Assembly (NCBI RefSeq): GCF_000746025.2
Contig: NZ_CP045798.1
Span: 1,350,501-1,414,500 of the forward strand
Origin: Thermanaerosceptrum fracticalcis
GTDB lineage: Bacteria; Bacillota; Peptococcia; DRI-13
DNA: 64,000 nucleotides
Reading direction: 5' to 3'
Positions 1-64,000 of this stretch are shown here, one piece after another. Every line of letters starts with the position of its first letter. Position 1 is the stretch's first letter. Below the pieces are notes generated by a model, which was not told the DNA's origin, did no database searches, and saw nothing but the letters and a program-made list of their open reading frames with translations. Made by a program: the position numbers and the translations under genes.

Positions 1-182
1 AATAATCACATACTTGTTGGTCATAAAAGCCCCCCTCTGCTAATATTTACAATCTGTATTCGTTTATATTATAAACATTTGTTAAATTTAATTCATCTCT
101 ATACTAAACCTATTTTGAGCATACGTCAACAATAATTACATGTCCACTTCTCCACTGCACCCGTTAATGACTGCGTGAGCCT

Positions 183-213
183 CTCCCGCCTACGCTTCGC
201 TTAGAGGCGGGAG
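183..213. repeat. Hairpin, possible remnant of an IS200/IS605-type element end
   Basis: A 9-bp perfect inverted repeat (CTCCCGCCT at 183-191, AGGCGGGAG at 205-213) encloses a 13-nt loop that can itself pair weakly. On the minus strand this resembles the G+C-rich hairpins found at the right ends of TnpB-type insertion elements. No transposase lies next to it, so it would be a solo end. The resemblance is from memory only. The 180 bp to its left hold no recognisable gene. Confidence 0.4.
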
Positions 214-236
214 TCCTCCGGGCGGATTATGATATC

Positions 237-259
237 AAAAAAACTGCCGGTAACCGGCA
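237..259 (-). terminator. Rho-independent terminator of the transglutaminase gene
   Basis: The minus strand carries the palindrome TGCCGGTTACCGGCA (245-259) followed by a run of T residues (plus-strand A run at 237-243). It lies 15 bp past the stop codon of the upstream gene. Confidence 0.7.
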
Positions 260-273
260 TTGAGGGAAAAAGA

Positions 274-1644
274 TTAAAAGTTGAGATTGATCACTCTGAT
301 ATTACTATCCCAGTTAACTTGTACCCCCAGGGCTTCGCCAATAAAGCGCAGGGGCACCATGGTCCTGTTGGCAATAATTTGGGGCGGGACATCCAGGACT
401 ACATTTTGTCCGTTTATTTGTGCATTGGTGCTCCCAATCTTCAGGGTAATTGTTTTAGAGGCTGTCCTGGCTGTTACGGTTTGGGAAGCTTCATCCCAGG
501 ATACAAGAGCCCCCAGAGTACTGAAAATGCCCCGCAGCGGTACTAAAGTACGTCCTCCGGCAATTACCGGTTCGACATCATAAATAAGGGGCAGTCCTTC
601 CAGGTAAAGGGTTACCGGTTCCCGGTCGGCATCATAACTGGGGGGAATCTGGCTTTTGGTTAAGGTGATGGTGAAGTATCCTTCCAATTTACCATTATAG
701 TAACTGTAATAAACCCGGTAACTTTCTGCCTCGCTTTCCTCTGCATAACGCAGTTCATTTAATCCCGTCAACCTGCTGTAATCAACGGTAGGAACCCCAT
801 TATAGAGATATGTATAAGTGGGATCAGCCGGTATCCAGCCATAACCAGGCAGGTAGTATTCCACCCACATATGACCCGGAAGCTTCTGACCGCTTTCGTC
901 GGCAATAGTCACCTGGGGTTGGCTTATAGTTCCCATCCACCCGGCCACAGTGCGGCTTGGTACCCCTACAGCCCGCAGAAGGGCTACCATTAAATCAGAG
1001 TAATCCTCACAGACCCCGATCCCTGTTTGCAATGCGGAGAGAGCCCCCTTATTGGCAGGATCTGTGGGTTTATCGGCATAATGCATATGGCTGTTCAAAA
1101 AAGCAAAAATCTTTTTGGCTTTAAGAAAAGGATTGGTTTCCCCTCCGGTTATCTCCTTGGCTTTCTTGATGATTAGGGGATTATCGCTCTCGATGCCCGG
1201 TGCCGGCTTCAAATAAGGAATCAATGCCGGCTCCAGGGGCTTATAACTTTCTATTTTCCCAGGATCAATGGTAAAACTAATCTTACCCACGCGGTAAACT
1301 TGCTGGATACTTAAGCTTTTTTTTTCACCTGGCTTAATAGCCGCAATATTAAACTTACCGGTGCGATTGCCTTTCAGGTCTGTAGTGATTTCCAGGGGCT
1401 CTTGTGAGTATTTGGTGGCTATCAAATGGGAATAGGGCATGTTTTTCGTTAAATAGACATTGGGTAATGTTATGGCAAGATTAATATCCCGGGCAGTCGA
1501 TGTGCCCACGTTTTTAAAGTAATAAGTAGTGGTCACCTGGTAATAGGTTTGATCTTTTATGCTATAGGATAATTCTGCTGCCTGTACATGAAGAGAGATG
1601 AAAAGTAAAAAGATTAGAATGATTATTGTTGCTCTTTTTTTCAT
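274..1644 (-). CDS. Secreted transglutaminase-like protein with C-terminal stalk (copper amine oxidase N-like) domain
   Basis: 456-residue protein. An N-terminal signal peptide (MKKRATIIILIFLLF, ending near VQA-AE) predicts export. The central region is a transglutaminase-like/cysteine-protease fold: Cys in GVCEDYSDL, His in GHMWVEYY and Asp in PADPTY form the expected triad. The C-terminal third has two copies of the stalk-domain motif (GGRTLVPLRGI and NRTMVPLRFIGEALG), common in cell-envelope proteins of clostridia. The start is set at ATG 1644 because GTGGAGGAC, which would encode an upstream GTG start at 1656, is the Shine-Dalgarno. A role in cell-surface or peptidoglycan processing is inference. 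A CRISPR spacer in this window encodes a closely similar stalk motif. Confidence 0.8.
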   Translation of the reverse strand: MKKRATIIILIFLLFISLHVQAAELSYSIKDQTYYQVTTTYYFKNVGTSTARDINLAITLPNVYLTKNMPYSHLIATKYSQEPLEITTDLKGNRTGKFNIAAIKPGEKKSLSIQQVYRVGKISFTIDPGKIESYKPLEPALIPYLKPAPGIESDNPLIIKKAKEITGGETNPFLKAKKIFAFLNSHMHYADKPTDPANKGALSALQTGIGVCEDYSDLMVALLRAVGVPSRTVAGWMGTISQPQVTIADESGQKLPGHMWVEYYLPGYGWIPADPTYTYLYNGVPTVDYSRLTGLNELRYAEESEAESYRVYYSYYNGKLEGYFTITLTKSQIPPSYDADREPVTLYLEGLPLIYDVEPVIAGGRTLVPLRGIFSTLGALVSWDEASQTVTARTASKTITLKIGSTNAQINGQNVVLDVPPQIIANRTMVPLRFIGEALGVQVNWDSNIRVINLNF

Positions 1645-1679
1645 GCTGTCCTCCACTTAACTCAGCTAAAACTAGGTGC

Positions 1680-2393
1680 TTAGGGAATGTTTATTAAAAT
1701 TCTCCCGCAGTTGTCGCAGCGCTGTAAAGTTTTACCCTCTTTGATGCGCAGGACTAAAACCGAGGGGATACTGATGTGGCAGCCTGAACAAGTCCCCCCT
1801 TTGATTTTTGCCACGGCATTCCTGGGAAAACGCCTTTCCGTTTCCGTATAAAGCCGTAATGTCTCAGGACTTAATTGCTCCTCGATTTCCTCCCTCTTTA
1901 GTTTTAGTTCGGCAAGTTTAAAATCCAGCTGGCTTACGGCTTTCTTATACTCCTTCACACCCTCGTTATATTCTTTCTTCAGGGATTTAATAATTTCCTT
2001 CACCTGCTCTTGTTTCTTCTTGAGGTTTTCTATCTCATTCAGTACCTCCATGTAACGGTTTTCACTCTTATTCACTTCTTCTTCCATTTTGATCAGAGAT
2101 TGCTGTAAACTTAATAATTCTTTTAAAGACCCGCCTTTGGCCTGGTACAACTTATCCTTACTTCCCTGGGCCTGTTTGGTGATCCTCGCTACTTCTGTAT
2201 CAAGCTTGGTAGCCTTAGCCTCTGCCCCGGCAAGGAGGTTACCCAGTTTGCTGCTTTCTTCTTCCGCTCTTTTAATGCTGTCCTGCAGTTGTTTTAAGCG
2301 AACCACCAGAGACTTTAATCCTTCTTTTTTCTGCAGGACATACTCTTCCTGGGCGATTGCTTGCAAATCCCATATTAATCTTGCTTGTTCCAT
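1680..2393 (-). CDS. Coiled-coil C4-type zinc-ribbon protein (zf-RING_7/CdsZ family)
   Basis: 237 residues. About 170 residues of charged heptad-like helix (coiled coil) precede a C-terminal zinc ribbon whose cysteines are visible as CSGCHI and CDNCGRIL. This architecture and the position immediately downstream of Nif3/TrmK match the conserved zf-RING_7 family, one member of which is named CdsZ. The function in this organism is unknown; nucleic-acid or protein binding through the ribbon is inferred. It is probably cotranscribed with the Nif3-like and trmK genes, 61 bp away. Confidence 0.75.
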   Translation of the reverse strand: MEQARLIWDLQAIAQEEYVLQKKEGLKSLVVRLKQLQDSIKRAEEESSKLGNLLAGAEAKATKLDTEVARITKQAQGSKDKLYQAKGGSLKELLSLQQSLIKMEEEVNKSENRYMEVLNEIENLKKKQEQVKEIIKSLKKEYNEGVKEYKKAVSQLDFKLAELKLKREEIEEQLSPETLRLYTETERRFPRNAVAKIKGGTCSGCHISIPSVLVLRIKEGKTLQRCDNCGRILINIP

Positions 2394-2454
2394 ACTACCT
2401 CTCCTCTCTTGATGATCTTAAAAAAAATAAAAGGACAGGAAATAACTTCCCATC

Positions 2455-3567
2455 CTATAAATAACGAAAAGGATCTGTATTGATCCGGGAAACAAAAACC
2501 TGTACATCCTCCTTAGCCAGCTGCTGGCGGAGGAAATCGGCCAATACATCAACAACAGGCTGTTCTGTGGCAAAATGGCCGCCGTCCACCAGTGCCAGGT
2601 CCTGAGAAAGAGCTTCCTGGGCCTCATGGTACTTGATATCTCCAGTTAACAAAACCTGGACACCGGCAAAAACGGCCTGGGCAATAAAAGAAGCGCCGCT
2701 TCCCCCGCATAAGGCAATTTTACGGACGGTTTTATGCAAATCGCCGCAATAACGGACATGAGATATCCCCAGGGATTCTTTCACGAGTTCAATAAAATCT
2801 GCTAGGGATAAGGGTGCAGCCAAATAACCCACTCTCCCCAAACCTGCCTGCTTACCGGGGTTGGCCAGGGGATAGATGTCATAAGCCACTTCTTCATAGG
2901 GATGTGCTTTGAGCATAGCTTTCACGACTTTAGAAAGAATTTCTTCCGGAACAATGGTCTCCAGGCGAATTTCCTCAACATATTCCAGTTTACCCTGCTC
3001 ACCGATAAAAGGATTGGTGCCGGACAAGGGCCGGAAAGTCCCCGTGCCTTTTAACTGGAATGTACAGTCGGAGTAATTACCGATCCACCCTCCTCCTGCC
3101 ACAGAAATGGCCTCACGAACCTTTTCCACGTAATCCAGGGGCACGAATACCACCAGTTTAAAGAGTTTCTGCTGCCAGCCGGAGGAGAGTATTGTTACAT
3201 CCTGGAGCTTGAGTTTTTGGGCCAAAACATCATTTACACCACCCCAGGTCGAATCCAGGTTGGTATGAGCAGTATAGAGAACCAGCCGGTTTTCCACAAT
3301 CCTGGCAATAAGGCGGCCCAAAGGCAAATCAGTCCTGATGTTTTTAAGGGGTTTGAAAAGGGGCGTATGGTGCACAACAAGCATGTCTGCGCCCAGGCTG
3401 AGGGCTTCATCAAGGACTTCTAGGTTCAAATCCAGGGAGACAAAAATCTTCCTTACCTCCTGGGCCGGGTCGCCTATCTGCAGGCCGATATTATCCCAGT
3501 CCTCGGCCAAGTATTTGGGTGCAAATTTTTCAATTAACTGTGCTACTGTTTGGCAGCGAACAACCAT
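2455..3567 (-). CDS. Nif3-like dinuclear metal centre hexameric protein
   Basis: 370 residues, the long form of the family in which a PII-like domain is inserted between the two halves of the Nif3 fold. Metal-binding motifs include VVHHTPLF near residue 65, HTNLD near 101 and, at the C-terminus, VDGGHFATE. Bacillus YqfO is the usual homologue. It overlaps trmK by 25 bp, so the two are translationally coupled. Many genomes label it GTP cyclohydrolase I type 2; the physiological role is not settled. Confidence 0.85.
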   Translation of the reverse strand: MVVRCQTVAQLIEKFAPKYLAEDWDNIGLQIGDPAQEVRKIFVSLDLNLEVLDEALSLGADMLVVHHTPLFKPLKNIRTDLPLGRLIARIVENRLVLYTAHTNLDSTWGGVNDVLAQKLKLQDVTILSSGWQQKLFKLVVFVPLDYVEKVREAISVAGGGWIGNYSDCTFQLKGTGTFRPLSGTNPFIGEQGKLEYVEEIRLETIVPEEILSKVVKAMLKAHPYEEVAYDIYPLANPGKQAGLGRVGYLAAPLSLADFIELVKESLGISHVRYCGDLHKTVRKIALCGGSGASFIAQAVFAGVQVLLTGDIKYHEAQEALSQDLALVDGGHFATEQPVVDVLADFLRQQLAKEDVQVFVSRINTDPFRYL

Positions 3568-4271
3568 TCCTGTAACCCCTTTGCCATGTGGATTTTTCTC
3601 GTAAATTCATTTACTTTTACTCTACTCTCTTGATTTTGAGATTTCGCCAACTGCTTGAGTATTTCCTGCATCGCTTCTATATCTTTCTGTAAAACTTCCT
3701 GCAGTAAAGGGTGTCTCATCTTGATTAAGAGAGGCCCATAATGAATTTCTTCTTCCGTGAGGGCCGTTCTTTCCCCTTTTTCCGCAGCAATTACCACAAA
3801 AAGTCTTTTATCTTCGTAAATAATATCCTCTCCGGTAATCACCCAGTTATGCTCCGACAGCCACCTGCGAACTACGTCAGCTCCGTTCATGGGCTGGAAA
3901 ATCATTTTTTTCAGTTTTTCCACTACTTGAGGAGAATTCTCTAAAATGTCCCTGCCGGTACTTCCTCCCATCCCGGCAATAATCACCACATCTACCTCAC
4001 CCGGCATAAGCGCTGTCAGCCCGTCGCCCCGCCGTATTTCTACCTGTTCCGCCACATTGTAGGCCCTCACGGTACGGCAGGCCGCCTGGTATGGTCCTTC
4101 ATGAACATCCACGCCTATGACAAAGGAAGCAATCCCTTCTTTCACCAAATAACAGGGGAGAAAAGCATGGTCCGTACCGATATCTGCCACCCTGGAACCC
4201 TGCGGCACCAAACGGGCCAGGGCCAGTAAACGCTGGGATAAATTGAGCACGTTATTACCTCTTTCTTTCAA
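3543..4271 (-). CDS. trmK: tRNA (adenine(22)-N1)-methyltransferase TrmK
   Basis: 242 residues, Rossmann-type SAM methyltransferase. VADIGTDHAFLPCYLV is the SAM-binding motif I, and DVVIIAGMGGSTGRDIL is the family-typical post-I region. The C-terminal quarter is helical, as expected for TrmK, which methylates A22 in the D-loop of some tRNAs. It is adjacent to and overlaps the Nif3-like gene, the standard order in Firmicutes. An internal GTG (VLNLSQRL) is an alternative start seven codons downstream. Confidence 0.85.
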   Translation of the reverse strand: MKERGNNVLNLSQRLLALARLVPQGSRVADIGTDHAFLPCYLVKEGIASFVIGVDVHEGPYQAACRTVRAYNVAEQVEIRRGDGLTALMPGEVDVVIIAGMGGSTGRDILENSPQVVEKLKKMIFQPMNGADVVRRWLSEHNWVITGEDIIYEDKRLFVVIAAEKGERTALTEEEIHYGPLLIKMRHPLLQEVLQKDIEAMQEILKQLAKSQNQESRVKVNEFTRKIHMAKGLQEWLFAAKQ

Positions 4272-4400
4272 TGAAGTAGTACACCACTACCCTGAAAGTA
4301 ATCCTCAGAATAAGGAATTTGCCATAAAAGTTCCATATTGGAGCATAGCGAAACAGACTTTGCGAAGTGAGGATGAAAAATCAGAGGGGCATTCATATGG

Positions 4401-4450
4401 TCAGACCCCACCCTCAACATTCCATAAATGGAATGTTGAGGGTGGTCTGA
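4401..4450. repeat. 50-bp near-perfect palindrome (REP/MITE-like hairpin)
   Basis: Perfect 16-bp arms (4410-4425 and 4428-4443) with a 2-nt centre are extended by a further 7-bp pair (TCAGACC at 4401-4407 and GGTCTGA at 4444-4450) across a 2-nt bulge. Such a hairpin is too long for an ordinary terminator and has no T run. It lies at the 3' end of the decayed ggt gene, suggesting a palindromic repeat insertion. Confidence 0.7.
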
Positions 4451-4976
4451 TTTCGACGACACAGGATGTGCCTAATGCCGCCAGTGGCCGGATGCCATAA
4501 CTGGCGGCGAACCTTAGTTTTTCTTTAGTCTGTTCTATGCGGAGATTCTGGAACGAGGTGGAAAATTCTTTCTCTATCTTCTGGGCGATAGTTCCCAGGT
4601 AAAAGTCCATTAATCATCCTGGCAGATGATATCTCCGGGACGGGAAACGCTGCCCCGGGGTAAAAAATTTTTTTTGCAGTTCCCGGTCCTTTTGTAGTAT
4701 ATCACTATATTTGCGGATAATTTCTACCAGGTGATGACTGGCTGGGAAACCCTGGGCATAATCTATGGTCGGGGCAAATAAATATGCCAAACTCTTGGTG
4801 GCGAATCGCTCATAAATTTCCTGCCAGGCGTGGACACAACCGGGTACAGAAAGAAGACATCCCCGCCCATGCCGCAAGCATAGGGCTACACCACATTGAG
4901 AACGACATTAACCGTAATGGCAGCTTCCATGGCATTAAACCATACCAAGTTTACCCATGACCACAGGACGATGCAT
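4443..4976 (-). pseudogene. Decayed gamma-glutamyltranspeptidase fragment
   Basis: Read on the minus strand from ATG 4976, the frame gives MHRPVVMGKLGMV, then after a deletion/frameshift NAMEAAITVNVVLNVV, a TAG stop, and PYACGMGGDVFLLY. After another frame change it continues SLAYLFAPTIDYAQGFPA, KKFFTPGQRFPS, and finally MDFYLGTIAQKIEKEF. These pieces follow, in order, the N-terminal half of gamma-glutamyltranspeptidases (start motif, NAxDAA helix, GGDxF, FxPxG, FYxGxIA). At least one stop, one internal deletion and two frame changes are visible, and the region encoding the catalytic Thr is absent. It ends in the palindrome. The two short ORFs visible here (4614-4877 and 4401-4610) are fragments of this gene. 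Confidence 0.75.
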
Positions 4977-5114
4977 AGAGATCCCCCTCTAGTCTACCCG
5001 TTTTACCCGTTACCCGGCTTCATCATGCTTATTATATCATAAAAAAGTCTTAATTTAGGGTCACGCTTGCGTAAGTGCATAATTACTTCACCAGTTGATA
5101 AATGACAGAACATT

Positions 5115-5165
5115 GTCGCAAACAAAAGCAATGCGACAGTAGAACCGTCCCCGTTGTCGCGCACA
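5115..5165. repeat. Short dispersed-type repeat containing GACAGTAGAACCGTCCCC
   Basis: The stretch reads TTGTCGCAAAC, then GCGACAGTAGAACCGTCCCC, then GTTGTCGC, with GCGACA and TGTCGC in inverted arrangement. Sequences of this type (gacag-nnn-accgtcccc-tgtcg) are familiar as interspersed short repeats in Peptococcaceae genomes. No gene is visible between 4977 and 5208. Confidence 0.35.
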
Positions 5166-5208
5166 AAAAGCACCATGCATGAGCATGGTGCTATGTTTTG
5201 TTTAAAGA

Positions 5209-5284
<76 letters not shown>

Positions 5285-5292
5285 AATTTAGT

Positions 5293-5367
5293 TGGTGGGC
5301 CCACCTGGGATCGAACCAGGGACCAACCGGTTATGAGCCGGTTGCTCTACCGCTGAGCTATAGGCCC
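5293..5367 (-). tRNA. tRNA with CAT anticodon (Ile2 or Met)
   Basis: Minus-strand cloverleaf with acceptor GGGCCTA, D-arm AGCTCAGCGGTAGAGC, anticodon stem ACCGG with loop CTCATAA (anticodon CAT), T-arm GGTTCGATCCC, and encoded CCA. The loop CTCATAA resembles Firmicutes tRNA-Ile2, whose C34 is modified to lysidine. Elongator Met cannot be excluded from sequence alone. Initiator Met is unlikely because the acceptor starts with a G-C pair. Confidence 0.88.
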
Positions 5368-5430
5368 GGTCAATCTCCATCGGAGACAATGATTATTGTA
5401 TAATAATTTTCCGCAGCGGTCAATAGTAAT

Positions 5431-6567
5431 TTAATCCAAATAATCTTTTAATTTGCGGCTGCGGCTGGGGTGACGAAGTTTTCTTAAGGCTTTGGCTTCT
5501 ATTTGCCTGATTCTTTCCCGGGTAACGCCAAATTCCTGGCCTACTTCTTCCAGGGTGCGGGCCCGCCCGTCATCGAGACCAAAACGTAAACGGAGGACTT
5601 TTTCTTCCCGGGGAGTTAATGTCTCCAGAACTTCTTCCAACTGTTCCTTGAGGAGAATAAAGGAGGCCGCTTCGGCAGGTGCCGGTGCATCTTCATCCTC
5701 AATAAAATCGCCTAAATGACTGTCTTCTTCTTCGCCAATGGGCGTTTCCAGGGATACAGGTTCCTGGGCAATTTTTAGAATTTCCCTCACCCTTTCCACA
5801 GGAATATCCATCTCTTTGGCGATTTCCTCAGGTGATGGCTCCCGGCCTAACTCTTGCAACAATTGACGTGAAACCCTAATGAGCTTGTTGATGGTTTCCA
5901 CCATATGCACAGGAATACGAATGGTCCGGGCCTGGTCAGCAATGGCTCTGGTAATGGCCTGCCTAATCCACCAGGTAGCGTAAGTACTGAACTTATAGCC
6001 TTTCCGGTAATCAAATTTTTCTACCGCTTTGATTAAGCCCAGGTTACCTTCCTGGATCAAATCTAAAAACAACATGCCCCTACCTACATAGCGCTTGGCG
6101 ATACTGACCACAAGCCGCAAGTTGGCTTCAGCCAAACGACGCTTGGCTTCCTCATCTCCCTGCTCCATCCTCTTAGCTAATTCCACTTCCTCTTCAGCTG
6201 AGAGCAGGGGAACCCGGCCAATTTCCTTTAAGTACATGCGTACAGGGTCATCAATGCCAACACCCTCAGGTACGGAAAGATCAATTTCAATCTCCCCATC
6301 CTCAACTTCCGGGTGGTCATCCATAACCTCCGGCTCATGTGCATCGCCGAAAGATTCAATATCAGCAGAATCAGGCACCACATCAATACCCATGGAACCG
6401 AGGTGTTCATAAACCTCGTCTATCTGTTCAGGGGTCATTTCCACACCCTGTAGAGTATCCATTATTTCACGGTAGGTTAAAATACCGCGTTTTTTGCCTT
6501 TCTGGATAAGTTCTTTCACGCCATTAATTTTTAGTTGTTCTATGTCTTTTTCAGTTTTCAAACCCAT
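5431..6567 (-). CDS. rpoD: Primary RNA polymerase sigma factor (sigma-A/RpoD)
   Basis: 378 residues, the usual length in Firmicutes. Region 1.2 starts at [12 protein letters not shown]. Region 2 contains [15 protein letters not shown], and the -10 recognition helix [17 protein letters not shown]. Region 3 contains [13 protein letters not shown]. Region 4.2, the -35-reading HTH, is [20 protein letters not shown]. It overlaps dnaG by 17 bp, as in the classical macromolecular-synthesis operon, so initiation of replication priming and transcription are coupled in expression. Confidence 0.97.
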
Positions 6568-8380
6568 TCCCCCCCTTCCGTAGGGTAGCTATTAATCTCT
6601 GTTTATGGATAACCAATTGTTGGATGTGAGCCATCAACTCTTGGGATTTGCTGATATCACCCTTTTGTTCACATTGAATCATAAGGTTGCTTTTTTCCTG
6701 GATTTTTCTATTAATATATTCAAGTTCTAAAATTGTAAGACAGTCTCTTAAGGCACGTTCCCAATCTTGGGGCAGTTCATCGGCCATCAGTATTTCTGCC
6801 AGGATTTCCTGGCTTTCTTTGGCTTCCAAAAAGGCCATTAAATCATTGGCCTTTATATTATGACCAGCCTGACGCATAACTAAATTCAGCTGATAAATTT
6901 CTTTTAAAGAATTATGGGTAAAAAGCTCTATCCCACCGGCTTCTTCAATTTGCGGGGTGATTTCCGGAATCTCTACTGCCAGGCGGATGAGAGTTCTCTC
7001 CGCCTTTGCGGTGGCCGAAACGGCAACGAATTTATTCTTACTCAATTTGAGGTTTCTATCCCCTGTATTTGGCCCAGCCTCTCCCTGCTGGTATTTCCTG
7101 ATCTCGGCATGAATAGCTACCTCGGGAAAGCCAAGCTTATCGGCCAACAACTGGATAAAACCTTGCCTGGCTACGGGACTCTGTACCTTATGAAGGTCGG
7201 GTATGAGTCCCTGCACCACCTGGATTTTACCATTTACGGTACTAGCATCGTATTTTTCCAGCATTTTCTGCAGTTTATATTCTAAAAGGGGGAGGGCTTC
7301 CTGTATTCTTTTTAAAAATGCCTCTCTACCCTGTTTGTTAAGAAATTCATCGGGGTCTTTGCCGTCAGGTATGGTTACGACGGAAACATGACAGCCTAAT
7401 TGCCGGAGAATATCGAGGCCCCGCAGGGTGGCCTCCTGTCCTGCACTGTCGGCATCAAAACAGGTGGCGGTATTATAGGTGTAACGCATCATCATTCTAG
7501 CCTGTTCAGTAGTGAGGGCTGTACCCAAAGTCGCCACAGCATTACTAATCCCGTGCTGGTGAGCAGTGATTACATCCATATAACCTTCCATAATGATGAC
7601 CTGATCCTGAGTGCGGATGGGTCCCTTGGCTAGATTCAGACCATACAGAAATCTCCCTTTACTAAAAAGCGGCGTATCCGGGGAATTTAAGTACTTAGGT
7701 AAAGAATCATCCAATACCCGGCCGCCGAAGCCCACGACACGTCCTCGTTCGTCACAAATAGGAAACATCAACCTGTTACGGAAACGGTCAATGAGATTGC
7801 CATTTTGGGCTTTACTTGCCAATCCCAAAATAAGCAGTTCCTCAGGTAAAACCTTTTTATCCAATAACAAACGGGTTAGCTGGTCCCAAGCTTGTGGGGC
7901 GTAACCCAGGAGGAATTTTTCACAACTATCTTGGCTCAGTCCCCGCCTCTCCAGATAAAGCAGTGCTTCTTTACCGGCTCCTTCAAATAAGAGGCGATGG
8001 TAATATTGTGTCACAAATTCATTGATTTCATAGTAGCGCTGCTTCTTCTTTTCTTGCCTGGCTTTTTCAGGTGAAACGTCATTCTCGGGCATGGTAATCC
8101 CGCAGCGTTTGGCTAAATACAGTACAGCTTCGGGATAGCTGAGACTATTTTTTTCCATGAGGAAAGAAAAAACGTTGCCGCCTTTACCACAGCCAAAGCA
8201 ATGGTAAATTTGTTTCTGGGGTGAAACCACAAAGGAAGGAGTTTTCTCCTGATGGAAAGGACATAAGCCAATAAAATTGTTGCCCTGTTTTCTTAAAGGT
8301 AAATATTCACGGATAATTTCCACAATATCTACCCGGTGCCGCAGGTCACTTATAAACTCTTCGGGAATTCGTCCTGACAT
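6551..8380 (-). CDS. dnaG: DNA primase DnaG
   Basis: 609 residues. The N-terminal CHC2 zinc-binding domain shows [11 protein letters not shown] and HCFGCGKGG (near residues 41-67). The TOPRIM catalytic core shows [10 protein letters not shown] and [10 protein letters not shown], the acidic residues that bind Mg2+. The C-terminal part is the helicase-interaction domain. It synthesises RNA primers at the replication fork together with DnaB. It sits directly upstream of rpoD with overlapping ends. Confidence 0.97.
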
Positions 8381-8599
8381 GACCCGGTCACCACCCCATC
8401 ATCAGTTGATATTGTTTTCGCCATATCTATTATTTTTTCCTGCTTTTTCGCAAAGTTTTAGACTGAAAGGAAACCTAGAAATGAATGAAAACAATTGTCA
8501 TTTATTCGAGAAACACAAAGAAATTCCTTCTTTTTTATTAGAAAAATAGTATTAAATTGTTTTTACCTATTATTCTTGCATTACTTGTAAATTATTCCT

Positions 8600-9643
8600 T
8601 TAAAATTTCGCCTTCAGTAAGGAGCGGGGTAAAATCAGGTCCTTAAACACAGCAACACAGTAGTTATCAGTCATACCGGAAATGTAGTCGGCAACTCCCC
8701 GGTCTACGCCCTCCTCCCGGGCAATCTGCACGTAAAAATCAGGCATTTTCTCCGGGTTTTTCCGGTAATAGTTAAAAACAAACTCCACCACATACATGGC
8801 TTTTTCTCTTTCCAAACGGCAGAGCGGTCCTTTATAAACATGCTCAAACATAAACTTGCGGAGCCCCTGTAAGGCCCTATCCACCCTGGGCCCTAACGTT
8901 ATCTTAAGTTCTCCCTTCTCAAGTTTTTTCCTGCTATGCTCGATCAAATCCAGAACCAGGGTAGCTATACGTTCACCATGGCTGTGTCCCAGGATTTCCA
9001 GGTATTCCCCGGGGAGATCTTCTTTCGTTAAAACACCTGCCCTGATGCTGTCGTCAATATCATGCTGGACATAAGCAATCTTATCTGCGTAGCGTACAAC
9101 CTGACCTTCCAGGGTAGCGGGAACCTGCTCTTTGGTAGCAAACCCGCTGTGGTGTAATACGCCATCCAGTACTTCCCTGGATAAATTGAGGCCGCAGCCT
9201 CTTTTACCCTGTTCAATCCGGGTAAGTACCCGCACACTGTTTTCATTATGGCGAAAACCACCCGGCAATAACATATTAAGAACCTCTTCCCCCGTATGGG
9301 AAAAGGGAGTATGCCCTACATCATGACCCATGGCAATGGCTTCGATCAGATCCAGGTTTAAGCGGAGAGCAGCCCCCACGGTTTTAGAAATCTGATTCAC
9401 TTCCAGGGTATGGGTTAAACGGGTGCGATAATGGTCATTCTCGGGAGAGATATAGACTTGCGTCTTATGTTTTAAACGCCGGAAGGATTTTGAATGAATA
9501 ATACGGTCGCGGTCCCTCATATAACAGGTACGCAAAGGATCAGGTTCTTCGTCAATGACCCGGCCGCGGCTGTCACGGGAGCGCATGGCGTAGGAAGCAA
9601 GGGTCAATTCTTCCAGCTGCTCTATTTCGTCGCGTATGGACAT
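8600..9643 (-). CDS. dgt: dGTP triphosphohydrolase-like HD-domain protein
   Basis: 347 residues. HD-superfamily metal ligands are visible: H in RLTHTLEV, HD in AMGHDVGHTPFSH, and a distal D in RYADKIAYVQHDIDD. The N-terminal motif DPLRTCYMRDRDRIIHSKSFRRLKHKTQV is typical for deoxyguanosinetriphosphate triphosphohydrolase-like proteins (split here by reading only its key residues R-RD-RI-H-FRRL). These hydrolyse dNTPs to nucleoside plus tripolyphosphate. It stands alone, 219 bp from dnaG, with an A+T-rich gap that holds no recognisable gene. Confidence 0.88.
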   Translation of the reverse strand: MSIRDEIEQLEELTLASYAMRSRDSRGRVIDEEPDPLRTCYMRDRDRIIHSKSFRRLKHKTQVYISPENDHYRTRLTHTLEVNQISKTVGAALRLNLDLIEAIAMGHDVGHTPFSHTGEEVLNMLLPGGFRHNENSVRVLTRIEQGKRGCGLNLSREVLDGVLHHSGFATKEQVPATLEGQVVRYADKIAYVQHDIDDSIRAGVLTKEDLPGEYLEILGHSHGERIATLVLDLIEHSRKKLEKGELKITLGPRVDRALQGLRKFMFEHVYKGPLCRLEREKAMYVVEFVFNYYRKNPEKMPDFYVQIAREEGVDRGVADYISGMTDNYCVAVFKDLILPRSLLKAKF

Positions 9644-9763
9644 AAAGCCTCCACCACAAAATAATCTTATTTCTTAATTACACTAAAGTCCCCCAAAATC
9701 CTTCTTTTTAGTAAAGCATCCACAACTCAAAATCCCCCGGAAAGCGGGATGGGAGAAAAATGT

Positions 9764-9793
9764 GTTAGGCCCCACTTAACAGTGGGGCCTAAC
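9764..9793 (-). terminator. Terminator of ppdK
   Basis: Perfect 13-bp arms (GTTAGGCCCCACT and its complement) with a 4-nt loop, three bases past the ppdK stop, followed on the minus strand by CACATTTTTC. Confidence 0.85.
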
Positions 9794-9795
9794 TT

Positions 9796-12450
9796 CTAGC
9801 CATGTTTGATTTTAGCCTGGGCTGCAGCCAGGCGGGCGATGGGCACACGGAAAGGAGAACAGCTTACATAATCCAGGTTCAACAGGTGGCAGAATTCAAT
9901 GGAACTGGGTTCCCCCCCGTGCTCACCGCAGATACCCACCTTGAATCCTGGCTTTTTCTCCCGGCCTCCTTTAACGGCCAACTCCATTAATTTTCCTACA
10001 CCTTCCCGGTCCAGGACAATAAAGGGATTGCTGGTAAGAATCTTTTTCTCCAGGTAATGGTTCATAAACTTCCCTTCGGCGTCATCACGGCTGAAGCCAA
10101 GGGTTGTCTGCGTTAAGTCATTGGTACCGAAGGCAAAAAAGTCAGCGACTTCCGCAATTTCTCCCGCTGTAAGACAAGCCCTGGGCAGTTCAATCATAGT
10201 CCCTACTGTATATTCAAACTTCAGCCCTGTTTCTTTCATAACTTCTTGGGCTACCTCTTCCACATCACGGCGTAAGATAGCCAGCTCGTTCTTGTCAATC
10301 ACCAGGGGTATTTCCACTTCGGGAATGACCTTGAAGCCCTCCCGGGTCAGGCGGACAACAGCCTGGAAAATGGCCCGGGCCTGCATCCGGTAAATCTCGG
10401 GATAGCTAATACCCAGACGGCAGCCCCGGTGACCCAACATGGGGTTAAATTCGTGGAGGGTTCTCGCTTTTCGTAAAATATTCTCCAACTTAGACAACTC
10501 TTCCGGGTCTCCGTTGTTCATTTTAAGCTGGGTTATTTCTACCACCAGTTCCTCTATATTAGGCAGGAACTCATGGAGGGGAGGATCCAGGAGACGGATG
10601 GTGACGGGATAGCCGCTCATTACTTTGAGTATCCCGTAAAAGTCCTCTTCCTGCATGGGTAGGAGCTTTTCTAAAGCTTTTTCCCTTTCGGGGTAAGTTT
10701 CGGCCATAATCATTTCCTGGACGATAGGAATCCGGTCCGGTGCCATAAACATATGCTCCGTACGGCAGAGACCGATGCCTTTAGCCCCAAATTCCCTGGC
10801 CTTGGCGGCATCCTGGGGATTATCGGCATTGGCTCTTACCCCAAGTACGCGTATCTCATCGGCCCAGGTCAGGAGTTTTTGAAATTCCCCGCTCAACTCG
10901 GGGTCTATGAGCTTAACCTCACCCAACATAACGGCGCCCGTACTGCCATCCAGGGAGATAATATCGTGTTCTTTAATGACTATATCATCGACACGGGCTG
11001 TTTTACCTTCGTAATCAATTTTCAGGCTTTCACAGCCACAGACACAGCATTTGCCCATACCCCGGGCTACAACGGCCGCGTGGCTGGTCATGCCGCCGCG
11101 GCTGGTGAGAATACCCTGCGCCATGACAATCCCGTGAATATCATCGGGGGTTGTTTCCGTACGTACCAGTATGACCTTTTTCCCTTCTTTACCCAGGGCT
11201 TCCGCTTTGTCGGCATCAAAGACCACCTGGCCTGACGCTGCCCCGGGGGAAGCGGGGAGCCCTTTGGCAATCACATTTAATTTAGCGCTTGTGTCTATAC
11301 GTCTGTGCAGGAGTTGATCTAACGATGCGGGATCGATCCTGCTTATGGCTTCTTCCCTGGTGATAAGGCCTTCTTCCACCATATCCACAGCAATCTTAAT
11401 GGCGGCATGAGCCGTTCTTTTACCGTTACGGGTCTGGAGCATATATAGTTTACCCCGCTCAATGGTAAATTCAATATCCTGCATATCCCGGTAATGGTTT
11501 TCCAGAAGCCTGCAGATGTTTACAAACTGTTCATAAACCTGGGGCAGGTCTTCCTCTAATTTTTGAATGGGCTGGGGAGTACGGATACCGGCCACTACAT
11601 CCTCACCCTGGGCATTAATCAAGTATTCGCCATAGAGGACCCTCTCACCGTTAGAGGGGTTCCTGGTAAAGGCCACACCCGTACCGGAATCATTACCCAT
11701 ATTGCCAAAGACCATAGATTGAACATTGACCGCCGTGCCTAAATCGGCAGGTATTTTGTTGATGCGGCGGTAAACCTCAGCCCGTGGATTATGCCAGGAA
11801 TTAAAGACGGCACGGACAGCCATTAAAAGCTGGGTCTTGGGGTCACCGGGGAATTCCTGGCCCACCGCCCGTTTTACGATGGTCTTGTATTCTTTAATTA
11901 ATTGGGCCAGGGCTTCAGGTGTTAAATCCTGGTCCTGCTCCACGCCAAGCTCGTGCTTCTTTTTCTCCAAAGCCGTTTCAAACTGGAAGTGTTCTACGCC
12001 CAGGACCACATCGGAAAACATCTGGATGAAACGGCGATAGCAATCCAGGGCAAAACGCCGGTTCTGGGTGGACTGGGCCAATCCTTCCACTGTTTCATCG
12101 TTGAGACCCAAATTGAGAATGGTATCCATCATACCCGGCATGGAGACAACGGCTCCTGACCGTACCGATACAAGCAAGGGGTTTTGAGGATCGCCGAAAA
12201 TTTTTCCTGTCTTTTCTTCTATGGCCTTCAGCTTTTGCCATAAAAGCTCCTCCATACCCTCGGGAAATTCCCGGTTCTTCCGGAAATACTCGTTACATGC
12301 TTCCGTAGTAATGGTCAGGCCGGGCGGTACAGGAAGACCGATGTTGGTCATCTCGGCCAGGTTTGCTCCTTTACCCCCCAGCAGTGACTTCATGCCTGCT
12401 TTACCTTCCTCAAAGAGATAGACATAGACCTTATTTTTCATTTCGATCAC
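9796..12450 (-). CDS. ppdK: Pyruvate, phosphate dikinase
   Basis: 884 residues, full length. The N-terminal ATP-grasp domain starts at the glycine-rich [12 protein letters not shown]. The central phospho-histidine domain shows [19 protein letters not shown], with the catalytic His and the neighbouring regulatory Thr in TSH. The C-terminal PEP/pyruvate barrel contains [12 protein letters not shown]. It interconverts pyruvate+ATP+Pi and PEP+AMP+PPi in the cytosol. It overlaps by 20 bp the gene for its bifunctional kinase/phosphorylase, a direct sign of reversible Thr phosphorylation control. Confidence 0.97.
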
Positions 12451-13228
12451 CCCGGTAATAGATTTGCAAAATTTTGCTGGCTGTTTCTTCTACGGCTTTA
12501 TTGGATACGTCGATGACAGGGCAGCCCAGTTTTTTCATAATATTTTCCGCATAGTCAAGTTCATGTAAAATTCGTTCCATGCTGGCGTAATCTGCATTGG
12601 AAGCCAGGCCTAAAGCTTTTAGGCGTTCCTGGCGGATGGGGTTAAGAATTTCCGGTTTAATGGTGAGCCCGATCACTTTTCGCGGTGGAAGTTTAAAGAG
12701 TTCCTCCGGGGGGGCTACCTCAGGAACAAGAGGAATGTTTGCGGCTTTCAGCCGCTTATGGGCCAGGTACATGCATAAGGGTGTCTTGGAAGTACGGGAT
12801 ATGCCAATAAGCACAACGTCGGCATACAATACGCCCCGGGGATCCTTACCGTCATCATATTTAACGGCAAACTCAATAGCCTCAACTTTACGGAAATATT
12901 CATCATCTAATTTATGCAATAACCCCGGTTCTAACCGTGGTGTAGTCTTACTAACCTTTCCCAGGGCCTCTAGCATAGGACCTATGACATCGACCACAAT
13001 TAGCCCCTTCTCCTGGGCAATTTCCGCTAGCCGCTGGCGTAAAGCGGGTACCACTAAAGTATAAGCCACCACTGCCTTATATTCACTGGCTTCCGAGAGT
13101 ACCTGTTCTAAATGTTCCTCGTCTGATACGTAAGGAATTCTTCTTATCTCAATTTCCCCGGAATTAAACTGGCTGGCTGCGGCTTTGGCTACAAACTCGG
13201 CTGTTTCACCGATGGAATCTGAAATCAC
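12431..13228 (-). CDS. PPDK regulatory protein (bifunctional kinase/pyrophosphorylase, DUF299)
   Basis: 265 residues. The N-terminus [16 protein letters not shown] and the P-loop-like [15 protein letters not shown] are signatures of the DUF299 family, which phosphorylates PPDK with ADP and reverses it by Pi-dependent phosphorolysis. Genetic context (ppdK immediately downstream, ccpN-like repressor upstream) fits this role exactly. The start shown has no strong upstream alternative. Confidence 0.93.
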
Positions 13229-13245
13229 ATAGACGACTGGAATAG

Positions 13246-13914
13246 CTATGGTCTTTCCCCCCTCTGAATTAATTTGTCTGCACCTAATTCGACAAATGCT
13301 TTCGTTATGGTAGTTTTCGTAACTCGGCCGATAACCTCTAATCTTTCACGTCCCTCAACCGTGACTGGACGTACTACAGGGAGGGAATCAATTTCGTGGT
13401 TGATGAGTTTTTGCGCGGCCGCCAACAGAGATTCTTCGGGTGTAGTGCTGATAATGTTGGGCATCCGTGTCATGACTACTGTTATGGGTATCTTATGAAT
13501 ATCCACCTGACCTAATGCTATCTTTAATAAATCCTTGCGTGAGACTACGCCTTCTAAAATCCCACCCTCACTAACGATGTAAATAGTGCCCACGTCCTGA
13601 ACGAACAAGGCTACAATCACATCGTAAACAGACGATTTATCACTTACTACGGCCGGAATCGCCTTAAAATCTTTCACCTTCAGTTTCTTTATTTCCTCCG
13701 AGAGCTTGGAGGAAAGACTCTTACCCGTATAATAATAGCCCACCTTGGGCCGGGCTTCCAGTAAGCCGGATTTGGTGAGGAGAGCCAGGTCAGGGCGCAG
13801 CGTAGCTCTGGTAAGCCCGATGAGATCGGCTATTTCCTCTCCCGTGATGGGCCCCTGGTCCTGTACTATCTTGATGATCAGTTCCTGGCGCTCAGTCAGT
13901 TGAATGGTTATCAC
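13246..13914 (-). CDS. ccpN: CcpN-type HTH/CBS transcriptional repressor
   Basis: 222 residues. The N-terminal winged HTH contains [20 protein letters not shown] and [14 protein letters not shown], followed by [15 protein letters not shown]. Two CBS domains, [14 protein letters not shown] onward and [16 protein letters not shown] onward, make up the ligand-sensing half. Bacillus CcpN represses gluconeogenic genes; here it adjoins ppdK and the PPDK regulator, so control of PEP synthesis by energy state is the likely role. GTG at 13914 ([10 protein letters not shown]) is chosen because it lines up with the family N-terminus. A frame continues upstream to 13938. Confidence 0.87.
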
Positions 13915-14057
13915 CTCTCTTTCAATTATCAGCCACAATATTTATTTATGTCATACTATTTATCAATGTTACACTTATAATGATATACTATAGGCATAAT
14001 CAAAAATCCTGCTTATGTTATAATTTTTTAGCTAAAAATTAAGTATAAATTGTAAAA

Positions 14058-14078
14058 AAATAGGGGGGCCCCCTATTT
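14058..14078 (-). terminator. Terminator of the serine/threonine dehydratase operon
   Basis: The G-run/C-run hairpin AAATAGGGGGGCCCCCTATTT is followed on the minus strand by T7 and lies 9 bp past the sdaAA stop. It is the likely end of ilvA-sdaAB-sdaAA transcription. Confidence 0.8.
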
Positions 14079-14086
14079 GCTACTGT

Positions 14087-14971
14087 TTACTCTAAACTTA
14101 AAAATTTTTTCGCTAATTTTAACCCGGTAGGAGTCCTGGCTAACCCACCCTGAGCCGTCTCTCTTAATGCTTCGGGCATAGTCCTGCCGATTTCTCCCAT
14201 AGCCCCGATCACCTCATCAGCCGGGATTACACTTACTATACCTGCCAGGGCCATATCAGCCGCTACCAGGGCATTGGCGGCTCCCAGGGCATTTCGTTTG
14301 GCACAGGGTACTTCCACCAGACCTGCCACAGGGTCACAGACCAGGCCCAGGTTATTTTTCATACTGATGGCAACGGCATCCAATACCTGAAAAGGGGTGC
14401 CACCCGCCAGTTCTACGACTGCTGCAGCAGCCATGGCTGCCGCCGAACCGCATTCAGCCTGGCAGCCCCCCTGGGCACCGGAAAGGGAGGCACGCTGGGC
14501 AATGATGAGTCCTATACCCGAAGCCGCAAATAGAGCGTAGATAACAGCCTCATCGGAAAGGTTTAGTTTTTCCTGCAGCATGGTCAATACCCCCGGAATA
14601 ATGCCGCAGGAACCCGCCGTGGGCGCCGCCACAATCTTACCCATGGCAGCATTTAATTCTGCCACAGCCAAGGCTCTGCTCACTGCGTCCAATACGTCCC
14701 CGCTTAAAGACCTGCCTTTCTTGAGGTAAGCCGCTAATTTATGCCCTTCCCCCCCGATCATCCCGCCCCGGGATTTACTGGGGTTGTTAAGCCCTTCCTG
14801 CACGGCCTCCTTCATGACCTGCCAGCTTTTGCTCATTCGTTCATATACTGATCTTTCTTGGCCTTCCGTGTCCTGGACCTCTCCCAGAAAAACCAGGCGA
14901 CCAAGGGAAATCCCCTGCTCCTCTGCGCAGGCAGCCATTTCAGCCAATGAACTCCATTCCATATGTTTCAC
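14087..14971 (-). CDS. sdaAA: L-serine ammonia-lyase, iron-sulfur-dependent, alpha subunit
   Basis: 294 residues. Conserved cysteines for the oxygen-sensitive [4Fe-4S] cluster are present in PTAGSCGIIPG, GGCQAECGSAAAMAA and GLVCDPVAGLVEVPCAKRN. With the beta subunit encoded one base upstream it deaminates L-serine to pyruvate and ammonia. Separate alpha and beta genes are the clostridial arrangement. It is last in the operon ilvA-sdaAB-sdaAA. Confidence 0.94.
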   Translation of the reverse strand: MKHMEWSSLAEMAACAEEQGISLGRLVFLGEVQDTEGQERSVYERMSKSWQVMKEAVQEGLNNPSKSRGGMIGGEGHKLAAYLKKGRSLSGDVLDAVSRALAVAELNAAMGKIVAAPTAGSCGIIPGVLTMLQEKLNLSDEAVIYALFAASGIGLIIAQRASLSGAQGGCQAECGSAAAMAAAAVVELAGGTPFQVLDAVAISMKNNLGLVCDPVAGLVEVPCAKRNALGAANALVAADMALAGIVSVIPADEVIGAMGEIGRTMPEALRETAQGGLARTPTGLKLAKKFLSLE

Positions 14972-15643
14972 CTACACTTTCCCTACTAAACGAACCGAGG
15001 ACATATAAGGTAACTCTTTAATTTCTTCTAAAACTTCCTGGGGAATACTCTGATCTGTTTCAATCATCATGCTGGCCATTTTCCCTTTATTCTTACGGGC
15101 TACCCGCATGAAGGCTATATTAATGCCATGGCGGGAGAGGACCTGGGTCACCTGGGCAATCACACCCGGCACATCCCGGTGGGTAGTGATGATAGTTTCA
15201 AAATTACCATACAGTTCCACAGGAAACCCGTTGATTTCCGTAACCACGATATTACCCCCACCCGTGGAGGACCCTTGCATTTCCAGGCGGTAACCCGTCT
15301 CCCCTTCCAAAAGAAAACGTACGGTATTGGGATGAACATCCCCCAGGTCTGCAGGTTGAAAAGAAAAATCTAAAGAGGCCTCCTTAGCCAGTCGAAAAGA
15401 CTCTTTAATGCGGGTGTCATCTGTCTCCAGGCCCAGTAAACCGGCAATCAGGGCCAGGTCGGTACCATGTCCCCGGTAGGTTTCCCGGAAAGAACCGTGA
15501 AGGAAAATGTCCGTTTTGCGGGGATTTTCCCCTAACAGGTAACGGGCCATTTTACCTAACCTCACAGCGCCGGCAGTGTGGGAACTGGAGGGACCTACCA
15601 TGATGGGACCAATAATATCAAAACAACTCATGTATTTAGCCAT
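14972..15643 (-). CDS. sdaAB: L-serine ammonia-lyase, iron-sulfur-dependent, beta subunit
   Basis: 223 residues. The N-terminal domain begins with SCFDIIGPIMVGPSSSHTAGAVRLG, the typical beta-subunit opening (key elements GPxMxGPSSSHT). The C-terminal ACT domain (ITTHRDVPGVIAQVTQVLSRHGINIAFM region) probably binds an amino-acid effector. The stop is contiguous with the alpha-subunit start, so translation is coupled. Confidence 0.94.
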   Translation of the reverse strand: MAKYMSCFDIIGPIMVGPSSSHTAGAVRLGKMARYLLGENPRKTDIFLHGSFRETYRGHGTDLALIAGLLGLETDDTRIKESFRLAKEASLDFSFQPADLGDVHPNTVRFLLEGETGYRLEMQGSSTGGGNIVVTEINGFPVELYGNFETIITTHRDVPGVIAQVTQVLSRHGINIAFMRVARKNKGKMASMMIETDQSIPQEVLEEIKELPYMSSVRLVGKV

Positions 15644-15655
15644 CTTTATCTCTCC

Positions 15656-16867
15656 TTACAAACTTACCAATTCTACTTTAAAACCCCTGTGTTCCAGGGC
15701 CTGGACAATCCTTTCCCCATGCTCTTTGCTCTGGGTCTCAATGACTGCCTCCACGATGGCCTGATCCAGAGGGAGGCGGGTCCGGGTCCGGTCATGATTA
15801 ATGGAAATGACATTACCCCGTTCTTGAGCAATGACGTGCAGGAAGGCCTGGAGGGAGCCTGGCTTATCAATCATGGCTGTAGACAGGCGGATATGGCGCC
15901 CTGCTTTCACCAAACCTTTTTCAATAATCCGGGAAATAAAGTTCACATCAATATTACCTCCGCTGACCACAACCGCCACATTTTTGCCGGCCACAGGGTA
16001 TTTATGATATAAAACCGAAGCCAGGGCTACAGCACCGGCACCTTCCACCACAAGTTTCGCTCTTTCCAGGAGGAGTAAAATGGTGCTGGCAATTTCTTCG
16101 TCGTCTACGGTAACAATATCGTCTACATATTGTTGAATGAGGTCAAAGGTAAGATTACCGGGACATTTGACGGCAATGCCATCGGCAATGGTACTGGCTG
16201 AGGTCAGGTTGCAAATTTTCCCGGCCTCCCGGGATGCTTTCATACAGGCAGCGCCTTCCGCCTCTACACCGATCACTTTTACCTGAGGTTTCCGGGACTT
16301 AATGGCAAGGGCCACACCGCTGGCTAATCCTCCGCCCCCGATGGGTACAAAGACCATATCCAATTCCGGAAGCTGGTCCAGTATCTCCAGGCCGATGGTG
16401 CCCTGGCCGGCAATCACATGAGGATCATCAAAGGCATGGATAAAGGTTGCCTCCGTGCTTCTCTGGATTTCTTTCGCTTTCTGGTAAGCATCATCATAAA
16501 CCTGGCCATGGAGGACAACCCGGGCTCCGTAATCACGGGTAGCCATTACTTTACTGAGAGGAGCACCTTCAGGCATGACAATGACCGAGGGGATACCGGC
16601 CTTGGCCGCGGCCATGGCTACACCCTGGGCATGATTCCCGGCCGAGGCCGCAATTACTCCCCTCTGGGCTTCTTTTTCTGACAGCTGGGCCACCTTGTTA
16701 TAGGCGCCGCGGATTTTAAAGGAGCCCGTCTTTTGCAGGTTTTCTGTTTTTAAATAGACTTTTGCCCCTGCCATGTTGCTGAAGGTAGTGGATAAATCCA
16801 GGTTCGTCAGATGCGTGATGCCTTTAAGATTATCCCTGGCCTCAATTATATCCTTGAGGTCTATCAC
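15656..16867 (-). CDS. ilvA: Threonine ammonia-lyase with ACT domain
   Basis: 403 residues, the short (biodegradative/IlvA-short) form. The PLP-binding Lys is in GSFKIRGAYNKV, and the phosphate-binding glycine loop is in GGGGLASGVALA. A single C-terminal ACT domain (IDKPGSLQAFLHVIAQERGN region) follows. It converts threonine to 2-oxobutyrate, and often also serine to pyruvate. Clustering with sdaAB-sdaAA 12 bp downstream points to amino-acid catabolism rather than dedicated isoleucine synthesis; this is inference. Confidence 0.9.
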   Translation of the reverse strand: MIDLKDIIEARDNLKGITHLTNLDLSTTFSNMAGAKVYLKTENLQKTGSFKIRGAYNKVAQLSEKEAQRGVIAASAGNHAQGVAMAAAKAGIPSVIVMPEGAPLSKVMATRDYGARVVLHGQVYDDAYQKAKEIQRSTEATFIHAFDDPHVIAGQGTIGLEILDQLPELDMVFVPIGGGGLASGVALAIKSRKPQVKVIGVEAEGAACMKASREAGKICNLTSASTIADGIAVKCPGNLTFDLIQQYVDDIVTVDDEEIASTILLLLERAKLVVEGAGAVALASVLYHKYPVAGKNVAVVVSGGNIDVNFISRIIEKGLVKAGRHIRLSTAMIDKPGSLQAFLHVIAQERGNVISINHDRTRTRLPLDQAIVEAVIETQSKEHGERIVQALEHRGFKVELVSL

Positions 16868-16982
16868 ATTCCTTCCCCCTCTACCGTTATCTACCTAACA
16901 TCGTAATTTCCGGCCGTCTATTTGTCAAATTACCCTTAGTATTAATCAACTGGTTTTTAGAAATGCATTTTTTTCAGGATAG

Positions 16983-17008
16983 AAAAAGCCTTATCTTCAC
17001 GATAAGGC
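16983..17008 (-). terminator. Terminator of the MaoC-like gene
   Basis: 8-bp arms GCCTTATC/GATAAGGC with a 5-nt loop are followed by T5 on the minus strand, 11 bp after the stop codon. Confidence 0.8.
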
Positions 17009-17019
17009 CTTCCCAGCAC

Positions 17020-17439
17020 TTACTTATCAAAATAAACCATACCCGTTCCTTCTATGACAATTTTCCCGTCCTGGTTTTCACACCAGGTGGCTAACTTCAC
17101 CCGGTGCTTTTCTTCATTAAGTTCTATGATTTCTGCCCAGGCTGTAATAACATCATCGATAAAAACAGGAGCTCTAAATTTTAATTCCTGGGACATATAC
17201 AGATTACCGGGTCCAGGCAGTTTGGTTCCTAAAACAGCGGAAATTAACCCGGCGCTAAGCATACCGTGGGCGATATTTTTGCCAAACATGGTATCCTTAG
17301 CGTATTCCTCGTCAACATGGACGGGATTATAATCGTCCGTAATTTCCGCAAATTTTCCAATTAATTCTTTGGTGATTTTTTTTGTCATGCTTTCCTTCAT
17401 CCCAATTTTTAATTCACTAAATGTTCTTTGTTTATACAT
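17020..17439 (-). CDS. MaoC-like (R)-specific enoyl-CoA hydratase-family protein
   Basis: 139 residues, single hot-dog fold. The hydratase motif is visible as FAEITDDYNPVHVDEEYA (Asp and His catalytic pair), followed by FGKNIAHGMLSAGL. PhaJ-type hydratases or (R)-hydroxyacyl dehydratases share this signature. The substrate cannot be inferred. It is flanked by terminators on both sides, so it is monocistronic. Confidence 0.8.
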   Translation of the reverse strand: MYKQRTFSELKIGMKESMTKKITKELIGKFAEITDDYNPVHVDEEYAKDTMFGKNIAHGMLSAGLISAVLGTKLPGPGNLYMSQELKFRAPVFIDDVITAWAEIIELNEEKHRVKLATWCENQDGKIVIEGTGMVYFDK

Positions 17440-17623
17440 GTTCTACTCCTCCCGTTTCTATTGTTAGGGCAATCTCCTCTTTCTTAATACTACTTTGGCA
17501 TTTTCTTCCCTGTCAATGTGACAGGCCAAACGTCTCGCTCAATGAAACAATACCACTATGCGGCCGACTCCCGAATATAGAGATACTTTTAAGTGTATGA
17601 GATTATACATAACGGTACAAATA

Positions 17624-17648
17624 TAAAGACAGGCTTTTTAGCCTGCCT
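17624..17648 (-). terminator. Terminator of glyS
   Basis: Stem GGCAGGC/GCCTGTC with a short AAAAA-containing loop followed by TTTAT on the minus strand, directly after the glyS stop. Confidence 0.75.
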
Positions 17649-17652
17649 TATT

Positions 17653-19728
17653 CTAAATCACTATCTTACTTAAATCACCCACGATCCGGGTAAGCTCCAC
17701 AATCCGCAATAATAACCCCAGGCGGTTTTCGCGTACTTTTTCGTCCTCCACCATCACCATCAGCTCTGTAAAGAACCTGTTGATGGGCTGGGCCAGCCGG
17801 GAAAGCTCCTTGATAATCTCAACATAATTCTTTTCCTCTGCCAAAACCTTTACCTTGCTTTCCCCTTCCTTTAAGGCCCCGTATAAGGCTTTTTCAGCAT
17901 CTTCGGTCAGGTATTCAGGGGTAATCTCCGCCCGGTCAACTTTTTTGGCCAGGTTGTAGGCCCTGGTGAAGGAAGTCAACAAGGCCTGGAATTCAGCATT
18001 GCCCTTCATTTCCGTGAGAGCCTGGGCCCGGGCCGCTGTTACGGTCACATAATTGTAATCGATGCCCAGCACAGCGTCAATGACGTCGTAACGATGCCCC
18101 TCATCACTGAGAATGTTTTTAATCCGGGGCTGGAAGAATTCCTTGATTTTTTTCTGTGTGGCCTCGCCTAATTTCTCCGCAGGTAAAACATTTTTATAAT
18201 TAGCCAGGGCTGCAGCAATAAGCTGATCCAGGGCCGCCTCGTATTTATGCCCCAAAAGAATCAGGCAGATGCCCATAGCCTGCCGTCTCAAAGCGTAGGG
18301 GTCCTGGGAGCCTGTAGGCTCGATGCCAATGGCAAAACAGCCGGCAATAGTGTCCATCTTGTCGGCGATACTGACCAGGGCCCCTTCAGCGCTGGCCGGG
18401 ATGGCGTCACCTGCAAAACGGGGCTGGTAGTGTTCCAGGATAGCCTGAGCCACCTGGGGCAGTTCCCCGGAAAGCAGGGCGTAATAACGACCCATGATCC
18501 CCTGCAATTCAGGAAATTCATAAACCATGTTGGTGACCAAATCCGCCTTGGCCAGTTCGGCAGCTCTTAAGGCATTGGCCTGGATATTGTCACCCAGTTG
18601 TAACACCTGGGCCAGCTTCTCGACATTTTTCTTAATCCTGGTGATCTTTTGGGCCACTGTTCCCAGGCTCTCCTGAAAGACGATTTTCTCCAGGCGGGGG
18701 AGGTACTCCTCCAGTTTGATTTTCTGGTCCTCTTCCCAGAAAAAGCGGGCATCGGCCAGGCGTGCTTTCAGGACCTTTTCGTTTCCGGCCCGTACAATAT
18801 CCAGGTATTCTGCATTACCATTACGTACCGTGATAAAGCGGTTTAAAAGTTTCCCTTCTTTGTCCCGGACGGGGAAGTAGCGTTGATGTTCACGCATGGG
18901 CGTGATCACGACTTCCTCAGGAATAGCCAGGTAGCTTTCTGCAAAATTTCCCATTAAAGCTGTAGGCCACTCCAAAAGGTAAGTGACTTCCTCCAGCAGT
19001 TCCTCGTCTTCCGTAACGACCCCTTCTACTGTTTGGGCCAGTTCCTGGATCTGCCGCCAGCATTCTGCTCTTCTCACATCCTGATCCACCAGTACAAAAT
19101 TTTCCTTTAATTGTTCCACATACGTGCCAGGATTCTTAATAGCGAATTCAGGCTGTCCCAGGAAGCGGTGGCCTTTAGTCATCCTGTTGGCCTTAAGTCC
19201 CTCTAATTCAAAGGGAATTATTTGCTCATCTAAAAGTGAGACCAGCCAGCGGATGGGACGGGCAAAACGCATTTCCTTATTGCCCCAGCGCATAGGCTTG
19301 GGGAAATTGAGAGAAGTAATCAACTGCGGGACAATCTCCGGTAAAACTTGGGCCGTAGGCTTCCCTTTAACCTCACGCAAAGCAAAGAGATACTCCCCGT
19401 TTCCTGTTTCCTTAATAATTAAGCTTTCTACCGGAACACCCTGGGCACGGGCAAACCCTTCGGCCGCCTTGGTAAATTTGCCTTCAGGGTCAATAGCTGC
19501 TTTCTTGGCCGGCCCCCTAACTTCTTCCTTAAGGTCTTCTTCTTTTTCCGCCAGTCCTTCAATAATCAGGGTCAGGCGCCGGGGTGTACCCATAACCCTG
19601 ATCTTTTCATATTTGAGGCGACATTCCTCTAATTTCTTCTCCGCATTTTCCCGTAACTGATTTAAAGTTCCGGGCATAAATTTTGCCGGAATTTCCTCAG
19701 TGCCGATCTCTAATAAGTAATTAGCCAT
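17653..19728 (-). CDS. glyS: Glycyl-tRNA synthetase beta subunit
   Basis: 691 residues starting MANYLLEIGTEEIPAKFM, the invariant beginning of GlyS. The frame is open for another 69 codons upstream but that part lies inside glyQ. The C-terminal DALR-like tRNA-binding region contains VMVEDEKVRENRLGLL. With GlyQ it forms the bacterial alpha2beta2 enzyme. It begins 2 bp after glyQ and is controlled by the T-box in front of glyQ. Confidence 0.96.
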   Translation of the reverse strand: MANYLLEIGTEEIPAKFMPGTLNQLRENAEKKLEECRLKYEKIRVMGTPRRLTLIIEGLAEKEEDLKEEVRGPAKKAAIDPEGKFTKAAEGFARAQGVPVESLIIKETGNGEYLFALREVKGKPTAQVLPEIVPQLITSLNFPKPMRWGNKEMRFARPIRWLVSLLDEQIIPFELEGLKANRMTKGHRFLGQPEFAIKNPGTYVEQLKENFVLVDQDVRRAECWRQIQELAQTVEGVVTEDEELLEEVTYLLEWPTALMGNFAESYLAIPEEVVITPMREHQRYFPVRDKEGKLLNRFITVRNGNAEYLDIVRAGNEKVLKARLADARFFWEEDQKIKLEEYLPRLEKIVFQESLGTVAQKITRIKKNVEKLAQVLQLGDNIQANALRAAELAKADLVTNMVYEFPELQGIMGRYYALLSGELPQVAQAILEHYQPRFAGDAIPASAEGALVSIADKMDTIAGCFAIGIEPTGSQDPYALRRQAMGICLILLGHKYEAALDQLIAAALANYKNVLPAEKLGEATQKKIKEFFQPRIKNILSDEGHRYDVIDAVLGIDYNYVTVTAARAQALTEMKGNAEFQALLTSFTRAYNLAKKVDRAEITPEYLTEDAEKALYGALKEGESKVKVLAEEKNYVEIIKELSRLAQPINRFFTELMVMVEDEKVRENRLGLLLRIVELTRIVGDLSKIVI

Positions 19729-19730
19729 TC

Positions 19731-20648
19731 TTATGCCTCCTTCTCCGGTGGGGTAAGACCAAGCCGCGCTCTCTCCATGGCGTTTTTCAGCAGGGGATAA
19801 CCCAGAGATTCCCGCTGTTTCACATAGGCCTGGGCACAAATACGAGCCATATTTCTCACCCGGGCGATGAATCCTGTACGTTCTGTGACACTGATGGCTC
19901 CCCTGGCATCTAAAAGGTTGAAGGTATGGGAGCATTTTAAGACATAGTCATAGGCTGGCTGTACCAGGCCTTTTTCAATAACCCTCAATGCTTCTTTTTC
20001 ATAGGCCTCAAAAAGATTAAACAGCATGGCCACATCTGCAACTTCAAAATTGTAGTGGGAATAATCAACTTCTCCCTGGTGATGCACATCACCGTAAGTA
20101 ATACCATTCACCCATTCAATGTCAAAGACACTCTCTTTTTCCTGGATGAACATGGCCAGACGTTCGATACCGTAGGTGATTTCCGCGGAAACAGGCTTAC
20201 AGTCGATACCGCCGCACTGCTGAAAGTAAGTGAACTGGGTAACCTCCATGCCGTCCAACCAGACCTCCCAGCCTAACCCCCAGGCGCCCAGGGTAGGAGA
20301 TTCCCAGTTGTCCTCCACAAAACGAATATCATGCTGTTCGGGAATAATTCCGATGGAACGCAGGCTCTCCAGGTAGAGTTCCAGGACATCATCGGGAGAG
20401 GGCTTTAAAATCACCTGGTACTGGTAATAATGCTGTAAACGGTTGGGGTTTTCCCCGTAGCGTCCGTCCGTAGGACGGCGGGACGGTTCCACATAAGCCA
20501 CATTCCAGGGTTCAGGACCCAGGGCTCGGAGAAAAGTAGCGGGATTCATGGTACCTGCTCCCTTTTCCAAATCATAGGGCTGCTGGATAATACAGCCCTT
20601 TTCACCCCAGAACTTATTCAAGGCTAAAATAATTTCCTGAAAGTTCAT
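19731..20648 (-). CDS. glyQ: Glycyl-tRNA synthetase alpha subunit
   Basis: 305 residues. The class II catalytic subunit starts [18 protein letters not shown]. Motif 2-like [19 protein letters not shown] and the glycine/adenylate pocket [18 protein letters not shown] are present. It charges tRNA-Gly together with GlyS. A T-box leader lies upstream, and unusually about 170 bp of repeat-like sequence separates the T-box terminator from the start codon. Confidence 0.97.
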
Positions 20649-20668
20649 CTCTTTGGCACATCCTTCCT

Positions 20669-20828
20669 TTAGTTGGTAGTTGTTAGTTGGTAGTGACTGA
20701 CGCTCCCCGTTTCCCGATTCCCGATACCCGAATTAGCAGTATATTTTCGGGTAGCTGGTAGCGGGTGGCGGGCAGCGATTAAGTTAGTTAGAAATCGGAT
20801 ATCGGACATCGGAAGGCGGAAGTCGTAA
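20669..20828. repeat. Dispersed low-complexity repeat block between T-box and glyQ
   Basis: The block combines two recurring motifs. A TAGTTGGTAGTTG-type run (about 20673-20694) and a GGATATCGGACATCGGA-type run (about 20800-20826) are joined by CCCGATTCCCGATACCCG. The same motifs recur near 21095-21130, 22690-22735 and 59985-60063. Confidence 0.6.
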
Positions 20829-21055
20829 ATAAAAAATCCTCCCATCCTCGCAGCATTTCTGCTGCAGGGACGAGAGGTTATTCCCGCGGTTCCACCCTGC
20901 TTGACCTCCTGGCGGAGGTCCCCTTGATTTTTTTCCCGGCTCCGGGGTGCCATACACTATGACCTTGGCCAGGCTTCCACTCTCCCTGACTCGCTTTGTT
21001 GCCGGTTCCACAGCTTTCTTCCCCTTCACAGCCTTATTCACTTAATATCAGTGAT
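20829..21055 (-). ncRNA. T-box leader (glycine) controlling glyQS
   Basis: The minus strand carries the T-box signature AGGGTGGAACCGCGGG (20883-20898), immediately followed by a strong terminator hairpin (about 20838-20877: CCTCTCGTCCC pairing with the GGATGGGAGG side) and T6. Upstream lies a long stem I region with a GGC triplet in the context TATGGCACC, a plausible glycine specifier. Uncharged tRNA-Gly would pair with the specifier and the T-box bulge and favour the antiterminator. The specifier assignment is less certain than the T-box itself. Confidence 0.93.
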
Positions 21056-21134
21056 AATTTACCAGAGGAAAGGTTGTTTGTCAAGCAGTAACGTAGTTGT
21101 TAGTTGATAGTTGGTAGTTGGTAGTTGCTTACTC

Positions 21135-21587
21135 CTAGAATTTGTCCTTGTCTTTTTTCTCGTAACTCTCTTCTAAAAACTTGAGATCGTGCTTTTCTAC
21201 TTTACCATCGGGACGTACGATTTCCAGGCTGTAGTTTTTAATGAGTGCCGCCACCGTACCCACAACACCGATAATGGCCAGAGGCGTACTGAATAAGGCG
21301 CCCCCCACGCCCAATGCTCCCACAGTGGCGGGTATTTCGAAAATTACCTTATCACCTTTCTTCAGGCGGACTTTGGTCACATTGCCTTTTTTGATGATGT
21401 CCTTTATGTAATCAACAATCTGTTTGCCCTTGTCTTCAAGCTTATCGTCCCAGCTTTCACGGCGGTTTTCCAAATTGATTAAGGCCTGTACCACATCACC
21501 CTGGGCTTGGTCCAGAGCTTCTTTGGCTTCCCTGTAACTTACACCAAGCCTCTCCCGCAGAAGATCAATTTTTTCAAGTTCATCCAT
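21135..21587 (-). CDS. UBA/TS-N and DUF4342 domain protein
   Basis: 150 residues. The N-terminal UBA-like helix bundle contains LLRERLGVSYREAKEALDQA. A DUF4342 region follows: GNVTKVRLKKGDKVIFEIP, then a glycine/alanine hydrophobic segment VGALGVGGALFSTPLAIIG that may be membrane-associated. The function is unknown. It is placed between recO and glyQS, and its stop is followed by TAGTTG repeats. Confidence 0.7.
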   Translation of the reverse strand: MDELEKIDLLRERLGVSYREAKEALDQAQGDVVQALINLENRRESWDDKLEDKGKQIVDYIKDIIKKGNVTKVRLKKGDKVIFEIPATVGALGVGGALFSTPLAIIGVVGTVAALIKNYSLEIVRPDGKVEKHDLKFLEESYEKKDKDKF

Positions 21588-21648
21588 TGTTTAACACCTC
21601 CATTTATATTTGTATCCAAGAGAACATAAGCACATACGTGTCTTTTTC

Positions 21649-22386
21649 CTAAAGCATCATTTTTAAAATAGGCCTGGATTTAAGGGGATGTCCTAACTGT
21701 GTATAGAGGAAATCTTCGATGACCCGGTCCAGGATGGTCATCCCCTGCCCGGAAATTTTGATACGGTTTAATTTACCCAAATCCATGCGCAGCATCTGCT
21801 GCCAAACCTGCATAACCTCCCGGGTAAAATAAAGGCTATCCTTTTGGATACAGGAAGAGCACAACACTCCGCCCAAATCCGTGGAAAAAGCTATTTTCTC
21901 CTGAATCCTGAGAGGCTCCCCACAGGAAACGCAAGTATCCATTAAAGGATTATAGCCCAGTAAAGATAAAAGCTTGATTTCCAGGCCGTGGATAATTAAC
22001 TCCCTGGCCTCCAGACAGATAATATGGAAGCCCGCCAGGGCTAAATTAAAAACTTCGGAATCCACTTCCCCCTCGGGCGTCAGTGAATCCAGAAGTTCTG
22101 CCCAATAACTGGCAGCAGTCATACTGCCTATACTCTCTTGAAGGAATGTAAATCCTTCCAAGCACTGGCTCTGCGTCACAATATCCAAGCTTTTACCCTC
22201 ATAAAGCAACATTTCATTAAGGGTAAAAAGTTGTACTCCGCCGCGTAAACGGCTGGTTGGTTTTCTGACCCCTTTGGCAATGGCTCTCACCTTTCCTTTT
22301 TTTCTGGTTAAAAGGGTAAGGAGACAGTCAGCCTCGGCATATTCCTTGCTGCGCAGGACCAGGGCCTGTGTTTTGTATAAACTCAT
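21649..22386 (-). CDS. recO: DNA repair protein RecO
   Basis: 245 residues. The N-terminal OB-fold begins YKTQALVLRSKEYAEADCLLTLLT. A C-terminal zinc-binding site is visible as CVSCGEPL and CSSCIQ. It loads RecA with RecR in recombinational repair. It lies 4 bp after yqzL, the usual era-yqzL-recO order, though era is displaced to 29.5 kb here. Confidence 0.94.
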   Translation of the reverse strand: MSLYKTQALVLRSKEYAEADCLLTLLTRKKGKVRAIAKGVRKPTSRLRGGVQLFTLNEMLLYEGKSLDIVTQSQCLEGFTFLQESIGSMTAASYWAELLDSLTPEGEVDSEVFNLALAGFHIICLEARELIIHGLEIKLLSLLGYNPLMDTCVSCGEPLRIQEKIAFSTDLGGVLCSSCIQKDSLYFTREVMQVWQQMLRMDLGKLNRIKISGQGMTILDRVIEDFLYTQLGHPLKSRPILKMML

Positions 22387-22390
22387 CCCC

Positions 22391-22522
22391 TTATTCAGCC
22401 CTCTTTATCTTTTTATACCCGTACTCTGCTCCCTGATTTTTTGTAATTTCTTTGTAAATCAGATAGGCACCGATGTTACCTGTACTGCTGAAAAACTCCC
22501 AGAAAATCTTTGATGTACGCAT
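22391..22522 (-). CDS. yqzL: YqzL-family small protein
   Basis: 43 residues, starting MRTSKIFWEFFSSTGNIGAY and continuing LIYKEI. The WEFFxxTGNIxAYLxYK pattern is the YqzL family signature, and it is found directly upstream of recO in many Firmicutes. A Shine-Dalgarno AAAGGAT lies at the expected distance. The function is unknown. Confidence 0.85.
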   Translation of the reverse strand: MRTSKIFWEFFSSTGNIGAYLIYKEITKNQGAEYGYKKIKRAE

Positions 22523-22685
22523 AGTTTTTGATATCCTTTCTGGCAAGATGATTTTGCTGCTTACTTAGCTTGAGCCCTCATCAGTCATGATATACTGGTT
22601 TTTTTCTGCCAGCAGTTGTACCTTATTCCAATTCCTATTATAGCGATTGTGCAAAAACAAAAGCAAGCCTACTGATGAAAATCGC

Positions 22686-22735
22686 AGCCGCACCGCTTCG
22701 ACTTCCGATATCCGATAGCCGACAGCCGACCTCAG
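22686..22735. repeat. Second copy of the GGATATCGGA-type repeat
   Basis: The plus strand reads TTCCGATATCCGATAGCCGA and continues in the same style, the complement of the motif seen before glyQ and before floA. No gene is visible between 22523 and 22780 apart from this repeat and the feo terminator. Confidence 0.55.
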
Positions 22736-22751
22736 AAATAGTAAGACAAGA

Positions 22752-22773
22752 AAGAAGGCTTCGCAGCCTTCTT
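22752..22773 (-). terminator. Terminator of the feo operon
   Basis: Perfect 9-bp arms AAGAAGGCT/AGCCTTCTT with a 4-nt loop, followed by TCTTGTCTT on the minus strand. Confidence 0.7.
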
Positions 22774-22780
22774 GTAATTT

Positions 22781-22918
22781 TTACTTCCTTTCTTCTTTTT
22801 TTGTCAGACAGGCGGAACAGTTTCCACTGCAGCCGCCACAGGCTAAAAGGTTTTGCATACAGCGGGGACAGCGGAGTTCTCCCGTTTTAACCTCATAGCC
22901 ACAGCGCGGGCACTTCAT
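22781..22918 (-). CDS. Small cysteine-rich zinc-ribbon protein downstream of feoB
   Basis: 45 residues, beginning MKCPRCGYEVKTGELRCPRC. Two CPRC knuckles form a zinc ribbon, followed by CGGCSGNCSACL near the C-terminus, giving nine or more cysteines. It starts just after feoB in the same operon, so an accessory role in Fe(II) uptake or iron sensing (like FeoC or FeoB-associated Cys-rich proteins) is plausible but not shown. Confidence 0.75.
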   Translation of the reverse strand: MKCPRCGYEVKTGELRCPRCMQNLLACGGCSGNCSACLTKKEERK

Positions 22919-22920
22919 GT

Positions 22921-24894
22921 TTAACCCTCCTTCGCCATATTTGCTTTGAGGGCCAGACGTGTCTTTAAGTTTTTGATCACAAAAACTGTTAAGGCTGTAA
23001 GTATTGTAAAGGAAAGGGCAACAGCGGTCACGGCATGGTTGGGATAAGTCTTAGCAAGCTGCGCTACAGTACCGCCTACCAGGAAGGCTACGATCCAGCT
23101 TCCTATCCAGATGAAAGGAGCTTCTTGTTTGCCTCTTTCTTTAAACAGTACCAGCATCGCCGCAATACAGGGAACGAATAAAGTGATGGTGATTAAAGCT
23201 ACCAGTGTCTGCATGGGATCCAGGGACAATTCTGTCAATCCGGCGGCCCCAAAGTCTCTCCTCACAATACCCATGATAAAGGCCGTTGCCGATTCTTTGG
23301 GGAGATTCAACCAACCTACGGTAAGAGGTGCCAGCAGGTTCTGGAGTATTTCCAGGATGCCTGTGACCTGAAGTGTGCTGATTAAAAGGGCACCCAGGGC
23401 AAAGATAGGCGTAGCTTCCTGCAGGAACTGGAACGATTTTGTACCTGTCTTTTTCAACACGTTATTAATCCTGGGCAGTCTTAGAGGAGGCAAGTCAATT
23501 AAAAGATCAGAGGATTTACCGGGCAGCACATAGTTTAGTAGAGTCCCTACGATAACCAGTACCGTAAAGATCACTAGAACATAAAGGGCTATATAAGGAG
23601 CGCCCAGACCAGCCAGCATCCCGGCAATGACACCCAATTGGGCGGAACAGGGAATAGCCAGGGCCAATAGGAAAATAGCGATACGTCTCTCCCGTTCGGA
23701 ACCCAAAAGCCGTGTAACGATGGTCGCCAGTGTCACACAACCAAAACCCAAAATCATGGGTATGACGGCCCGACCATTTAAGCCTACCGCTGTTAAAACT
23801 CTATCTACCAGGGCGGCAATACGTGGCAAATAACCGGAGTCCTCCAAAGTGGAAAGGATTAAATAAAATCCTACCACCAGCGGTAAAAGGAGTCCTAAAA
23901 CATAAGTTACGGTCATGGTTAGGAGGCCAAACTCGCCGATTAAGATTTGCCCCAGAGTAGAATCTTCTGCCATGAATTTCGTAACAAGCCCCCGTATAGC
24001 CGGTTCGTAATAGCCCTGCATTAATGTTTCCTCGGTAAAACCAACCACATCTCCGGCAACGAAGACACCAATAATCTTGTACATGAGATATAAGGTAACG
24101 GCCAGGATAGGTACACCCGTGACCGGTCTTAACATCCAGCGTCCCAGTCTGGTACTGAAAGTAGCACCATGGGAGATTTCCCGGATCACCTTACTCACAA
24201 TGTAGTTAACCCTTTCCCGGCGAGCCAGGTAGATTTCTTCCCGGTGAGGGCCTGGCTTTAAGCCATGCCTTTCCGCCACTACAGGGTCCCCTTCTAAAAT
24301 GAGCAGGGCTTCTCCCTGGCTGGCTACCCGGGTGGCCATCCGGGTTAGGCGACTTTGCAGTTCCGGAGAGATATTCCCCGGTTTTGCCCGGTCGATGGCC
24401 TTTTTCAGCTCTTCCAGCCCCTCTTTCTGTACGGCAATGGTGGGAACCACGGGAATTCCCAGAAGCTCACTCAAAAGCTTCACATCAATTTCCATCCCCT
24501 GGCGGGCAGCCTCATCCACCATGTTAAGAGCCATTACCACAGGAACTCCCGTATCAATAATCTGCTGGGTGAGGAACAAATCCCTTTCCAGGTGCACCGC
24601 ATCCACCACGTTGACAACCACATCAGCGGCCAGGATCACATCACGGGCAATCCGCTCTTCATCATTAAAAGAAGAAATACCGTAAACACCCGGCGTATCA
24701 ATCACCGCATCTTTCCCGTATCTCCCATGGGAAATCTCCAGGGTCGTACCAGGATAATTGGAGACATCCACATACAGGCCGGTCAGGGCATTAAAGAATA
24801 CGGATTTACCCACATTGGGATTACCGGCTAAGACTATTTTTCTACCATTTTCGGGTATGTCAATCTTTAAACCCAGTTCGTGACAGTGAGCCAA
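22921..24894 (-). CDS. feoB: Ferrous iron transporter FeoB
   Basis: 657 residues. The N-terminal GTPase shows G1 GNPNVGKSVFFNAL, G3 DTPGVYG and G4 NMVD. The C-terminal membrane part contains the two Gate domains with GFGCVTLATIVTRLL and related hydrophobic helices. It moves Fe2+ across the cytoplasmic membrane. It follows feoA by 13 bp and is probably iron-repressed through the Fur-like box upstream of feoA. Confidence 0.95.
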   Translation of the reverse strand: MAHCHELGLKIDIPENGRKIVLAGNPNVGKSVFFNALTGLYVDVSNYPGTTLEISHGRYGKDAVIDTPGVYGISSFNDEERIARDVILAADVVVNVVDAVHLERDLFLTQQIIDTGVPVVMALNMVDEAARQGMEIDVKLLSELLGIPVVPTIAVQKEGLEELKKAIDRAKPGNISPELQSRLTRMATRVASQGEALLILEGDPVVAERHGLKPGPHREEIYLARRERVNYIVSKVIREISHGATFSTRLGRWMLRPVTGVPILAVTLYLMYKIIGVFVAGDVVGFTEETLMQGYYEPAIRGLVTKFMAEDSTLGQILIGEFGLLTMTVTYVLGLLLPLVVGFYLILSTLEDSGYLPRIAALVDRVLTAVGLNGRAVIPMILGFGCVTLATIVTRLLGSERERRIAIFLLALAIPCSAQLGVIAGMLAGLGAPYIALYVLVIFTVLVIVGTLLNYVLPGKSSDLLIDLPPLRLPRINNVLKKTGTKSFQFLQEATPIFALGALLISTLQVTGILEILQNLLAPLTVGWLNLPKESATAFIMGIVRRDFGAAGLTELSLDPMQTLVALITITLFVPCIAAMLVLFKERGKQEAPFIWIGSWIVAFLVGGTVAQLAKTYPNHAVTAVALSFTILTALTVFVIKNLKTRLALKANMAKEG

Positions 24895-24907
24895 ATTCTT
24901 TCCCTCC

Positions 24908-25129
24908 TTAACTTACGGCCTGAATGGTGATTTCCTCCGCCAGGCCCCTTCCTACGGCAATTTCCTGCCGGTTTTTCCTCAAAATAACCGGACCTGCCGG
25001 TATAATTTCTTCACATATGACAACACTTCCCTCACCGATGCCGAAGCGAATGGCTTGAGAACGTACCTGTTCATTAGGAATACGGGCAATTTTCACTACC
25101 TGCCCTTTTTTTACCTGTGATAGTTTCAT
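24908..25129 (-). CDS. feoA: FeoA SH3-like protein
   Basis: 73 residues, beginning MKLSQVKKGQVVKIARIPN, with the FeoA-typical beta-barrel (RFGIGEGSVVICEE, ILRKNRQEIAVGRGLAEEI). It interacts with FeoB and is the first gene of the feo operon. Confidence 0.92.
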   Translation of the reverse strand: MKLSQVKKGQVVKIARIPNEQVRSQAIRFGIGEGSVVICEEIIPAGPVILRKNRQEIAVGRGLAEEITIQAVS

Positions 25130-25147
25130 ATGTCATCTCCCCTTAAT

Positions 25148-25162
25148 TGAGAATTATTTTCA
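25148..25162. promoter_or_regulatory. Fur-like box upstream of feoAB
   Basis: TGAGAATTATTTTCA on the plus strand matches the 7-1-7 Fur consensus TGATAATNATTATCA at 13 of 14 specified positions or close to it, and sits 19 bp before the feoA start. Iron-responsive repression by Fur is inferred from the match. Confidence 0.75.
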
Positions 25163-25230
25163 TTCATCCTACTCATATTTTACTACACGAAGGAAAATTT
25201 AACTAGAGTTTAAATGTACTAATCAATAAG

Positions 25231-25273
25231 AAAAAAACCGGATTAATTAGTCGCAAAAGACTAACTAATCCGG
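25231..25273 (-). terminator. Terminator upstream region of feoA / end of the response-regulator side
   Basis: 15-bp arms (25238-25252 and 25259-25273, one mismatch) with a 6-nt loop, followed by a T7 run on the minus strand. It reads as a terminator for transcripts coming from the feo side toward the regulator gene, since it lies upstream (5') of feoA and downstream of nothing else on the minus strand except the intergenic region; attenuation of the gene at 25324 is not implied. It lies downstream of the regulator's stop codon at 25324, which makes it the terminator of the deoC-regulator transcript. Confidence 0.75.
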
Positions 25274-25323
25274 GATTATTAGTAGGTTTATACTAATAGG
25301 GACAAGAAAATTTTTCGCTATTT

Positions 25324-25983
25324 CTATAAATATTTTTTTATGGCATACGACATCATTTGGGTTCTGTTCTCAACACCTAATTTATTTTGCAGCCTCTGGA
25401 GATGATTTTTGACCGTATTAGGAGAGATACCCAGTTTATCCCCTATTTCCTTATTACTGAGACCCTGGGCCAGTAAAATGAGGATCTCTTTTTCCCGGGC
25501 TGTAACAGATGCCACCTCTTCCTCAGGAGCTTTATCCCTCTCCTCCAGTTGAGGGGCTAATTCTCTTAAGATGTCACATGCTACTTTTGTTGCAAAAGGC
25601 CTGTCTTTGTTTACAGCACTCAATATCACCTGTTTCCAGACCTCCGGGGAAAGGGTTTTAAGGAGATACCCCTGGGCCCCTAAGCGCATGGCATCAAAAA
25701 GGGACTGGACCGCCCGTGAAGCCGTTAAAACCACCACAGGAACATTGATATTGTGCTCCCTAAGCTTTGCTAAAAGGGATTTATCCGGGTTTTCCTGCCA
25801 TAATTCTGTAAGCACACAGTCAAATTCATATTTTTTAAAGAGCTCCAGGGCCTCTTTGGCCGTAGCGGCTTCACCGGCTACCCGGAATTCCGGAATACTA
25901 TCTAAAATACTGCTGATTCCTTTGCGTACAAGAAACTCAGGTTCTACTATTAAGAGCCTGAGTTTTGCCTGGTTTTGCTCCAC
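25324..25983 (-). CDS. NarL/FixJ-type response regulator with atypical receiver
   Basis: 219 residues. The N-terminal receiver-like domain has LLIVEPEFLVRKGI where the acidic pair DD is expected, and DCVLTELWQ where the phosphoacceptor Asp (xxMDxxMP) is expected. Glu replaces Asp there, and the acidic pocket is altered. The switch Thr (VVLTAS) and Lys (LLKTLSP) are kept. The C-terminal LuxR HTH (VTAREKEILILLAQGLSNKE) is intact. No histidine kinase is adjacent. A phosphorylation-independent or constitutively active regulator is inferred. Confidence 0.85.
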   Translation of the reverse strand: MEQNQAKLRLLIVEPEFLVRKGISSILDSIPEFRVAGEAATAKEALELFKKYEFDCVLTELWQENPDKSLLAKLREHNINVPVVVLTASRAVQSLFDAMRLGAQGYLLKTLSPEVWKQVILSAVNKDRPFATKVACDILRELAPQLEERDKAPEEEVASVTAREKEILILLAQGLSNKEIGDKLGISPNTVKNHLQRLQNKLGVENRTQMMSYAIKKYL

Positions 25984-26004
25984 CTTGTACCTCCACGCGT
26001 TTAT

Positions 26005-26682
26005 TTACTGTTTGGTCAGCTGTGACTGGAGAATGGCCGGGCCGCTGCTGGTTCCCAGGCGCTGGGCCCCTGCATTCATGAGCGCTTGAGCCTGTTCCCA
26101 GGTCCTAATCCCCCCTGAGGCTTTGACTTTTGCCTTACCCCGGACAGCCTCCGCCATCAGCTGGACATCTTCCACAGTAGCTCCCCCGCCACCAAAACCG
26201 GTAGAGGTCTTAACGAAATCTGCTCCTGCCTCTACGGCAGCTTGACAGGCCAGGAGCTTTTCTTCCCGGCTTAACAAGGCCGTCTCGATAATGACCTTTA
26301 CCACTTTACCCGGATAAGCCCGGGCCTCACTGACAACGGCACTAATATCGTCATAAACGTAGGACATCTTCTTTTCTTTTAAAGCACCGATGTTGATGAC
26401 CATATCCACTTCGTCCGCTCCCTGGCTAAAAGCAAGTTTAGCCTCATAAGCTTTTACCTCCGGGAGGTGGGCCCCTAGAGGAAATCCTATCACGGTGGCT
26501 ACGGTAATACCTGATTCTTTTAAAGATTTAACGGCCAAAGTTACATAACAGGGCAAGACACAGACGGCTTTAAAGCCAAAATCCCTGGCCTCCTGACAAA
26601 GCTGTAAAACCTGTTTTTCAGTAGAATCGGACCTCAGCAAAGTGTGGTCAATGCTTTGGGCTACTTCACGCAATGATAACAT
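26005..26682 (-). CDS. deoC: Deoxyribose-phosphate aldolase
   Basis: 225 residues, DERA family. The Schiff-base lysine is in DFVKTSTGFGGGGAT, and the proton-relay Lys in KAKVKASGGIRT. It cleaves 2-deoxyribose-5-phosphate to acetaldehyde and glyceraldehyde-3-phosphate in nucleoside catabolism. It lies 15 bp after mgtE and 21 bp before the response-regulator gene. Confidence 0.95.
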   Translation of the reverse strand: MLSLREVAQSIDHTLLRSDSTEKQVLQLCQEARDFGFKAVCVLPCYVTLAVKSLKESGITVATVIGFPLGAHLPEVKAYEAKLAFSQGADEVDMVINIGALKEKKMSYVYDDISAVVSEARAYPGKVVKVIIETALLSREEKLLACQAAVEAGADFVKTSTGFGGGGATVEDVQLMAEAVRGKAKVKASGGIRTWEQAQALMNAGAQRLGTSSGPAILQSQLTKQ

Positions 26683-26697
26683 ATAACCCTCCCTTTC

Positions 26698-28065
26698 CTA
26701 TAAAAGATAAGCAATCAGTAAGGTAGCCAGGGTTGAATAAATTAACAGGCCGGTAATATCAATGGCAGTAGAGATGAAAGGCGCCGAAGCTACCGCCGGG
26801 TCAATACCAATCCTGCGGAAGATGAGAGGCACCAGCGTACCCATCGTCGCCGCTGTCAGCATATTGCCTAACATGGCCAGTCCCACTACAATACCGAGCA
26901 TGGGTTTCTGCTGCCAGACAGAGGCAATAACACCTACGATAAGGCCCAAAATAGACCCTATGGCCGCCCCTACCAGGGACTCTCTTAAAACAACGGTAAA
27001 AATCTGGTCTTCTTTAATCTGTCCCGTAGCAATACCCCGTACGGTTACGGTCGAAGACTGGGTGCCCACGTTGCCACCCATGCCTGTAAGAAGCGGGATA
27101 AAAAAGGCCAGGGCTACTACGGCATCAATCTGTTCGGAAAAACCGCTTAAAACCCGGCCCGAGACCAAACCACCCAACATGGTGATAAAAAGCCAGGGGA
27201 GCCGAGCCTTCAGAGAGGCAAAAATCCTCTGAAAAAACTCTTCCTCCTCCTCTTCTTCTTCACCGGCGGCACCGGCCAAACGGTACAAGTCTTCCGCAGC
27301 TTCCTCATGAATAACGTCGATGACGTCGTCTACCGTAATAATCCCCAGGAGAGAATTGTCATGGTCAATAACAGGTACGGCGAGAAAATTATATTTGGTA
27401 ACAATACGGGCAACTTCTTCCTGGTCCATATCTACAGGGACACTGACGACTTTCCTGCGCATGATATCGCGAATGAGGGAATCAGGGTTGGCGATGATTA
27501 ACTCCCTTAAGGAGATAACCCCAACCAGCTGGTTTTTCAAATTTATCACGTAGACATAATATACTGTTTCGGCATCAGGTGCTATCTCCCGCAGAACCTC
27601 AATAGCCCTGGCTGCCGTAATATCCTCCCGTACAGCCACATATTCGGTGGTCATCAGGCCCCCGGCCGTGTCTTCGCGGTAGGTCATGAGTTCCCGGACG
27701 TCCTGCTGGTCCTCCGACTCCAGGAGCTCCAGGTACTTGTTCTGCTCCTGATCCGACAATTCACTCAAAAGGTCGGCGGCATCGTCAAAAGACATCTCTT
27801 CCAGGATCTCACCGGCCCGCTCCTCATTTAAGTGACCTAAAAGCTCTCCTCCTAACTCAGGATCAAGCTCATTAAGGACCAGGGCCGCCGTCTCGCTGTC
27901 CAGCAAGGATAAGATCCACTGCTGTTCTTTAAGCTCCAGTTCTTCGATGATTTCCGCAATATCTACAGGCTGCAAGTCATTAAGAAAGGTTTTGGCTTTT
28001 TCTGCGTCAAGATGGGCGATATATGCTTCCAATTCCTCAAGAAGTAATTTCTTATCTTTAACCAT
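26698..28065 (-). CDS. mgtE: Magnesium transporter MgtE
   Basis: 455 residues. An N-terminal superhelical domain (AEIIEELELKEQQWIL), two CBS domains (MTTEYVAVREDITAARAI; MRRKVVSVPVDMDQEEV), the plug helix and five membrane segments with GGNVGTQSSTVTVRGIATG are in the standard MgtE order. It is a Mg2+ channel gated by intracellular Mg2+. A strong hairpin overlaps the 5' region just before its ribosome-binding site. Confidence 0.95.
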   Translation of the reverse strand: MVKDKKLLLEELEAYIAHLDAEKAKTFLNDLQPVDIAEIIEELELKEQQWILSLLDSETAALVLNELDPELGGELLGHLNEERAGEILEEMSFDDAADLLSELSDQEQNKYLELLESEDQQDVRELMTYREDTAGGLMTTEYVAVREDITAARAIEVLREIAPDAETVYYVYVINLKNQLVGVISLRELIIANPDSLIRDIMRRKVVSVPVDMDQEEVARIVTKYNFLAVPVIDHDNSLLGIITVDDVIDVIHEEAAEDLYRLAGAAGEEEEEEEEFFQRIFASLKARLPWLFITMLGGLVSGRVLSGFSEQIDAVVALAFFIPLLTGMGGNVGTQSSTVTVRGIATGQIKEDQIFTVVLRESLVGAAIGSILGLIVGVIASVWQQKPMLGIVVGLAMLGNMLTAATMGTLVPLIFRRIGIDPAVASAPFISTAIDITGLLIYSTLATLLIAYLL

Positions 28066-28085
28066 GCTGCATCCTCCTTTCTCCT

Positions 28086-28131
28086 AGGGGAGCAGCACAA
28101 AAGACGGGATCTTCAGTGATTCTGCTCCCCT
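28086..28131 (-). promoter_or_regulatory. Hairpin immediately upstream of the mgtE ribosome-binding site
   Basis: A perfect 10-bp stem (AGGGGAGCAG/CTGCTCCCCT) encloses a 26-nt loop, and the mgtE Shine-Dalgarno (AGGAGAAAGGAGG) follows directly. There is no T run, so it is not a simple terminator. It could be part of a cis-regulatory RNA for Mg2+, but I do not recognise the M-box core in the 5' region. Confidence 0.5.
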
Positions 28132-28206
28132 ATTTATTTTAAGTTTGGCCTGCTAGGGGGGTACGAATCCACTAAAACCCACCTCCACTATTGTTTACTA
28201 AAACAG

Positions 28207-28237
28207 GGTAAGCCTTTCCGGAGAAGAAAGGCTTACC
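28207..28237 (-). terminator. Hairpin downstream of yibE/F (probable terminator)
   Basis: A 12-bp perfect stem GGTAAGCCTTTC/GAAAGGCTTACC is followed by CTGTTTTAG on the minus strand, 28 bp past the stop. The T run is short. Confidence 0.6.
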
Positions 28238-28264
28238 ATCAAATCTACTCTATCAAGTTTAATC

Positions 28265-29416
28265 CTACGTGTCAAGAAAGGTACGCTCCATCTTGCCCAT
28301 CTTTTTTTTGTACAGAAACGCACTGGTTAAGGCCGTAAAGGGAACGGCCAGAAACAAACCGATACTCCCCGCTAAAGCCCGGATGATTTCCACGGCGATC
28401 ATGTCCAGGTTGATAAATTTTAAATACGGCACGTTGTTGGCCATTAATAAAAGCATCAGGGGCAGGGAACTTCCTGTATAGGCCAGGATAAGGGTGTTGG
28501 CCATGGTCCCGATAATATCCTTACCCACGTTCAGACCGCTTTGGAAGAGGTGACGGAAGGTGAGTTCCGGGTTAAGCTCATTCATTTCGCTGATGCTGGA
28601 AGCAATAGACATGGCCACGTCCATGACTGCTCCCAGGGCACCGATAATAATACCCGCAAACAATAAACCGGTCACATCCAGGGTCCCCCGGGTAAAACTA
28701 TAGTAAAGCATTTGACTCTCTTCGGAATTAAGGCCGTTGACCCTGGTGAGAACGATAACGTATTTGGCCAGGCCCCCTCCCAGGACCAGTCCTATCACCG
28801 TCCCGGTGATGGCGGCCAGGGACTTTTTGCTGAAACCGGTAATCAACATGTGGGTAATAATGGTGACTCCGGTACAGATCAAGATGCTAACCGTAATAGG
28901 GTTTTTCCCCGCCAGAATGGCTGGGAGTAAAATCTTAAAAACGGCCAGACACGTAATGATTAAAGAGAGAAGGGTCTTAAATCCTTGCCTGAGCCCAATA
29001 GCCAGAATGGAACCGGAAAAGATGAGTGCCAGTAACCCCAGATAATGATCGCGGGCCAGGCTGGAGATATAGGCTTCTTTAAGGACAAAATCCTCTACAT
29101 CCAGGCTTACCACAACCTTATCCCCGGGTTTAACCATAAAGTCATAGGCAGGATTACTATCCTGATAATGAACGGTGTCAATAAGCCTGCCTTTATAAAA
29201 ACCTTCCGTGATTTTGAGGCGCACAGCCCACTGTTTCTCAAGTAAGGCCGGATTGTTCTTTTCTCCCCCGGCGGGAGCCATTTCTTTAACGTCCAGGACA
29301 ACCCCTTTGGTCAGGACTTCAGGGTTATCCTGCTTTTCATATTGCAGGGTACTACTGTAAAAATAACCTGCACAAATGATGACAAGAGAGATGAGGAAAG
29401 CCCAAAAACGCTGCAT
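28265..29416 (-). CDS. YibE/F-like multitransmembrane protein
   Basis: 383 residues. One N-terminal membrane anchor (FWAFLISLVIICAGYFYSS) precedes an extracytoplasmic beta-rich domain of about 100 residues (KGVVLDVKEMAP to LKEAYISSLARD). A polytopic YibE/F region follows, with GALGAVMDVAMSIASSISEM and AGSIGLFLAVPFTALTSAFLY. The transported substrate is unknown. A terminator-like hairpin follows. Confidence 0.8.
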   Translation of the reverse strand: MQRFWAFLISLVIICAGYFYSSTLQYEKQDNPEVLTKGVVLDVKEMAPAGGEKNNPALLEKQWAVRLKITEGFYKGRLIDTVHYQDSNPAYDFMVKPGDKVVVSLDVEDFVLKEAYISSLARDHYLGLLALIFSGSILAIGLRQGFKTLLSLIITCLAVFKILLPAILAGKNPITVSILICTGVTIITHMLITGFSKKSLAAITGTVIGLVLGGGLAKYVIVLTRVNGLNSEESQMLYYSFTRGTLDVTGLLFAGIIIGALGAVMDVAMSIASSISEMNELNPELTFRHLFQSGLNVGKDIIGTMANTLILAYTGSSLPLMLLLMANNVPYLKFINLDMIAVEIIRALAGSIGLFLAVPFTALTSAFLYKKKMGKMERTFLDT

Positions 29417-29512
29417 AGTCCACCCCTAGTTTGCTTAGTTTCTTTTTCTCATTATATCCCGGATGGACAGGATTTGTCTTTGGCAAGTGCCAGTAATCCA
29501 CAGCCTGAAATA

Positions 29513-30415
29513 TTAGTACTGCTCAGAATAGCCAAACTCACGTAAAAGCCTCTCCCGGTTGCGCCAGTCGGCCTTTACCTTCACCCAGAGTTCCAAAAAT
29601 ACTTTGTTGCCTAGCAATCTTTCGATATCCTGGCGAGCCTGGCTGCCGATGTTTTTCAACATCTCACCTTTTTTACCGATTAATATTCCCTTCTGGGAGT
29701 CACGCTCCGTATAGATTGTGGCCCCCACATAGACCAGTTCCGGGGAGCGCCTTTCCATCAGTTCTACTTCCACTGCCACGGAATGGGGTACTTCCTCCCG
29801 GGTGGCCTGGATTACTTTTTCCCTGATGAGTTCGGCCACAATGAGTCTTTCCGGCTGGTCGGTAATGGCATCCTCCGGGTAATACTGGGGCCCGGGCGGT
29901 AAATACTGCAGGGTGGCCCGGATGAGGGAGTCTGTATTCTCACCCTTGAGCGCGGAGATAGGTACTACCTCCGTCCATTTATGCTTGCCCTGATAAAACT
30001 CAATCAAGGGTAGGATCTCTGGTTTAGGAATCCGGTCAATTTTATTCAGGAGAAGGAAAACAGGCGTGTTAACCTTGGACAAGGCATCTATCACATAGGC
30101 TTCCCCACCTCCGAAAGGAACGGTCACATCCACCAGATAATAAATAACATCCACTTCATGTAAAGTATCCAGGGCAGTGCTCACCATATATTCTCCCAGT
30201 TTATCCTTGGGTTTGTGAATGCCGGGAGTATCCAGGAAAATGATCTGCCCCTCGCTTTTTGTCAGGACTCCCATGATTTTATTGCGGGTAGTCTGGGGCT
30301 TGTCTGACATAATGGCAATCTTTTGCCCGATGAGCGTATTCAGTAAGGTTGATTTACCGGCATTGGGCCGCCCGATGAGAGCCACAAAGCCGGAACGGTA
30401 TTCCTTATCAGTCAT
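29513..30415 (-). CDS. era: GTPase Era
   Basis: 300 residues. The GTPase shows GRPNAGKSTLLNTL (G1), DTPGIHKPKDKLG (G3) and NKID (G4). The C-terminal KH domain shows GILIGKKGEMLKNIG. It binds the 3' end of 16S rRNA during 30S assembly. In relatives cdd and era are adjacent; here the TnpB cassette separates them. Confidence 0.96.
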   Translation of the reverse strand: MTDKEYRSGFVALIGRPNAGKSTLLNTLIGQKIAIMSDKPQTTRNKIMGVLTKSEGQIIFLDTPGIHKPKDKLGEYMVSTALDTLHEVDVIYYLVDVTVPFGGGEAYVIDALSKVNTPVFLLLNKIDRIPKPEILPLIEFYQGKHKWTEVVPISALKGENTDSLIRATLQYLPPGPQYYPEDAITDQPERLIVAELIREKVIQATREEVPHSVAVEVELMERRSPELVYVGATIYTERDSQKGILIGKKGEMLKNIGSQARQDIERLLGNKVFLELWVKVKADWRNRERLLREFGYSEQY

Positions 30416-30483
30416 TACAAGTATCCTGGTTTCTGAAAGCTAAACATATCTGATTTATACAGGATAATCCAGATTCATTTAGT

Positions 30484-30790
30484 TTTCTCTCCCGTCAACT
30501 AACGAGAGGCAGTGTCACAGGATTCAACTGCCAGGCCATAAGCTCTCGCTTATGTTCCGGGTGGTTTGCCTTGCGGTTCACCGCCGTCCCGGCACTCAAT
30601 TTTATCAGCATATTTCTAAAAGCAGTTGTGACTTTTAAGATCCCCTTCTGCGAAAAATACTCTTGTTCCATTGAGTGTCGGGTCCGTCCTGCCCAGAAAG
30701 GGTGTTACCCTTGCCTCGGTAGTTAACTTATGACAGCAGCCTTTCACAGCGTGTACTGCTGCCATAACGCAAACTTATGAGAATAGGGTT
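30484..30790 (-). ncRNA. Structured region downstream of tnpB, candidate omega-RNA/right end
   Basis: Immediately past the tnpB stop the minus strand forms a 12-bp stem (about 30728-30773; TTATGGCAGCAG with CTGCTGTCATAA). G+C-rich sequence follows, with a perfect CATAAGC-GAGA-GCTTATG hairpin near 30538-30555. TnpB systems encode their guide (omega) RNA over the 3' end of tnpB and the right end of the element, so this 300-nt region is the expected place. Its exact ends are not determined. Confidence 0.5.
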
Positions 30791-32221
30791 TTACCCTACA
30801 CCTAACAGTTCTTTCCGGTGAACATGCCAGGAAACCAGGCTGTTCACCCCTTTCTTCTTTAGATGTTTTAATATTGCTTTCTTGACAGCAGACCACTGCT
30901 GCCAGTTATTTAGCTTTCTAAAGCCTTCTTTTGCTTTGATAAACCTGTCTGCCAGTAATTTGGGAACTCTTTCTGAAACATGACCCAGACCCCTCCGGGC
31001 TATCACCAAGGCTGCTGCCTGGTGGTTTGATAACCCGTACTGGTGCTGGTATTTCAGAATTCCTATTACCGAGGTAAAGGCCGGTTTTACTTTGAACACC
31101 GGCACTCCTTCCCTCAAAGCCCTCCGTTCTGCATCTGCCAAAAATTTTGACCAGACAAAACCGTGACTCATACGGTTAAATTTGGCCGTTACGGACTTGT
31201 CGTGTTTAAGCTTTAAGTCCTCTGTCACCAGGGCGCTGCCTGTTTCCTTTGCCAGAGCCACTACTTTCTTTACCGTTTCTCCAATAAGGTTATCCCTCCG
31301 GTTGCTTCCGGCATAAGTCCATTCTCCCTGTCTTAACCACTGACTGCCACGGTACTGCCCCAGGTAGTCTGTCAGAGCCACCCCTAAGCCGTCAGGGTTG
31401 GTATCTACCCCAACAACACTGTGGGCATGATAGGGAACCGGAATATCTTCTTCGATGGTGACATGAATATAGTACCTGCCGTCCTTACGGATTATTTCTA
31501 TTTGATAGGCAGCGCCTGTTTTTAGATAATCCACTACCATCTGCCGGTAGTTCCGTCCGTTAATTTTACCCGTCTTTTTTGAGGGTTTATGGGCCAGGTA
31601 GACCGGCGCTGTAATCCGGTTATATCTGACAGTTTTCTCCGTCTGCACCTGTTCCGCTGCTATATCAAGATAGATTTGACCATCAACTTCGTATAAGCGA
31701 GTGTTCAAGTTGCCGCCCTTGGTCTTGTCTCCCCGGGACAGGTAACGGTTGCTTCTTGCTTCCTGCCATTCTTTCCGGGTGATATTGCCTTTACATCTTT
31801 CCAGAAACAGTTTTTTGCCGCCGAAAACAACTGCCGGAAAGGTCTTGGCTTCCAGATGTTTTTGCCAGTATGACAGCTTTCTTTGTTCTTTCGCCAGCCG
31901 TTTTTGCAGGTTGGCTTTTTTCCTGGACGATTTGGCTTTGGCTATTCGCTTTTGGGTAAATTCTACTTTGGCCAGAGTATTGGCGTAGTGTAATTTTACC
32001 AATTGATGTTGGCTTTTGATGGTGCTTTGGGCATCATACACCGCATCGTTAGCCTGCCGGGAGTTGAGGTTATACTTGACTTGCACGCCTTGGCGGATGT
32101 CCTGGATTCCTTTGCCTTCCAGTAATCTTTTAAAGCTCCACCTGACTGCTGCACAGTAACGGGCCATGAGGTTATCGAGGTAGGCTTGCTGGGTTTCGGT
32201 GAGTTCAAGGATTACTCCCAT
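30791..32221 (-). CDS. tnpB: TnpB-like RNA-guided nuclease-family protein (OrfB), atypical active site
   Basis: 476 residues from ATG 32221 (the frame is open to 32257). RuvC-like motifs: Asp273 in VVGVDTNPDGLGVAL, and Glu334 in ALVTEDLKL. The third site reads LSNHQAAALVIARRGLG, with Asn399 where an Asp is expected in D-x-NAA. The C4 zinc ribbon common in TnpB is not visible (no CxxC pairs). It overlaps the HTH gene by 17 bp. IS607- and IS605-type elements carry TnpB; here no complete recombinase is present. Nuclease activity is therefore uncertain. Confidence 0.8.
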   Translation of the reverse strand: MGVILELTETQQAYLDNLMARYCAAVRWSFKRLLEGKGIQDIRQGVQVKYNLNSRQANDAVYDAQSTIKSQHQLVKLHYANTLAKVEFTQKRIAKAKSSRKKANLQKRLAKEQRKLSYWQKHLEAKTFPAVVFGGKKLFLERCKGNITRKEWQEARSNRYLSRGDKTKGGNLNTRLYEVDGQIYLDIAAEQVQTEKTVRYNRITAPVYLAHKPSKKTGKINGRNYRQMVVDYLKTGAAYQIEIIRKDGRYYIHVTIEEDIPVPYHAHSVVGVDTNPDGLGVALTDYLGQYRGSQWLRQGEWTYAGSNRRDNLIGETVKKVVALAKETGSALVTEDLKLKHDKSVTAKFNRMSHGFVWSKFLADAERRALREGVPVFKVKPAFTSVIGILKYQHQYGLSNHQAAALVIARRGLGHVSERVPKLLADRFIKAKEGFRKLNNWQQWSAVKKAILKHLKKKGVNSLVSWHVHRKELLGVG

Positions 32222-32429
32222 CGCTGTCGTTTTCACCGGCAGCCACCTCGCTTTCAATGACAGTTATCTCTTCACCAATCAAAGCCATTATCTGCGATTC
32301 TTTATAACGCCTGTGACCGCCGGGTGTGCGCAATGGTTTTAATTTCCCTTCTCTTTCCCGGCGGCGCAACGTGTGAGGCCATACGTTTAGTAGCTTTGCT
32401 GCCTGATGAGATGTTAGCATCTTTTCCAT
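32205..32429 (-). CDS. MerR-type HTH protein, IS607 TnpA N-terminus without recombinase domain
   Basis: 74 residues from the ATG of MEKMLTSHQAAKLLNV. The MerR-like HTH with LRRREREGKLKPLRTPGGHRRY is the standard N-terminus of IS607 serine recombinases, but the protein ends about 35 residues later, before any YARVS catalytic motif. GTG at 32438 is an in-frame alternative, but it lies in the Shine-Dalgarno AAGGGGTGGT. It overlaps tnpB by 17 bp. It could be a regulator of the cassette, given the operator-like palindrome in its promoter. Confidence 0.8.
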   Translation of the reverse strand: MEKMLTSHQAAKLLNVWPHTLRRREREGKLKPLRTPGGHRRYKESQIMALIGEEITVIESEVAAGENDSDGSNP

Positions 32430-32449
32430 TGACACCACCCCTTGCCATT

Positions 32450-32479
32450 ATTCTAATTAGAACACTTGTTCGATGTCAA
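32450..32479 (-). promoter_or_regulatory. Promoter of the HTH-tnpB cassette with palindromic operator
   Basis: On the minus strand a -35 TTGACA (32474-32479) and -10 TAGAAT (32450-32455) are separated by 18 bp. Inside the spacer lies the inverted repeat GAACA-AG-TGTTC (32460-32471). An operator between -35 and -10 is typical of MerR-family control, and the first gene encodes a MerR-type HTH, so autoregulation is a reasonable inference. Confidence 0.7.
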
Positions 32480-32497
32480 TGGATTATTGTTTTTTAT

Positions 32498-32923
32498 TTA
32501 CTTTTGTTCAATTAATCTGTAACTGTTACTTACCTCCTTGAGATCAGCGGGTGTGAAGGCATAAGGTAAAAGTTCCCTGACTGTTGTTATTCTTTTTTCT
32601 CCCCGGGTATTGGCCATAATCACAGTCAGATCAGGGGCAAATTCGGCCAGGACTTGCCTGCAGGCGCCGCAAGGAGCGGCGGGATTAACCAGATCAGTTA
32701 CCAGCGCCAGACGCTCAAATTTCCTCTCCCCGGCACAAACAGCTTTGAAAACAGCATTACGCTCGGCACAGCTGGTTAAACCATAGGAGGCATTTTCCAC
32801 ATTACAGCCTGTATAGATTTCCCCGTTTTGGGCCAAAAGGGCCGCTCCTACCTTAAAACCCGAGTACGGGGCATAAGCATGCTCCCTGGCCTGCCGCGCT
32901 TTCTCAATAAGAATGTCATCCAC
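32498..32923 (-). CDS. cdd: Cytidine deaminase
   Basis: 141 residues, homotetrameric form. The catalytic Glu and zinc ligands are in SCAERNAVF and PCGACRQVL. It deaminates cytidine and deoxycytidine in pyrimidine salvage. Starts 11 bp after the DUF3048 gene. Confidence 0.95.
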   Translation of the reverse strand: MDDILIEKARQAREHAYAPYSGFKVGAALLAQNGEIYTGCNVENASYGLTSCAERNAVFKAVCAGERKFERLALVTDLVNPAAPCGACRQVLAEFAPDLTVIMANTRGEKRITTVRELLPYAFTPADLKEVSNSYRLIEQK

Positions 32924-32934
32924 TTTTATTCACC

Positions 32935-33972
32935 TCAATAATCGACTCTCGTACCTTTGGTCACTACCTGAATCCAGGTGGGACCCGGCACCAGAGTGAT
33001 ACTTTTACCCTTCATATCCACAAATCGGGTAAAGCCGCCGGGCTGTTTCTGCCATAAACCTTTTATGACCTTTCCGTCACGAAAGATCAGGGCATTACCC
33101 TCACCATGGAGAATGAGCTGGAGATTGCCGTCTCCGTTCAGCACCCGGTAGGGGACATACTGCACAACAACATTGGCTGCTACAATCTGTTCACCTTTAG
33201 GGTTCACGTGGGGCTTTTCCGCCATGAACCTTTCGAAAACCTTACGTTCCTTATTATATGTATAGCGAATTTGACTCTCCCGGTTGGGGTAGAAAATATT
33301 AATTTCCTCCATGGGCTCCCCTGATATTTCGATCCCCTGGGAAATATAGGAACGCTCCGGGGGCGGTACGGTCAGGTTATAATTCAATTCTTTGGCGGCA
33401 CGGCGCAAACTTTCCGAACTGGCATATAAGTTATGGGGTTTAGCCCGGTCCGGAACCCGCCAAAAAGCCGCATCTACCTGGGGTCCTCCCTCTATTTCAT
33501 CCAGGTGATCTGACTTTTCCCTGTCTATGGCTTCGATAGCATCCTCTGACCCGCCTGCATGGACTAAAATGCCATTATACTCTTTAGCCAGGTCCACCAG
33601 ATAAGACCTGGCACTGCGGATAGGCCCTACCAGTTCCGTCTCATACCGGCTGATAACAGCCAGGAAACGCGTCATCCCACCCTCCACGGGGGTTTCCACC
33701 ACCACATCGGCCTGGTCTAAGCCCGATTGGGGCCGCGCCGCAGGGGCGTTATCGATAATCACAGCCAGAGCCCTTTTGCGCGGGGCATCCTTCCAGCCCG
33801 GGAAAGGAACCACTTCCTGCTGTTCTCTTTTCTGTTTGTCAGGATTGGTGAAATGATTAATGCCAGCTATATTTGGGGGAATATGGGGACGCATATAATA
33901 ATAAGCCGCTGCACCCGATAAGATACTTAAAAATATACCTAATATGGCCCATTTTAGGAACTTTCCTCTCAT
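32935..33972 (-). CDS. Membrane-anchored DUF3048 (YerB-like) lipoprotein-type protein
   Basis: 345 residues. An N-terminal membrane anchor (WAILGIFLSILSGAAAYYY) precedes the extracytoplasmic DUF3048 domain, recognisable by RALAVIIDNAPAARPQSGL and FLAVISRYETELVGPIRSARSY. YerB-family proteins are cell-surface proteins of Firmicutes with no established enzymatic role. Confidence 0.8.
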   Translation of the reverse strand: MRGKFLKWAILGIFLSILSGAAAYYYMRPHIPPNIAGINHFTNPDKQKREQQEVVPFPGWKDAPRKRALAVIIDNAPAARPQSGLDQADVVVETPVEGGMTRFLAVISRYETELVGPIRSARSYLVDLAKEYNGILVHAGGSEDAIEAIDREKSDHLDEIEGGPQVDAAFWRVPDRAKPHNLYASSESLRRAAKELNYNLTVPPPERSYISQGIEISGEPMEEINIFYPNRESQIRYTYNKERKVFERFMAEKPHVNPKGEQIVAANVVVQYVPYRVLNGDGNLQLILHGEGNALIFRDGKVIKGLWQKQPGGFTRFVDMKGKSITLVPGPTWIQVVTKGTRVDY

Positions 33973-33990
33973 CTCCCTAACCCCTTTTAT

Positions 33991-34626
33991 CTACTCTGTA
34001 ACTCTCTTTTTGGTCTCGGGAGAAATAACTCCTCCCGAAATAATCAGTTTGATACCATCTTCCACAGACATTTCCAAAGGGATAATATCTTTCTTGGGTA
34101 CTAAGAGTAAAAAACCGGAGGTTGGGTTGGGTGTTGTCGGTAAAAAGACATTGACAACTTCCTCCCGGGTTTTTTCCTGAATCTCCCCTTGCGATACACC
34201 GGTGAGAAATGCCAGGGCATATAAACCTTTCCGGGGATACTCCAGCATGACCACTTGCTGAAAAGCTTTGTTCTCTTTCTGTAGTACGGTATCTAAAACT
34301 TGTTTTACCGTAACATAAACACTGCGTACTACGGGGATATGGGATAGAACTCTGTCACTTAAAGAAATCAACTGTTTTCCCAGATAATTCCTGGCGAGAA
34401 GGCCCGTTAGCAGGACGACAGTCAAAGTTAACACAAACCCTACCCCATGGACATTTTGGGCCCAGATAACCCATTCACCCAGGAGGGTGTTCCTGATCAC
34501 GGGAAGGTGGCTGATAATCAAATTATCGAAAAAGTTAAAGATCAACCAGAGGGTGTAGAAACTGATGACAATAGGCAAAAGTACCAATATGCCTGCGAGA
34601 AAATAACTTTGTAATTTCTTTCTCAT
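33991..34626 (-). CDS. DUF502 family membrane protein
   Basis: 211 residues. Two N-terminal membrane helices (YFLAGILVLLPIVISFYTLW; VLTLTVVLLTGLLARNYLG) are followed by a DUF502 soluble domain with IPVVRSVYVTVKQVLDTVL and VFLPTTPNPTSGFLL. It is conserved next to hemolysin-like and cdd genes; function unknown. Confidence 0.8.
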   Translation of the reverse strand: MRKKLQSYFLAGILVLLPIVISFYTLWLIFNFFDNLIISHLPVIRNTLLGEWVIWAQNVHGVGFVLTLTVVLLTGLLARNYLGKQLISLSDRVLSHIPVVRSVYVTVKQVLDTVLQKENKAFQQVVMLEYPRKGLYALAFLTGVSQGEIQEKTREEVVNVFLPTTPNPTSGFLLLVPKKDIIPLEMSVEDGIKLIISGGVISPETKKRVTE

Positions 34627-34655
34627 AAACTTCTCCCACTCCTCCTGGATGCTAA

Positions 34656-35930
34656 CTAATCTGTAAGATTCTCCTCCCGGTTTTTCTTAATGAGGCGGAG
34701 CTTAGCAATCCGTCTTCCTACTATTTTTTCTACGATAATATGTAAATCGTCTATTTCTACTTCCTGTCCCTCATAGGGCAGTTTACCCAAGGTATGAAAG
34801 ACCAGACCGCTGATGGTATCAAATTCATCATCGGGCAGGTCCAGTTCCAGGAGTTCGTTAATATCGTAAATGGAGGTACGGGCATCAACCCGCAAAGAGC
34901 CATCGGCTAAAGTCTCAATATGTTTTTCCTCCCGGTCAAATTCATCCTGGATATCACCCACAATTTCCTCAATCATGTCCTCAATGGTCACCAGACCCGC
35001 CGTACCGCCGTATTCATCCAAGACAATGGCCATATGGACCTTTTCTTTGCGCAATTCCGCAAAAAGGTCACGCACTTTTTTGCTTTCCGGCACATAATAG
35101 GCGGGCCGCATGAGACGGCGGATCTCCGTGATATTTTCCTGGGCGCCCAGGAGATTTTTCAAGAGATCCTTGGCATAAATGACACCTATGATGTTATCAA
35201 TGGTTTGCTCGTAAACGGGAATGCGGGAATGCCCCACATCAACAATCAGATTAATCACAGAGGATAGGCTGTCATTGACATTCACGGCAATGATGTCAAT
35301 GCGGGGGACCATCACTTCCCTGACCAGGGTATCGTCAAATTCAAAGATGCTGTCGATCATTTCTCTCTCATCCTGGTCAATAAGGCCTTCTTCCTGGCCC
35401 ACATTCACCAGCATGCGCAGTTCTTCTTCCGTGATAAAAGGGTTTTTATCCGCAGGTCCTCCCATGAGTTTCACAATGCCATTGGTAACAAAATTCAATA
35501 CTTTAATTACGGGCGATAACAATGTGGCTAAAGAGTTTAAATACCCACTAACTTTCAAAGAAAAACTTTCAGCCCTGCTGGCAGCCAGGGTTTTGGGCGT
35601 AATCTCGCCAAAGACAAGGACCAGGATGGTCATGATCCCGGTAGCAATCCCCGCACCTGTGTCCCCGAAAAAAGTGATGGCCAGGGTAGTAGCCAGGGCC
35701 GTAGCACCGATGTTCACCACATTATTGCCAATGAGGATGGTAGAAATAAGCTTATTGGGCTGATCCAGCAATTTCCTGGTAAGAATGGCGTTACGGTTTC
35801 CTTCTTCGGCCAGGTGCCGGATTTTAACCTTATTGACAGAAAAGATGGCCGTTTCCGATGCCGAAAAAAAGGCTGATAAACCCAATAGTCCCAGCAACAG
35901 TACTAGCTGGAGCATTTGCGAACCTGACAA
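34656..35930 (-). CDS. HlyC/CorC-family protein (CNNM-CBS-CorC_HlyC domains)
   Basis: 424 residues. The N-terminal CNNM membrane domain contains ASETAIFSVNKVKIRHLAEEG, followed by two CBS domains (MVPRIDIIAVNVNDSL; MRPAYYVPESKKVRDL). The C-terminal CorC/HlyC ligand-binding domain contains GTISGLVFHTLGKLP in altered form (DTISGLVFH). The family is linked to Mg2+/Co2+ export. It sits between dgkA and the DUF502 gene. Confidence 0.9.
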   Translation of the reverse strand: MSGSQMLQLVLLLGLLGLSAFFSASETAIFSVNKVKIRHLAEEGNRNAILTRKLLDQPNKLISTILIGNNVVNIGATALATTLAITFFGDTGAGIATGIMTILVLVFGEITPKTLAASRAESFSLKVSGYLNSLATLLSPVIKVLNFVTNGIVKLMGGPADKNPFITEEELRMLVNVGQEEGLIDQDEREMIDSIFEFDDTLVREVMVPRIDIIAVNVNDSLSSVINLIVDVGHSRIPVYEQTIDNIIGVIYAKDLLKNLLGAQENITEIRRLMRPAYYVPESKKVRDLFAELRKEKVHMAIVLDEYGGTAGLVTIEDMIEEIVGDIQDEFDREEKHIETLADGSLRVDARTSIYDINELLELDLPDDEFDTISGLVFHTLGKLPYEGQEVEIDDLHIIVEKIVGRRIAKLRLIKKNREENLTD

Positions 35931-35942
35931 AGATTCCGCCTC

Positions 35943-36281
35943 CTAGATGAAAAAAATAACCATGCCCATGATAATCGCGTTAAGGGCTGCCAGCAGAACA
36001 GCCCCCGCAGCAACGTCCTTGGCTTTCTGCGCCAGGGGATGGTCGTCAAGTGTACATAAGTCAACAGCTGACTCCACTGCAGTGTTAATCATCTCTGTAA
36101 TTAATACCAGACTAATGGTCATAATAAGGAGTGCCCATTTCCATAAAACCAGATCCCGGTAATAGGCATAGACAAGAACCGTCAGAGCAAAAAACAGGTG
36201 AATCTTCATATTGCGCTCGGTTTTACTGCAAATGACAATGCCCCTTATAGCATAATGTAAGCCAAGTATTTTCTTTTTCAT
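35943..36281 (-). CDS. dgkA: Diacylglycerol/undecaprenol kinase
   Basis: 112 residues, three membrane helices. The family motif EMINTAVESAVDL carries the catalytic Glu. Gram-positive homologues phosphorylate undecaprenol. It lies 7 bp after ybeY, in the conserved phoH-pgpH-ybeY-dgkA order. Confidence 0.92.
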   Translation of the reverse strand: MKKKILGLHYAIRGIVICSKTERNMKIHLFFALTVLVYAYYRDLVLWKWALLIMTISLVLITEMINTAVESAVDLCTLDDHPLAQKAKDVAAGAVLLAALNAIIMGMVIFFI

Positions 36282-36288
36282 AAAAGTT

Positions 36289-36765
36289 TTATTCCCTTGT
36301 AATATTTAACTGCCCGAGGATGGCTTCCTCCAAACTGCGCATTTCAGCTTCTTCGTCCTCGTCTGTATGATCGTAACCCAGAAGATGCAGCATGCCATGG
36401 ACGGTGAGGAAGGCCAATTCCCTGGTAAAGCTGTGGCCATACTCCTGGGCCTGGGCCAAAGTCATCTCCAGGGAAATAATGATATCACCCAGAAGGTGGG
36501 TATCCCCGGCTTCCACAAAGGTTCTTTCTTCTGTGATATCCTCTTCATCCAGAGCAAAGGAAAGCACATCAGTAGGACAGTCCATGGCCCGGTAGTCGCG
36601 ATTCAACGCTCGAATGTTCTCATCATCTACCAAAGCCACACTAACCTCCACATTGTCCTCCAGCTCCAAATATTCCCCTGCCTTGAGGATGACATCACGA
36701 ATTATTTTCTCCATCTCCGGTGTTACCGGAATTCTCGTCTGTTGATTGTCGATTAAGATCTCCAT
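36289..36765 (-). CDS. ybeY: Endoribonuclease YbeY
   Basis: 158 residues from MEILIDNQQTRIPV. Zinc-binding HGMLHLLGYDHTDED carries the three histidines. It functions in 16S rRNA 3' maturation and ribosome quality control. The frame is open to 36816, but that part lies in the end of the HD-domain gene. The chosen ATG overlaps that gene by 71 bp. Confidence 0.93.
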   Translation of the reverse strand: MEILIDNQQTRIPVTPEMEKIIRDVILKAGEYLELEDNVEVSVALVDDENIRALNRDYRAMDCPTDVLSFALDEEDITEERTFVEAGDTHLLGDIIISLEMTLAQAQEYGHSFTRELAFLTVHGMLHLLGYDHTDEDEEAEMRSLEEAILGQLNITRE

Positions 36766-38839
36766 CGAGAAGATTGCTCCCTTCCATTGCTTGCAGCACA
36801 TTTTCCGGGTATTCAATACGGGAATGGAAAATCCCGCTTAAAATCCTGGTAAAGGCCGTGGCAATCAAATCTAAATCCTTGAAAGTCAAAGCAGATTCAT
36901 CCAACTGTCCATCCTGCAGGCGTTCTTTGATAATTTTACGCACTAAACCTTCAATTTTACCGCTGGAAGTTGAGGTCATGGAACGTACAGCAGCTTCCAC
37001 ATTGTCTGCCAGCATAATAATGGCAGCTTCCTTCGACTGGGGTTTGGGTGCATCGTAGCGGTAATCACTTTCTTTGACATTATCAGCGTTCCCCAATTCT
37101 AAAGCTTTATGATAAAAATAGGTAGCCAAACTGGTCCCATGGTGCTGTTGAATCAGATCAATGATCACCGGCGGTATGCCATGCTGCTTAGCCAGTTCCA
37201 CACCGTCTTTGACATGGGAAGTGATAATCAAAGTACTCAAGGACGGTGTCAGCTTTTCATGGGGATTCTCCCCGCCCAACTGGTTTTCAATAAAGAAATA
37301 GGGTCTTTTCAGTTTACCGATATCGTGATAATAAGCGCCCACCCGTACCAGCAGGGAATCAGCTCCCACCGCATCGGCCGCCGCCTCACCCAGGTTACCC
37401 ACCAGAATGCTGTGATGATATGTCCCGGGCGCTTCGAAAAGCAGTCTCTTTAAAAGAGGATGGTTGGGATTGGAGAGTTCCAACAAACGGACACTGGTGG
37501 TGACCTTAAATCCCGATTCCAAAAAGGGTAAGCTGCCATAAGCAAAAATAGCGGAAAAAAGCCCGTTCAAGAGCCCCAGAAAACTGCCAATAAGCATCAG
37601 TTGCCAAGAACTGTTGTTCATTAAACCGAGGGAGATAATGGTGATAATCTGGGCGAGAGCCACAAAAAGTCCGGCTTTAACCCAGTCCAGTCTCTGACTG
37701 AACTTAGAAACGCTATATATCCCCACCAGGCCGCCGGTAAAGGCATTAATGGCATAGCTAAGCTGGTTGCCAGTGAGAATTCCCACAAAAAAGCTGAGCA
37801 CGGTGGTCAAAAAGATGGCCAGCTTCGTATCTAGTAAAATGGCCACTAACATAGAACCGGCGGAAATTGGTATCAGATAACCCACAAGCTCGGCTACTTG
37901 CGGCTGGGGACTAATCTTAATAGTGGCAATCAGTTTGGCCAACAGCAAGGTGATAAAAAAGAGAAGGCTTAAAAGAAGTAAATTGTTTTCCTTGCGGTAC
38001 AAATCCCTGCGGTAGTGACGCAAAAACAGGATGGTAAGCACCAGCATCAATAAAACAAAGAGCCCGATTCCGCCGACGGTGACATAGGGCGAAGCTGTCC
38101 TTTGATAACCCATAAGTTTCAAAATTTCTATATGTTCGGCGGTTACGACTTCTCCCTCACCAACAATTTTCTGATCTTTACGGATGGTCACAAAAACAGG
38201 GCCTTCATTCCTTTGGGCTTCTTCTCTCGCTTTGCGGGTGGCATCTTCATCCAGAAGATGGTTGGGTCTGAATTCAACTTTATGCAAAACGCCCTTAATC
38301 AGTTCTTTATAGGAGGCTTTGATATTCAACAGCTCAACCTGGGAAAATATTTTCGTTAATCTTTCATCTACTTCGTTTGTTTTTACCCCGTTCTGCCACT
38401 GGGCCCTGACCAGACTAATGGTTTCCGCCCGCAAGGCCTTAATGGTCTCAGTTTCAATGGTCAGGAGGTTATTGGCCGTGTCCTCGCTAATTTTGAATTC
38501 ATTTTTAATAGTCCGTACTTTTTCCTTATTATCCAGAGCATCATTTTTGGTAATGTTTAAAAAGTCCTGAAAAGTACGGGCAATATCTTCCTCCAGCTCG
38601 GACAGCACCTTCTTGTCCATTACATAAACATCAGGGATCTTTTCCGCGGCCAAACGTTTGCGTTCCGCAGTTTTCTTGGCATCTTCAAAGGTAATGGTCT
38701 GGCGGGCCTTGATGGTATAGGGGGCCACCTCTCCTTCCTTTAAAGAGTAATTCTCCGGCAGGAAGTGGGTGGCAAAGATACCCATTATCCCTAAAAAGAA
38801 AATAAGAAACCAGGTAAACCGGCGTACCTTCCTGTTCAC
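36695..38839 (-). CDS. pgpH: PgpH-type 7TM-HD cyclic-di-AMP phosphodiesterase family protein
   Basis: 714 residues. An N-terminal membrane helix is followed by an extracytoplasmic 7TMR-HDED sensory domain of about 220 residues, seven membrane helices, and a cytosolic HD domain. The HD domain shows HHSILVGNLGEAAADAVG, YYHDIGKL and HHGTSLATYFYH. Listeria PgpH hydrolyses c-di-AMP, and this gene has the same architecture and the same neighbours (phoH, ybeY). The substrate is inferred from the family. Confidence 0.9.
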   Translation of the reverse strand: MNRKVRRFTWFLIFFLGIMGIFATHFLPENYSLKEGEVAPYTIKARQTITFEDAKKTAERKRLAAEKIPDVYVMDKKVLSELEEDIARTFQDFLNITKNDALDNKEKVRTIKNEFKISEDTANNLLTIETETIKALRAETISLVRAQWQNGVKTNEVDERLTKIFSQVELLNIKASYKELIKGVLHKVEFRPNHLLDEDATRKAREEAQRNEGPVFVTIRKDQKIVGEGEVVTAEHIEILKLMGYQRTASPYVTVGGIGLFVLLMLVLTILFLRHYRRDLYRKENNLLLLSLLFFITLLLAKLIATIKISPQPQVAELVGYLIPISAGSMLVAILLDTKLAIFLTTVLSFFVGILTGNQLSYAINAFTGGLVGIYSVSKFSQRLDWVKAGLFVALAQIITIISLGLMNNSSWQLMLIGSFLGLLNGLFSAIFAYGSLPFLESGFKVTTSVRLLELSNPNHPLLKRLLFEAPGTYHHSILVGNLGEAAADAVGADSLLVRVGAYYHDIGKLKRPYFFIENQLGGENPHEKLTPSLSTLIITSHVKDGVELAKQHGIPPVIIDLIQQHHGTSLATYFYHKALELGNADNVKESDYRYDAPKPQSKEAAIIMLADNVEAAVRSMTSTSSGKIEGLVRKIIKERLQDGQLDESALTFKDLDLIATAFTRILSGIFHSRIEYPENVLQAMEGSNLLDGDLNRQSTDENSGNTGDGENNS

Positions 38840-38905
38840 CCAGATATTTCCTATAAACTTTGGAGGCTGAATTCTCCTTTTGTTACCAGTTATAGTGATC
38901 TCCTC

Positions 38906-39931
38906 CTATAAACCCTTGGCATTACCTTCTTCTTCCTGTCTCTGGTACTCCTCGTAAGCCAGGATAATGCGCTGTACTACAGGGTGCCTGATCACATCGG
39001 CCTGGCTTAAATACTGAAAACTTATGCCTTTAATACCTTTCAGGATTTTCTGTACCACGACCAGGCCGGAGTTAGCATTCTTTGGTAAGTCTACCTGGGT
39101 AACATCGCCTGTCACTACCGCTTTGGAACCAAAGCCAATCCGGGTGAGAAACATTTTCATCTGCTCCGGGGTAGTATTCTGTGCTTCATCCAGAATGATA
39201 AAGGAATCATCCAGTGTTCTTCCCCGCATATATGCCAGGGGTGCTATTTCGATAACGGACTTATCCATATAGCGCTGGGCCGTTTCAATACCCAGTACAT
39301 CATAAAGACCGTCATAAAGGGGACGAAGATAAGGGTCTACCTTCTCCTGTAAGTCACCGGGCAGAAAGCCTAACTTCTCGCCTGCTTCCACAGCGGGACG
39401 GGTGAGAATGATACGGTTTACTTCTTTATTTTTCAAAGCCGTAACTGCCATGACCACAGCGAGATACGTTTTGCCCGTCCCGGCAGGACCAATGCCAAAA
39501 ACGATGTCATGGTTTTTGATGGCCTGGACGTAATTATACTGACCAATGGTTTTGGGTTTAATTTGTCTGCCCCTGGCCGTAACCTGCAGCACCTGGTTCA
39601 GCATATCTGTCAAATTAGCGCCTTTACCTTCGGTTACCACTCTTAAACAGTAGTTAATATCGGGAATCGTAATCACGTTTCCGGTACGAATCAATTCAAT
39701 AAGCTGGTTAAAGACCTCATAAGCTATATCCACTTCTTCGGAACTGCCCGTGATCAGTATTTCACCGCCCCGGGCCACAATTTTTGCTCCCAAATGGTTT
39801 TCCAGGAACTTCAGGTTCTCATCCTGGAGTCCATATAAGACTGCTGCTTCCTGATTACTGAGACTCAAGTGCCTTTCTTTGATAGCAGTCAATGAGTTAG
39901 TAACCTCCTTGCTTCGTAAAATGAAATACAT
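38906..39931 (-). CDS. phoH: PhoH-like ATPase
   Basis: 341 residues. An N-terminal KH-like region precedes the PhoH P-loop domain with GPAGTGKTYLAVVMAV (Walker A) and FIILDEAQNTTPEQMKMF (Walker B). Probably an RNA-associated ATPase acting with YbeY. Its position next to yqfD and pgpH is the conserved one. Confidence 0.93.
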   Translation of the reverse strand: MYFILRSKEVTNSLTAIKERHLSLSNQEAAVLYGLQDENLKFLENHLGAKIVARGGEILITGSSEEVDIAYEVFNQLIELIRTGNVITIPDINYCLRVVTEGKGANLTDMLNQVLQVTARGRQIKPKTIGQYNYVQAIKNHDIVFGIGPAGTGKTYLAVVMAVTALKNKEVNRIILTRPAVEAGEKLGFLPGDLQEKVDPYLRPLYDGLYDVLGIETAQRYMDKSVIEIAPLAYMRGRTLDDSFIILDEAQNTTPEQMKMFLTRIGFGSKAVVTGDVTQVDLPKNANSGLVVVQKILKGIKGISFQYLSQADVIRHPVVQRIILAYEEYQRQEEEGNAKGL

Positions 39932-39961
39932 TCCTAATTATATATTATACCCTATAGGAAG

Positions 39962-41173
39962 TCAGGAAGAAACTTTATAAACGCCTATGTCCTCGATAGT
40001 TTCCAGGAAATAAAGGGCTTTAATCAAACCCTTTTTCTCTGCAGGCACGGGCTCATGTCCTTCTTTAATAATACGGTGGTCTTGAGGGAGTGCTTTCAGT
40101 AATTCCGCACGGGCCCTCTTCACGGCTTCCTGGTACGCTCCTTCCACACCCCAGTTCTTCTCATAATGCTCTTGTTGGAAATAAGTATCAGTTATTAATT
40201 CGACAGGAGGTAGTATATTCCTGCCCTGGAATAGGGTTTTCACCAGTCTAATCTTGCGATACCGCTCATAAGGTACAGTTTTGGGGCCGCTGACAATAAC
40301 CTCCCTCCCCATAAATCTTAGGATGACAATAGTTGTCTCGGCGCCTGTATCCAAATCCCCTTCTTCCTTTACAGCACACTGTCCAATCAGTTTCCGTGTT
40401 ACCTTAGAGCGTACCACACCACGGGCCCGTACCCTTTCGGGATTACCGCTGGGTGTAATACTGCCGTCCTGGTTCACCTGTATTTGCGGGTAGACTAACC
40501 CCTGGATCAGTACCTGACCCTTGGTTACCATATCCCCCTCTTTGATCAGAGGTGTACCTTTCAACACTAAAAGTTCTTCCACCTGTCCATCCATACCGGC
40601 CACCAAATCCGCCGGTTTACTGTCATCTGTATAAGGGACTACCGTTTTTTCCACCACTTCGATAATCACCTTGGTTCCCTGGATAGTGATTCCCACCCAG
40701 GCCAATTCAGGGATTTCAATAAGTAGTTTTTCTTTAACTGTCTCTTTATTAAAGCTTTTGATGGGTACTCCTTTTTTCAGTCCCCGCTCCTCCACTTTAG
40801 TTAAGATAAGATCGCCAGGCACCCTTTCATTACCCCGGATTTCGATGAACCAAACGAAAGAGCTAAGCAGGTAAAGGGTTAAACAAAAAAATAGTACCCC
40901 GGAGACAAGGATTTTTCGTTTTTGCGCCCGGAAAAGCCAAAAAGGGAATCCTTTTTTTTCCCTGATTTTAACCTTACAGGAAGACCTCCTGACAATATGG
41001 CGCAAGGCCTTGTATCCCCCCAAACGAACTTTCAGGCGAAAATAGCCCTTATCCACCTGGCGTATATCCCACAGGTATATTCCCCTGCTCATGGCCATAT
41101 TAATAACTCTTTCGGGATTTTCCCCCCAGAGGTTCACTTCCACATAACCGGTCAGCATCCCGTACCATTTCAT
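39962..41173 (-). CDS. yqfD: Sporulation protein YqfD
   Basis: 403 residues. A short cytosolic N-terminal domain, one membrane helix (ILVSGVLFFCLTLYLLSSF), and a long extracytoplasmic domain with FIEIRGNERVPGDLI and KAVVRARGVVRSKV-like beta segments. The family is sigma-E controlled and needed for efficient sporulation in Bacillus, so the organism is probably an endospore former. Confidence 0.92.
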   Translation of the reverse strand: MKWYGMLTGYVEVNLWGENPERVINMAMSRGIYLWDIRQVDKGYFRLKVRLGGYKALRHIVRRSSCKVKIREKKGFPFWLFRAQKRKILVSGVLFFCLTLYLLSSFVWFIEIRGNERVPGDLILTKVEERGLKKGVPIKSFNKETVKEKLLIEIPELAWVGITIQGTKVIIEVVEKTVVPYTDDSKPADLVAGMDGQVEELLVLKGTPLIKEGDMVTKGQVLIQGLVYPQIQVNQDGSITPSGNPERVRARGVVRSKVTRKLIGQCAVKEEGDLDTGAETTIVILRFMGREVIVSGPKTVPYERYRKIRLVKTLFQGRNILPPVELITDTYFQQEHYEKNWGVEGAYQEAVKRARAELLKALPQDHRIIKEGHEPVPAEKKGLIKALYFLETIEDIGVYKVSS

Positions 41174-41184
41174 CTTTCTCCCTC

Positions 41185-41469
41185 CTACCGGTTAAACTGA
41201 ACCGACTTGATATGACCGTCCAGATACATCTCTTCCCGTGTGATATTGCGAATGACCAGTTTTTCACCGCCAATTTCCAGTTCCCCAATAGCTATAGCGA
41301 TACGGATTTTCTCAGAAGTATATTCAATAATTCCCCGGTGGTTTTCTATATAGAGCTGAATATCCCCAATGAGAGTGATTTTGGGTAAATCCAGGATAAT
41401 TTCTTTGGGAATATCCAGGTAATGTGCAATTTTTTGCTGAACGTTTTTGCTGTGCTGGTTTAGATTCAT
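41185..41469 (-). CDS. yqfC: Sporulation protein YqfC
   Basis: 94 residues, YabP/YqfC family. DIPKEIILDLPKITLIGDIQ and IENHRGIIEYTSEKIRI are the family signatures. It precedes yqfD by 11 bp, the conserved pair. In relatives floA (yqfA) lies just upstream; here an 18.6-kb island intervenes. Confidence 0.93.
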   Translation of the reverse strand: MNLNQHSKNVQQKIAHYLDIPKEIILDLPKITLIGDIQLYIENHRGIIEYTSEKIRIAIAIGELEIGGEKLVIRNITREEMYLDGHIKSVQFNR

Positions 41470-41560
41470 TGCTGCTCCCCTCCCATCTTCCTTTTCATTT
41501 TATGCCTGGCAGCGGGCAATAAGAACAAAACCCCTATGGAGTAACCCGGGAAGAAAAAAA

Positions 41561-41587
41561 CCTCCCTGCACCAATAGCACAGAGAGG
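41561..41587 (-). terminator. Terminator of the copZ-like transcript
   Basis: Stem CCTCTCTGTGC/GTGCAGGGAGG-like (two G-U pairs) with a short loop, then T7 on the minus strand (plus-strand A run 41554-41560). Confidence 0.75.
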
Positions 41588-41593
41588 TTTTTG

Positions 41594-41702
41594 TATATGG
41601 TAAATTTACTATGAACCATTCGGGTCCGATGCTGCCCAGTAAAATACCAACAGCGATGGCAAATAAGAGCTTTGGTAATAGTCCTAGTCTTTTCATTTGC
41701 AC
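41594..41702 (-). pseudogene. N-terminal fragment of a dicarboxylate/amino-acid:cation symporter
   Basis: MKRLGLLPKLLFAIAVGILLGS followed by GPEWFI matches the first membrane helix of DAACS-family symporters, but the frame then runs into the terminator at 41561. No further transporter sequence follows. An overlapping ORF (41500-41805, MKQYKLILTIFWPMGTSPM) starts exactly at the copZ stop, but has no recognisable domain. Together these look like debris of a deletion. Confidence 0.55.
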
Positions 41703-41801
41703 CTTCTCCTTCTACGTCAAATTTTTCGCCGTATACAGCATACAACAGCATTGGAGAAGTGCCCATGGGCCAAAATATGGTTAGAATAAGTTTATACTGC
41801 T

Positions 41802-42251
41802 TCATGATTGAAGAGCATTGTCAATAATCCTTTGCATCTCTTTATGACAGCATTGACCAGACGGATTGTTTGTGAGACATTTGCCATGCTTCATTGCCCC
41901 TGTTATTTCCGTCACAGCTTTCAAATCTTTAGCTCCTTTATTTATTACAGCGTTTATGACTTCCTCAACCGTAACTTTATTGCAATAACAGGCATATTTA
42001 GGGCTAGCCCCTTCTTTAAACCAGACAGGCATCTTTACTTCCTGTTGGGTATATACATTGCCATTGGTATCAAAGTACACAATGTCACATTTGGGATTTG
42101 CACATAAATAATAGTCATTTTCTTTTATTTGGGGTACTAAATCTTCTGCCACTAAATTTTTCACAGTAATACTTTTTACCAGCTGCCCCATAGTCTGACA
42201 AACAGGGCATCGGGCAAAGTTATTTTCCTTTTCGCAACAGCAATCACACAT
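41802..42251 (-). CDS. CopZ-like zinc and [2Fe-2S] cluster-binding protein
   Basis: 149 residues, 15 or more Cys. The N-terminal half holds CDCCCEK, CPVCQTM and LCANPKCDIVYFD (zinc/iron-binding ribbon). The second half is BFD-like: YACYCNKVTVEEVINAVI with a later CCHKEMQRII. This matches the N-terminal domain of Archaeoglobus-type CopZ copper chaperones, but no C-terminal HMA (CxxC) domain is present. It may reduce or deliver metal; no copper ATPase is adjacent in the window. Confidence 0.7.
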   Translation of the reverse strand: MCDCCCEKENNFARCPVCQTMGQLVKSITVKNLVAEDLVPQIKENDYYLCANPKCDIVYFDTNGNVYTQQEVKMPVWFKEGASPKYACYCNKVTVEEVINAVINKGAKDLKAVTEITGAMKHGKCLTNNPSGQCCHKEMQRIIDNALQS

Positions 42252-42589
42252 GTGAGAATCACTTCCTTAACCAGGTATTATATCAGCGATTTATCGTATT
42301 ACAGATGAAAGGACATTTCAAATTGTGCGGCAATCTTTTTACCTAAACACCTTCAAACGCTAACTTCTTCTCTTTCATTAGGTATTATATGCCCAATCTC
42401 CAGAAATATATTTGGCAATATACCTGCAATAATCCCAGGGATTACTGCAAATAAAAGCGGGAAACCCAAACAATGACCACTATGATCCAGAAGAGGATAT
42501 TCTATTGGGTTACCACTCTTTTCCTAAATTATACCATAAGTAGAGAATTTCTGATGTAGTAATCTCCTTACCCTCTCTACCTGGCTACT
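42252..42589. other. Gene-poor stretch at island's left part
   Basis: No intact gene. A minus-strand frame near 42370-42500 reads hydrophobically (LLFAVIPGIIAGILPNIFLE), with no start or known family. It may be another decayed fragment. Confidence 0.4.
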
Positions 42590-42685
42590 AACCCAGATAA
42601 GCCGGAGATAAAGATACCAATCCCTCGACATAAAGGAGATGTCCCAATCGGTACATTACATAACATCCTAAAAGCGGCGGGCTGA
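42590..42685 (+). pseudogene. HicA toxin C-terminal remnant
   Basis: The plus-strand frame reads NPDKPEIKIPIPRHKGDVP then IGTLHNILKAAG and a TGA stop. This is the C-terminal third of a HicA mRNA interferase (HPD.. xVxVPxHKGxxIxxGTLxxILKxAG). The N-terminus with the catalytic His is missing. It is directly followed by a hicB-like remnant in the usual order hicA-hicB. Confidence 0.75.
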
Positions 42686-42721
42686 AATAAGCCCCTCGTT
42701 TAAATACTTATAGATTACTAA

Positions 42722-42924
42722 AATGGGTTTGTTAATCTATTTGACGTTGATACAGATCTTTATCGAAAAGAAAATGATAATCGTGCAATTAAAAAAACAC
42801 TTAGTATACCAAATTGGCTAAACACAAAAGCGGAAAAAGCTAATATAAATTTTTCTCAAACCTTGAAAATGCTTTGATTAAAGAATTAAATATAGATAAA
42901 CAAGTTATAAGAAAGCGGCCTTAA
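42722..42924 (+). pseudogene. HicB antitoxin remnant with frameshift
   Basis: The plus-strand frame reads NGFVNLFDVDTDLYRKENDN, then RAIKKTLSIPNWLNTKAEKA and NINFSQTLK. After loss of one base near 42865 it goes on as NALIKELNIDKQVIRKRP before a stop. The IPxWLNxxAEKxxINFSQxLxxAL pattern is the ribbon-helix-helix C-terminus of HicB. The N-terminal half is gone. It is the last recognisable coding trace before the CRISPR array. Confidence 0.8.
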
Positions 42925-42940
42925 TAGGGCTGCTTTTTTC
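42913..42940 (+). terminator. Terminator after the hicB remnant
   Basis: AGCGGCC-TTAATA-GGGCTGCT (with G-U pairing) followed by T6 on the plus strand. Confidence 0.55.
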
Positions 42941-43007
42941 ATTACCATCTTGTCTGTTTCATTGCACCACCATGGCTCTTTTCGATGCTCCAAGGCAAAC
43001 CAAAAGA

Positions 43008-46000
43008 CTTTCAGTCCCCATGTATCGGGTCTATTCAATGGAACTAGGCCGGATTGCCGCATACCCACCGCCGCTTCCCACATCTTTCAGTCCCCATGTA
43101 TCGGGTCTATTCAATGGAACGAGAAAGGGCATATTAGAAAAATAAAGCCTGAAATTCTTTCAGTCCCCATGTATCGGGTCTATTCAATGGAACATAGATG
43201 AAAGGGGTGGATAAGGCTTTATGACTTTTCTTTCAGTCCCCATGTATCGGGTCTATTCAATGGAACAGTGATGCAACAATATCAACATGGCTTGAATCAT
43301 CATCTTTCAGTCCCCATGTATCGGGTCTATTCAATGGAACTAGGCCGGATTGCCGCATACCCACCGCCGCTTCCCACATCTTTCAGTCCCCATGTATCGG
43401 GTCTATTCAATGGAACGAGAAAGGGCATATTAGAAAAATAAAGCCTGAAATTCTTTCAGTCCCCATGTATCGGGTCTATTCAATGGAACTGAGGTGATAA
43501 TCATGCCTAAACATGTTATGTTTGACTTTCAGTCCCCATGTATCGGGTCTATTCAATGGAACGTCGGGTGGGGACCAGACAATGAACCCCTGGTCGTACC
43601 TTTCAGTCCCCATGTATCGGGTCTATTCAATGGAACTGCTCTATCTCGGCCAGCAATCATTCTTAACTTACTAACTTTCAGTCCCCATGTATCGGGTCTA
43701 TTCAATGGAACGCAAGATTCCTTATAAGAATCCTTTTAAAATTTTCGTCTTTCAGTCCCCATGTATCGGGTCTATTCAATGGAACTGATGATCACAACGT
43801 CGAAGATGTCAGCGACAAATGCGCTTTCAGTCACCATGTATCGGGTCTATTCAATGGAACTGCTGCCCAGGTGCCGACTACGCTTGATGTCACTATACCT
43901 TTCAGTCCCCATGTATCGGGTCTATTCAATGGAACAGATGTTGGCTTGTTCGTTTGTTGCCATCTGTATAGATCTTTCAGTCCCCATGTATCGGGTCTAT
44001 TCAATGGAACAGTTTGCGGTGCATGCATTATTATGGCCGCAGAGGGCTTTCAGTCCCCATGTATCGGGTCTATTCAATGGAACCTGACTAAGGGGGGTGA
44101 ATACCCTTGCCTATTAATTCTTTCAGTCCCCATGTATCGGGTCTATTCAATGGAACCCTTGATGGGATTGGCAAACCAGCGACTGAACGTCATCTTTCAG
44201 TCCCCATGTATCGGGTCTATTCAATGGAACATATCCCCGGGGCCGTACAGCTTTATGGTGAAATCTACCTTTCAGTCCCCATGTATCGGGTCTATTCAAT
44301 GGAACTAGTTTTATCTTGAATGCCTCCCACAGGGGGAGCGGGCTTTCAGTCCCCATGTATCGGGTCTATTCAATGGAACTACAGAAAAGCCAGTGTATCA
44401 ACAGGGGAAACTGGTCTTTCAGTCCCCATGTATCGGGTCTATTCAATGGAACAATCCGGACGGTGGATACAAGATGTTATAGATAAGTACCTTTCAGTCC
44501 CCATGTATCGGGTCTATTCAATGGAACGCGTATCAACATCTAATGTTATAACAGGACAATATTTCTTTCAGTCCCCATGTATCGGGTCTATTCAATGGAA
44601 CTTTTGCATTGAAAAAGTCAATAACAAAGCAATTTTGGACTTTCAGTCCCCATGTATCGGGTCTATTCAATGGAACAAAAGGAGGTATGGGAATGGCGAA
44701 CATAAAACAGTTTGCTTTCAGTCCCCATGTATCGGGTCTATTCAATGGAACGTAGAGCCAAATATACAACAGAGGGTTGAGAAAGAGTCTTTCAGTCCCC
44801 ATGTATCGGGTCTATTCAATGGAACAAAAGTTACTGCCGTATTTGCAGGAGTTGTTCTAACAACTTTCAGTCCCCATGTATCGGGTCTATTCAATGGAAC
44901 ACGTCTGCTGTCAAGGAAATTCCTTATGTCCGAGAAAACTTTCAGTCCCCATGTATCGGGTCTATTCAATGGAACTTACTCCTCTGTCCACGAATTGTAA
45001 TGGTTTCTATGACTTTCAGTCCCCATGTATCGGGTCTATTCAATGGAACCCCGGTTGTAAAAATGCCGCCGAAGAAAAATTATGAGGCTTTCAGTCCCCA
45101 TGTATCGGGTCTATTCAATGGAACGCCGCCCTCAGCAGGTCAGCCAACTCGAACATGTCTTCTTTCAGTCCCCATGTATCGGGTCTATTCAATGGAACTC
45201 ATGAAATGATAAATCTAGAAATGGATGTCAGGGGCTTTCAGTCCCCATGTATCGGGTCTATTCAATGGAACTACTACTGATGCGGTGAACGGGTATGATT
45301 ATACTTGCGCTTTCAGTCCCCATGTATCGGGTCTATTCAATGGAACCGATATGTTTCACTGTCTGCCTCCTGGCGGTTTTTGATACTTTCAGTCCCCATG
45401 TATCGGGTCTATTCAATGGAACTCATCGGTAAACCTACTAGTGTAATGAAACAAGAACTCTTTCAGTCCCCATGTATCGGGTCTATTCAATGGAACTTTT
45501 CTCTTTCTCCGTCCTGGGCCATGTCATCAAGTATCCTTTCAGTCCCCATGTATCGGGTCTATTCAATGGAACATAAACTGATTGAACGAGGAAACGAATT
45601 GGAAGAACTAACTTTCAGTCCCCATGTATCGGGTCTATTCAATGGAACGGTAATGCTATCGGTGATATGCGGGTAGTTGCTAATGACTTTCAGTCCCCAT
45701 GTATCGGGTCTATTCAATGGAACGGACGATGGTGCCTATACGGTTTATAGCCGAGAGCCTCTTTCAGTCCCCATGTATCGGGTCTATTCAATGGAACAGT
45801 TGGTTCTTTCATTATTTGAAAATTTTACTAGTATCTTTCAGTCCCCATGTATCGGGTCTATTCAATGGAACATTCGGACCTATGGCCATTCACCGTCAAT
45901 ACTATATACTTTCAGTCCCCATGTATCGGGTCTATTCAATGGAACGTTCCTGCGTCAGGCGAAAAGAATCGCACGATAGGAGCTTTCAGTCCCCATGTAT

Positions 46001-48631
46001 CGGGTCTATTCAATGGAACTAGCCCTATCTTCTAAACTGCCTAAAATATTCTTCCGCCTTTCAGTCCCCATGTATCGGGTCTATTCAATGGAACAAAATA
46101 CAAATCGTAGCAGTTATAGAGACAATTACATCCTTTCAGTCCCCATGTATCGGGTCTATTCAATGGAACTCTCGATTAGTTTATTCAGATACCATTGCGC
46201 CTTTTGTCTTTCAGTCCCCATGTATCGGGTCTATTCAATGGAACGCTATATGTCATCTCATCAAGTTGGCAATCCTTTGGCCTTTCAGTCCCCATGTATC
46301 GGGTCTATTCAATGGAACGTCCCGGCAATCACGCAATCTCTGCTCTGCTTCTTTCCTTTCAGTCCCCATGTATCGGGTCTATTCAATGGAACAGGGCCAT
46401 GCGACACGGGCCCGGGGTCCCGGTGTCAAACTTTCAGTCCCCATGTATCGGGTCTATTCAATGGAACAATCAAAAAAGAAGGATTGCTTGAGCAAAAAAT
46501 AAAGCCTTTCAGTCCCCATGTATCGGGTCTATTCAATGGAACGTGTGCGGTGGAAATGGATATAGTGCAGGTTGTTTCCCCTTTCAGTCCCCATGTATCG
46601 GGTCTATTCAATGGAACGCTTCTTCCATATAGTCGTCTGTGTATGATTTTTTAGCTTTCAGTCCCCATGTATCGGGTCTATTCAATGGAACCCTTTGAGA
46701 ATAAAAAATCCGGTTAGAATCGACATAACCTTTCAGTCCCCATGTATCGGGTCTATTCAATGGAACTGCAATTTTTGGACAAGCCGAAGAAGGAAGAATC
46801 ATACTTTCAGTCCCCATGTATCGGGTCTATTCAATGGAACGTAAAACAACTTCTGCAATTATAGCAGCCTATAACGTCTTTCAGTCCCCATGTATCGGGT
46901 CTATTCAATGGAACTTAAATCAAACCCTAATTGGGAATATGTTGGAATGTATTCTTTCAGTCCCCATGTATCGGGTCTATTCAATGGAACTGCACTGGCT
47001 AGAAAAATAACTCAACCTGCAAAGGATCTTTCAGTCCCCATGTATCGGGTCTATTCAATGGAACCCGACATCACAAAAGAACTGATGGAAAGTCAAAAAC
47101 TTTCAGTCCCCATGTATCGGGTCTATTCAATGGAACAGATACCGCATATAACGATTATCGGACAAAGAAAATAACTTTCAGTCCCCATGTATCGGGTCTA
47201 TTCAATGGAACCCAGGAGGCAGATAGTGAAACGTATCGGGAAAGGGTATCTTTCAGTCCCCATGTATCGGGTCTATTCAATGGAACTCGCCTCGTAGTAT
47301 TTCTCCTTTCCAGACAAATATATCTTTCAGTCCCCATGTATCGGGTCTATTCAATGGAACGTGTCATCATGTGCTTTATAAAATCCCACAATGCAAACTT
47401 TCAGTCCCCATGTATCGGGTCTATTCAATGGAACGCTCCTTGAGCGGTCACTTTCCCCATCGGTAACTTCAACTTTCAGTCCCCATGTATCGGGTCTATT
47501 CAATGGAACTATTAAGGAAGCGTAATCATTATCTAAATCGATTTTTTCTTTCAGTCCCCATGTATCGGGTCTATTCAATGGAACGCCGATAACAAGATAT
47601 CAATAAGCTGCAAGATTATAACTTTCAGTCCCCATGTATCGGGTCTATTCAATGGAACTCAACACTTCCAATATTGGCAATTCTATACATTTGTTCTTTC
47701 AGTCCCCATGTATCGGGTCTATTCAATGGAACGCAGAAGGAAAAAATAAATTGACAGAGGATGATTTTTCTTTCAGTCCCCATGTATCGGGTCTATTCAA
47801 TGGAACGACCGAAACCCGTAATTCTATATTACGGTTACTTAGATCTTTCAGTCCCCATGTATCGGGTCTATTCAATGGAACAGACCAAGCGTTTCCATTA
47901 CGGCGTAGACTTTGCCGCTTTCAGTCCCCATGTATCGGGTCTATTCAATGGAACTGATAAGAGTGAAGTCTTGAGTGGCAGGCGGTAAGGCCAACTTTCA
48001 GTCCCCATGTATCGGGTCTATTCAATGGAACGCAATGTTTATGGGTTCGTTACTCCGGTAGACTTCCTCTTTCAGTCCCCATGTATCGGGTCTATTCAAT
48101 GGAACTTCAATTTTTCACAACAATAACGTACTATTCGAGTTGGCTTTCAGTCCCCATGTATCGGGTCTATTCAATGGAACTCCTGGGGAGTCCGAGGGGC
48201 AGGGGTCCCCGTGTCAACTTTCAGTCCCCATGTATCGGGTCTATTCAATGGAACCAACTCAAGACGAACCTTTATATTTCGAACTTACAACCGACTTTCA
48301 GTCCCCATGTATCGGGTCTATTCAATGGAACAAAAAGTCCTGCTCAAATGGGGCGAAGGGCTAAGTTTGCTTTCAGTCCCCATGTATCGGGTCTATTCAA
48401 TGGAACAATTACTGGAAAAAATGCGTAGCGAACAAAAAGAAATACTTTCAGTCCCCATGTATCGGGTCTATTCAATGGAACTGATGTATTCCCCTTTCGG
48501 GGCTGACTGGTTGAAACTGCCTTTCAGTCCCCATGTATCGGGTCTATTCAATGGAACGAAGCCTGCGGGGGCGATAAGGCTCTGGAGAATATTCCTTTCA
48601 GTCCCCATGTATCGGGTCTATTCAATGGAAC
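43008..48631 (-). CRISPR. CRISPR array, 76 repeats and 75 spacers
   Basis: The 37-bp repeat begins CTTTCAGTCCCCATGTATCG and ends GGGTCTATTCAATGGAAC with a shared G at the join on the plus strand. I counted 76 copies by position, with spacers of 35-40 bp. All are identical except the twelfth from the left (43824-43860), which has A for C at position 10. The crRNA sense is the minus strand, where each repeat ends GGGGACTGAAAG, giving an 8-nt ACTGAAAG handle for Cas6 cleavage, and a CCC/GGG mini-stem. The leader is on the right, next to the cas genes. Spacers 1 and 2 (from the left) recur as 5 and 6. Confidence 0.99.
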
Positions 48632-48897
48632 CGACTTTGGCGAAATGCCTAGAAATGGCTTGTGACTTGCGTTTCGGGACTCCAAAATAAATCAAGCTAC
48701 ATCTATTTTTCCGCAAAAATATTTTCTGTTTGAAATACCAGGTCTTTTGCGAAAATACCATTTCCCCCTATTACGAACCAAATCGTAGATAAACGCTAAC
48801 TACTATAAGCTTTCCCCCTTTCAAATCATTTCTTGCAAACATTCATAAGATAATTTCTATAAAAGATAAGATAAATCCTGTCTTTTAAAGAAAAATA
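48632..48897 (-). promoter_or_regulatory. CRISPR leader
   Basis: A 266-bp, largely A+T-rich stretch lies between the last repeat and the terminal cas gene, upstream of the array in the crRNA direction. A possible promoter on the minus strand is TTGGTT and TATTTT with 18-bp spacing (about 48743-48782). Two GGTATTT direct repeats lie close by. The 55 bp next to the first repeat are more G+C-rich and look spacer-like. Confidence 0.7.
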
Positions 48898-49818
48898 TTA
48901 GCCAAGGCAGTTACGGTAATAAGGGCAGGTATCATAGCAGTTCTGGGCAATTCCGGGGTCAATTTCCTCATAAATCATCCGCATTTTTTCATCCCGTTCT
49001 TCGATAAACCATTGTCTTAACTCATCATCAATAATGTGAATGTCTTTTTTTACGCTCAGTCTTCCATTCTTAAATTCCGCATAGACTAAGCACCCCAGGT
49101 TAACTGGAAATTCATGAATAGCCTCCATCACCAGAGCATAACCGGTAGTAGTCAAGCGGTGAAATTTTTTAGGTTCCCCAAACTTAAGGTCAATGATCAT
49201 GGGTTCTGAGAAAGTAAAAGCATCGGCGCTTAAATTTTGGCTCAACCCCAGGAATGACCCGTCCAATTTCTGCTCTACTACCACGGGAATAGCTAAGGAG
49301 ACCAAGGAATCTTCGGCAATATAAGGTTGCTTTATTAAAATTTCCTGGATACGGGCAACAATCCTTGAAGTCTCAAAGTTGGCGAGGATTTCAGCGTCTC
49401 TTGCTAAACTACTGAATTCTTCTTCGGAAAGTTGGGAGCGATACCGTTCAAAATTTGTTTTGAAAGGAATTTTATGCTCTTGTAAAAACTCCTGGTAGTT
49501 ACCCACACCATGGAGATAGATGAGTTTCTTTGCCCGGACCAGTACATCAACCAAAACCTGGTGTAAAAGTTTACCCCGAAGCATGGCAGCATTGGGCCTC
49601 GCTTTTACACCATCTATGCGACGCAAAAATAAATCGCGGTTAGTTGGGCAGTAAGAATTGGCGATTTCATAGAGGGCAAGCTTAATATCATACACGGGCT
49701 CCAAGGGAGGCTGATTCCAATTCCAGCCCCTGAGTTCATCGGCTATATCCATCTGCCTGGACTTAGGCAAATAACTCTTTAGTAATTGTTTGCGTTCTTC
49801 ATCAGTGAGAAAATACAT
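48898..49818 (-). CDS. csa1: Csa1-type Cas4 family nuclease (type I-A)
   Basis: 306 residues from MYFLTDEERKQLL (the frame extends to 49842, inside cas4). ELRGWNWNQPPLEPVYDIKL and SYCPTNRDLFLRRIDGVKAR are the Csa1 signatures as I know them. GKLLHQV, a central ADAFTF / MIIDLKFGEPKKFH (PD-(D/E)xK core, D and E/K positions), and C-terminal CYDTCPYYRNCLG with cluster-binding cysteines are present. Csa1 is a second Cas4-like protein characteristic of type I-A adaptation modules. It is last in the cas1-cas2-cas4-csa1 operon and borders the leader. Confidence 0.75.
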   Translation of the reverse strand: MYFLTDEERKQLLKSYLPKSRQMDIADELRGWNWNQPPLEPVYDIKLALYEIANSYCPTNRDLFLRRIDGVKARPNAAMLRGKLLHQVLVDVLVRAKKLIYLHGVGNYQEFLQEHKIPFKTNFERYRSQLSEEEFSSLARDAEILANFETSRIVARIQEILIKQPYIAEDSLVSLAIPVVVEQKLDGSFLGLSQNLSADAFTFSEPMIIDLKFGEPKKFHRLTTTGYALVMEAIHEFPVNLGCLVYAEFKNGRLSVKKDIHIIDDELRQWFIEERDEKMRMIYEEIDPGIAQNCYDTCPYYRNCLG

Positions 49819-49823
49819 TTTTT

Positions 49824-50399
49824 CTAACTCACATCCCCACAATAGTTTCTATATTCGCAATCAGTACAACGGCCCTTATGCTGGTTGGGACGGGGTATTC
49901 TTTCCTTGAGAATTATCTCTCGAATTTTTTCTAAGACATCTTTGACAAATATCCGGGCATTAGGAGTAATTTGGATAGGATAAGGTGTTTTTTCCGGAAT
50001 AATGTATAAAAATCCATAGCGAACCGGCTTGTTATAATAATCCTCTAAGAGCATAGCATAGCTTACCAGTTGATATTTATGATTTAGGGATGGCCCTTTT
50101 CTTGTATGCTTAAACTCTACGGGGAAATATTCTCCTTCCGAGACAATGTGCATATCCAGCTTACCTTCCAAACCCAACCGTTCTGAGCGAAGGTACTGGT
50201 GAAACCGCCGCTCCCCCTCGGAAAGGCTATACCGTTTGAAAGTACGCCGCTTTTCCAGGCGATCCAGTTCCAAGTGTTCTTCTTTCCCGTACTCCATTTT
50301 ACGGGTAATTTTTTTCTCCACCGGGCAGACATAGGTAAAATAAATTATGCGCGGGCAGTAAATGTATTGCTTAACATCAGTGACTCTTAATTTAATCAT
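49824..50399 (-). CDS. cas4: CRISPR-associated exonuclease Cas4
   Basis: 191 residues. N-terminal Cys in YIYCPRIIYF, RecB-type nuclease motifs GKLDMHIVSEGEYFPVEFKHTR (D, E and K catalytic residues; key D in LDMHI, E-K in VEFKH), and QLVSYAMLLE. The C-terminal Fe-S cysteines are in CTDCEYRNYCGD. It trims prespacers and helps select the PAM with Cas1-Cas2. It overlaps cas2 by 8 bp and csa1 by up to 19 bp. Confidence 0.95.
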   Translation of the reverse strand: MIKLRVTDVKQYIYCPRIIYFTYVCPVEKKITRKMEYGKEEHLELDRLEKRRTFKRYSLSEGERRFHQYLRSERLGLEGKLDMHIVSEGEYFPVEFKHTRKGPSLNHKYQLVSYAMLLEDYYNKPVRYGFLYIIPEKTPYPIQITPNARIFVKDVLEKIREIILKERIPRPNQHKGRCTDCEYRNYCGDVS

Positions 50400-50667
50400 C
50401 TATGATAATGCCCCCTGGTTCTACCCGAATTTCGTTCATAAGCCTTAAGTCCTTATCACAAATGGGGCAGATGAGGATTTTGCCAAGGTTTTTACCCAGG
50501 ATTCTTCTAAGCCGCTGGCGCAATTCGTCTCTGCGGTTGTGGTTAAGATCACCGATAAAGACACTGTATTGGATACGCGCAAGACCATAATCTTTACAAG
50601 CTTCACAAATCTTGTTGCGGATTCTATCATCTTCAATATCATAGCTAACTAAAGTACGCATTACCAA
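50392..50667 (-). CDS. cas2: CRISPR-associated protein Cas2
   Basis: 91 residues, beginning MRTLVSYDIEDDRIRNKI (ferredoxin-like fold, conserved Asp in YDIEDD), with YGLARIQYSVFIGDL. A C-terminal CPICDK knuckle adds two cysteines. It forms the integrase with Cas1. Overlaps cas1 and cas4 by a few bases, so the adaptation genes are translationally coupled. Confidence 0.96.
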   Translation of the reverse strand: MVMRTLVSYDIEDDRIRNKICEACKDYGLARIQYSVFIGDLNHNRRDELRQRLRRILGKNLGKILICPICDKDLRLMNEIRVEPGGIIIDD

Positions 50668-51668
50668 CTACTAACAAAAGGCTTATACTTCGCCTCTCCC
50701 CGTAAAAAGGTGGCAATCCGCCTGGCCTGGTTCTGAATGATGGTTTTTAAGGCTGACTTTTTGCCCTGGAAGCTTTCTTTATGATCAAGGCGCTCAAAAA
50801 TCCGTGCCGCAAAATCTCTCTTCGTCTGAGTATCCAAATATTCCCCGTCCATACCAATCTCAATTCCTTTGTTTACGATGGCAATGACAACCCTGTCCAC
50901 TACCGGCTGGCGAAATTCTTCGATAAAATCATAGACCAGGCTTTTCTTCCCCGGCCTATCTACATGCAGGTAACCGCAAAAAATATCAAGGCCGGCCAGG
51001 ACCAGAGCCTTCTCGATCTGCTGGTTTAATATTCCGTACCCGTAATTTAATAAAGAATTGAAGGGGTCACCTGCTCCGCGATGTTCTCGTCCGGGAAATT
51101 CTATTTTCCCATCGGTAAGGAGTTTTACCATATCCCAATAGATATTGCCAACCCGCCCCTCCACTGACATGATTTGTCCGCGGATATCATCAATACACTT
51201 CCCTTTTATTTCTTTCAGTTCTTCGGCAAACTTCTCCATCCAGGTGATTCCGTGGTAAATCTGTTCATAAAGCTCACGATTAGCACCTTTACGGTACTTG
51301 GCAAAGTATTTTAAGATATTGAGCTGGTTTTTCAGTTTACCTTCCACAAAGGCCTTAGCTAAATGGATTCCTCTTTGGTCATTGTAGGCCATTAATTGCT
51401 CGCGACGGGTCATGGCCGTGCCAACCAAATATGGTGAAATCAAACTGGCATAAGGGGTCCCTGAAAAATCCAGGAAGCTTATATAAATCCCATGTCTGAC
51501 ACATTCTCGAATGCAGTCCGTAGATAAAGAAACACCAGGGTTATCAATAATAATCTGCTCCAGGTCATGGAAGGGTATTTCGTTAACGACTTTATTGTTT
51601 TCCTTGACTATCAATCTTTCACTTTTCTTGCCCAGGAAAGAACCAAAGTTGGATATGTATAATTGCAT
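50661..51668 (-). CDS. cas1: CRISPR-associated integrase Cas1
   Basis: 335 residues. The catalytic Glu is in SVEGRVGNIYWD, His in GYLHVDRPGKKSLVYD, and the further acid in DFIEEFRQPVVDR. It integrates spacers at the leader-proximal repeat. First gene of the adaptation operon, separated from cas5 by a 176-bp gap with a hairpin. Confidence 0.98.
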   Translation of the reverse strand: MQLYISNFGSFLGKKSERLIVKENNKVVNEIPFHDLEQIIIDNPGVSLSTDCIRECVRHGIYISFLDFSGTPYASLISPYLVGTAMTRREQLMAYNDQRGIHLAKAFVEGKLKNQLNILKYFAKYRKGANRELYEQIYHGITWMEKFAEELKEIKGKCIDDIRGQIMSVEGRVGNIYWDMVKLLTDGKIEFPGREHRGAGDPFNSLLNYGYGILNQQIEKALVLAGLDIFCGYLHVDRPGKKSLVYDFIEEFRQPVVDRVVIAIVNKGIEIGMDGEYLDTQTKRDFAARIFERLDHKESFQGKKSALKTIIQNQARRIATFLRGEAKYKPFVSSW

Positions 51669-51766
51669 TCGACCAGCTCCTCGACCTTCTTCCTGGCTAG
51701 ATTATTGCCATAAAGTGGAACATATATTCTCCAATACAATTGACGTAACTTGAAAGTGGTGACAGA

Positions 51767-51806
51767 AAGGAGAACCCACCACAATTACATGTGATGGGCT
51801 CTCCTT
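51767..51806. terminator. Large hairpin between interference and adaptation cas genes
   Basis: 17-bp arms with two non-Watson-Crick positions and a 6-nt loop (51767-51783 and 51790-51806). It lies 39 bp past the cas5 stop. A short T-rich tail is present only on the plus strand, so it may act as a processing or attenuation structure rather than a simple terminator. Confidence 0.5.
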
Positions 51807-51844
51807 GAAGAATATTATTATTTTTATTCATTACTTGTAGAGGT

Positions 51845-52573
51845 TTAAGAGTCATTACGATAATAAGTATAACTTTTCGAACTGGTGACTTGCCGGTACG
51901 GGAGCAAGTAAGGCCTTAAAACACGGTGCTTTCCTAACTCGATACTTTTATTTGAAAAGCTATTGATTCGTTCAAAGAAGTCTTTAGCATCAACTTCCCC
52001 TAATTCGTCCAAATACTGGGTTATTCCGTACAAGTCAGGTTTAAAGGATTTATGAGAGGAAGGTATTGGTAAAATAAAACCTTCTAACTCACCTTCCACC
52101 ATTCGTGTTCCGCCAAATTGAAAGAAGCTTCCTCGCTTACCAAAATAATTGATATGTGCTAGGACCAAATTAATTTTATCTATATCTTCCTCATTGAGGG
52201 CATATGCGTCTAATGCTATCTTCATCTTTCCTTGAAAATAGCAGAATTCACGAAAGGCTATAGAAGATATATAGGGTTCCTCAGGTTTTTTTTCTTTTGG
52301 TTCCCTTTTTATCTTTATAAAAGTATGATTTACAGTCAGATGTTTTGGCGGGCACAATCTTATTTCCCGACTTTTTATCAGGTTAAATATCCAGCGGGCT
52401 AAATTTTCTCCTTCCATGCGAAAAGCTGCATCTACCATTGCAAGTTTGCACGCATAAGGGGTCGGTACAAAAAGAGTTTTACCTCCGCTTGAAGTACTAT
52501 AGCTACTACGTAAAGAAAATAAAGACACTGGTAAATACGATGCTATAAGCCAGTATTTATTAACTGAATTCAT
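51845..52573 (-). CDS. cas5: CRISPR-associated protein Cas5 (RAMP)
   Basis: 242 residues from ATG 52573 (TGA of cas7 and this ATG are one base apart; the frame extends to 52588). A Cas5-type RAMP fold is suggested by FVPTPYACKLAMVDAAF near the N-terminus and INYFGKRGSFFQFGG. It should cap the 5' handle of the crRNA in the Cascade complex. The YFGKRGS motif resembles type I-A Cas5a. Confidence 0.85.
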   Translation of the reverse strand: MNSVNKYWLIASYLPVSLFSLRSSYSTSSGGKTLFVPTPYACKLAMVDAAFRMEGENLARWIFNLIKSREIRLCPPKHLTVNHTFIKIKREPKEKKPEEPYISSIAFREFCYFQGKMKIALDAYALNEEDIDKINLVLAHINYFGKRGSFFQFGGTRMVEGELEGFILPIPSSHKSFKPDLYGITQYLDELGEVDAKDFFERINSFSNKSIELGKHRVLRPYLLPYRQVTSSKSYTYYRNDS

Positions 52574-52574
52574 A

Positions 52575-53543
52575 TCACATCGCCTCATAAGGTTTGACTT
52601 GTAATATTAAGTCTCCCATTTTTTCCGCAAACTCTCCTAAAGAATTAAAAGGATAAAGTGTTACGGCTTGTGGGTGAAGTTTATCAAGGGCATTTTTTAC
52701 GGTCTTAATCTCCTCTTCATAATTGGGATTTAAAGCACTTGCAACTGGAGCTGGTACAGTACTAGTCGATACTGAAATTATACCTTCAAAATTTACTATA
52801 TGGGGATTCTGTGTATTACGGTGGGCACCGTTTGGTTTAAGGAATGTAAAGAGTACACTTTGTAAAACAGCCTTTATTCTTTTTTCTCGCTCCTGGTCCG
52901 GCAAAACATATTCAAGGTTAATATCATTTCGACCCACTCTGAATAAATCTATATTTAAGACAACCGCATATTGTCCCGAAGATGCGGGTCGGTGAAAAAT
53001 ATTTTGTCCCGTATTGGCACCACTTTCATCACCTGAACCTTTACCTCGTCCTTCAGGCGCGTATTTAACATGAAAGTACGACTCTGTCTTGGTAACATCT
53101 GGGCGTCCCACAACCCAACCAAATTCTAGGACAGATTTACGACCAATAGCTCTCTTCTTGCCACCAACTTCACTAGTAATAAGGATACCCTCCGCATCAT
53201 CGATAATACATTTCTTAATAGCCTCACTTAATACAATATTATCTGGAGTATCCTTGGGGATAGCACCAGCGAACTCGGTATCAGCCACTATGCGATTAGC
53301 ATCAAACTTTTGACAAGGACCACATAAGGGAAGACTTTTTTCAGTTGCCAAATTATACAAATGTTCAGCTTGAATATGCTTAAACATATCTCCGGAAATG
53401 GCATTGACCGCATACATCTTTCCTTCACTATCTACAACCTGTACTTCACGCGTCTGTAGATAATTACCTTCTGCTCCTTCATTATTAAGAGAATGTAAGT
53501 TTAAAGTAACAAGACCAGAAACTGCCAGTGAATGGATTTTCAT
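52575..53543 (-). CDS. cas7: Cas7 backbone protein, DevR/Cst2 family
   Basis: 322 residues. Opening SLAVSGLVTLNLHSLNNEGAEGN (N in the first strand) and internal NAISGDMFKHIQAEHL, KRAIGRKSVLEFGWVVG are DevR/Cst2 family hallmarks. Multiple copies bind along the crRNA spacer. The founding member, Myxococcus DevR, is named for autoregulation. It lies between cas8 and cas5. Confidence 0.92.
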   Translation of the reverse strand: MKIHSLAVSGLVTLNLHSLNNEGAEGNYLQTREVQVVDSEGKMYAVNAISGDMFKHIQAEHLYNLATEKSLPLCGPCQKFDANRIVADTEFAGAIPKDTPDNIVLSEAIKKCIIDDAEGILITSEVGGKKRAIGRKSVLEFGWVVGRPDVTKTESYFHVKYAPEGRGKGSGDESGANTGQNIFHRPASSGQYAVVLNIDLFRVGRNDINLEYVLPDQEREKRIKAVLQSVLFTFLKPNGAHRNTQNPHIVNFEGIISVSTSTVPAPVASALNPNYEEEIKTVKNALDKLHPQAVTLYPFNSLGEFAEKMGDLILQVKPYEAM

Positions 53544-53571
53544 ACAAATTTACCTCCCTAAAATTTTATTG

Positions 53572-55278
53572 TTAATTAACTTTGTCCAGCGACTCTTCCT
53601 CACGAGGTTCTCTTGCATAACCGTAAGCTAGAAGGAGCATTCCCACCAGTTCGGAACCGTAATGTTTAATTAAGGTGAAGACCTGATTTAAATCTTCGGT
53701 AGTAATATTCTTTCTTGTTTCCTTCCCCTGTTCCATACGTTTAGTATTTTCAGCATTATATGATTGAACAAACTCGGATAGCTCTGTGATAAACTCATTT
53801 TGAAACTTAACTTTACGTTTCCACTTTTGCGCAAGACCATATTGAATTTCAAAAGGTGCTTTCCCTGTCATTGATTTTCTAATTTGCGGGCTAATAGTTG
53901 ACTTTCTAATTGCCGTAGCTATATTTAGAAATCCATGATTTTCTATAATCTCCTTAAAGTCTGACATAAATATCCTCCTTAAATTCTGTGTAGTAAAAGC
54001 TTGAGCATGCTTTTTCTGAACTTGACATTGAATAAAGTGAGCACCATAAGCAGCAAGAAAATCGAAAAAAGTTCTATAGTCTCCTGTAGAAAGAAAATCT
54101 CGATAAGTCAACAAGAGTGCTATATCATTAGAATGACTTTCATCTAAAGTTCTCAAACATTTTTTGTGTTCTGCCAAAATACCCAGCCAATCCTCAGCGT
54201 CTTGATGGTTATGTACTTGAAACCAATCCGGCATTCCTAAGAAAGACACATTCATAACAGCAGAAGCAGTACCCAGATTTTTAAAATAGGTGTTATAAAT
54301 ACCTCTAATAATATCTTTTGGAGTACGACCCGCCAGCTTAATAGAACCTGTACCCTGCTGGAACTCTTCGGAATGCTTAATTAGCTTTTCTGTAATATTT
54401 AGGGAAGCCTGAATATCTAACCAAACTGACCCCCTAATACGCTCACTTAGTAAATCATCCCTCAAAGTTTTTAAGTTTTTCGTACTTATGTCTCCAGGAG
54501 CAATCACCATCACTTTGGTATCTTTCCCATCATTTCCTGTGTTGTAAGCCAGAAGACCTATATGCATGGCCCGAAACTTCATCCACTCTTCGAACCAGTC
54601 AAGCAACTTAGGTGAGATGGAACTTGGACTACTACTATCAGGTTTTGGTCGATGAACCCCTTTACCTGCAACTGGATTAAAAAGTTGGAGCGTAGAAACA
54701 GCATTATGAAGTTTATCATCATTATTTTGATTTACTTCCTTTATATTTTGAAAACCAAAGCGGGACAATTTATTTAGCAAAATCGATGACATATCATCAG
54801 TTTCCAGAATGGCCTGAAATAATTGATTGTAGGCGTTAGAACCCATACGCATAGAATTAAATATTTTCATTATAGACAAATCATCTTTTGGCTTTGAAGG
54901 AGGGATAACCCCCTGTTCCTGCATAGCCTTTCCAATTTGTTTTCCTTTTCTGGCAGTTGTTTTTTGAAATTCTTGATAATTTTTCTCAACCTCCTTCTCT
55001 CCTTCATAATCGTACCAAGGGAACCCTGGCGGAACGGGGTCAGTCTTTTTAATCCGAATATAGATATAACCCGGGTCTCGCTTCCACTTTAGTATTTCCT
55101 CAATAGACAATTCCGGTGATATTTTGATGGTGTAGACTTCTCCCTCATCAACTATTCTGGTCTTTCTCGTAACTCCATCATGCTCAAAAGAGCCTAACAA
55201 GTCAGCCAAGCCGATGGCTACTAAAGCATCTGCATAAGTTCCTGTCTTTTTTAATACTTGAAACTCACCCTTTGACAT
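53572..55278 (-). CDS. Cas8-type large subunit
   Basis: 568 residues, in the cas8 position between cas3 and cas7. It begins GTYADALVAIGLADLLGSFE, seen in Cas8a1/Csx8-like proteins. The last 120 residues are helical (ITTEDLNQVFTLIKHYGSEL), possibly a Cas11-like small-subunit region. No clear zinc knuckle. It should recognise the PAM in Cascade. Subtype assignment (I-A versus I-B) rests on neighbours csa1 and the Cas3 domain order. Confidence 0.8.
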   Translation of the reverse strand: MSKGEFQVLKKTGTYADALVAIGLADLLGSFEHDGVTRKTRIVDEGEVYTIKISPELSIEEILKWKRDPGYIYIRIKKTDPVPPGFPWYDYEGEKEVEKNYQEFQKTTARKGKQIGKAMQEQGVIPPSKPKDDLSIMKIFNSMRMGSNAYNQLFQAILETDDMSSILLNKLSRFGFQNIKEVNQNNDDKLHNAVSTLQLFNPVAGKGVHRPKPDSSSPSSISPKLLDWFEEWMKFRAMHIGLLAYNTGNDGKDTKVMVIAPGDISTKNLKTLRDDLLSERIRGSVWLDIQASLNITEKLIKHSEEFQQGTGSIKLAGRTPKDIIRGIYNTYFKNLGTASAVMNVSFLGMPDWFQVHNHQDAEDWLGILAEHKKCLRTLDESHSNDIALLLTYRDFLSTGDYRTFFDFLAAYGAHFIQCQVQKKHAQAFTTQNLRRIFMSDFKEIIENHGFLNIATAIRKSTISPQIRKSMTGKAPFEIQYGLAQKWKRKVKFQNEFITELSEFVQSYNAENTKRMEQGKETRKNITTEDLNQVFTLIKHYGSELVGMLLLAYGYAREPREEESLDKVN

Positions 55279-55288
55279 AACACCCTCC

Positions 55289-57730
55289 TTAATTAGTAGT
55301 CCATTTTAAGGATCCCTGGTCTACCAAACGAAGTCTTCGAACTAAAAACCAATATAAAGGAACCCATTTTCGGTCATTTTCTGCTGTAAGAATAAGATTA
55401 CGGAAATCCTCTTTATCCTTCTCACCTTGAGGTACAGCTATATCATAAAAATATTTACTAATTCCTAGTGGCTCCAAGGACTTACTAATCCAAAATTTCG
55501 CTTTAGGCCAAAGCTCAAAAAGCTGCACTTCTTTCGCCCTAGAACTATGGTGGCGTGCAATAACAGTAATACTTACCCTTGTTAACAATTCAGCTATATT
55601 TTCATCCCCTAATTTCTCCAAGAGGTATGTGTATATTCCATTTGTCACCATAAAAGCACCTTCGACAGCGTGGTTTCCACGTTTGTAAGATTCTTTTAGC
55701 TGGCGTTTATAATCTCCATTTTCCGGACAAAAAGTAGCATGAGCAAGAGGTTGCCCATCATATCCTTCTCCATCTGCTGGATAGTAATCCTTTTGCCAGG
55801 CCCATATACCTGTTTGCCATTTTCTTGTCAACTTGCCACTATCATGTAATACACATAACAATTCTGTTAATGTGTTAACTAAACCAGGGGGCAAATTAAG
55901 GTTATACTCCAGCTTTTTAATACCTTTTTGGTACGTAACATCAGTCCTTCTACTAAAATCTAAAGTTGCATGTGCATGGGCTATATATGGTTCAATCTTA
56001 TAACTGAAAGGTTTAAAACTATTCTTTTTTCTGTAGCGTACCGGAACCTGGGATCCTTCCTTATCTAAGCATAATCCTATATCAGAAGAATAACTGGCTA
56101 CAGTTGGAGAGAGAACAATTAACCACGCAGTAGTTAACTCTTGTATTGTATTTATAGTTTTCCATTGTAAATTAAGCCCTATAGTTTCATTCTCAGTCTC
56201 CATCGGATGCCATCCCACCGGGTTGTCTATTTTACCATCAAAATATTCTCCAATTTTGAAAAGACTTGACCTAGGAACAGATAGCATTTGAGGATTCTGT
56301 TCAAGATTTATACTTAATGGATTTTCAGTTAATATAATGCCTACTGAATCTACATCTCTTATTAAATCCCTCGCAAGTGCAAGGTCTCCACCGTCTAATG
56401 AAGAATCAACCTTTTTTCGCCAACTGTTAAGTGATTGGCAAATACCAGATATAATATTCACTTCATCTTTATGAACCTGATCAATTAGCTTAACCTCATC
56501 TGAGAAGTTAAGACAGCTACCATCTATCTCGAGCATTGCCTTACGAGTTTTGTCTACAAGCTTAGCACTTTCCCCACGATAGGGGCCTAATTTATATTGA
56601 CCAGTAGGAGTCTTTTCTAATTCATATATCCACACAGTTCCTTTATTTCTAGGATTAGGATATCTGGCACAGCGTCCGGCTCTTTGTAGTAAAGCATTGG
56701 CAGGGCATAACTCTGTATGTAAATTATCGGCACTTATATCTATACCAGCTTCAATGACCTGAGTAGCCACTAAAATCACATTGGAAGTAGTTGCCTCGGG
56801 ACCCAGGTATAACGAAAGCTTTTCTTCTTTCTTTTGACGGTCCTCAGGAAAAAAACGGCTGTGTAATAGAACAAGTTGACAATCTACCGGAAGTTTTTGT
56901 TTTAGACCGTTATATATTTCTTGGGCTCGCCCTACTGTATTACACACTACCAATGTTCGCCCATTCTGGTGATACTTTAAAATTCTATCTATAGATAAAG
57001 GTTCACTAACCCAACGATACTCCCTTTGTTTATCCCGATGACTTGGCATTTTTTTTAACTCCTGTTCTGTGACAGTTATTTCAACTGCATTAAGATGTTC
57101 TTTTAGGACATTAATCGCGGGAGAAGAAAGAGTCGCTGTCATAAAGACAAACTGAGTATATGGCTTTAACCGGTTAACCATCTCCAGAACTGTGGCAAAA
57201 GACCTTTGGGGATCAAGTAAATGCACTTCATCTAATATTATTAGGGAACCAATGAACGCCCCCGCGTTAATATTAGCCTGACTAGAGGGTAGTGACAGGG
57301 GTAAATTAAGATATGCTGCTAACAATTGGTCTATGGTTGTAAAACAGATATCCCCTTGGTAATATCTATCATCCTGTTGCTCACCCGTTTGAATTGTAAT
57401 ACATATTTCGTTATACTCCCTTTTGGGGCTGACTAGATTATCCTGTAGTTTAAACACATTACTACATGCAGCTCGCATAGACTTATACAAGTTACCGGCC
57501 AAACTCCTTAAGGGTAAGGCATAAAAGACCCGATCTACAAAGGGCTGACTTTCAAGCCTGCTCCAAAGATATGCTAATAGAGCAGCCCATGTTTTTCCAG
57601 CCCCCGTTGGGGCTGATATGATAACATTCCGTCCGTTAAGTAATGAATTAGCTACACTGTACTGATAGTTGTATAACTTGGCTGTTGGCTTAGCCATTAA
57701 GGCTTCGAAAAGATTATCCAACAAAGTCAC
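55289..57730 (-). CDS. cas3: Cas3 helicase-nuclease with C-terminal HD domain
   Basis: 813 residues. The helicase comes first: Walker A SAPTGAGKTW (39-48), DEVH at 167-170, TATLSS near 198, and QRAGRCAR near 349. The HD nuclease follows: His585/587, HD at 629-630 (VLHDSGKL), His687 (GNHAVEGAF), and HH 727-728 (IARHHSS). This order is the reverse of the common HD-helicase Cas3 and equals a fusion of the separate Cas3' and Cas3'' of type I-A. GTG start; the preceding small ORF ends 9 bp upstream. Confidence 0.95.
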   Translation of the reverse strand: MTLLDNLFEALMAKPTAKLYNYQYSVANSLLNGRNVIISAPTGAGKTWAALLAYLWSRLESQPFVDRVFYALPLRSLAGNLYKSMRAACSNVFKLQDNLVSPKREYNEICITIQTGEQQDDRYYQGDICFTTIDQLLAAYLNLPLSLPSSQANINAGAFIGSLIILDEVHLLDPQRSFATVLEMVNRLKPYTQFVFMTATLSSPAINVLKEHLNAVEITVTEQELKKMPSHRDKQREYRWVSEPLSIDRILKYHQNGRTLVVCNTVGRAQEIYNGLKQKLPVDCQLVLLHSRFFPEDRQKKEEKLSLYLGPEATTSNVILVATQVIEAGIDISADNLHTELCPANALLQRAGRCARYPNPRNKGTVWIYELEKTPTGQYKLGPYRGESAKLVDKTRKAMLEIDGSCLNFSDEVKLIDQVHKDEVNIISGICQSLNSWRKKVDSSLDGGDLALARDLIRDVDSVGIILTENPLSINLEQNPQMLSVPRSSLFKIGEYFDGKIDNPVGWHPMETENETIGLNLQWKTINTIQELTTAWLIVLSPTVASYSSDIGLCLDKEGSQVPVRYRKKNSFKPFSYKIEPYIAHAHATLDFSRRTDVTYQKGIKKLEYNLNLPPGLVNTLTELLCVLHDSGKLTRKWQTGIWAWQKDYYPADGEGYDGQPLAHATFCPENGDYKRQLKESYKRGNHAVEGAFMVTNGIYTYLLEKLGDENIAELLTRVSITVIARHHSSRAKEVQLFELWPKAKFWISKSLEPLGISKYFYDIAVPQGEKDKEDFRNLILTAENDRKWVPLYWFLVRRLRLVDQGSLKWTTN

Positions 57731-57739
57731 CGCCTATTT

Positions 57740-57949
57740 TTAATTCTGCCGGTTATAACTGTTACATACTGAAAATATTATGAGTATAAAATTTTCGACG
57801 CTTCCCTTTCTTGTTACTACACCCTCGCATCGAGTATAGCCGTGATCGTAGCAAAATACCTCAATTAAAATCGTTTGTTTGGTCGTATCAGTAAAATTTT
57901 TTATTAGCTGCAACAAAGACGAGAAAATACTCAATAGTGATAGAAGCAT
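57740..57949 (-). CDS. Small ORF (69 aa) leading the cas3 operon, unknown
   Basis: Starts with a leucine-rich hydrophobic segment (MLLSLLSIFSSLLQLI), then a polar middle and a second hydrophobic stretch FILIIFSV. It has a textbook Shine-Dalgarno (AAGGAGG, 57957-57963) and ends 9 bp before cas3. No known family. It may be a leader cistron for cas3, or a small membrane-active peptide. Directly upstream lies the site matched by the crRNA-like RNA, so expression of this ORF is the predicted target of Cascade repression. Confidence 0.45.
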   Translation of the reverse strand: MLLSLLSIFSSLLQLIKNFTDTTKQTILIEVFCYDHGYTRCEGVVTRKGSVENFILIIFSVCNSYNRQN

Positions 57950-57959
57950 TTTCTTACCT

Positions 57960-57989
57960 CCTTATAATAGTTGAAGTTGTATTTAATCT
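57960..57989 (+). promoter_or_regulatory. Putative Cascade target site (CCT PAM plus partial protospacer)
   Basis: CCT at 57960-57962 is followed by TATAATAGTT from 57963. Against the pseudo-spacer at 58232, positions 1-5, 7-10, 14-19 and 21-22 match; 6, 11-13 and 20 do not. Type I effectors tolerate mismatches at every sixth position, and 6 and 12 are among those here. The CCT is the complement of the AGG in the ribosome-binding site of the small ORF, so bound Cascade would cover the 5' UTR/promoter of the cas3 operon. Confidence 0.65.
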
Positions 57990-58066
57990 TAATCCAGATT
58001 TGCTGTTATAATTGTGTATCGTAGAATTTATTTTTATTCAGGACAGATCTTGGAATTGTTGCCATT

Positions 58067-58096
58067 TTGTTAATACTATTTAACAAACCAGATAAT
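58067..58096 (+). promoter_or_regulatory. Promoter with inverted-repeat operator in the cas6-cas3 gap
   Basis: -35 TTGTTA (58067-58072) and -10 GATAAT (58091-58096) with an 18-bp spacer. The -35 overlaps one arm of a perfect 7-bp inverted repeat (TTGTTAA 58067-58073, TTAACAA 58080-58086). It would start a transcript about 58103, just at the Shine-Dalgarno of the mini-ORF, and could also read into the crRNA-like element. Confidence 0.6.
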
Positions 58097-58118
58097 ATAG
58101 CTGCAGGAGGTAAGGCTA

Positions 58119-58142
58119 TTGTCGCTTGAGTTTATTTTTTAA
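58119..58142 (+). CDS. Seven-codon mini-ORF with near-perfect Shine-Dalgarno
   Basis: CAGGAGGTAAGG (58103-58114) precedes a TTG codon by 8 nt, and the frame encodes MSLEFIF before TAA. A T6 run overlaps the end. A strong ribosome-binding site on so short a frame recalls the CreT toxins of CreTA modules, but the rare-arginine codons of the described CreT are absent here. It could also be a regulatory leader peptide or chance. Confidence 0.35.
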   Translation: MSLEFIF

Positions 58143-58192
58143 AGATATCCCATTGATGTTCGTTATTAAAGACATGAATATAACCTTATGTC

Positions 58193-58293
58193 TTCCGTTT
58201 AAAATTCCGCTAATAACAAGGAGACTGAAACTATAAAAGTTTTTGTTGTAGTTTTTCCTTAACTAGATAACCCGCTTACAAGGGGACTGAAAG
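58193..58293 (+). ncRNA. crRNA-like guide RNA: two degenerate CRISPR repeats around a pseudo-spacer
   Basis: Repeat R1 (58193-58231) and R2 (58254-58293) align end to end with the array repeat read in crRNA sense. Shared elements are TTCC at the 5' end, a CCCG/CCG loop region, ACAAGG(G/A)GACTGAAA, and handle ACTGAAAG (R2) or ACTGAAAC (R1). Between them lies a 22-nt pseudo-spacer starting TATAAAAGTTTTTGTTGTAG. It is transcribed opposite to the cas genes; a weak promoter TTGATG-20-TATAAC (58153-58184) ends just before R1. Architecture is that of CreA/CreR-type RNAs, processed by Cas6 and used by Cascade for repression. Confidence 0.8.
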
Positions 58294-58308
58294 TGTTAAT
58301 GCCGATTT

Positions 58309-59268
58309 CTACTCAAACCTCACCTGATACTTCCCCATGCCAAACGTAGCCCCTTTACCCACATGGGTAAACTGACCAAGAGTTAATAATTGCATAAATT
58401 CTGCCAATTCCCCCTCGTAGGTTACGTTGCCTACCACACCGCCGAGATTCATCCTGGTATCCTGGCGGGAAGAATAGCGTTCCCAGTCAACCCAGATAAA
58501 TTCCTCGGAAACTGTCCTGATTTTTTCTGCTTGTTTGATGATCTCCTGGAAATTCCCGTTCGGCATAACGCCATGATGAAAATAATAAAGAGAGGAGAGC
58601 CGGCGGAGCAGGTTTCTGATCAGGATGTGAAAAGGAACATTACCTACATATCTGCCTTCAAACTTCAACCTGGTCATAGTTTGAAAATCAATAGATAATA
58701 CATTCTGTTCCCATGTTTTATCATAGTTCAGAACATCTCTACCACTCACCGTAAGGTCGAAGTTACGAACTAATTGATTGTCACCGGAGTAAACGACTTC
58801 TCGTTCTTCCGTGAGGTCATTGACGGCCGTTAACTCGGCTAATCGGTACTTCTTCCTGCCCTTACCGATGCCCAGTTCCCCCAGTTCCCGGAAAACCACA
58901 ATAAAATAGGGTAGGTAAGGAATAGCCCGTCCAAACAAAAGAAGATGAAAAGTGAGTCTTTCTCCTGGGCCATAAAAAGTCCGGGTCTCCAGGGGAGGCT
59001 CCAGTACGAAAGGCCTGGGGATAGTATCGTAGTTTTTTAAGACAAGGGAATCGGGTGGCGGCTCCGTCTCGAAAATGTAAGCGTAAGGACAGTTGCTTTT
59101 TAGCAAACATTGCGAACATGGACTTTTGGGTTGAGCGCAGGCGATTCTCCTGAAAGCCGTGCCAAACCCGCCCCTTAAGGTAGAACCTTTGTAAGCTGGC
59201 AGGTGTAACCCTTCTTCACCGGCTTCCAGAGTGATCTCGTACTTGGCGATTTTAAAATCAGCAAACAT
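58309..59268 (-). CDS. cas6: Cas6-family pre-crRNA endoribonuclease
   Basis: 319 residues. The N-terminus KGSTLRGGFGTAFRRIACAQ with CSQCLLKSNCPYAYIFE holds four cysteines of a zinc-like site. The C-terminus shows GGVVGNVTYEGELAEFMQLL and TLGQFTHVGKGATFGMGKY, the glycine-rich RAMP motif of Cas6. It should cut both the array and the crRNA-like RNA repeats, producing 8-nt handles. It is transcribed separately from cas3 because the 578-bp gap contains promoters and the opposite-strand RNA. The end of the crRNA-like RNA lies 16 bp from the cas6 stop. Confidence 0.9.
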   Translation of the reverse strand: MFADFKIAKYEITLEAGEEGLHLPAYKGSTLRGGFGTAFRRIACAQPKSPCSQCLLKSNCPYAYIFETEPPPDSLVLKNYDTIPRPFVLEPPLETRTFYGPGERLTFHLLLFGRAIPYLPYFIVVFRELGELGIGKGRKKYRLAELTAVNDLTEEREVVYSGDNQLVRNFDLTVSGRDVLNYDKTWEQNVLSIDFQTMTRLKFEGRYVGNVPFHILIRNLLRRLSSLYYFHHGVMPNGNFQEIIKQAEKIRTVSEEFIWVDWERYSSRQDTRMNLGGVVGNVTYEGELAEFMQLLTLGQFTHVGKGATFGMGKYQVRFE

Positions 59269-59296
59269 TCTTCAGCCCCCTTTAAATAGGGTCTTC

Positions 59297-59327
59297 ACTA
59301 TAATGGGAGCATGGTTATTTTAACCAT
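59297..59327 (-). promoter_or_regulatory. cas6 promoter with perfect 17-bp palindrome
   Basis: A -10-like TATAGT (59297-59302, minus) lies 29 bp upstream of the cas6 start codon. ATGGTTA-TTT-TAACCAT (59311-59327) is a perfect inverted repeat covering the position of the -35 element (GGTTAA, weak). This is a typical location for a repressor or activator operator. The cognate protein is not identified in the window. Confidence 0.55.
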
Positions 59328-59441
59328 TTCGTCAAATATTAGTTTAATTCCTGCTAAATAAAACATATTTTTCCACATTTTTTATAAATAGGTAGAAAAA
59401 AGAGCAGACCCTTCTTTAGGCATCTGCTCTCTCTTTTTTTC

Positions 59442-59978
59442 CTACCTTCTTCTCCTTAAAGCCTTCGGCTTCTGAAGTATTTCGCTCCAGATGATGGCCT
59501 GGCGCAGTTCAGCGGGGGAAGGAAAGGCCATAGCGGGTTCGGCCAACACTTGAGGTACAGGTTCAAGTACCCTTTCCTCCCCGCGTTCCTCCGTAACGCC
59601 CTCCATGTAACCTTGCCCGTCCACGCCCCGTCCTTCTTCATATAAGGCCATGGAAGGCTGTACCCGCTGTGCAGGTCTAGGTTGCTCAAGATGTGGGGCT
59701 ACAGTGGCCGGTTTAGCTTTTTTTACCCGTTTCCTGCCCGGCAGTTCCATTTCCATGCCTGGTATGGGGATTGGAAAAGGAAATGGGAAATTCTGAGGAG
59801 CGGACTCCTCGGTCCGTTCCTCCCGGATCACTTCAGGAACAGGTTTACGCCGCGGTTCCTGCTGCGGCGGTCTTTTTCTTTCCATCCCTTTTTTGCGGTC
59901 GGCAAAAGTCCGCAGGGCTATGAAGATAATGAAGATGATAATCCCTATTAAATCTTCCAAAAGGGGACACCCCCTCAT
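59442..59978 (-). CDS. Hypothetical membrane-anchored proline-rich protein
   Basis: 178 residues. An N-terminal membrane helix (LLEDLIGIIIFIIFIALRTF) precedes a charged, Pro- and Glu-rich linker (PFPFPIPIPGMEMELPG) and a short C-terminal helix QAIIWSEILQKPKALRRRR. The last segment looks conserved-domain-like, but I cannot assign a family. It follows floA on the same strand with a repeat block in between. Confidence 0.6.
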   Translation of the reverse strand: MRGCPLLEDLIGIIIFIIFIALRTFADRKKGMERKRPPQQEPRRKPVPEVIREERTEESAPQNFPFPFPIPIPGMEMELPGRKRVKKAKPATVAPHLEQPRPAQRVQPSMALYEEGRGVDGQGYMEGVTEERGEERVLEPVPQVLAEPAMAFPSPAELRQAIIWSEILQKPKALRRRR

Positions 59979-59984
59979 TAGTTA

Positions 59985-60063
59985 CTAGTTACTAGTTATC
60001 AGTTATTAGTGGTTTTCATCAGATCCCGGAAATCGGATATCGGAGGTCGGCAAGCGGATGTCG
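59985..60063. repeat. Third copy of the dispersed repeat block
   Basis: TTAGTTACTAGTTACTAGTT-type sequence is followed by AAATCGGATATCGGAGGTCG, the same pairing of motifs seen before glyQ. Confidence 0.55.
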
Positions 60064-60070
60064 TCCGTGG

Positions 60071-61066
60071 TTATTTCTTGCCACTGTCACCGCTGCCCTG
60101 GACAGGGCCGCCCTTGGCAATGGCATCTCTCATGCTGGTATCTGCCAGGATGTTCTGCATTTGATAATAATCCATGACACCCAGTTTCCCTTCCCGCAGA
60201 GCCTGGGCCATGGCTTTGGGCACTTCAGCCTCTGCTTCTACAACTTTCGCACGCATTTCCTGTACTGCAGCCTTCATTTCCTGTTCACGGGCTACGGCCA
60301 GAGCGCGGCGCTCTTCAGCCTTAGCCTGGGCAATACGCTTGTCGGCTTCAGCCTGATCCGTTTGCAACTGGGCACCGATGTTGCGTCCAACGTCAACATC
60401 AGCAATATCAATGGAGAGAATTTCAAAGGCGGTCCCCGCATCCAGGCCCTTGTTCAGGACAGTACGGGAAATAAGATCGGGGTTTTCCAATACTTCTTTA
60501 TGGGACTCGGAGCTGCCCACCGTTGTAACGATACCTTCGCCTACCCGGGCGATAATTGTCTCTTCGCCGGCGCCGCCCACCAGACGGTCAATGTTAGCCC
60601 GTACAGTTACTCTGGCCCGGGCCCTTACTTCGATACCGTTCTTCGCCATGGCGGCAATGACGGGAGTTTCAATGACACGGGGGTTAACACTCATCTGCAC
60701 GGCTTCTAAGACGTTACGACCGGCCAGATCAATGGCTGCGGCCCGTTCAAAGGCCAGGGGAATATTGGCCCTTTCCGCGGCAATGAGGGCATTGACAACT
60801 CTGTCTACATTACCGCCTGCCAGGTAATGGGCTTCCAGCTGGTTTGTGGTTACGTTGAGGCCTGCTTTATCGGCTTTGATTAAGCTGTTAACAATTAAGC
60901 TTGGAGGCACACGACGGAAACGCATACCCACCAGGGTAAAAATGCCGATTTTTACACCGGCCGCCAGGGCGGAAATCCACAGGCCCACGGGTATAAAGCT
61001 GAACAGGACGGCCACACCGACAAAAACAATGGCCACCATAATAATTAGAGCAATTAATTCAGGCAC
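60071..61066 (-). CDS. floA: Flotillin-like protein FloA (YqfA)
   Basis: 331 residues. N-terminal membrane hairpin ([20 protein letters not shown]), then the SPFH-like region with [20 protein letters not shown] and [20 protein letters not shown], and the EA-rich coiled coil. It organises membrane microdomains. In relatives it lies directly next to yqfC; here the CRISPR island separates them. Confidence 0.95.
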
Positions 61067-61082
61067 TAAACATTCCTCCTTT

Positions 61083-62405
61083 TTAAGATTCTTCCTTCAG
61101 GGCATGGACGATAATACGTATTCCTTCCACCCTGTCTACCACAACTTTACTGCCTTTGGGAATAAAATCCCCCTCAGTGACTACATCAAGGCGTGTTCCA
61201 TCATCAAGTTCCACTGTCCCTGCAGGGCGCAGGACAGTGTAAGCCACTCCTCGACGACCCACATATTTGGTTAAATCCTGGATCTGTGAAACGTAGCCCT
61301 CTTCTTTATTATATTTTAAAGGTAAGACCAGGCGGTGCCAAAACTTGCGCTTGGTAAGAATTTTAAAGCTTAAAAGGACCAGTACGATGGTGCCGACCAG
61401 TGATAATACCAGGGAAATGACCCCTGCTTCCCAGCTAGGGGCAGAAAGCACAATACTGGCGATAATGCTAAGGATACCGCCGATCCCCGGCAGGCCAAAA
61501 CCAGGGACCAAAGCTTCCACCACCAGGAGGATGAGCCCTAAGAGGAAAAGAAGCACGGCTTCCCAGCCGGTAAAGCCGGCCAGGAGATGTCCTCCAAAGT
61601 AAAGGGCTAAAGAAACAAGACCGATCACCCCGGCGATACCCCAGCCCACAGTAAGAAACTCGATGATGATCCCGGCAATACCTATGGTGAGTAAGAAAGG
61701 AGCTACAAAGGGATTGGTCACAAAACGAGTAAGCTTTTCCGAAACCGAGGCCTCCGCTTCGATGATCCGCGCGTCACTAAAGCCCAGTTTAGTTAATAAC
61801 TCATTCCTATCGTTGACCGTGTAGTCGCTGTATCCAACTTTAGCTGCTTCCTGATAGGTGAGGGTCAAAAGCTTGCCTTTTTCCACTAATCCCGGGACAC
61901 CGGCATCCCGGTCAGCCATAGCTATGGCATATTTGGGGTCACGGCCATTGACTTCAGCCGTGGCTGCCATTTCTTTAGCCCAGTAGGAAACAAACTTTTC
62001 ATCGGCTCTTTGGGAACCGGAACGGGGTTCAGCATCACCTATGGTGGCTCCCGGCTGCATGGCAATAGTTTTGCTGGCCAGGGTAATCAAAGCACCGGCA
62101 GAGATAGCACCGCCTTTAACCAGAGCCGTGGTGGGAATGGAACTTTGGCGAATCGTATCCCTGATCTGTAAAGCTGCATCTACCCGGCCGCCAGGTGTGT
62201 CTATTTCTAAAAGGACCATATCCGCTTTAAGTTTTTCCGCCTCTGCATAACTTCTGGCTACGAATTTAGATAAACCCGGATCTATGGTATCTCTGATGGG
62301 TATGACATAGACAGTTTTAGTGGAAGCAGCCAAGAGACTTCCGGGAATGAGTGTTAGCAGTAAGCAAGTAATAAGCCAGTATACAATCAAGCCGTATCTT
62401 TTCAT
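61083..62405 (-). CDS. NfeD-family membrane serine protease-like protein
   Basis: 440 residues. Signal peptide, an N-terminal ClpP-class domain ([19 protein letters not shown]; Ser in [15 protein letters not shown]), four to five membrane helices, and a C-terminal NfeD OB-fold ([20 protein letters not shown]). It starts 16 bp upstream of floA; NfeD and FloA work together at the membrane. Confidence 0.93.
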
Positions 62406-62630
62406 ATTTCACCTTCTTCCACGGAGCAATTTTTACCTGGTTATAAATATTCTACCATTCCTTTAGCTAAGAATGTTAGTTATTTTTATTTTAAAATCTT
62501 TACAATTTGTTCGATTGCCTTCATCCTCACAATTCATTATAATAGTTTACGTTTATGTCTTTCCAACATTATCCTTGGCTCACTATTTTGTCGTTTTAGG
62601 GCGAAATGGTAAGAAAGGAGTGATTTAACC

Positions 62631-63236
62631 ATGAATTTTGGGCCCATTAAATTACCCCGTTTAGTTTTCTTCTATGCTGCCATTGTTCTGACCGCAGTCC
62701 TCTGTATATGTATGTTTTATTTACAAAAGGAAGCTTTAGAGGATGAACTTTTAAAATGGCAGGAGGAAGCCCAGCGGCTAAAAAACGAATTAGAAAGGAT
62801 CAAACGCTATACGGAAATATATCAAACAAGTCCCGAAATTATCGCCCTTGTCCTCCGGGAAAGTGAAAAGTATAAAATAAATCCCACCATGATGTTGGAA
62901 CTAATTAAACTGGAAAGTAAATTCACAGCTAATGCCATCAGCCCCCATGGAGCCATAGGATTGTGCCAGATTAGACCCGAGACTGCGGAAGAACTGTCCA
63001 GAGAGCTGGGGCTTCCCCCGGAAAAAGAACTGCTTTTTAATGCCGAGTACAACATTAAGCTGGGCACCTACTTCCTTAGTAAGCTCCTGGATATTTATGA
63101 CAAAGACTACCACAAAGCCCTTACGGCCTATAACAGGGGCCCCGCCGGTCTCCTTGCATACATGAAAAAACGGGGTACGGCAGTGAGCACTTACTCCCGG
63201 CGTATTAGTGAAGGTTTAGCCCTCAATACGTATTGA
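62631..63236 (+). CDS. Membrane-anchored lytic transglycosylase (SLT domain)
   Basis: 201 residues. An N-terminal membrane anchor (FFYAAIVLTAVLCICMFYL) and a short coiled coil precede the SLT domain: catalytic Glu in MMLELIKLESKF, then NAISPHGAIGLCQIRPETA and YNIKLGTYFLSKLL, and TAYNRGPAG. It cleaves the MurNAc-GlcNAc bond of peptidoglycan. The Shine-Dalgarno AAAGGAGTGATT is strong. It is the only recognised protein gene on the plus strand, convergent with yqeY and divergent from nfeD. Confidence 0.92.
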   Translation: MNFGPIKLPRLVFFYAAIVLTAVLCICMFYLQKEALEDELLKWQEEAQRLKNELERIKRYTEIYQTSPEIIALVLRESEKYKINPTMMLELIKLESKFTANAISPHGAIGLCQIRPETAEELSRELGLPPEKELLFNAEYNIKLGTYFLSKLLDIYDKDYHKALTAYNRGPAGLLAYMKKRGTAVSTYSRRISEGLALNTY

Positions 63237-63264
63237 ATAACCTTAATTAATATTATAAAATTAA

Positions 63265-63293
63265 CAGCCTGGCTCTTGCCAGGCTGCTTTTTT
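63265..63293 (+). terminator. Terminator between SLT gene and yqeY
   Basis: 9-bp arms CAGCCTGGC/GCCAGGCTG with loop TCTT, followed by T6 on the plus strand. The minus-strand side also has an A+T-rich tail, so it may serve both convergent genes. Confidence 0.85.
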
Positions 63294-63750
63294 ATGCTTC
63301 ACCTTGTAAAACTTGTTTGACTAACTCGTTGACCAGCTTACCATCGGCTCTGCCTTTGGTGAGGGGCACAATTTTGCCCATAACTTTTCCCATATCCTTG
63401 GGGGATTGGGCACCAACTTCGTGCACAACCTTTTTAACCAGTTCAAGAATCTCTTGTTGGGAGAGCTGTTGAGGGAGATACTCCATAAGTATATTAATTT
63501 CTTGTTGGAGAGTTTCCACGGTTTCAGGACGGTTGGCTTTCTCGTATTCCGGAATGGAATCACGGCGCATCTTTACTTCCCGAGCCAATACCTCAATAAC
63601 TTCTTCATCACTTAGTTCATGTCCCCGCTCAATTTCCTGGTTCTTAATGGCTGCTTTTACCATTCGGATTACGGAAAGTTTAAGTTTACCGGCGTCTTTG
63701 GCTTTCATGGCTTCCTTCATATCCGCCGTAAGTCTTTCTTTAAGACTCAT
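63292..63750 (-). CDS. yqeY: YqeY/GatB-like family protein
   Basis: 152 residues. It starts SLKERLTADMKEAMKAKDAG and contains ELSDEEVIEVLAREVKMRRDS and QLSQQEILELVKKVV, the YqeY pattern (C-terminal domain shared with GatB). It is a small helical protein possibly tied to tRNA amidation. It follows rpsU by 12 bp, the usual rpsU-yqeY pair. Confidence 0.93.
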   Translation of the reverse strand: MSLKERLTADMKEAMKAKDAGKLKLSVIRMVKAAIKNQEIERGHELSDEEVIEVLAREVKMRRDSIPEYEKANRPETVETLQQEINILMEYLPQQLSQQEILELVKKVVHEVGAQSPKDMGKVMGKIVPLTKGRADGKLVNELVKQVLQGEA

Positions 63751-63762
63751 TAAAGGGACCCC

Positions 63763-63939
63763 CTATTTAAACTTACGCTTTCTCGCTGCCTCAGATTTCT
63801 TCTTTCTTCTGACGCTAGGCTTCTCATAGTGCTCGCGTTTTCTAACCTCTGATAAAACGCCGGCTTTTTGGCACGTACGCTTAAAGCGGCGGAGTGCACT
63901 GTCGAGAGATTCGTTTTTTCCAACTCTGACTTCACTCAT
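63763..63939 (-). CDS. rpsU: Small ribosomal subunit protein bS21
   Basis: 58 residues, beginning [20 protein letters not shown] and rich in Arg/Lys to the end ([16 protein letters not shown]). It is the standard bS21 sequence pattern. It precedes yqeY, as in most Firmicutes. Confidence 0.96.
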
Positions 63940-64000
63940 TCTTTCTCCCTCCCTCCACTAACGACCGTGTTGCTGAATAACGTGCTACGTATATTACAGC

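Follow-up and report, generated by a model that had tools for sequence, protein, structure and literature searches.

A candidate CreR-type guide RNA between cas6 and cas3 of a bacterial type I-A CRISPR-Cas locus

Why would a type I-A CRISPR-Cas locus carry, outside its array and between cas6 and cas3, two degenerate repeats around a single 22-nt spacer, and what could such a spacer guide its effector to? The question is raised by a 64-kb stretch of the Thermanaerosceptrum fracticalcis genome (64,000 nt, hereafter the window), a 3.8 Mb genome in a single contig that contains the window. An original prediction proposed that the repeat pair encodes a regulatory guide of the CreA or CreR kind without naming a target, and analysis of the window uncovered a PAM-flanked partial match to this guide in the probable cas3 promoter region.

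Two degenerate repeats inside a type I-A locus

The window contains a complete type I-A CRISPR-Cas locus (43008-59268) with all cas genes on the minus strand, and the presence of the signature genes encoding Csa1, Cas7/Csa2, Cas5a, and Cas8a confirms the type I-A assignment made originally. The array (43008-48631, minus strand) has 76 repeats of 37 nt, comprising 75 exact copies of GTTCCATTGAATAGACCCGATACATGGGGACTGAAAG (minus strand) and one variant, with spacers of 35-40 nt, mostly 36-39 nt. It is followed by cas1, cas2, cas4, and csa1 (48898-51668), cas5a (51845-52588), cas7/csa2 (52575-53543), cas8a (53572-55278), and cas3 (55289-57730), which encodes a helicase with a C-terminal HD domain and would come first among the cas genes of the operon under regulation. 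Across a gap of 578 nt lies cas6 (58309-59268), whose product is the expected processing nuclease. About 53 of the 73 array spacers were compared with phages and gave no match, so no PAM could be derived from the array. The leader-distal part of the array (43008-43400) has a local duplication, in which a pair of adjacent spacers is repeated in unchanged order.

The element occupies the cas6-cas3 gap on the plus strand, with the coordinates, orientation, and neighbors first given for it; its position outside the array was likewise confirmed, at a distance of 9.6 kb and on the strand opposite to the array and the cas genes. A degenerate first repeat, PsiR1 (58193-58231), carries a mini-stem UUCC/GGAG and ends in the 8-nt handle ACTGAAAC (58224-58231), the 5′ handle of the RNA. 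The 22-nt guide PsiS, TATAAAAGTTTTTGTTGTAGTT, follows (58232-58253), and a degenerate second repeat, PsiR2 (58254-58293), closes the unit with a CCC/GGG stem and the handle ACTGAAAG (58286-58293). Relative to an ordinary array with near-identical repeats and array-length spacers, the element stands apart by its 22-nt guide and its self target at cas3.

When scored against the array repeat, PsiR2 reaches 18.5, compared with 13.5 for the next best site outside the array, and the more diverged PsiR1 reaches 12.5, a score that alone would not stand out. For comparison, 60 Markov sequences matching the window in composition gave a top single score of 15.5 and contained no two hits of at least 12 at a spacing of 45-80 nt. 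Genome-wide, the motif ATGGGGACTGAAA is found in the array only. The stem of PsiR1 differs on both arms from the CCC/GGG stem shared by PsiR2 and the array, so pairing has been kept via changes on both sides, and the handle ACTGAAA is unchanged; both repeats had been described as keeping this handle and a G-rich strand of the mini-stem, the latter being rebuilt in PsiR1. Their description as alignable along the full length was generous for PsiR1, as several gaps have to be opened in its 5′ half. For the repeats taken singly, RNAfold gave unremarkable energies, and an Rfam search returned nothing above threshold. The sequence after PsiR2 was also examined for a second guide and gave nothing convincing (best p ~0.03).

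A partial match upstream of cas3

The top match to the guide in the 64-kb window, the guide itself excluded, lies in the same gap as the element (CCT followed by TATAAtAGTTgaaGTTGTAtTT, 17/22 positions). The protospacer TATAATAGTTGAAGTTGTATTT (57963-57984, plus strand) matches guide positions 1-5, 7-10, 14-19, and 21-22, with mismatches at 6, 11, 12, 13, and 20. The adjoining CCT (57960-57962, plus strand) is consistent with the YCN PAM given for type I-A (PMC11640852), and the CCN-flanked target is unique in the 3.8 Mb genome as judged by a pattern search with CCNTATAANAGTTNNNGTTGTA, one mismatch allowed. Alternative guide sites at 57785, 57866, 58007, and 48858 have a weaker match or no CCN PAM.

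Two features of the cas3 side coincide with this target. A promoter-like site, TTAAGA-17-TATTAT (57964-57992, minus strand), has its -10 box within the protospacer and probably serves cas3; it is the sole such site on the cas strand in a consensus scan of 57700-58330, a scan that operates at chance level in the AT-rich gap (two sites found vs. 2.9 expected). Downstream of it lies a 69-codon open reading frame (ORF; 57740-57949, minus strand), which has a perfect Shine-Dalgarno sequence AAGGAGGT (57963-57956), whose AGG is the complement of the CCT PAM, and whose end is separated by 9 nt from the annotated start of cas3.

The 69-codon ORF matched no family or toxin model in Pfam or PADLOC, and a search of 398 genomes for homologues returned one chance-level hit and no relatives. 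Its N-terminus is hydrophobic, with residues 1-19 averaging a hydropathy of 1.53, and the rare codon CTA accounts for three of its first seven Leu codons, compared with 5% of Leu codons in the window's long ORFs, a usage that may reflect AT-rich DNA only.

Guide-target pairing in related type I-A systems

Related type I-A loci were collected across the phylum via Cas7, because none of the 60 closest relatives has a type I-A cas3; a contig scan with Cas3 recovered a single distant archaeal locus. Elements of the same plan were found upstream of cas3 in ten loci (L029, L032, L033, L037, L040, L041, L051, L052, L063, and L065), in seven of them opposite to the cas3 strand, as in the window. In L032, L051, and L052, the element is co-directional with cas3 and consists of one repeat followed by a terminator-like hairpin. 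In these three (L032 6990-7090, L051 4700-4790, and L052 upstream of cas3), the 5′ half of the repeat pairs with post-guide sequence to form the hairpin, and T-runs follow.

In each of the 11 loci, the window included, the search space was confined to the interval from element to cas3, and guides were scored uniformly over positions 1-17 with the PAM ignored. For nine of the 11 guides, a single site scored best and stood directly after CCN; the CC frequency in the searched intervals is 0.039 (P = 1.1e-11). Examples include CCT followed by TATGTTATATGtATTAT in L040, CCA followed by TAATTTGTTTTaTAGTAA in L032, and CCC followed by TGGTgGGTTTTAATCTT in L052. In a blind subset (the window, L029, L032, L033, L041, and L051), whose elements had been found by handle and stem before targets were looked at, five of six were positive (P = 8e-7). 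L065, found by repeat search alone, is also positive, and the elements of L037, L040, and L052 were recognized jointly with their targets and are therefore not blind. The blind search did not recover all elements, and in L063 it took PsiR2 as PsiR1.

Three further comparisons tie each guide to its own target. With the guide start dictated by the 8-nt handle, the mean score is 18.9, and shifts of 1-4 nt lower it to 10.5-13.3. When guides were swapped among nine loci, the score fell from 19.7 for own targets to 11.75, with none of 100,000 permutations as good. Mismatches in the nine positive loci concentrate at positions 6 and 12 (13/18, vs. 13/135 elsewhere in positions 1-17), a comparison biased by the weighted score of the swap, blind-subset, and register tests, which omits positions 6 and 12, although the uniform score, which counts them, selects identical sites. 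The original prediction expected repeats and pseudo-spacer to be kept together with their target in relatives, and the pairing does recur, with different sequences, in other type I-A systems.

The targets also share a location. In six of the nine loci the distance from target edge to cas3 is 16-87 nt; L032 and the window, both with a small ORF in the interval, have 186-232 nt, and L033 has 554 nt. In L037, L040, L051, L052, and L065, the target stands directly before cas3.

L041 and L063 failed the ungapped test and are not among the nine positives. By eye, both L041 (5556, minus strand) and L063 (upstream of cas3) match a cas3-proximal target with five seed bases after CCA or CCT and 12-13 more with guide base 6 bulged; their sequences differ and the bulge geometry is the same. 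One genome (G153) has two type I-A systems (L029 and L033), and both come with a separate element and a separate target matched to it. In L038 (17234, minus strand), a lone degenerate repeat CCCCGATGACAAGGGGACTGAAGG lies just upstream of cas6 and has no convincing guide target.

Probable autorepression by Cascade and competing explanations

The most economical reading of target positions upstream of cas3 is a CreR-type guide RNA, encoded by the element, with which Cascade would repress its own cas3 operon. We place the probability of this reading at roughly three in four, with transcription, processing, and repression predicted by analogy. CreR has been reported for types I-B, I-E, and V-A (PMC13131331), and the present element most likely extends it to type I-A, where members may have been predicted before. 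Repression by CreR (Liu et al. 2023, cited in PMC12737573) is lifted once crRNAs or anti-CRISPRs draw off the effector (PMC12737573). The element resembles CreR in being a mini-CRISPR within a cas locus, a crRNA-like unit with a partial match to a cas promoter, here a probable one, and no established toxin. It differs in belonging to a bacterial type I-A system, in its 22-nt guide, and in the 69-codon ORF between target and cas3 in the window.

The steps of this model, from transcription through Cas6 cleavage and Cascade loading to repression and its release, are predicted from what is published on CreR. A short plus-strand transcript from the element would be cut by Cas6 in both degenerate repeats, and the processed RNA would consist of the 8-nt handle, the 22-nt guide, and a repeat-derived 3′ end (predicted RNA 58224-58285, with Cas6 expected to cut before 58286). 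Cascade (Cas8a-Cas7-Cas5a) carrying this guide would bind the CCT-flanked partial match at 57963-57984 and cover the -10 region of the promoter fronting the 69-codon ORF and cas3-cas8-cas7-cas5. Because the match is only partial, Cas3 would not destroy the DNA, and the bound Cascade would do no more than block transcription. More Cascade would give stronger repression, and array crRNAs or anti-CRISPR proteins drawing Cascade away would relieve it.

A comparable situation is described for Sulfolobus type I-A, where Cascade sits with Csa3b on the cas promoter and leaves upon infection (He et al., as summarized in PMC11640852). That summary names no dedicated guide, whereas the locus described here encodes one, and an encoded guide would be a natural way for a type I-A Cascade to sit on its own cas promoter. 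If so, the present locus supplies both the guide and the exact target for self-repression in type I-A. As a natural experiment, the 11 loci further bear on how much a guide needs to match in order to repress and not cut; the requirements read from them are CCN and bases 1-5 and 7-10, with little needed at 6, at 12, or beyond 17.

Several observations count against the CreR-type reading. About ten of the type I-A loci examined have no recognizable element upstream of cas3, and no clear creR promoter was found. In the window, 232 nt and the 69-codon ORF separate the target edge from cas3, an arrangement that differs from most relatives. Guide position 11 is mismatched in the window, whereas CreA of Halobacterium hubeiense needs bases 1-5 and 7-11, with 6 and 12 dispensable (PMC8501985).

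CreA of CreTA modules (PMC8501985, PMC9458426) is in other respects a close parallel, with two divergent degenerate repeats of which PsiR1 is the more diverged, a PAM, and seed-only complementarity in which positions 6 and 12 are free. CreA represses a toxin RNA promoter, whereas the target here stands in front of the cas3 operon and any toxin is putative. The leading competitor, which we regard as unlikely, is a CreTA/CrePA addiction module in which the guide represses a toxin encoded by the 69-codon ORF, loss of Cascade poisons cells, and effects on cas3 are secondary. The coincidence of PAM and target with the ORF's perfect Shine-Dalgarno sequence and -10 region speaks for such a module, as do the orphan status, hydrophobic start, and CTA-rich beginning of the ORF, although the CTA codons may stem merely from base composition. 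L029 adds a similar arrangement, a 24-codon hydrophobic ORF whose Shine-Dalgarno sequence overlaps the target PAM. The 69-codon ORF is not conserved, however, and matched no toxin model; the small ORF in L032 is unrelated to it, and five loci have the target directly before cas3. Target positions favor CreR, as cas autorepression, over CreA, and a toxin-like ORF under the same promoter is compatible with the CreR-type reading.

Another reading, which we consider improbable, is a hybrid in which a single guide holds down the promoter of both an orphan toxin-like peptide and the cas3 operon, fusing CreR autoregulation with CreTA addiction. The 9-nt distance from the ORF's stop to cas3, with no further cas-strand promoter-like site between them, fits this proposal, as does L032, where the small ORF downstream of the target overlaps the cas3 start. 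The toxicity and translation of the 69-codon ORF are putative, however, and the ORF is absent from most relatives.

A dead array remnant or functionless relic repeat pair is very improbable. PsiR1 on its own is only marginally like the array repeat, and degenerate end repeats are common, but a relic would have to account for a PAM-flanked guide-target match, the handle register, and the 6/12 pattern in many loci, as well as for a stem restored by paired changes and a location 9.6 kb from the array on the opposite strand. The original prediction had already considered a leftover array end unlikely, and the guide-target evidence bears this out strongly. The same evidence disfavors an RNA anti-CRISPR (Racr), a solitary repeat trapping Cas proteins; solitary repeat mimics do occur in phages (PMC10651486), but this element lies inside the cas locus between cas6 and cas3 and has two repeats and a guide with its own target, which leaves that explanation a negligible probability.

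Across type I, crRNA-like mini-arrays were reportedly predicted by Shmakov et al. in 2023, with standalone repeats and with guides that match cas promoters or cargo genes in part. The element likewise combines standalone repeats with a partly matching guide.

Other genes are found near these elements. The 24-codon ORF of L029 (4670-4760, minus strand; MKEVLWGLIVLLFLVLLGRLLGIF), with its strong Shine-Dalgarno sequence that overlaps the guide target, points toward the element and is a candidate CreT-like gene; the cas6-cas3 gap of L029 also holds a Phd-like antitoxin gene (3671-4096). The cas6-cas3 gap of the window is without a WYL-type regulator gene. Such genes lie in the cas6-cas3 interval or immediately upstream of cas3 in L029, L032, L033, L038, L041, L051, L052, and L053, with the WYL assignment confirmed by Pfam in L029, L032, and L041 and, as a C-terminal part, in L033.
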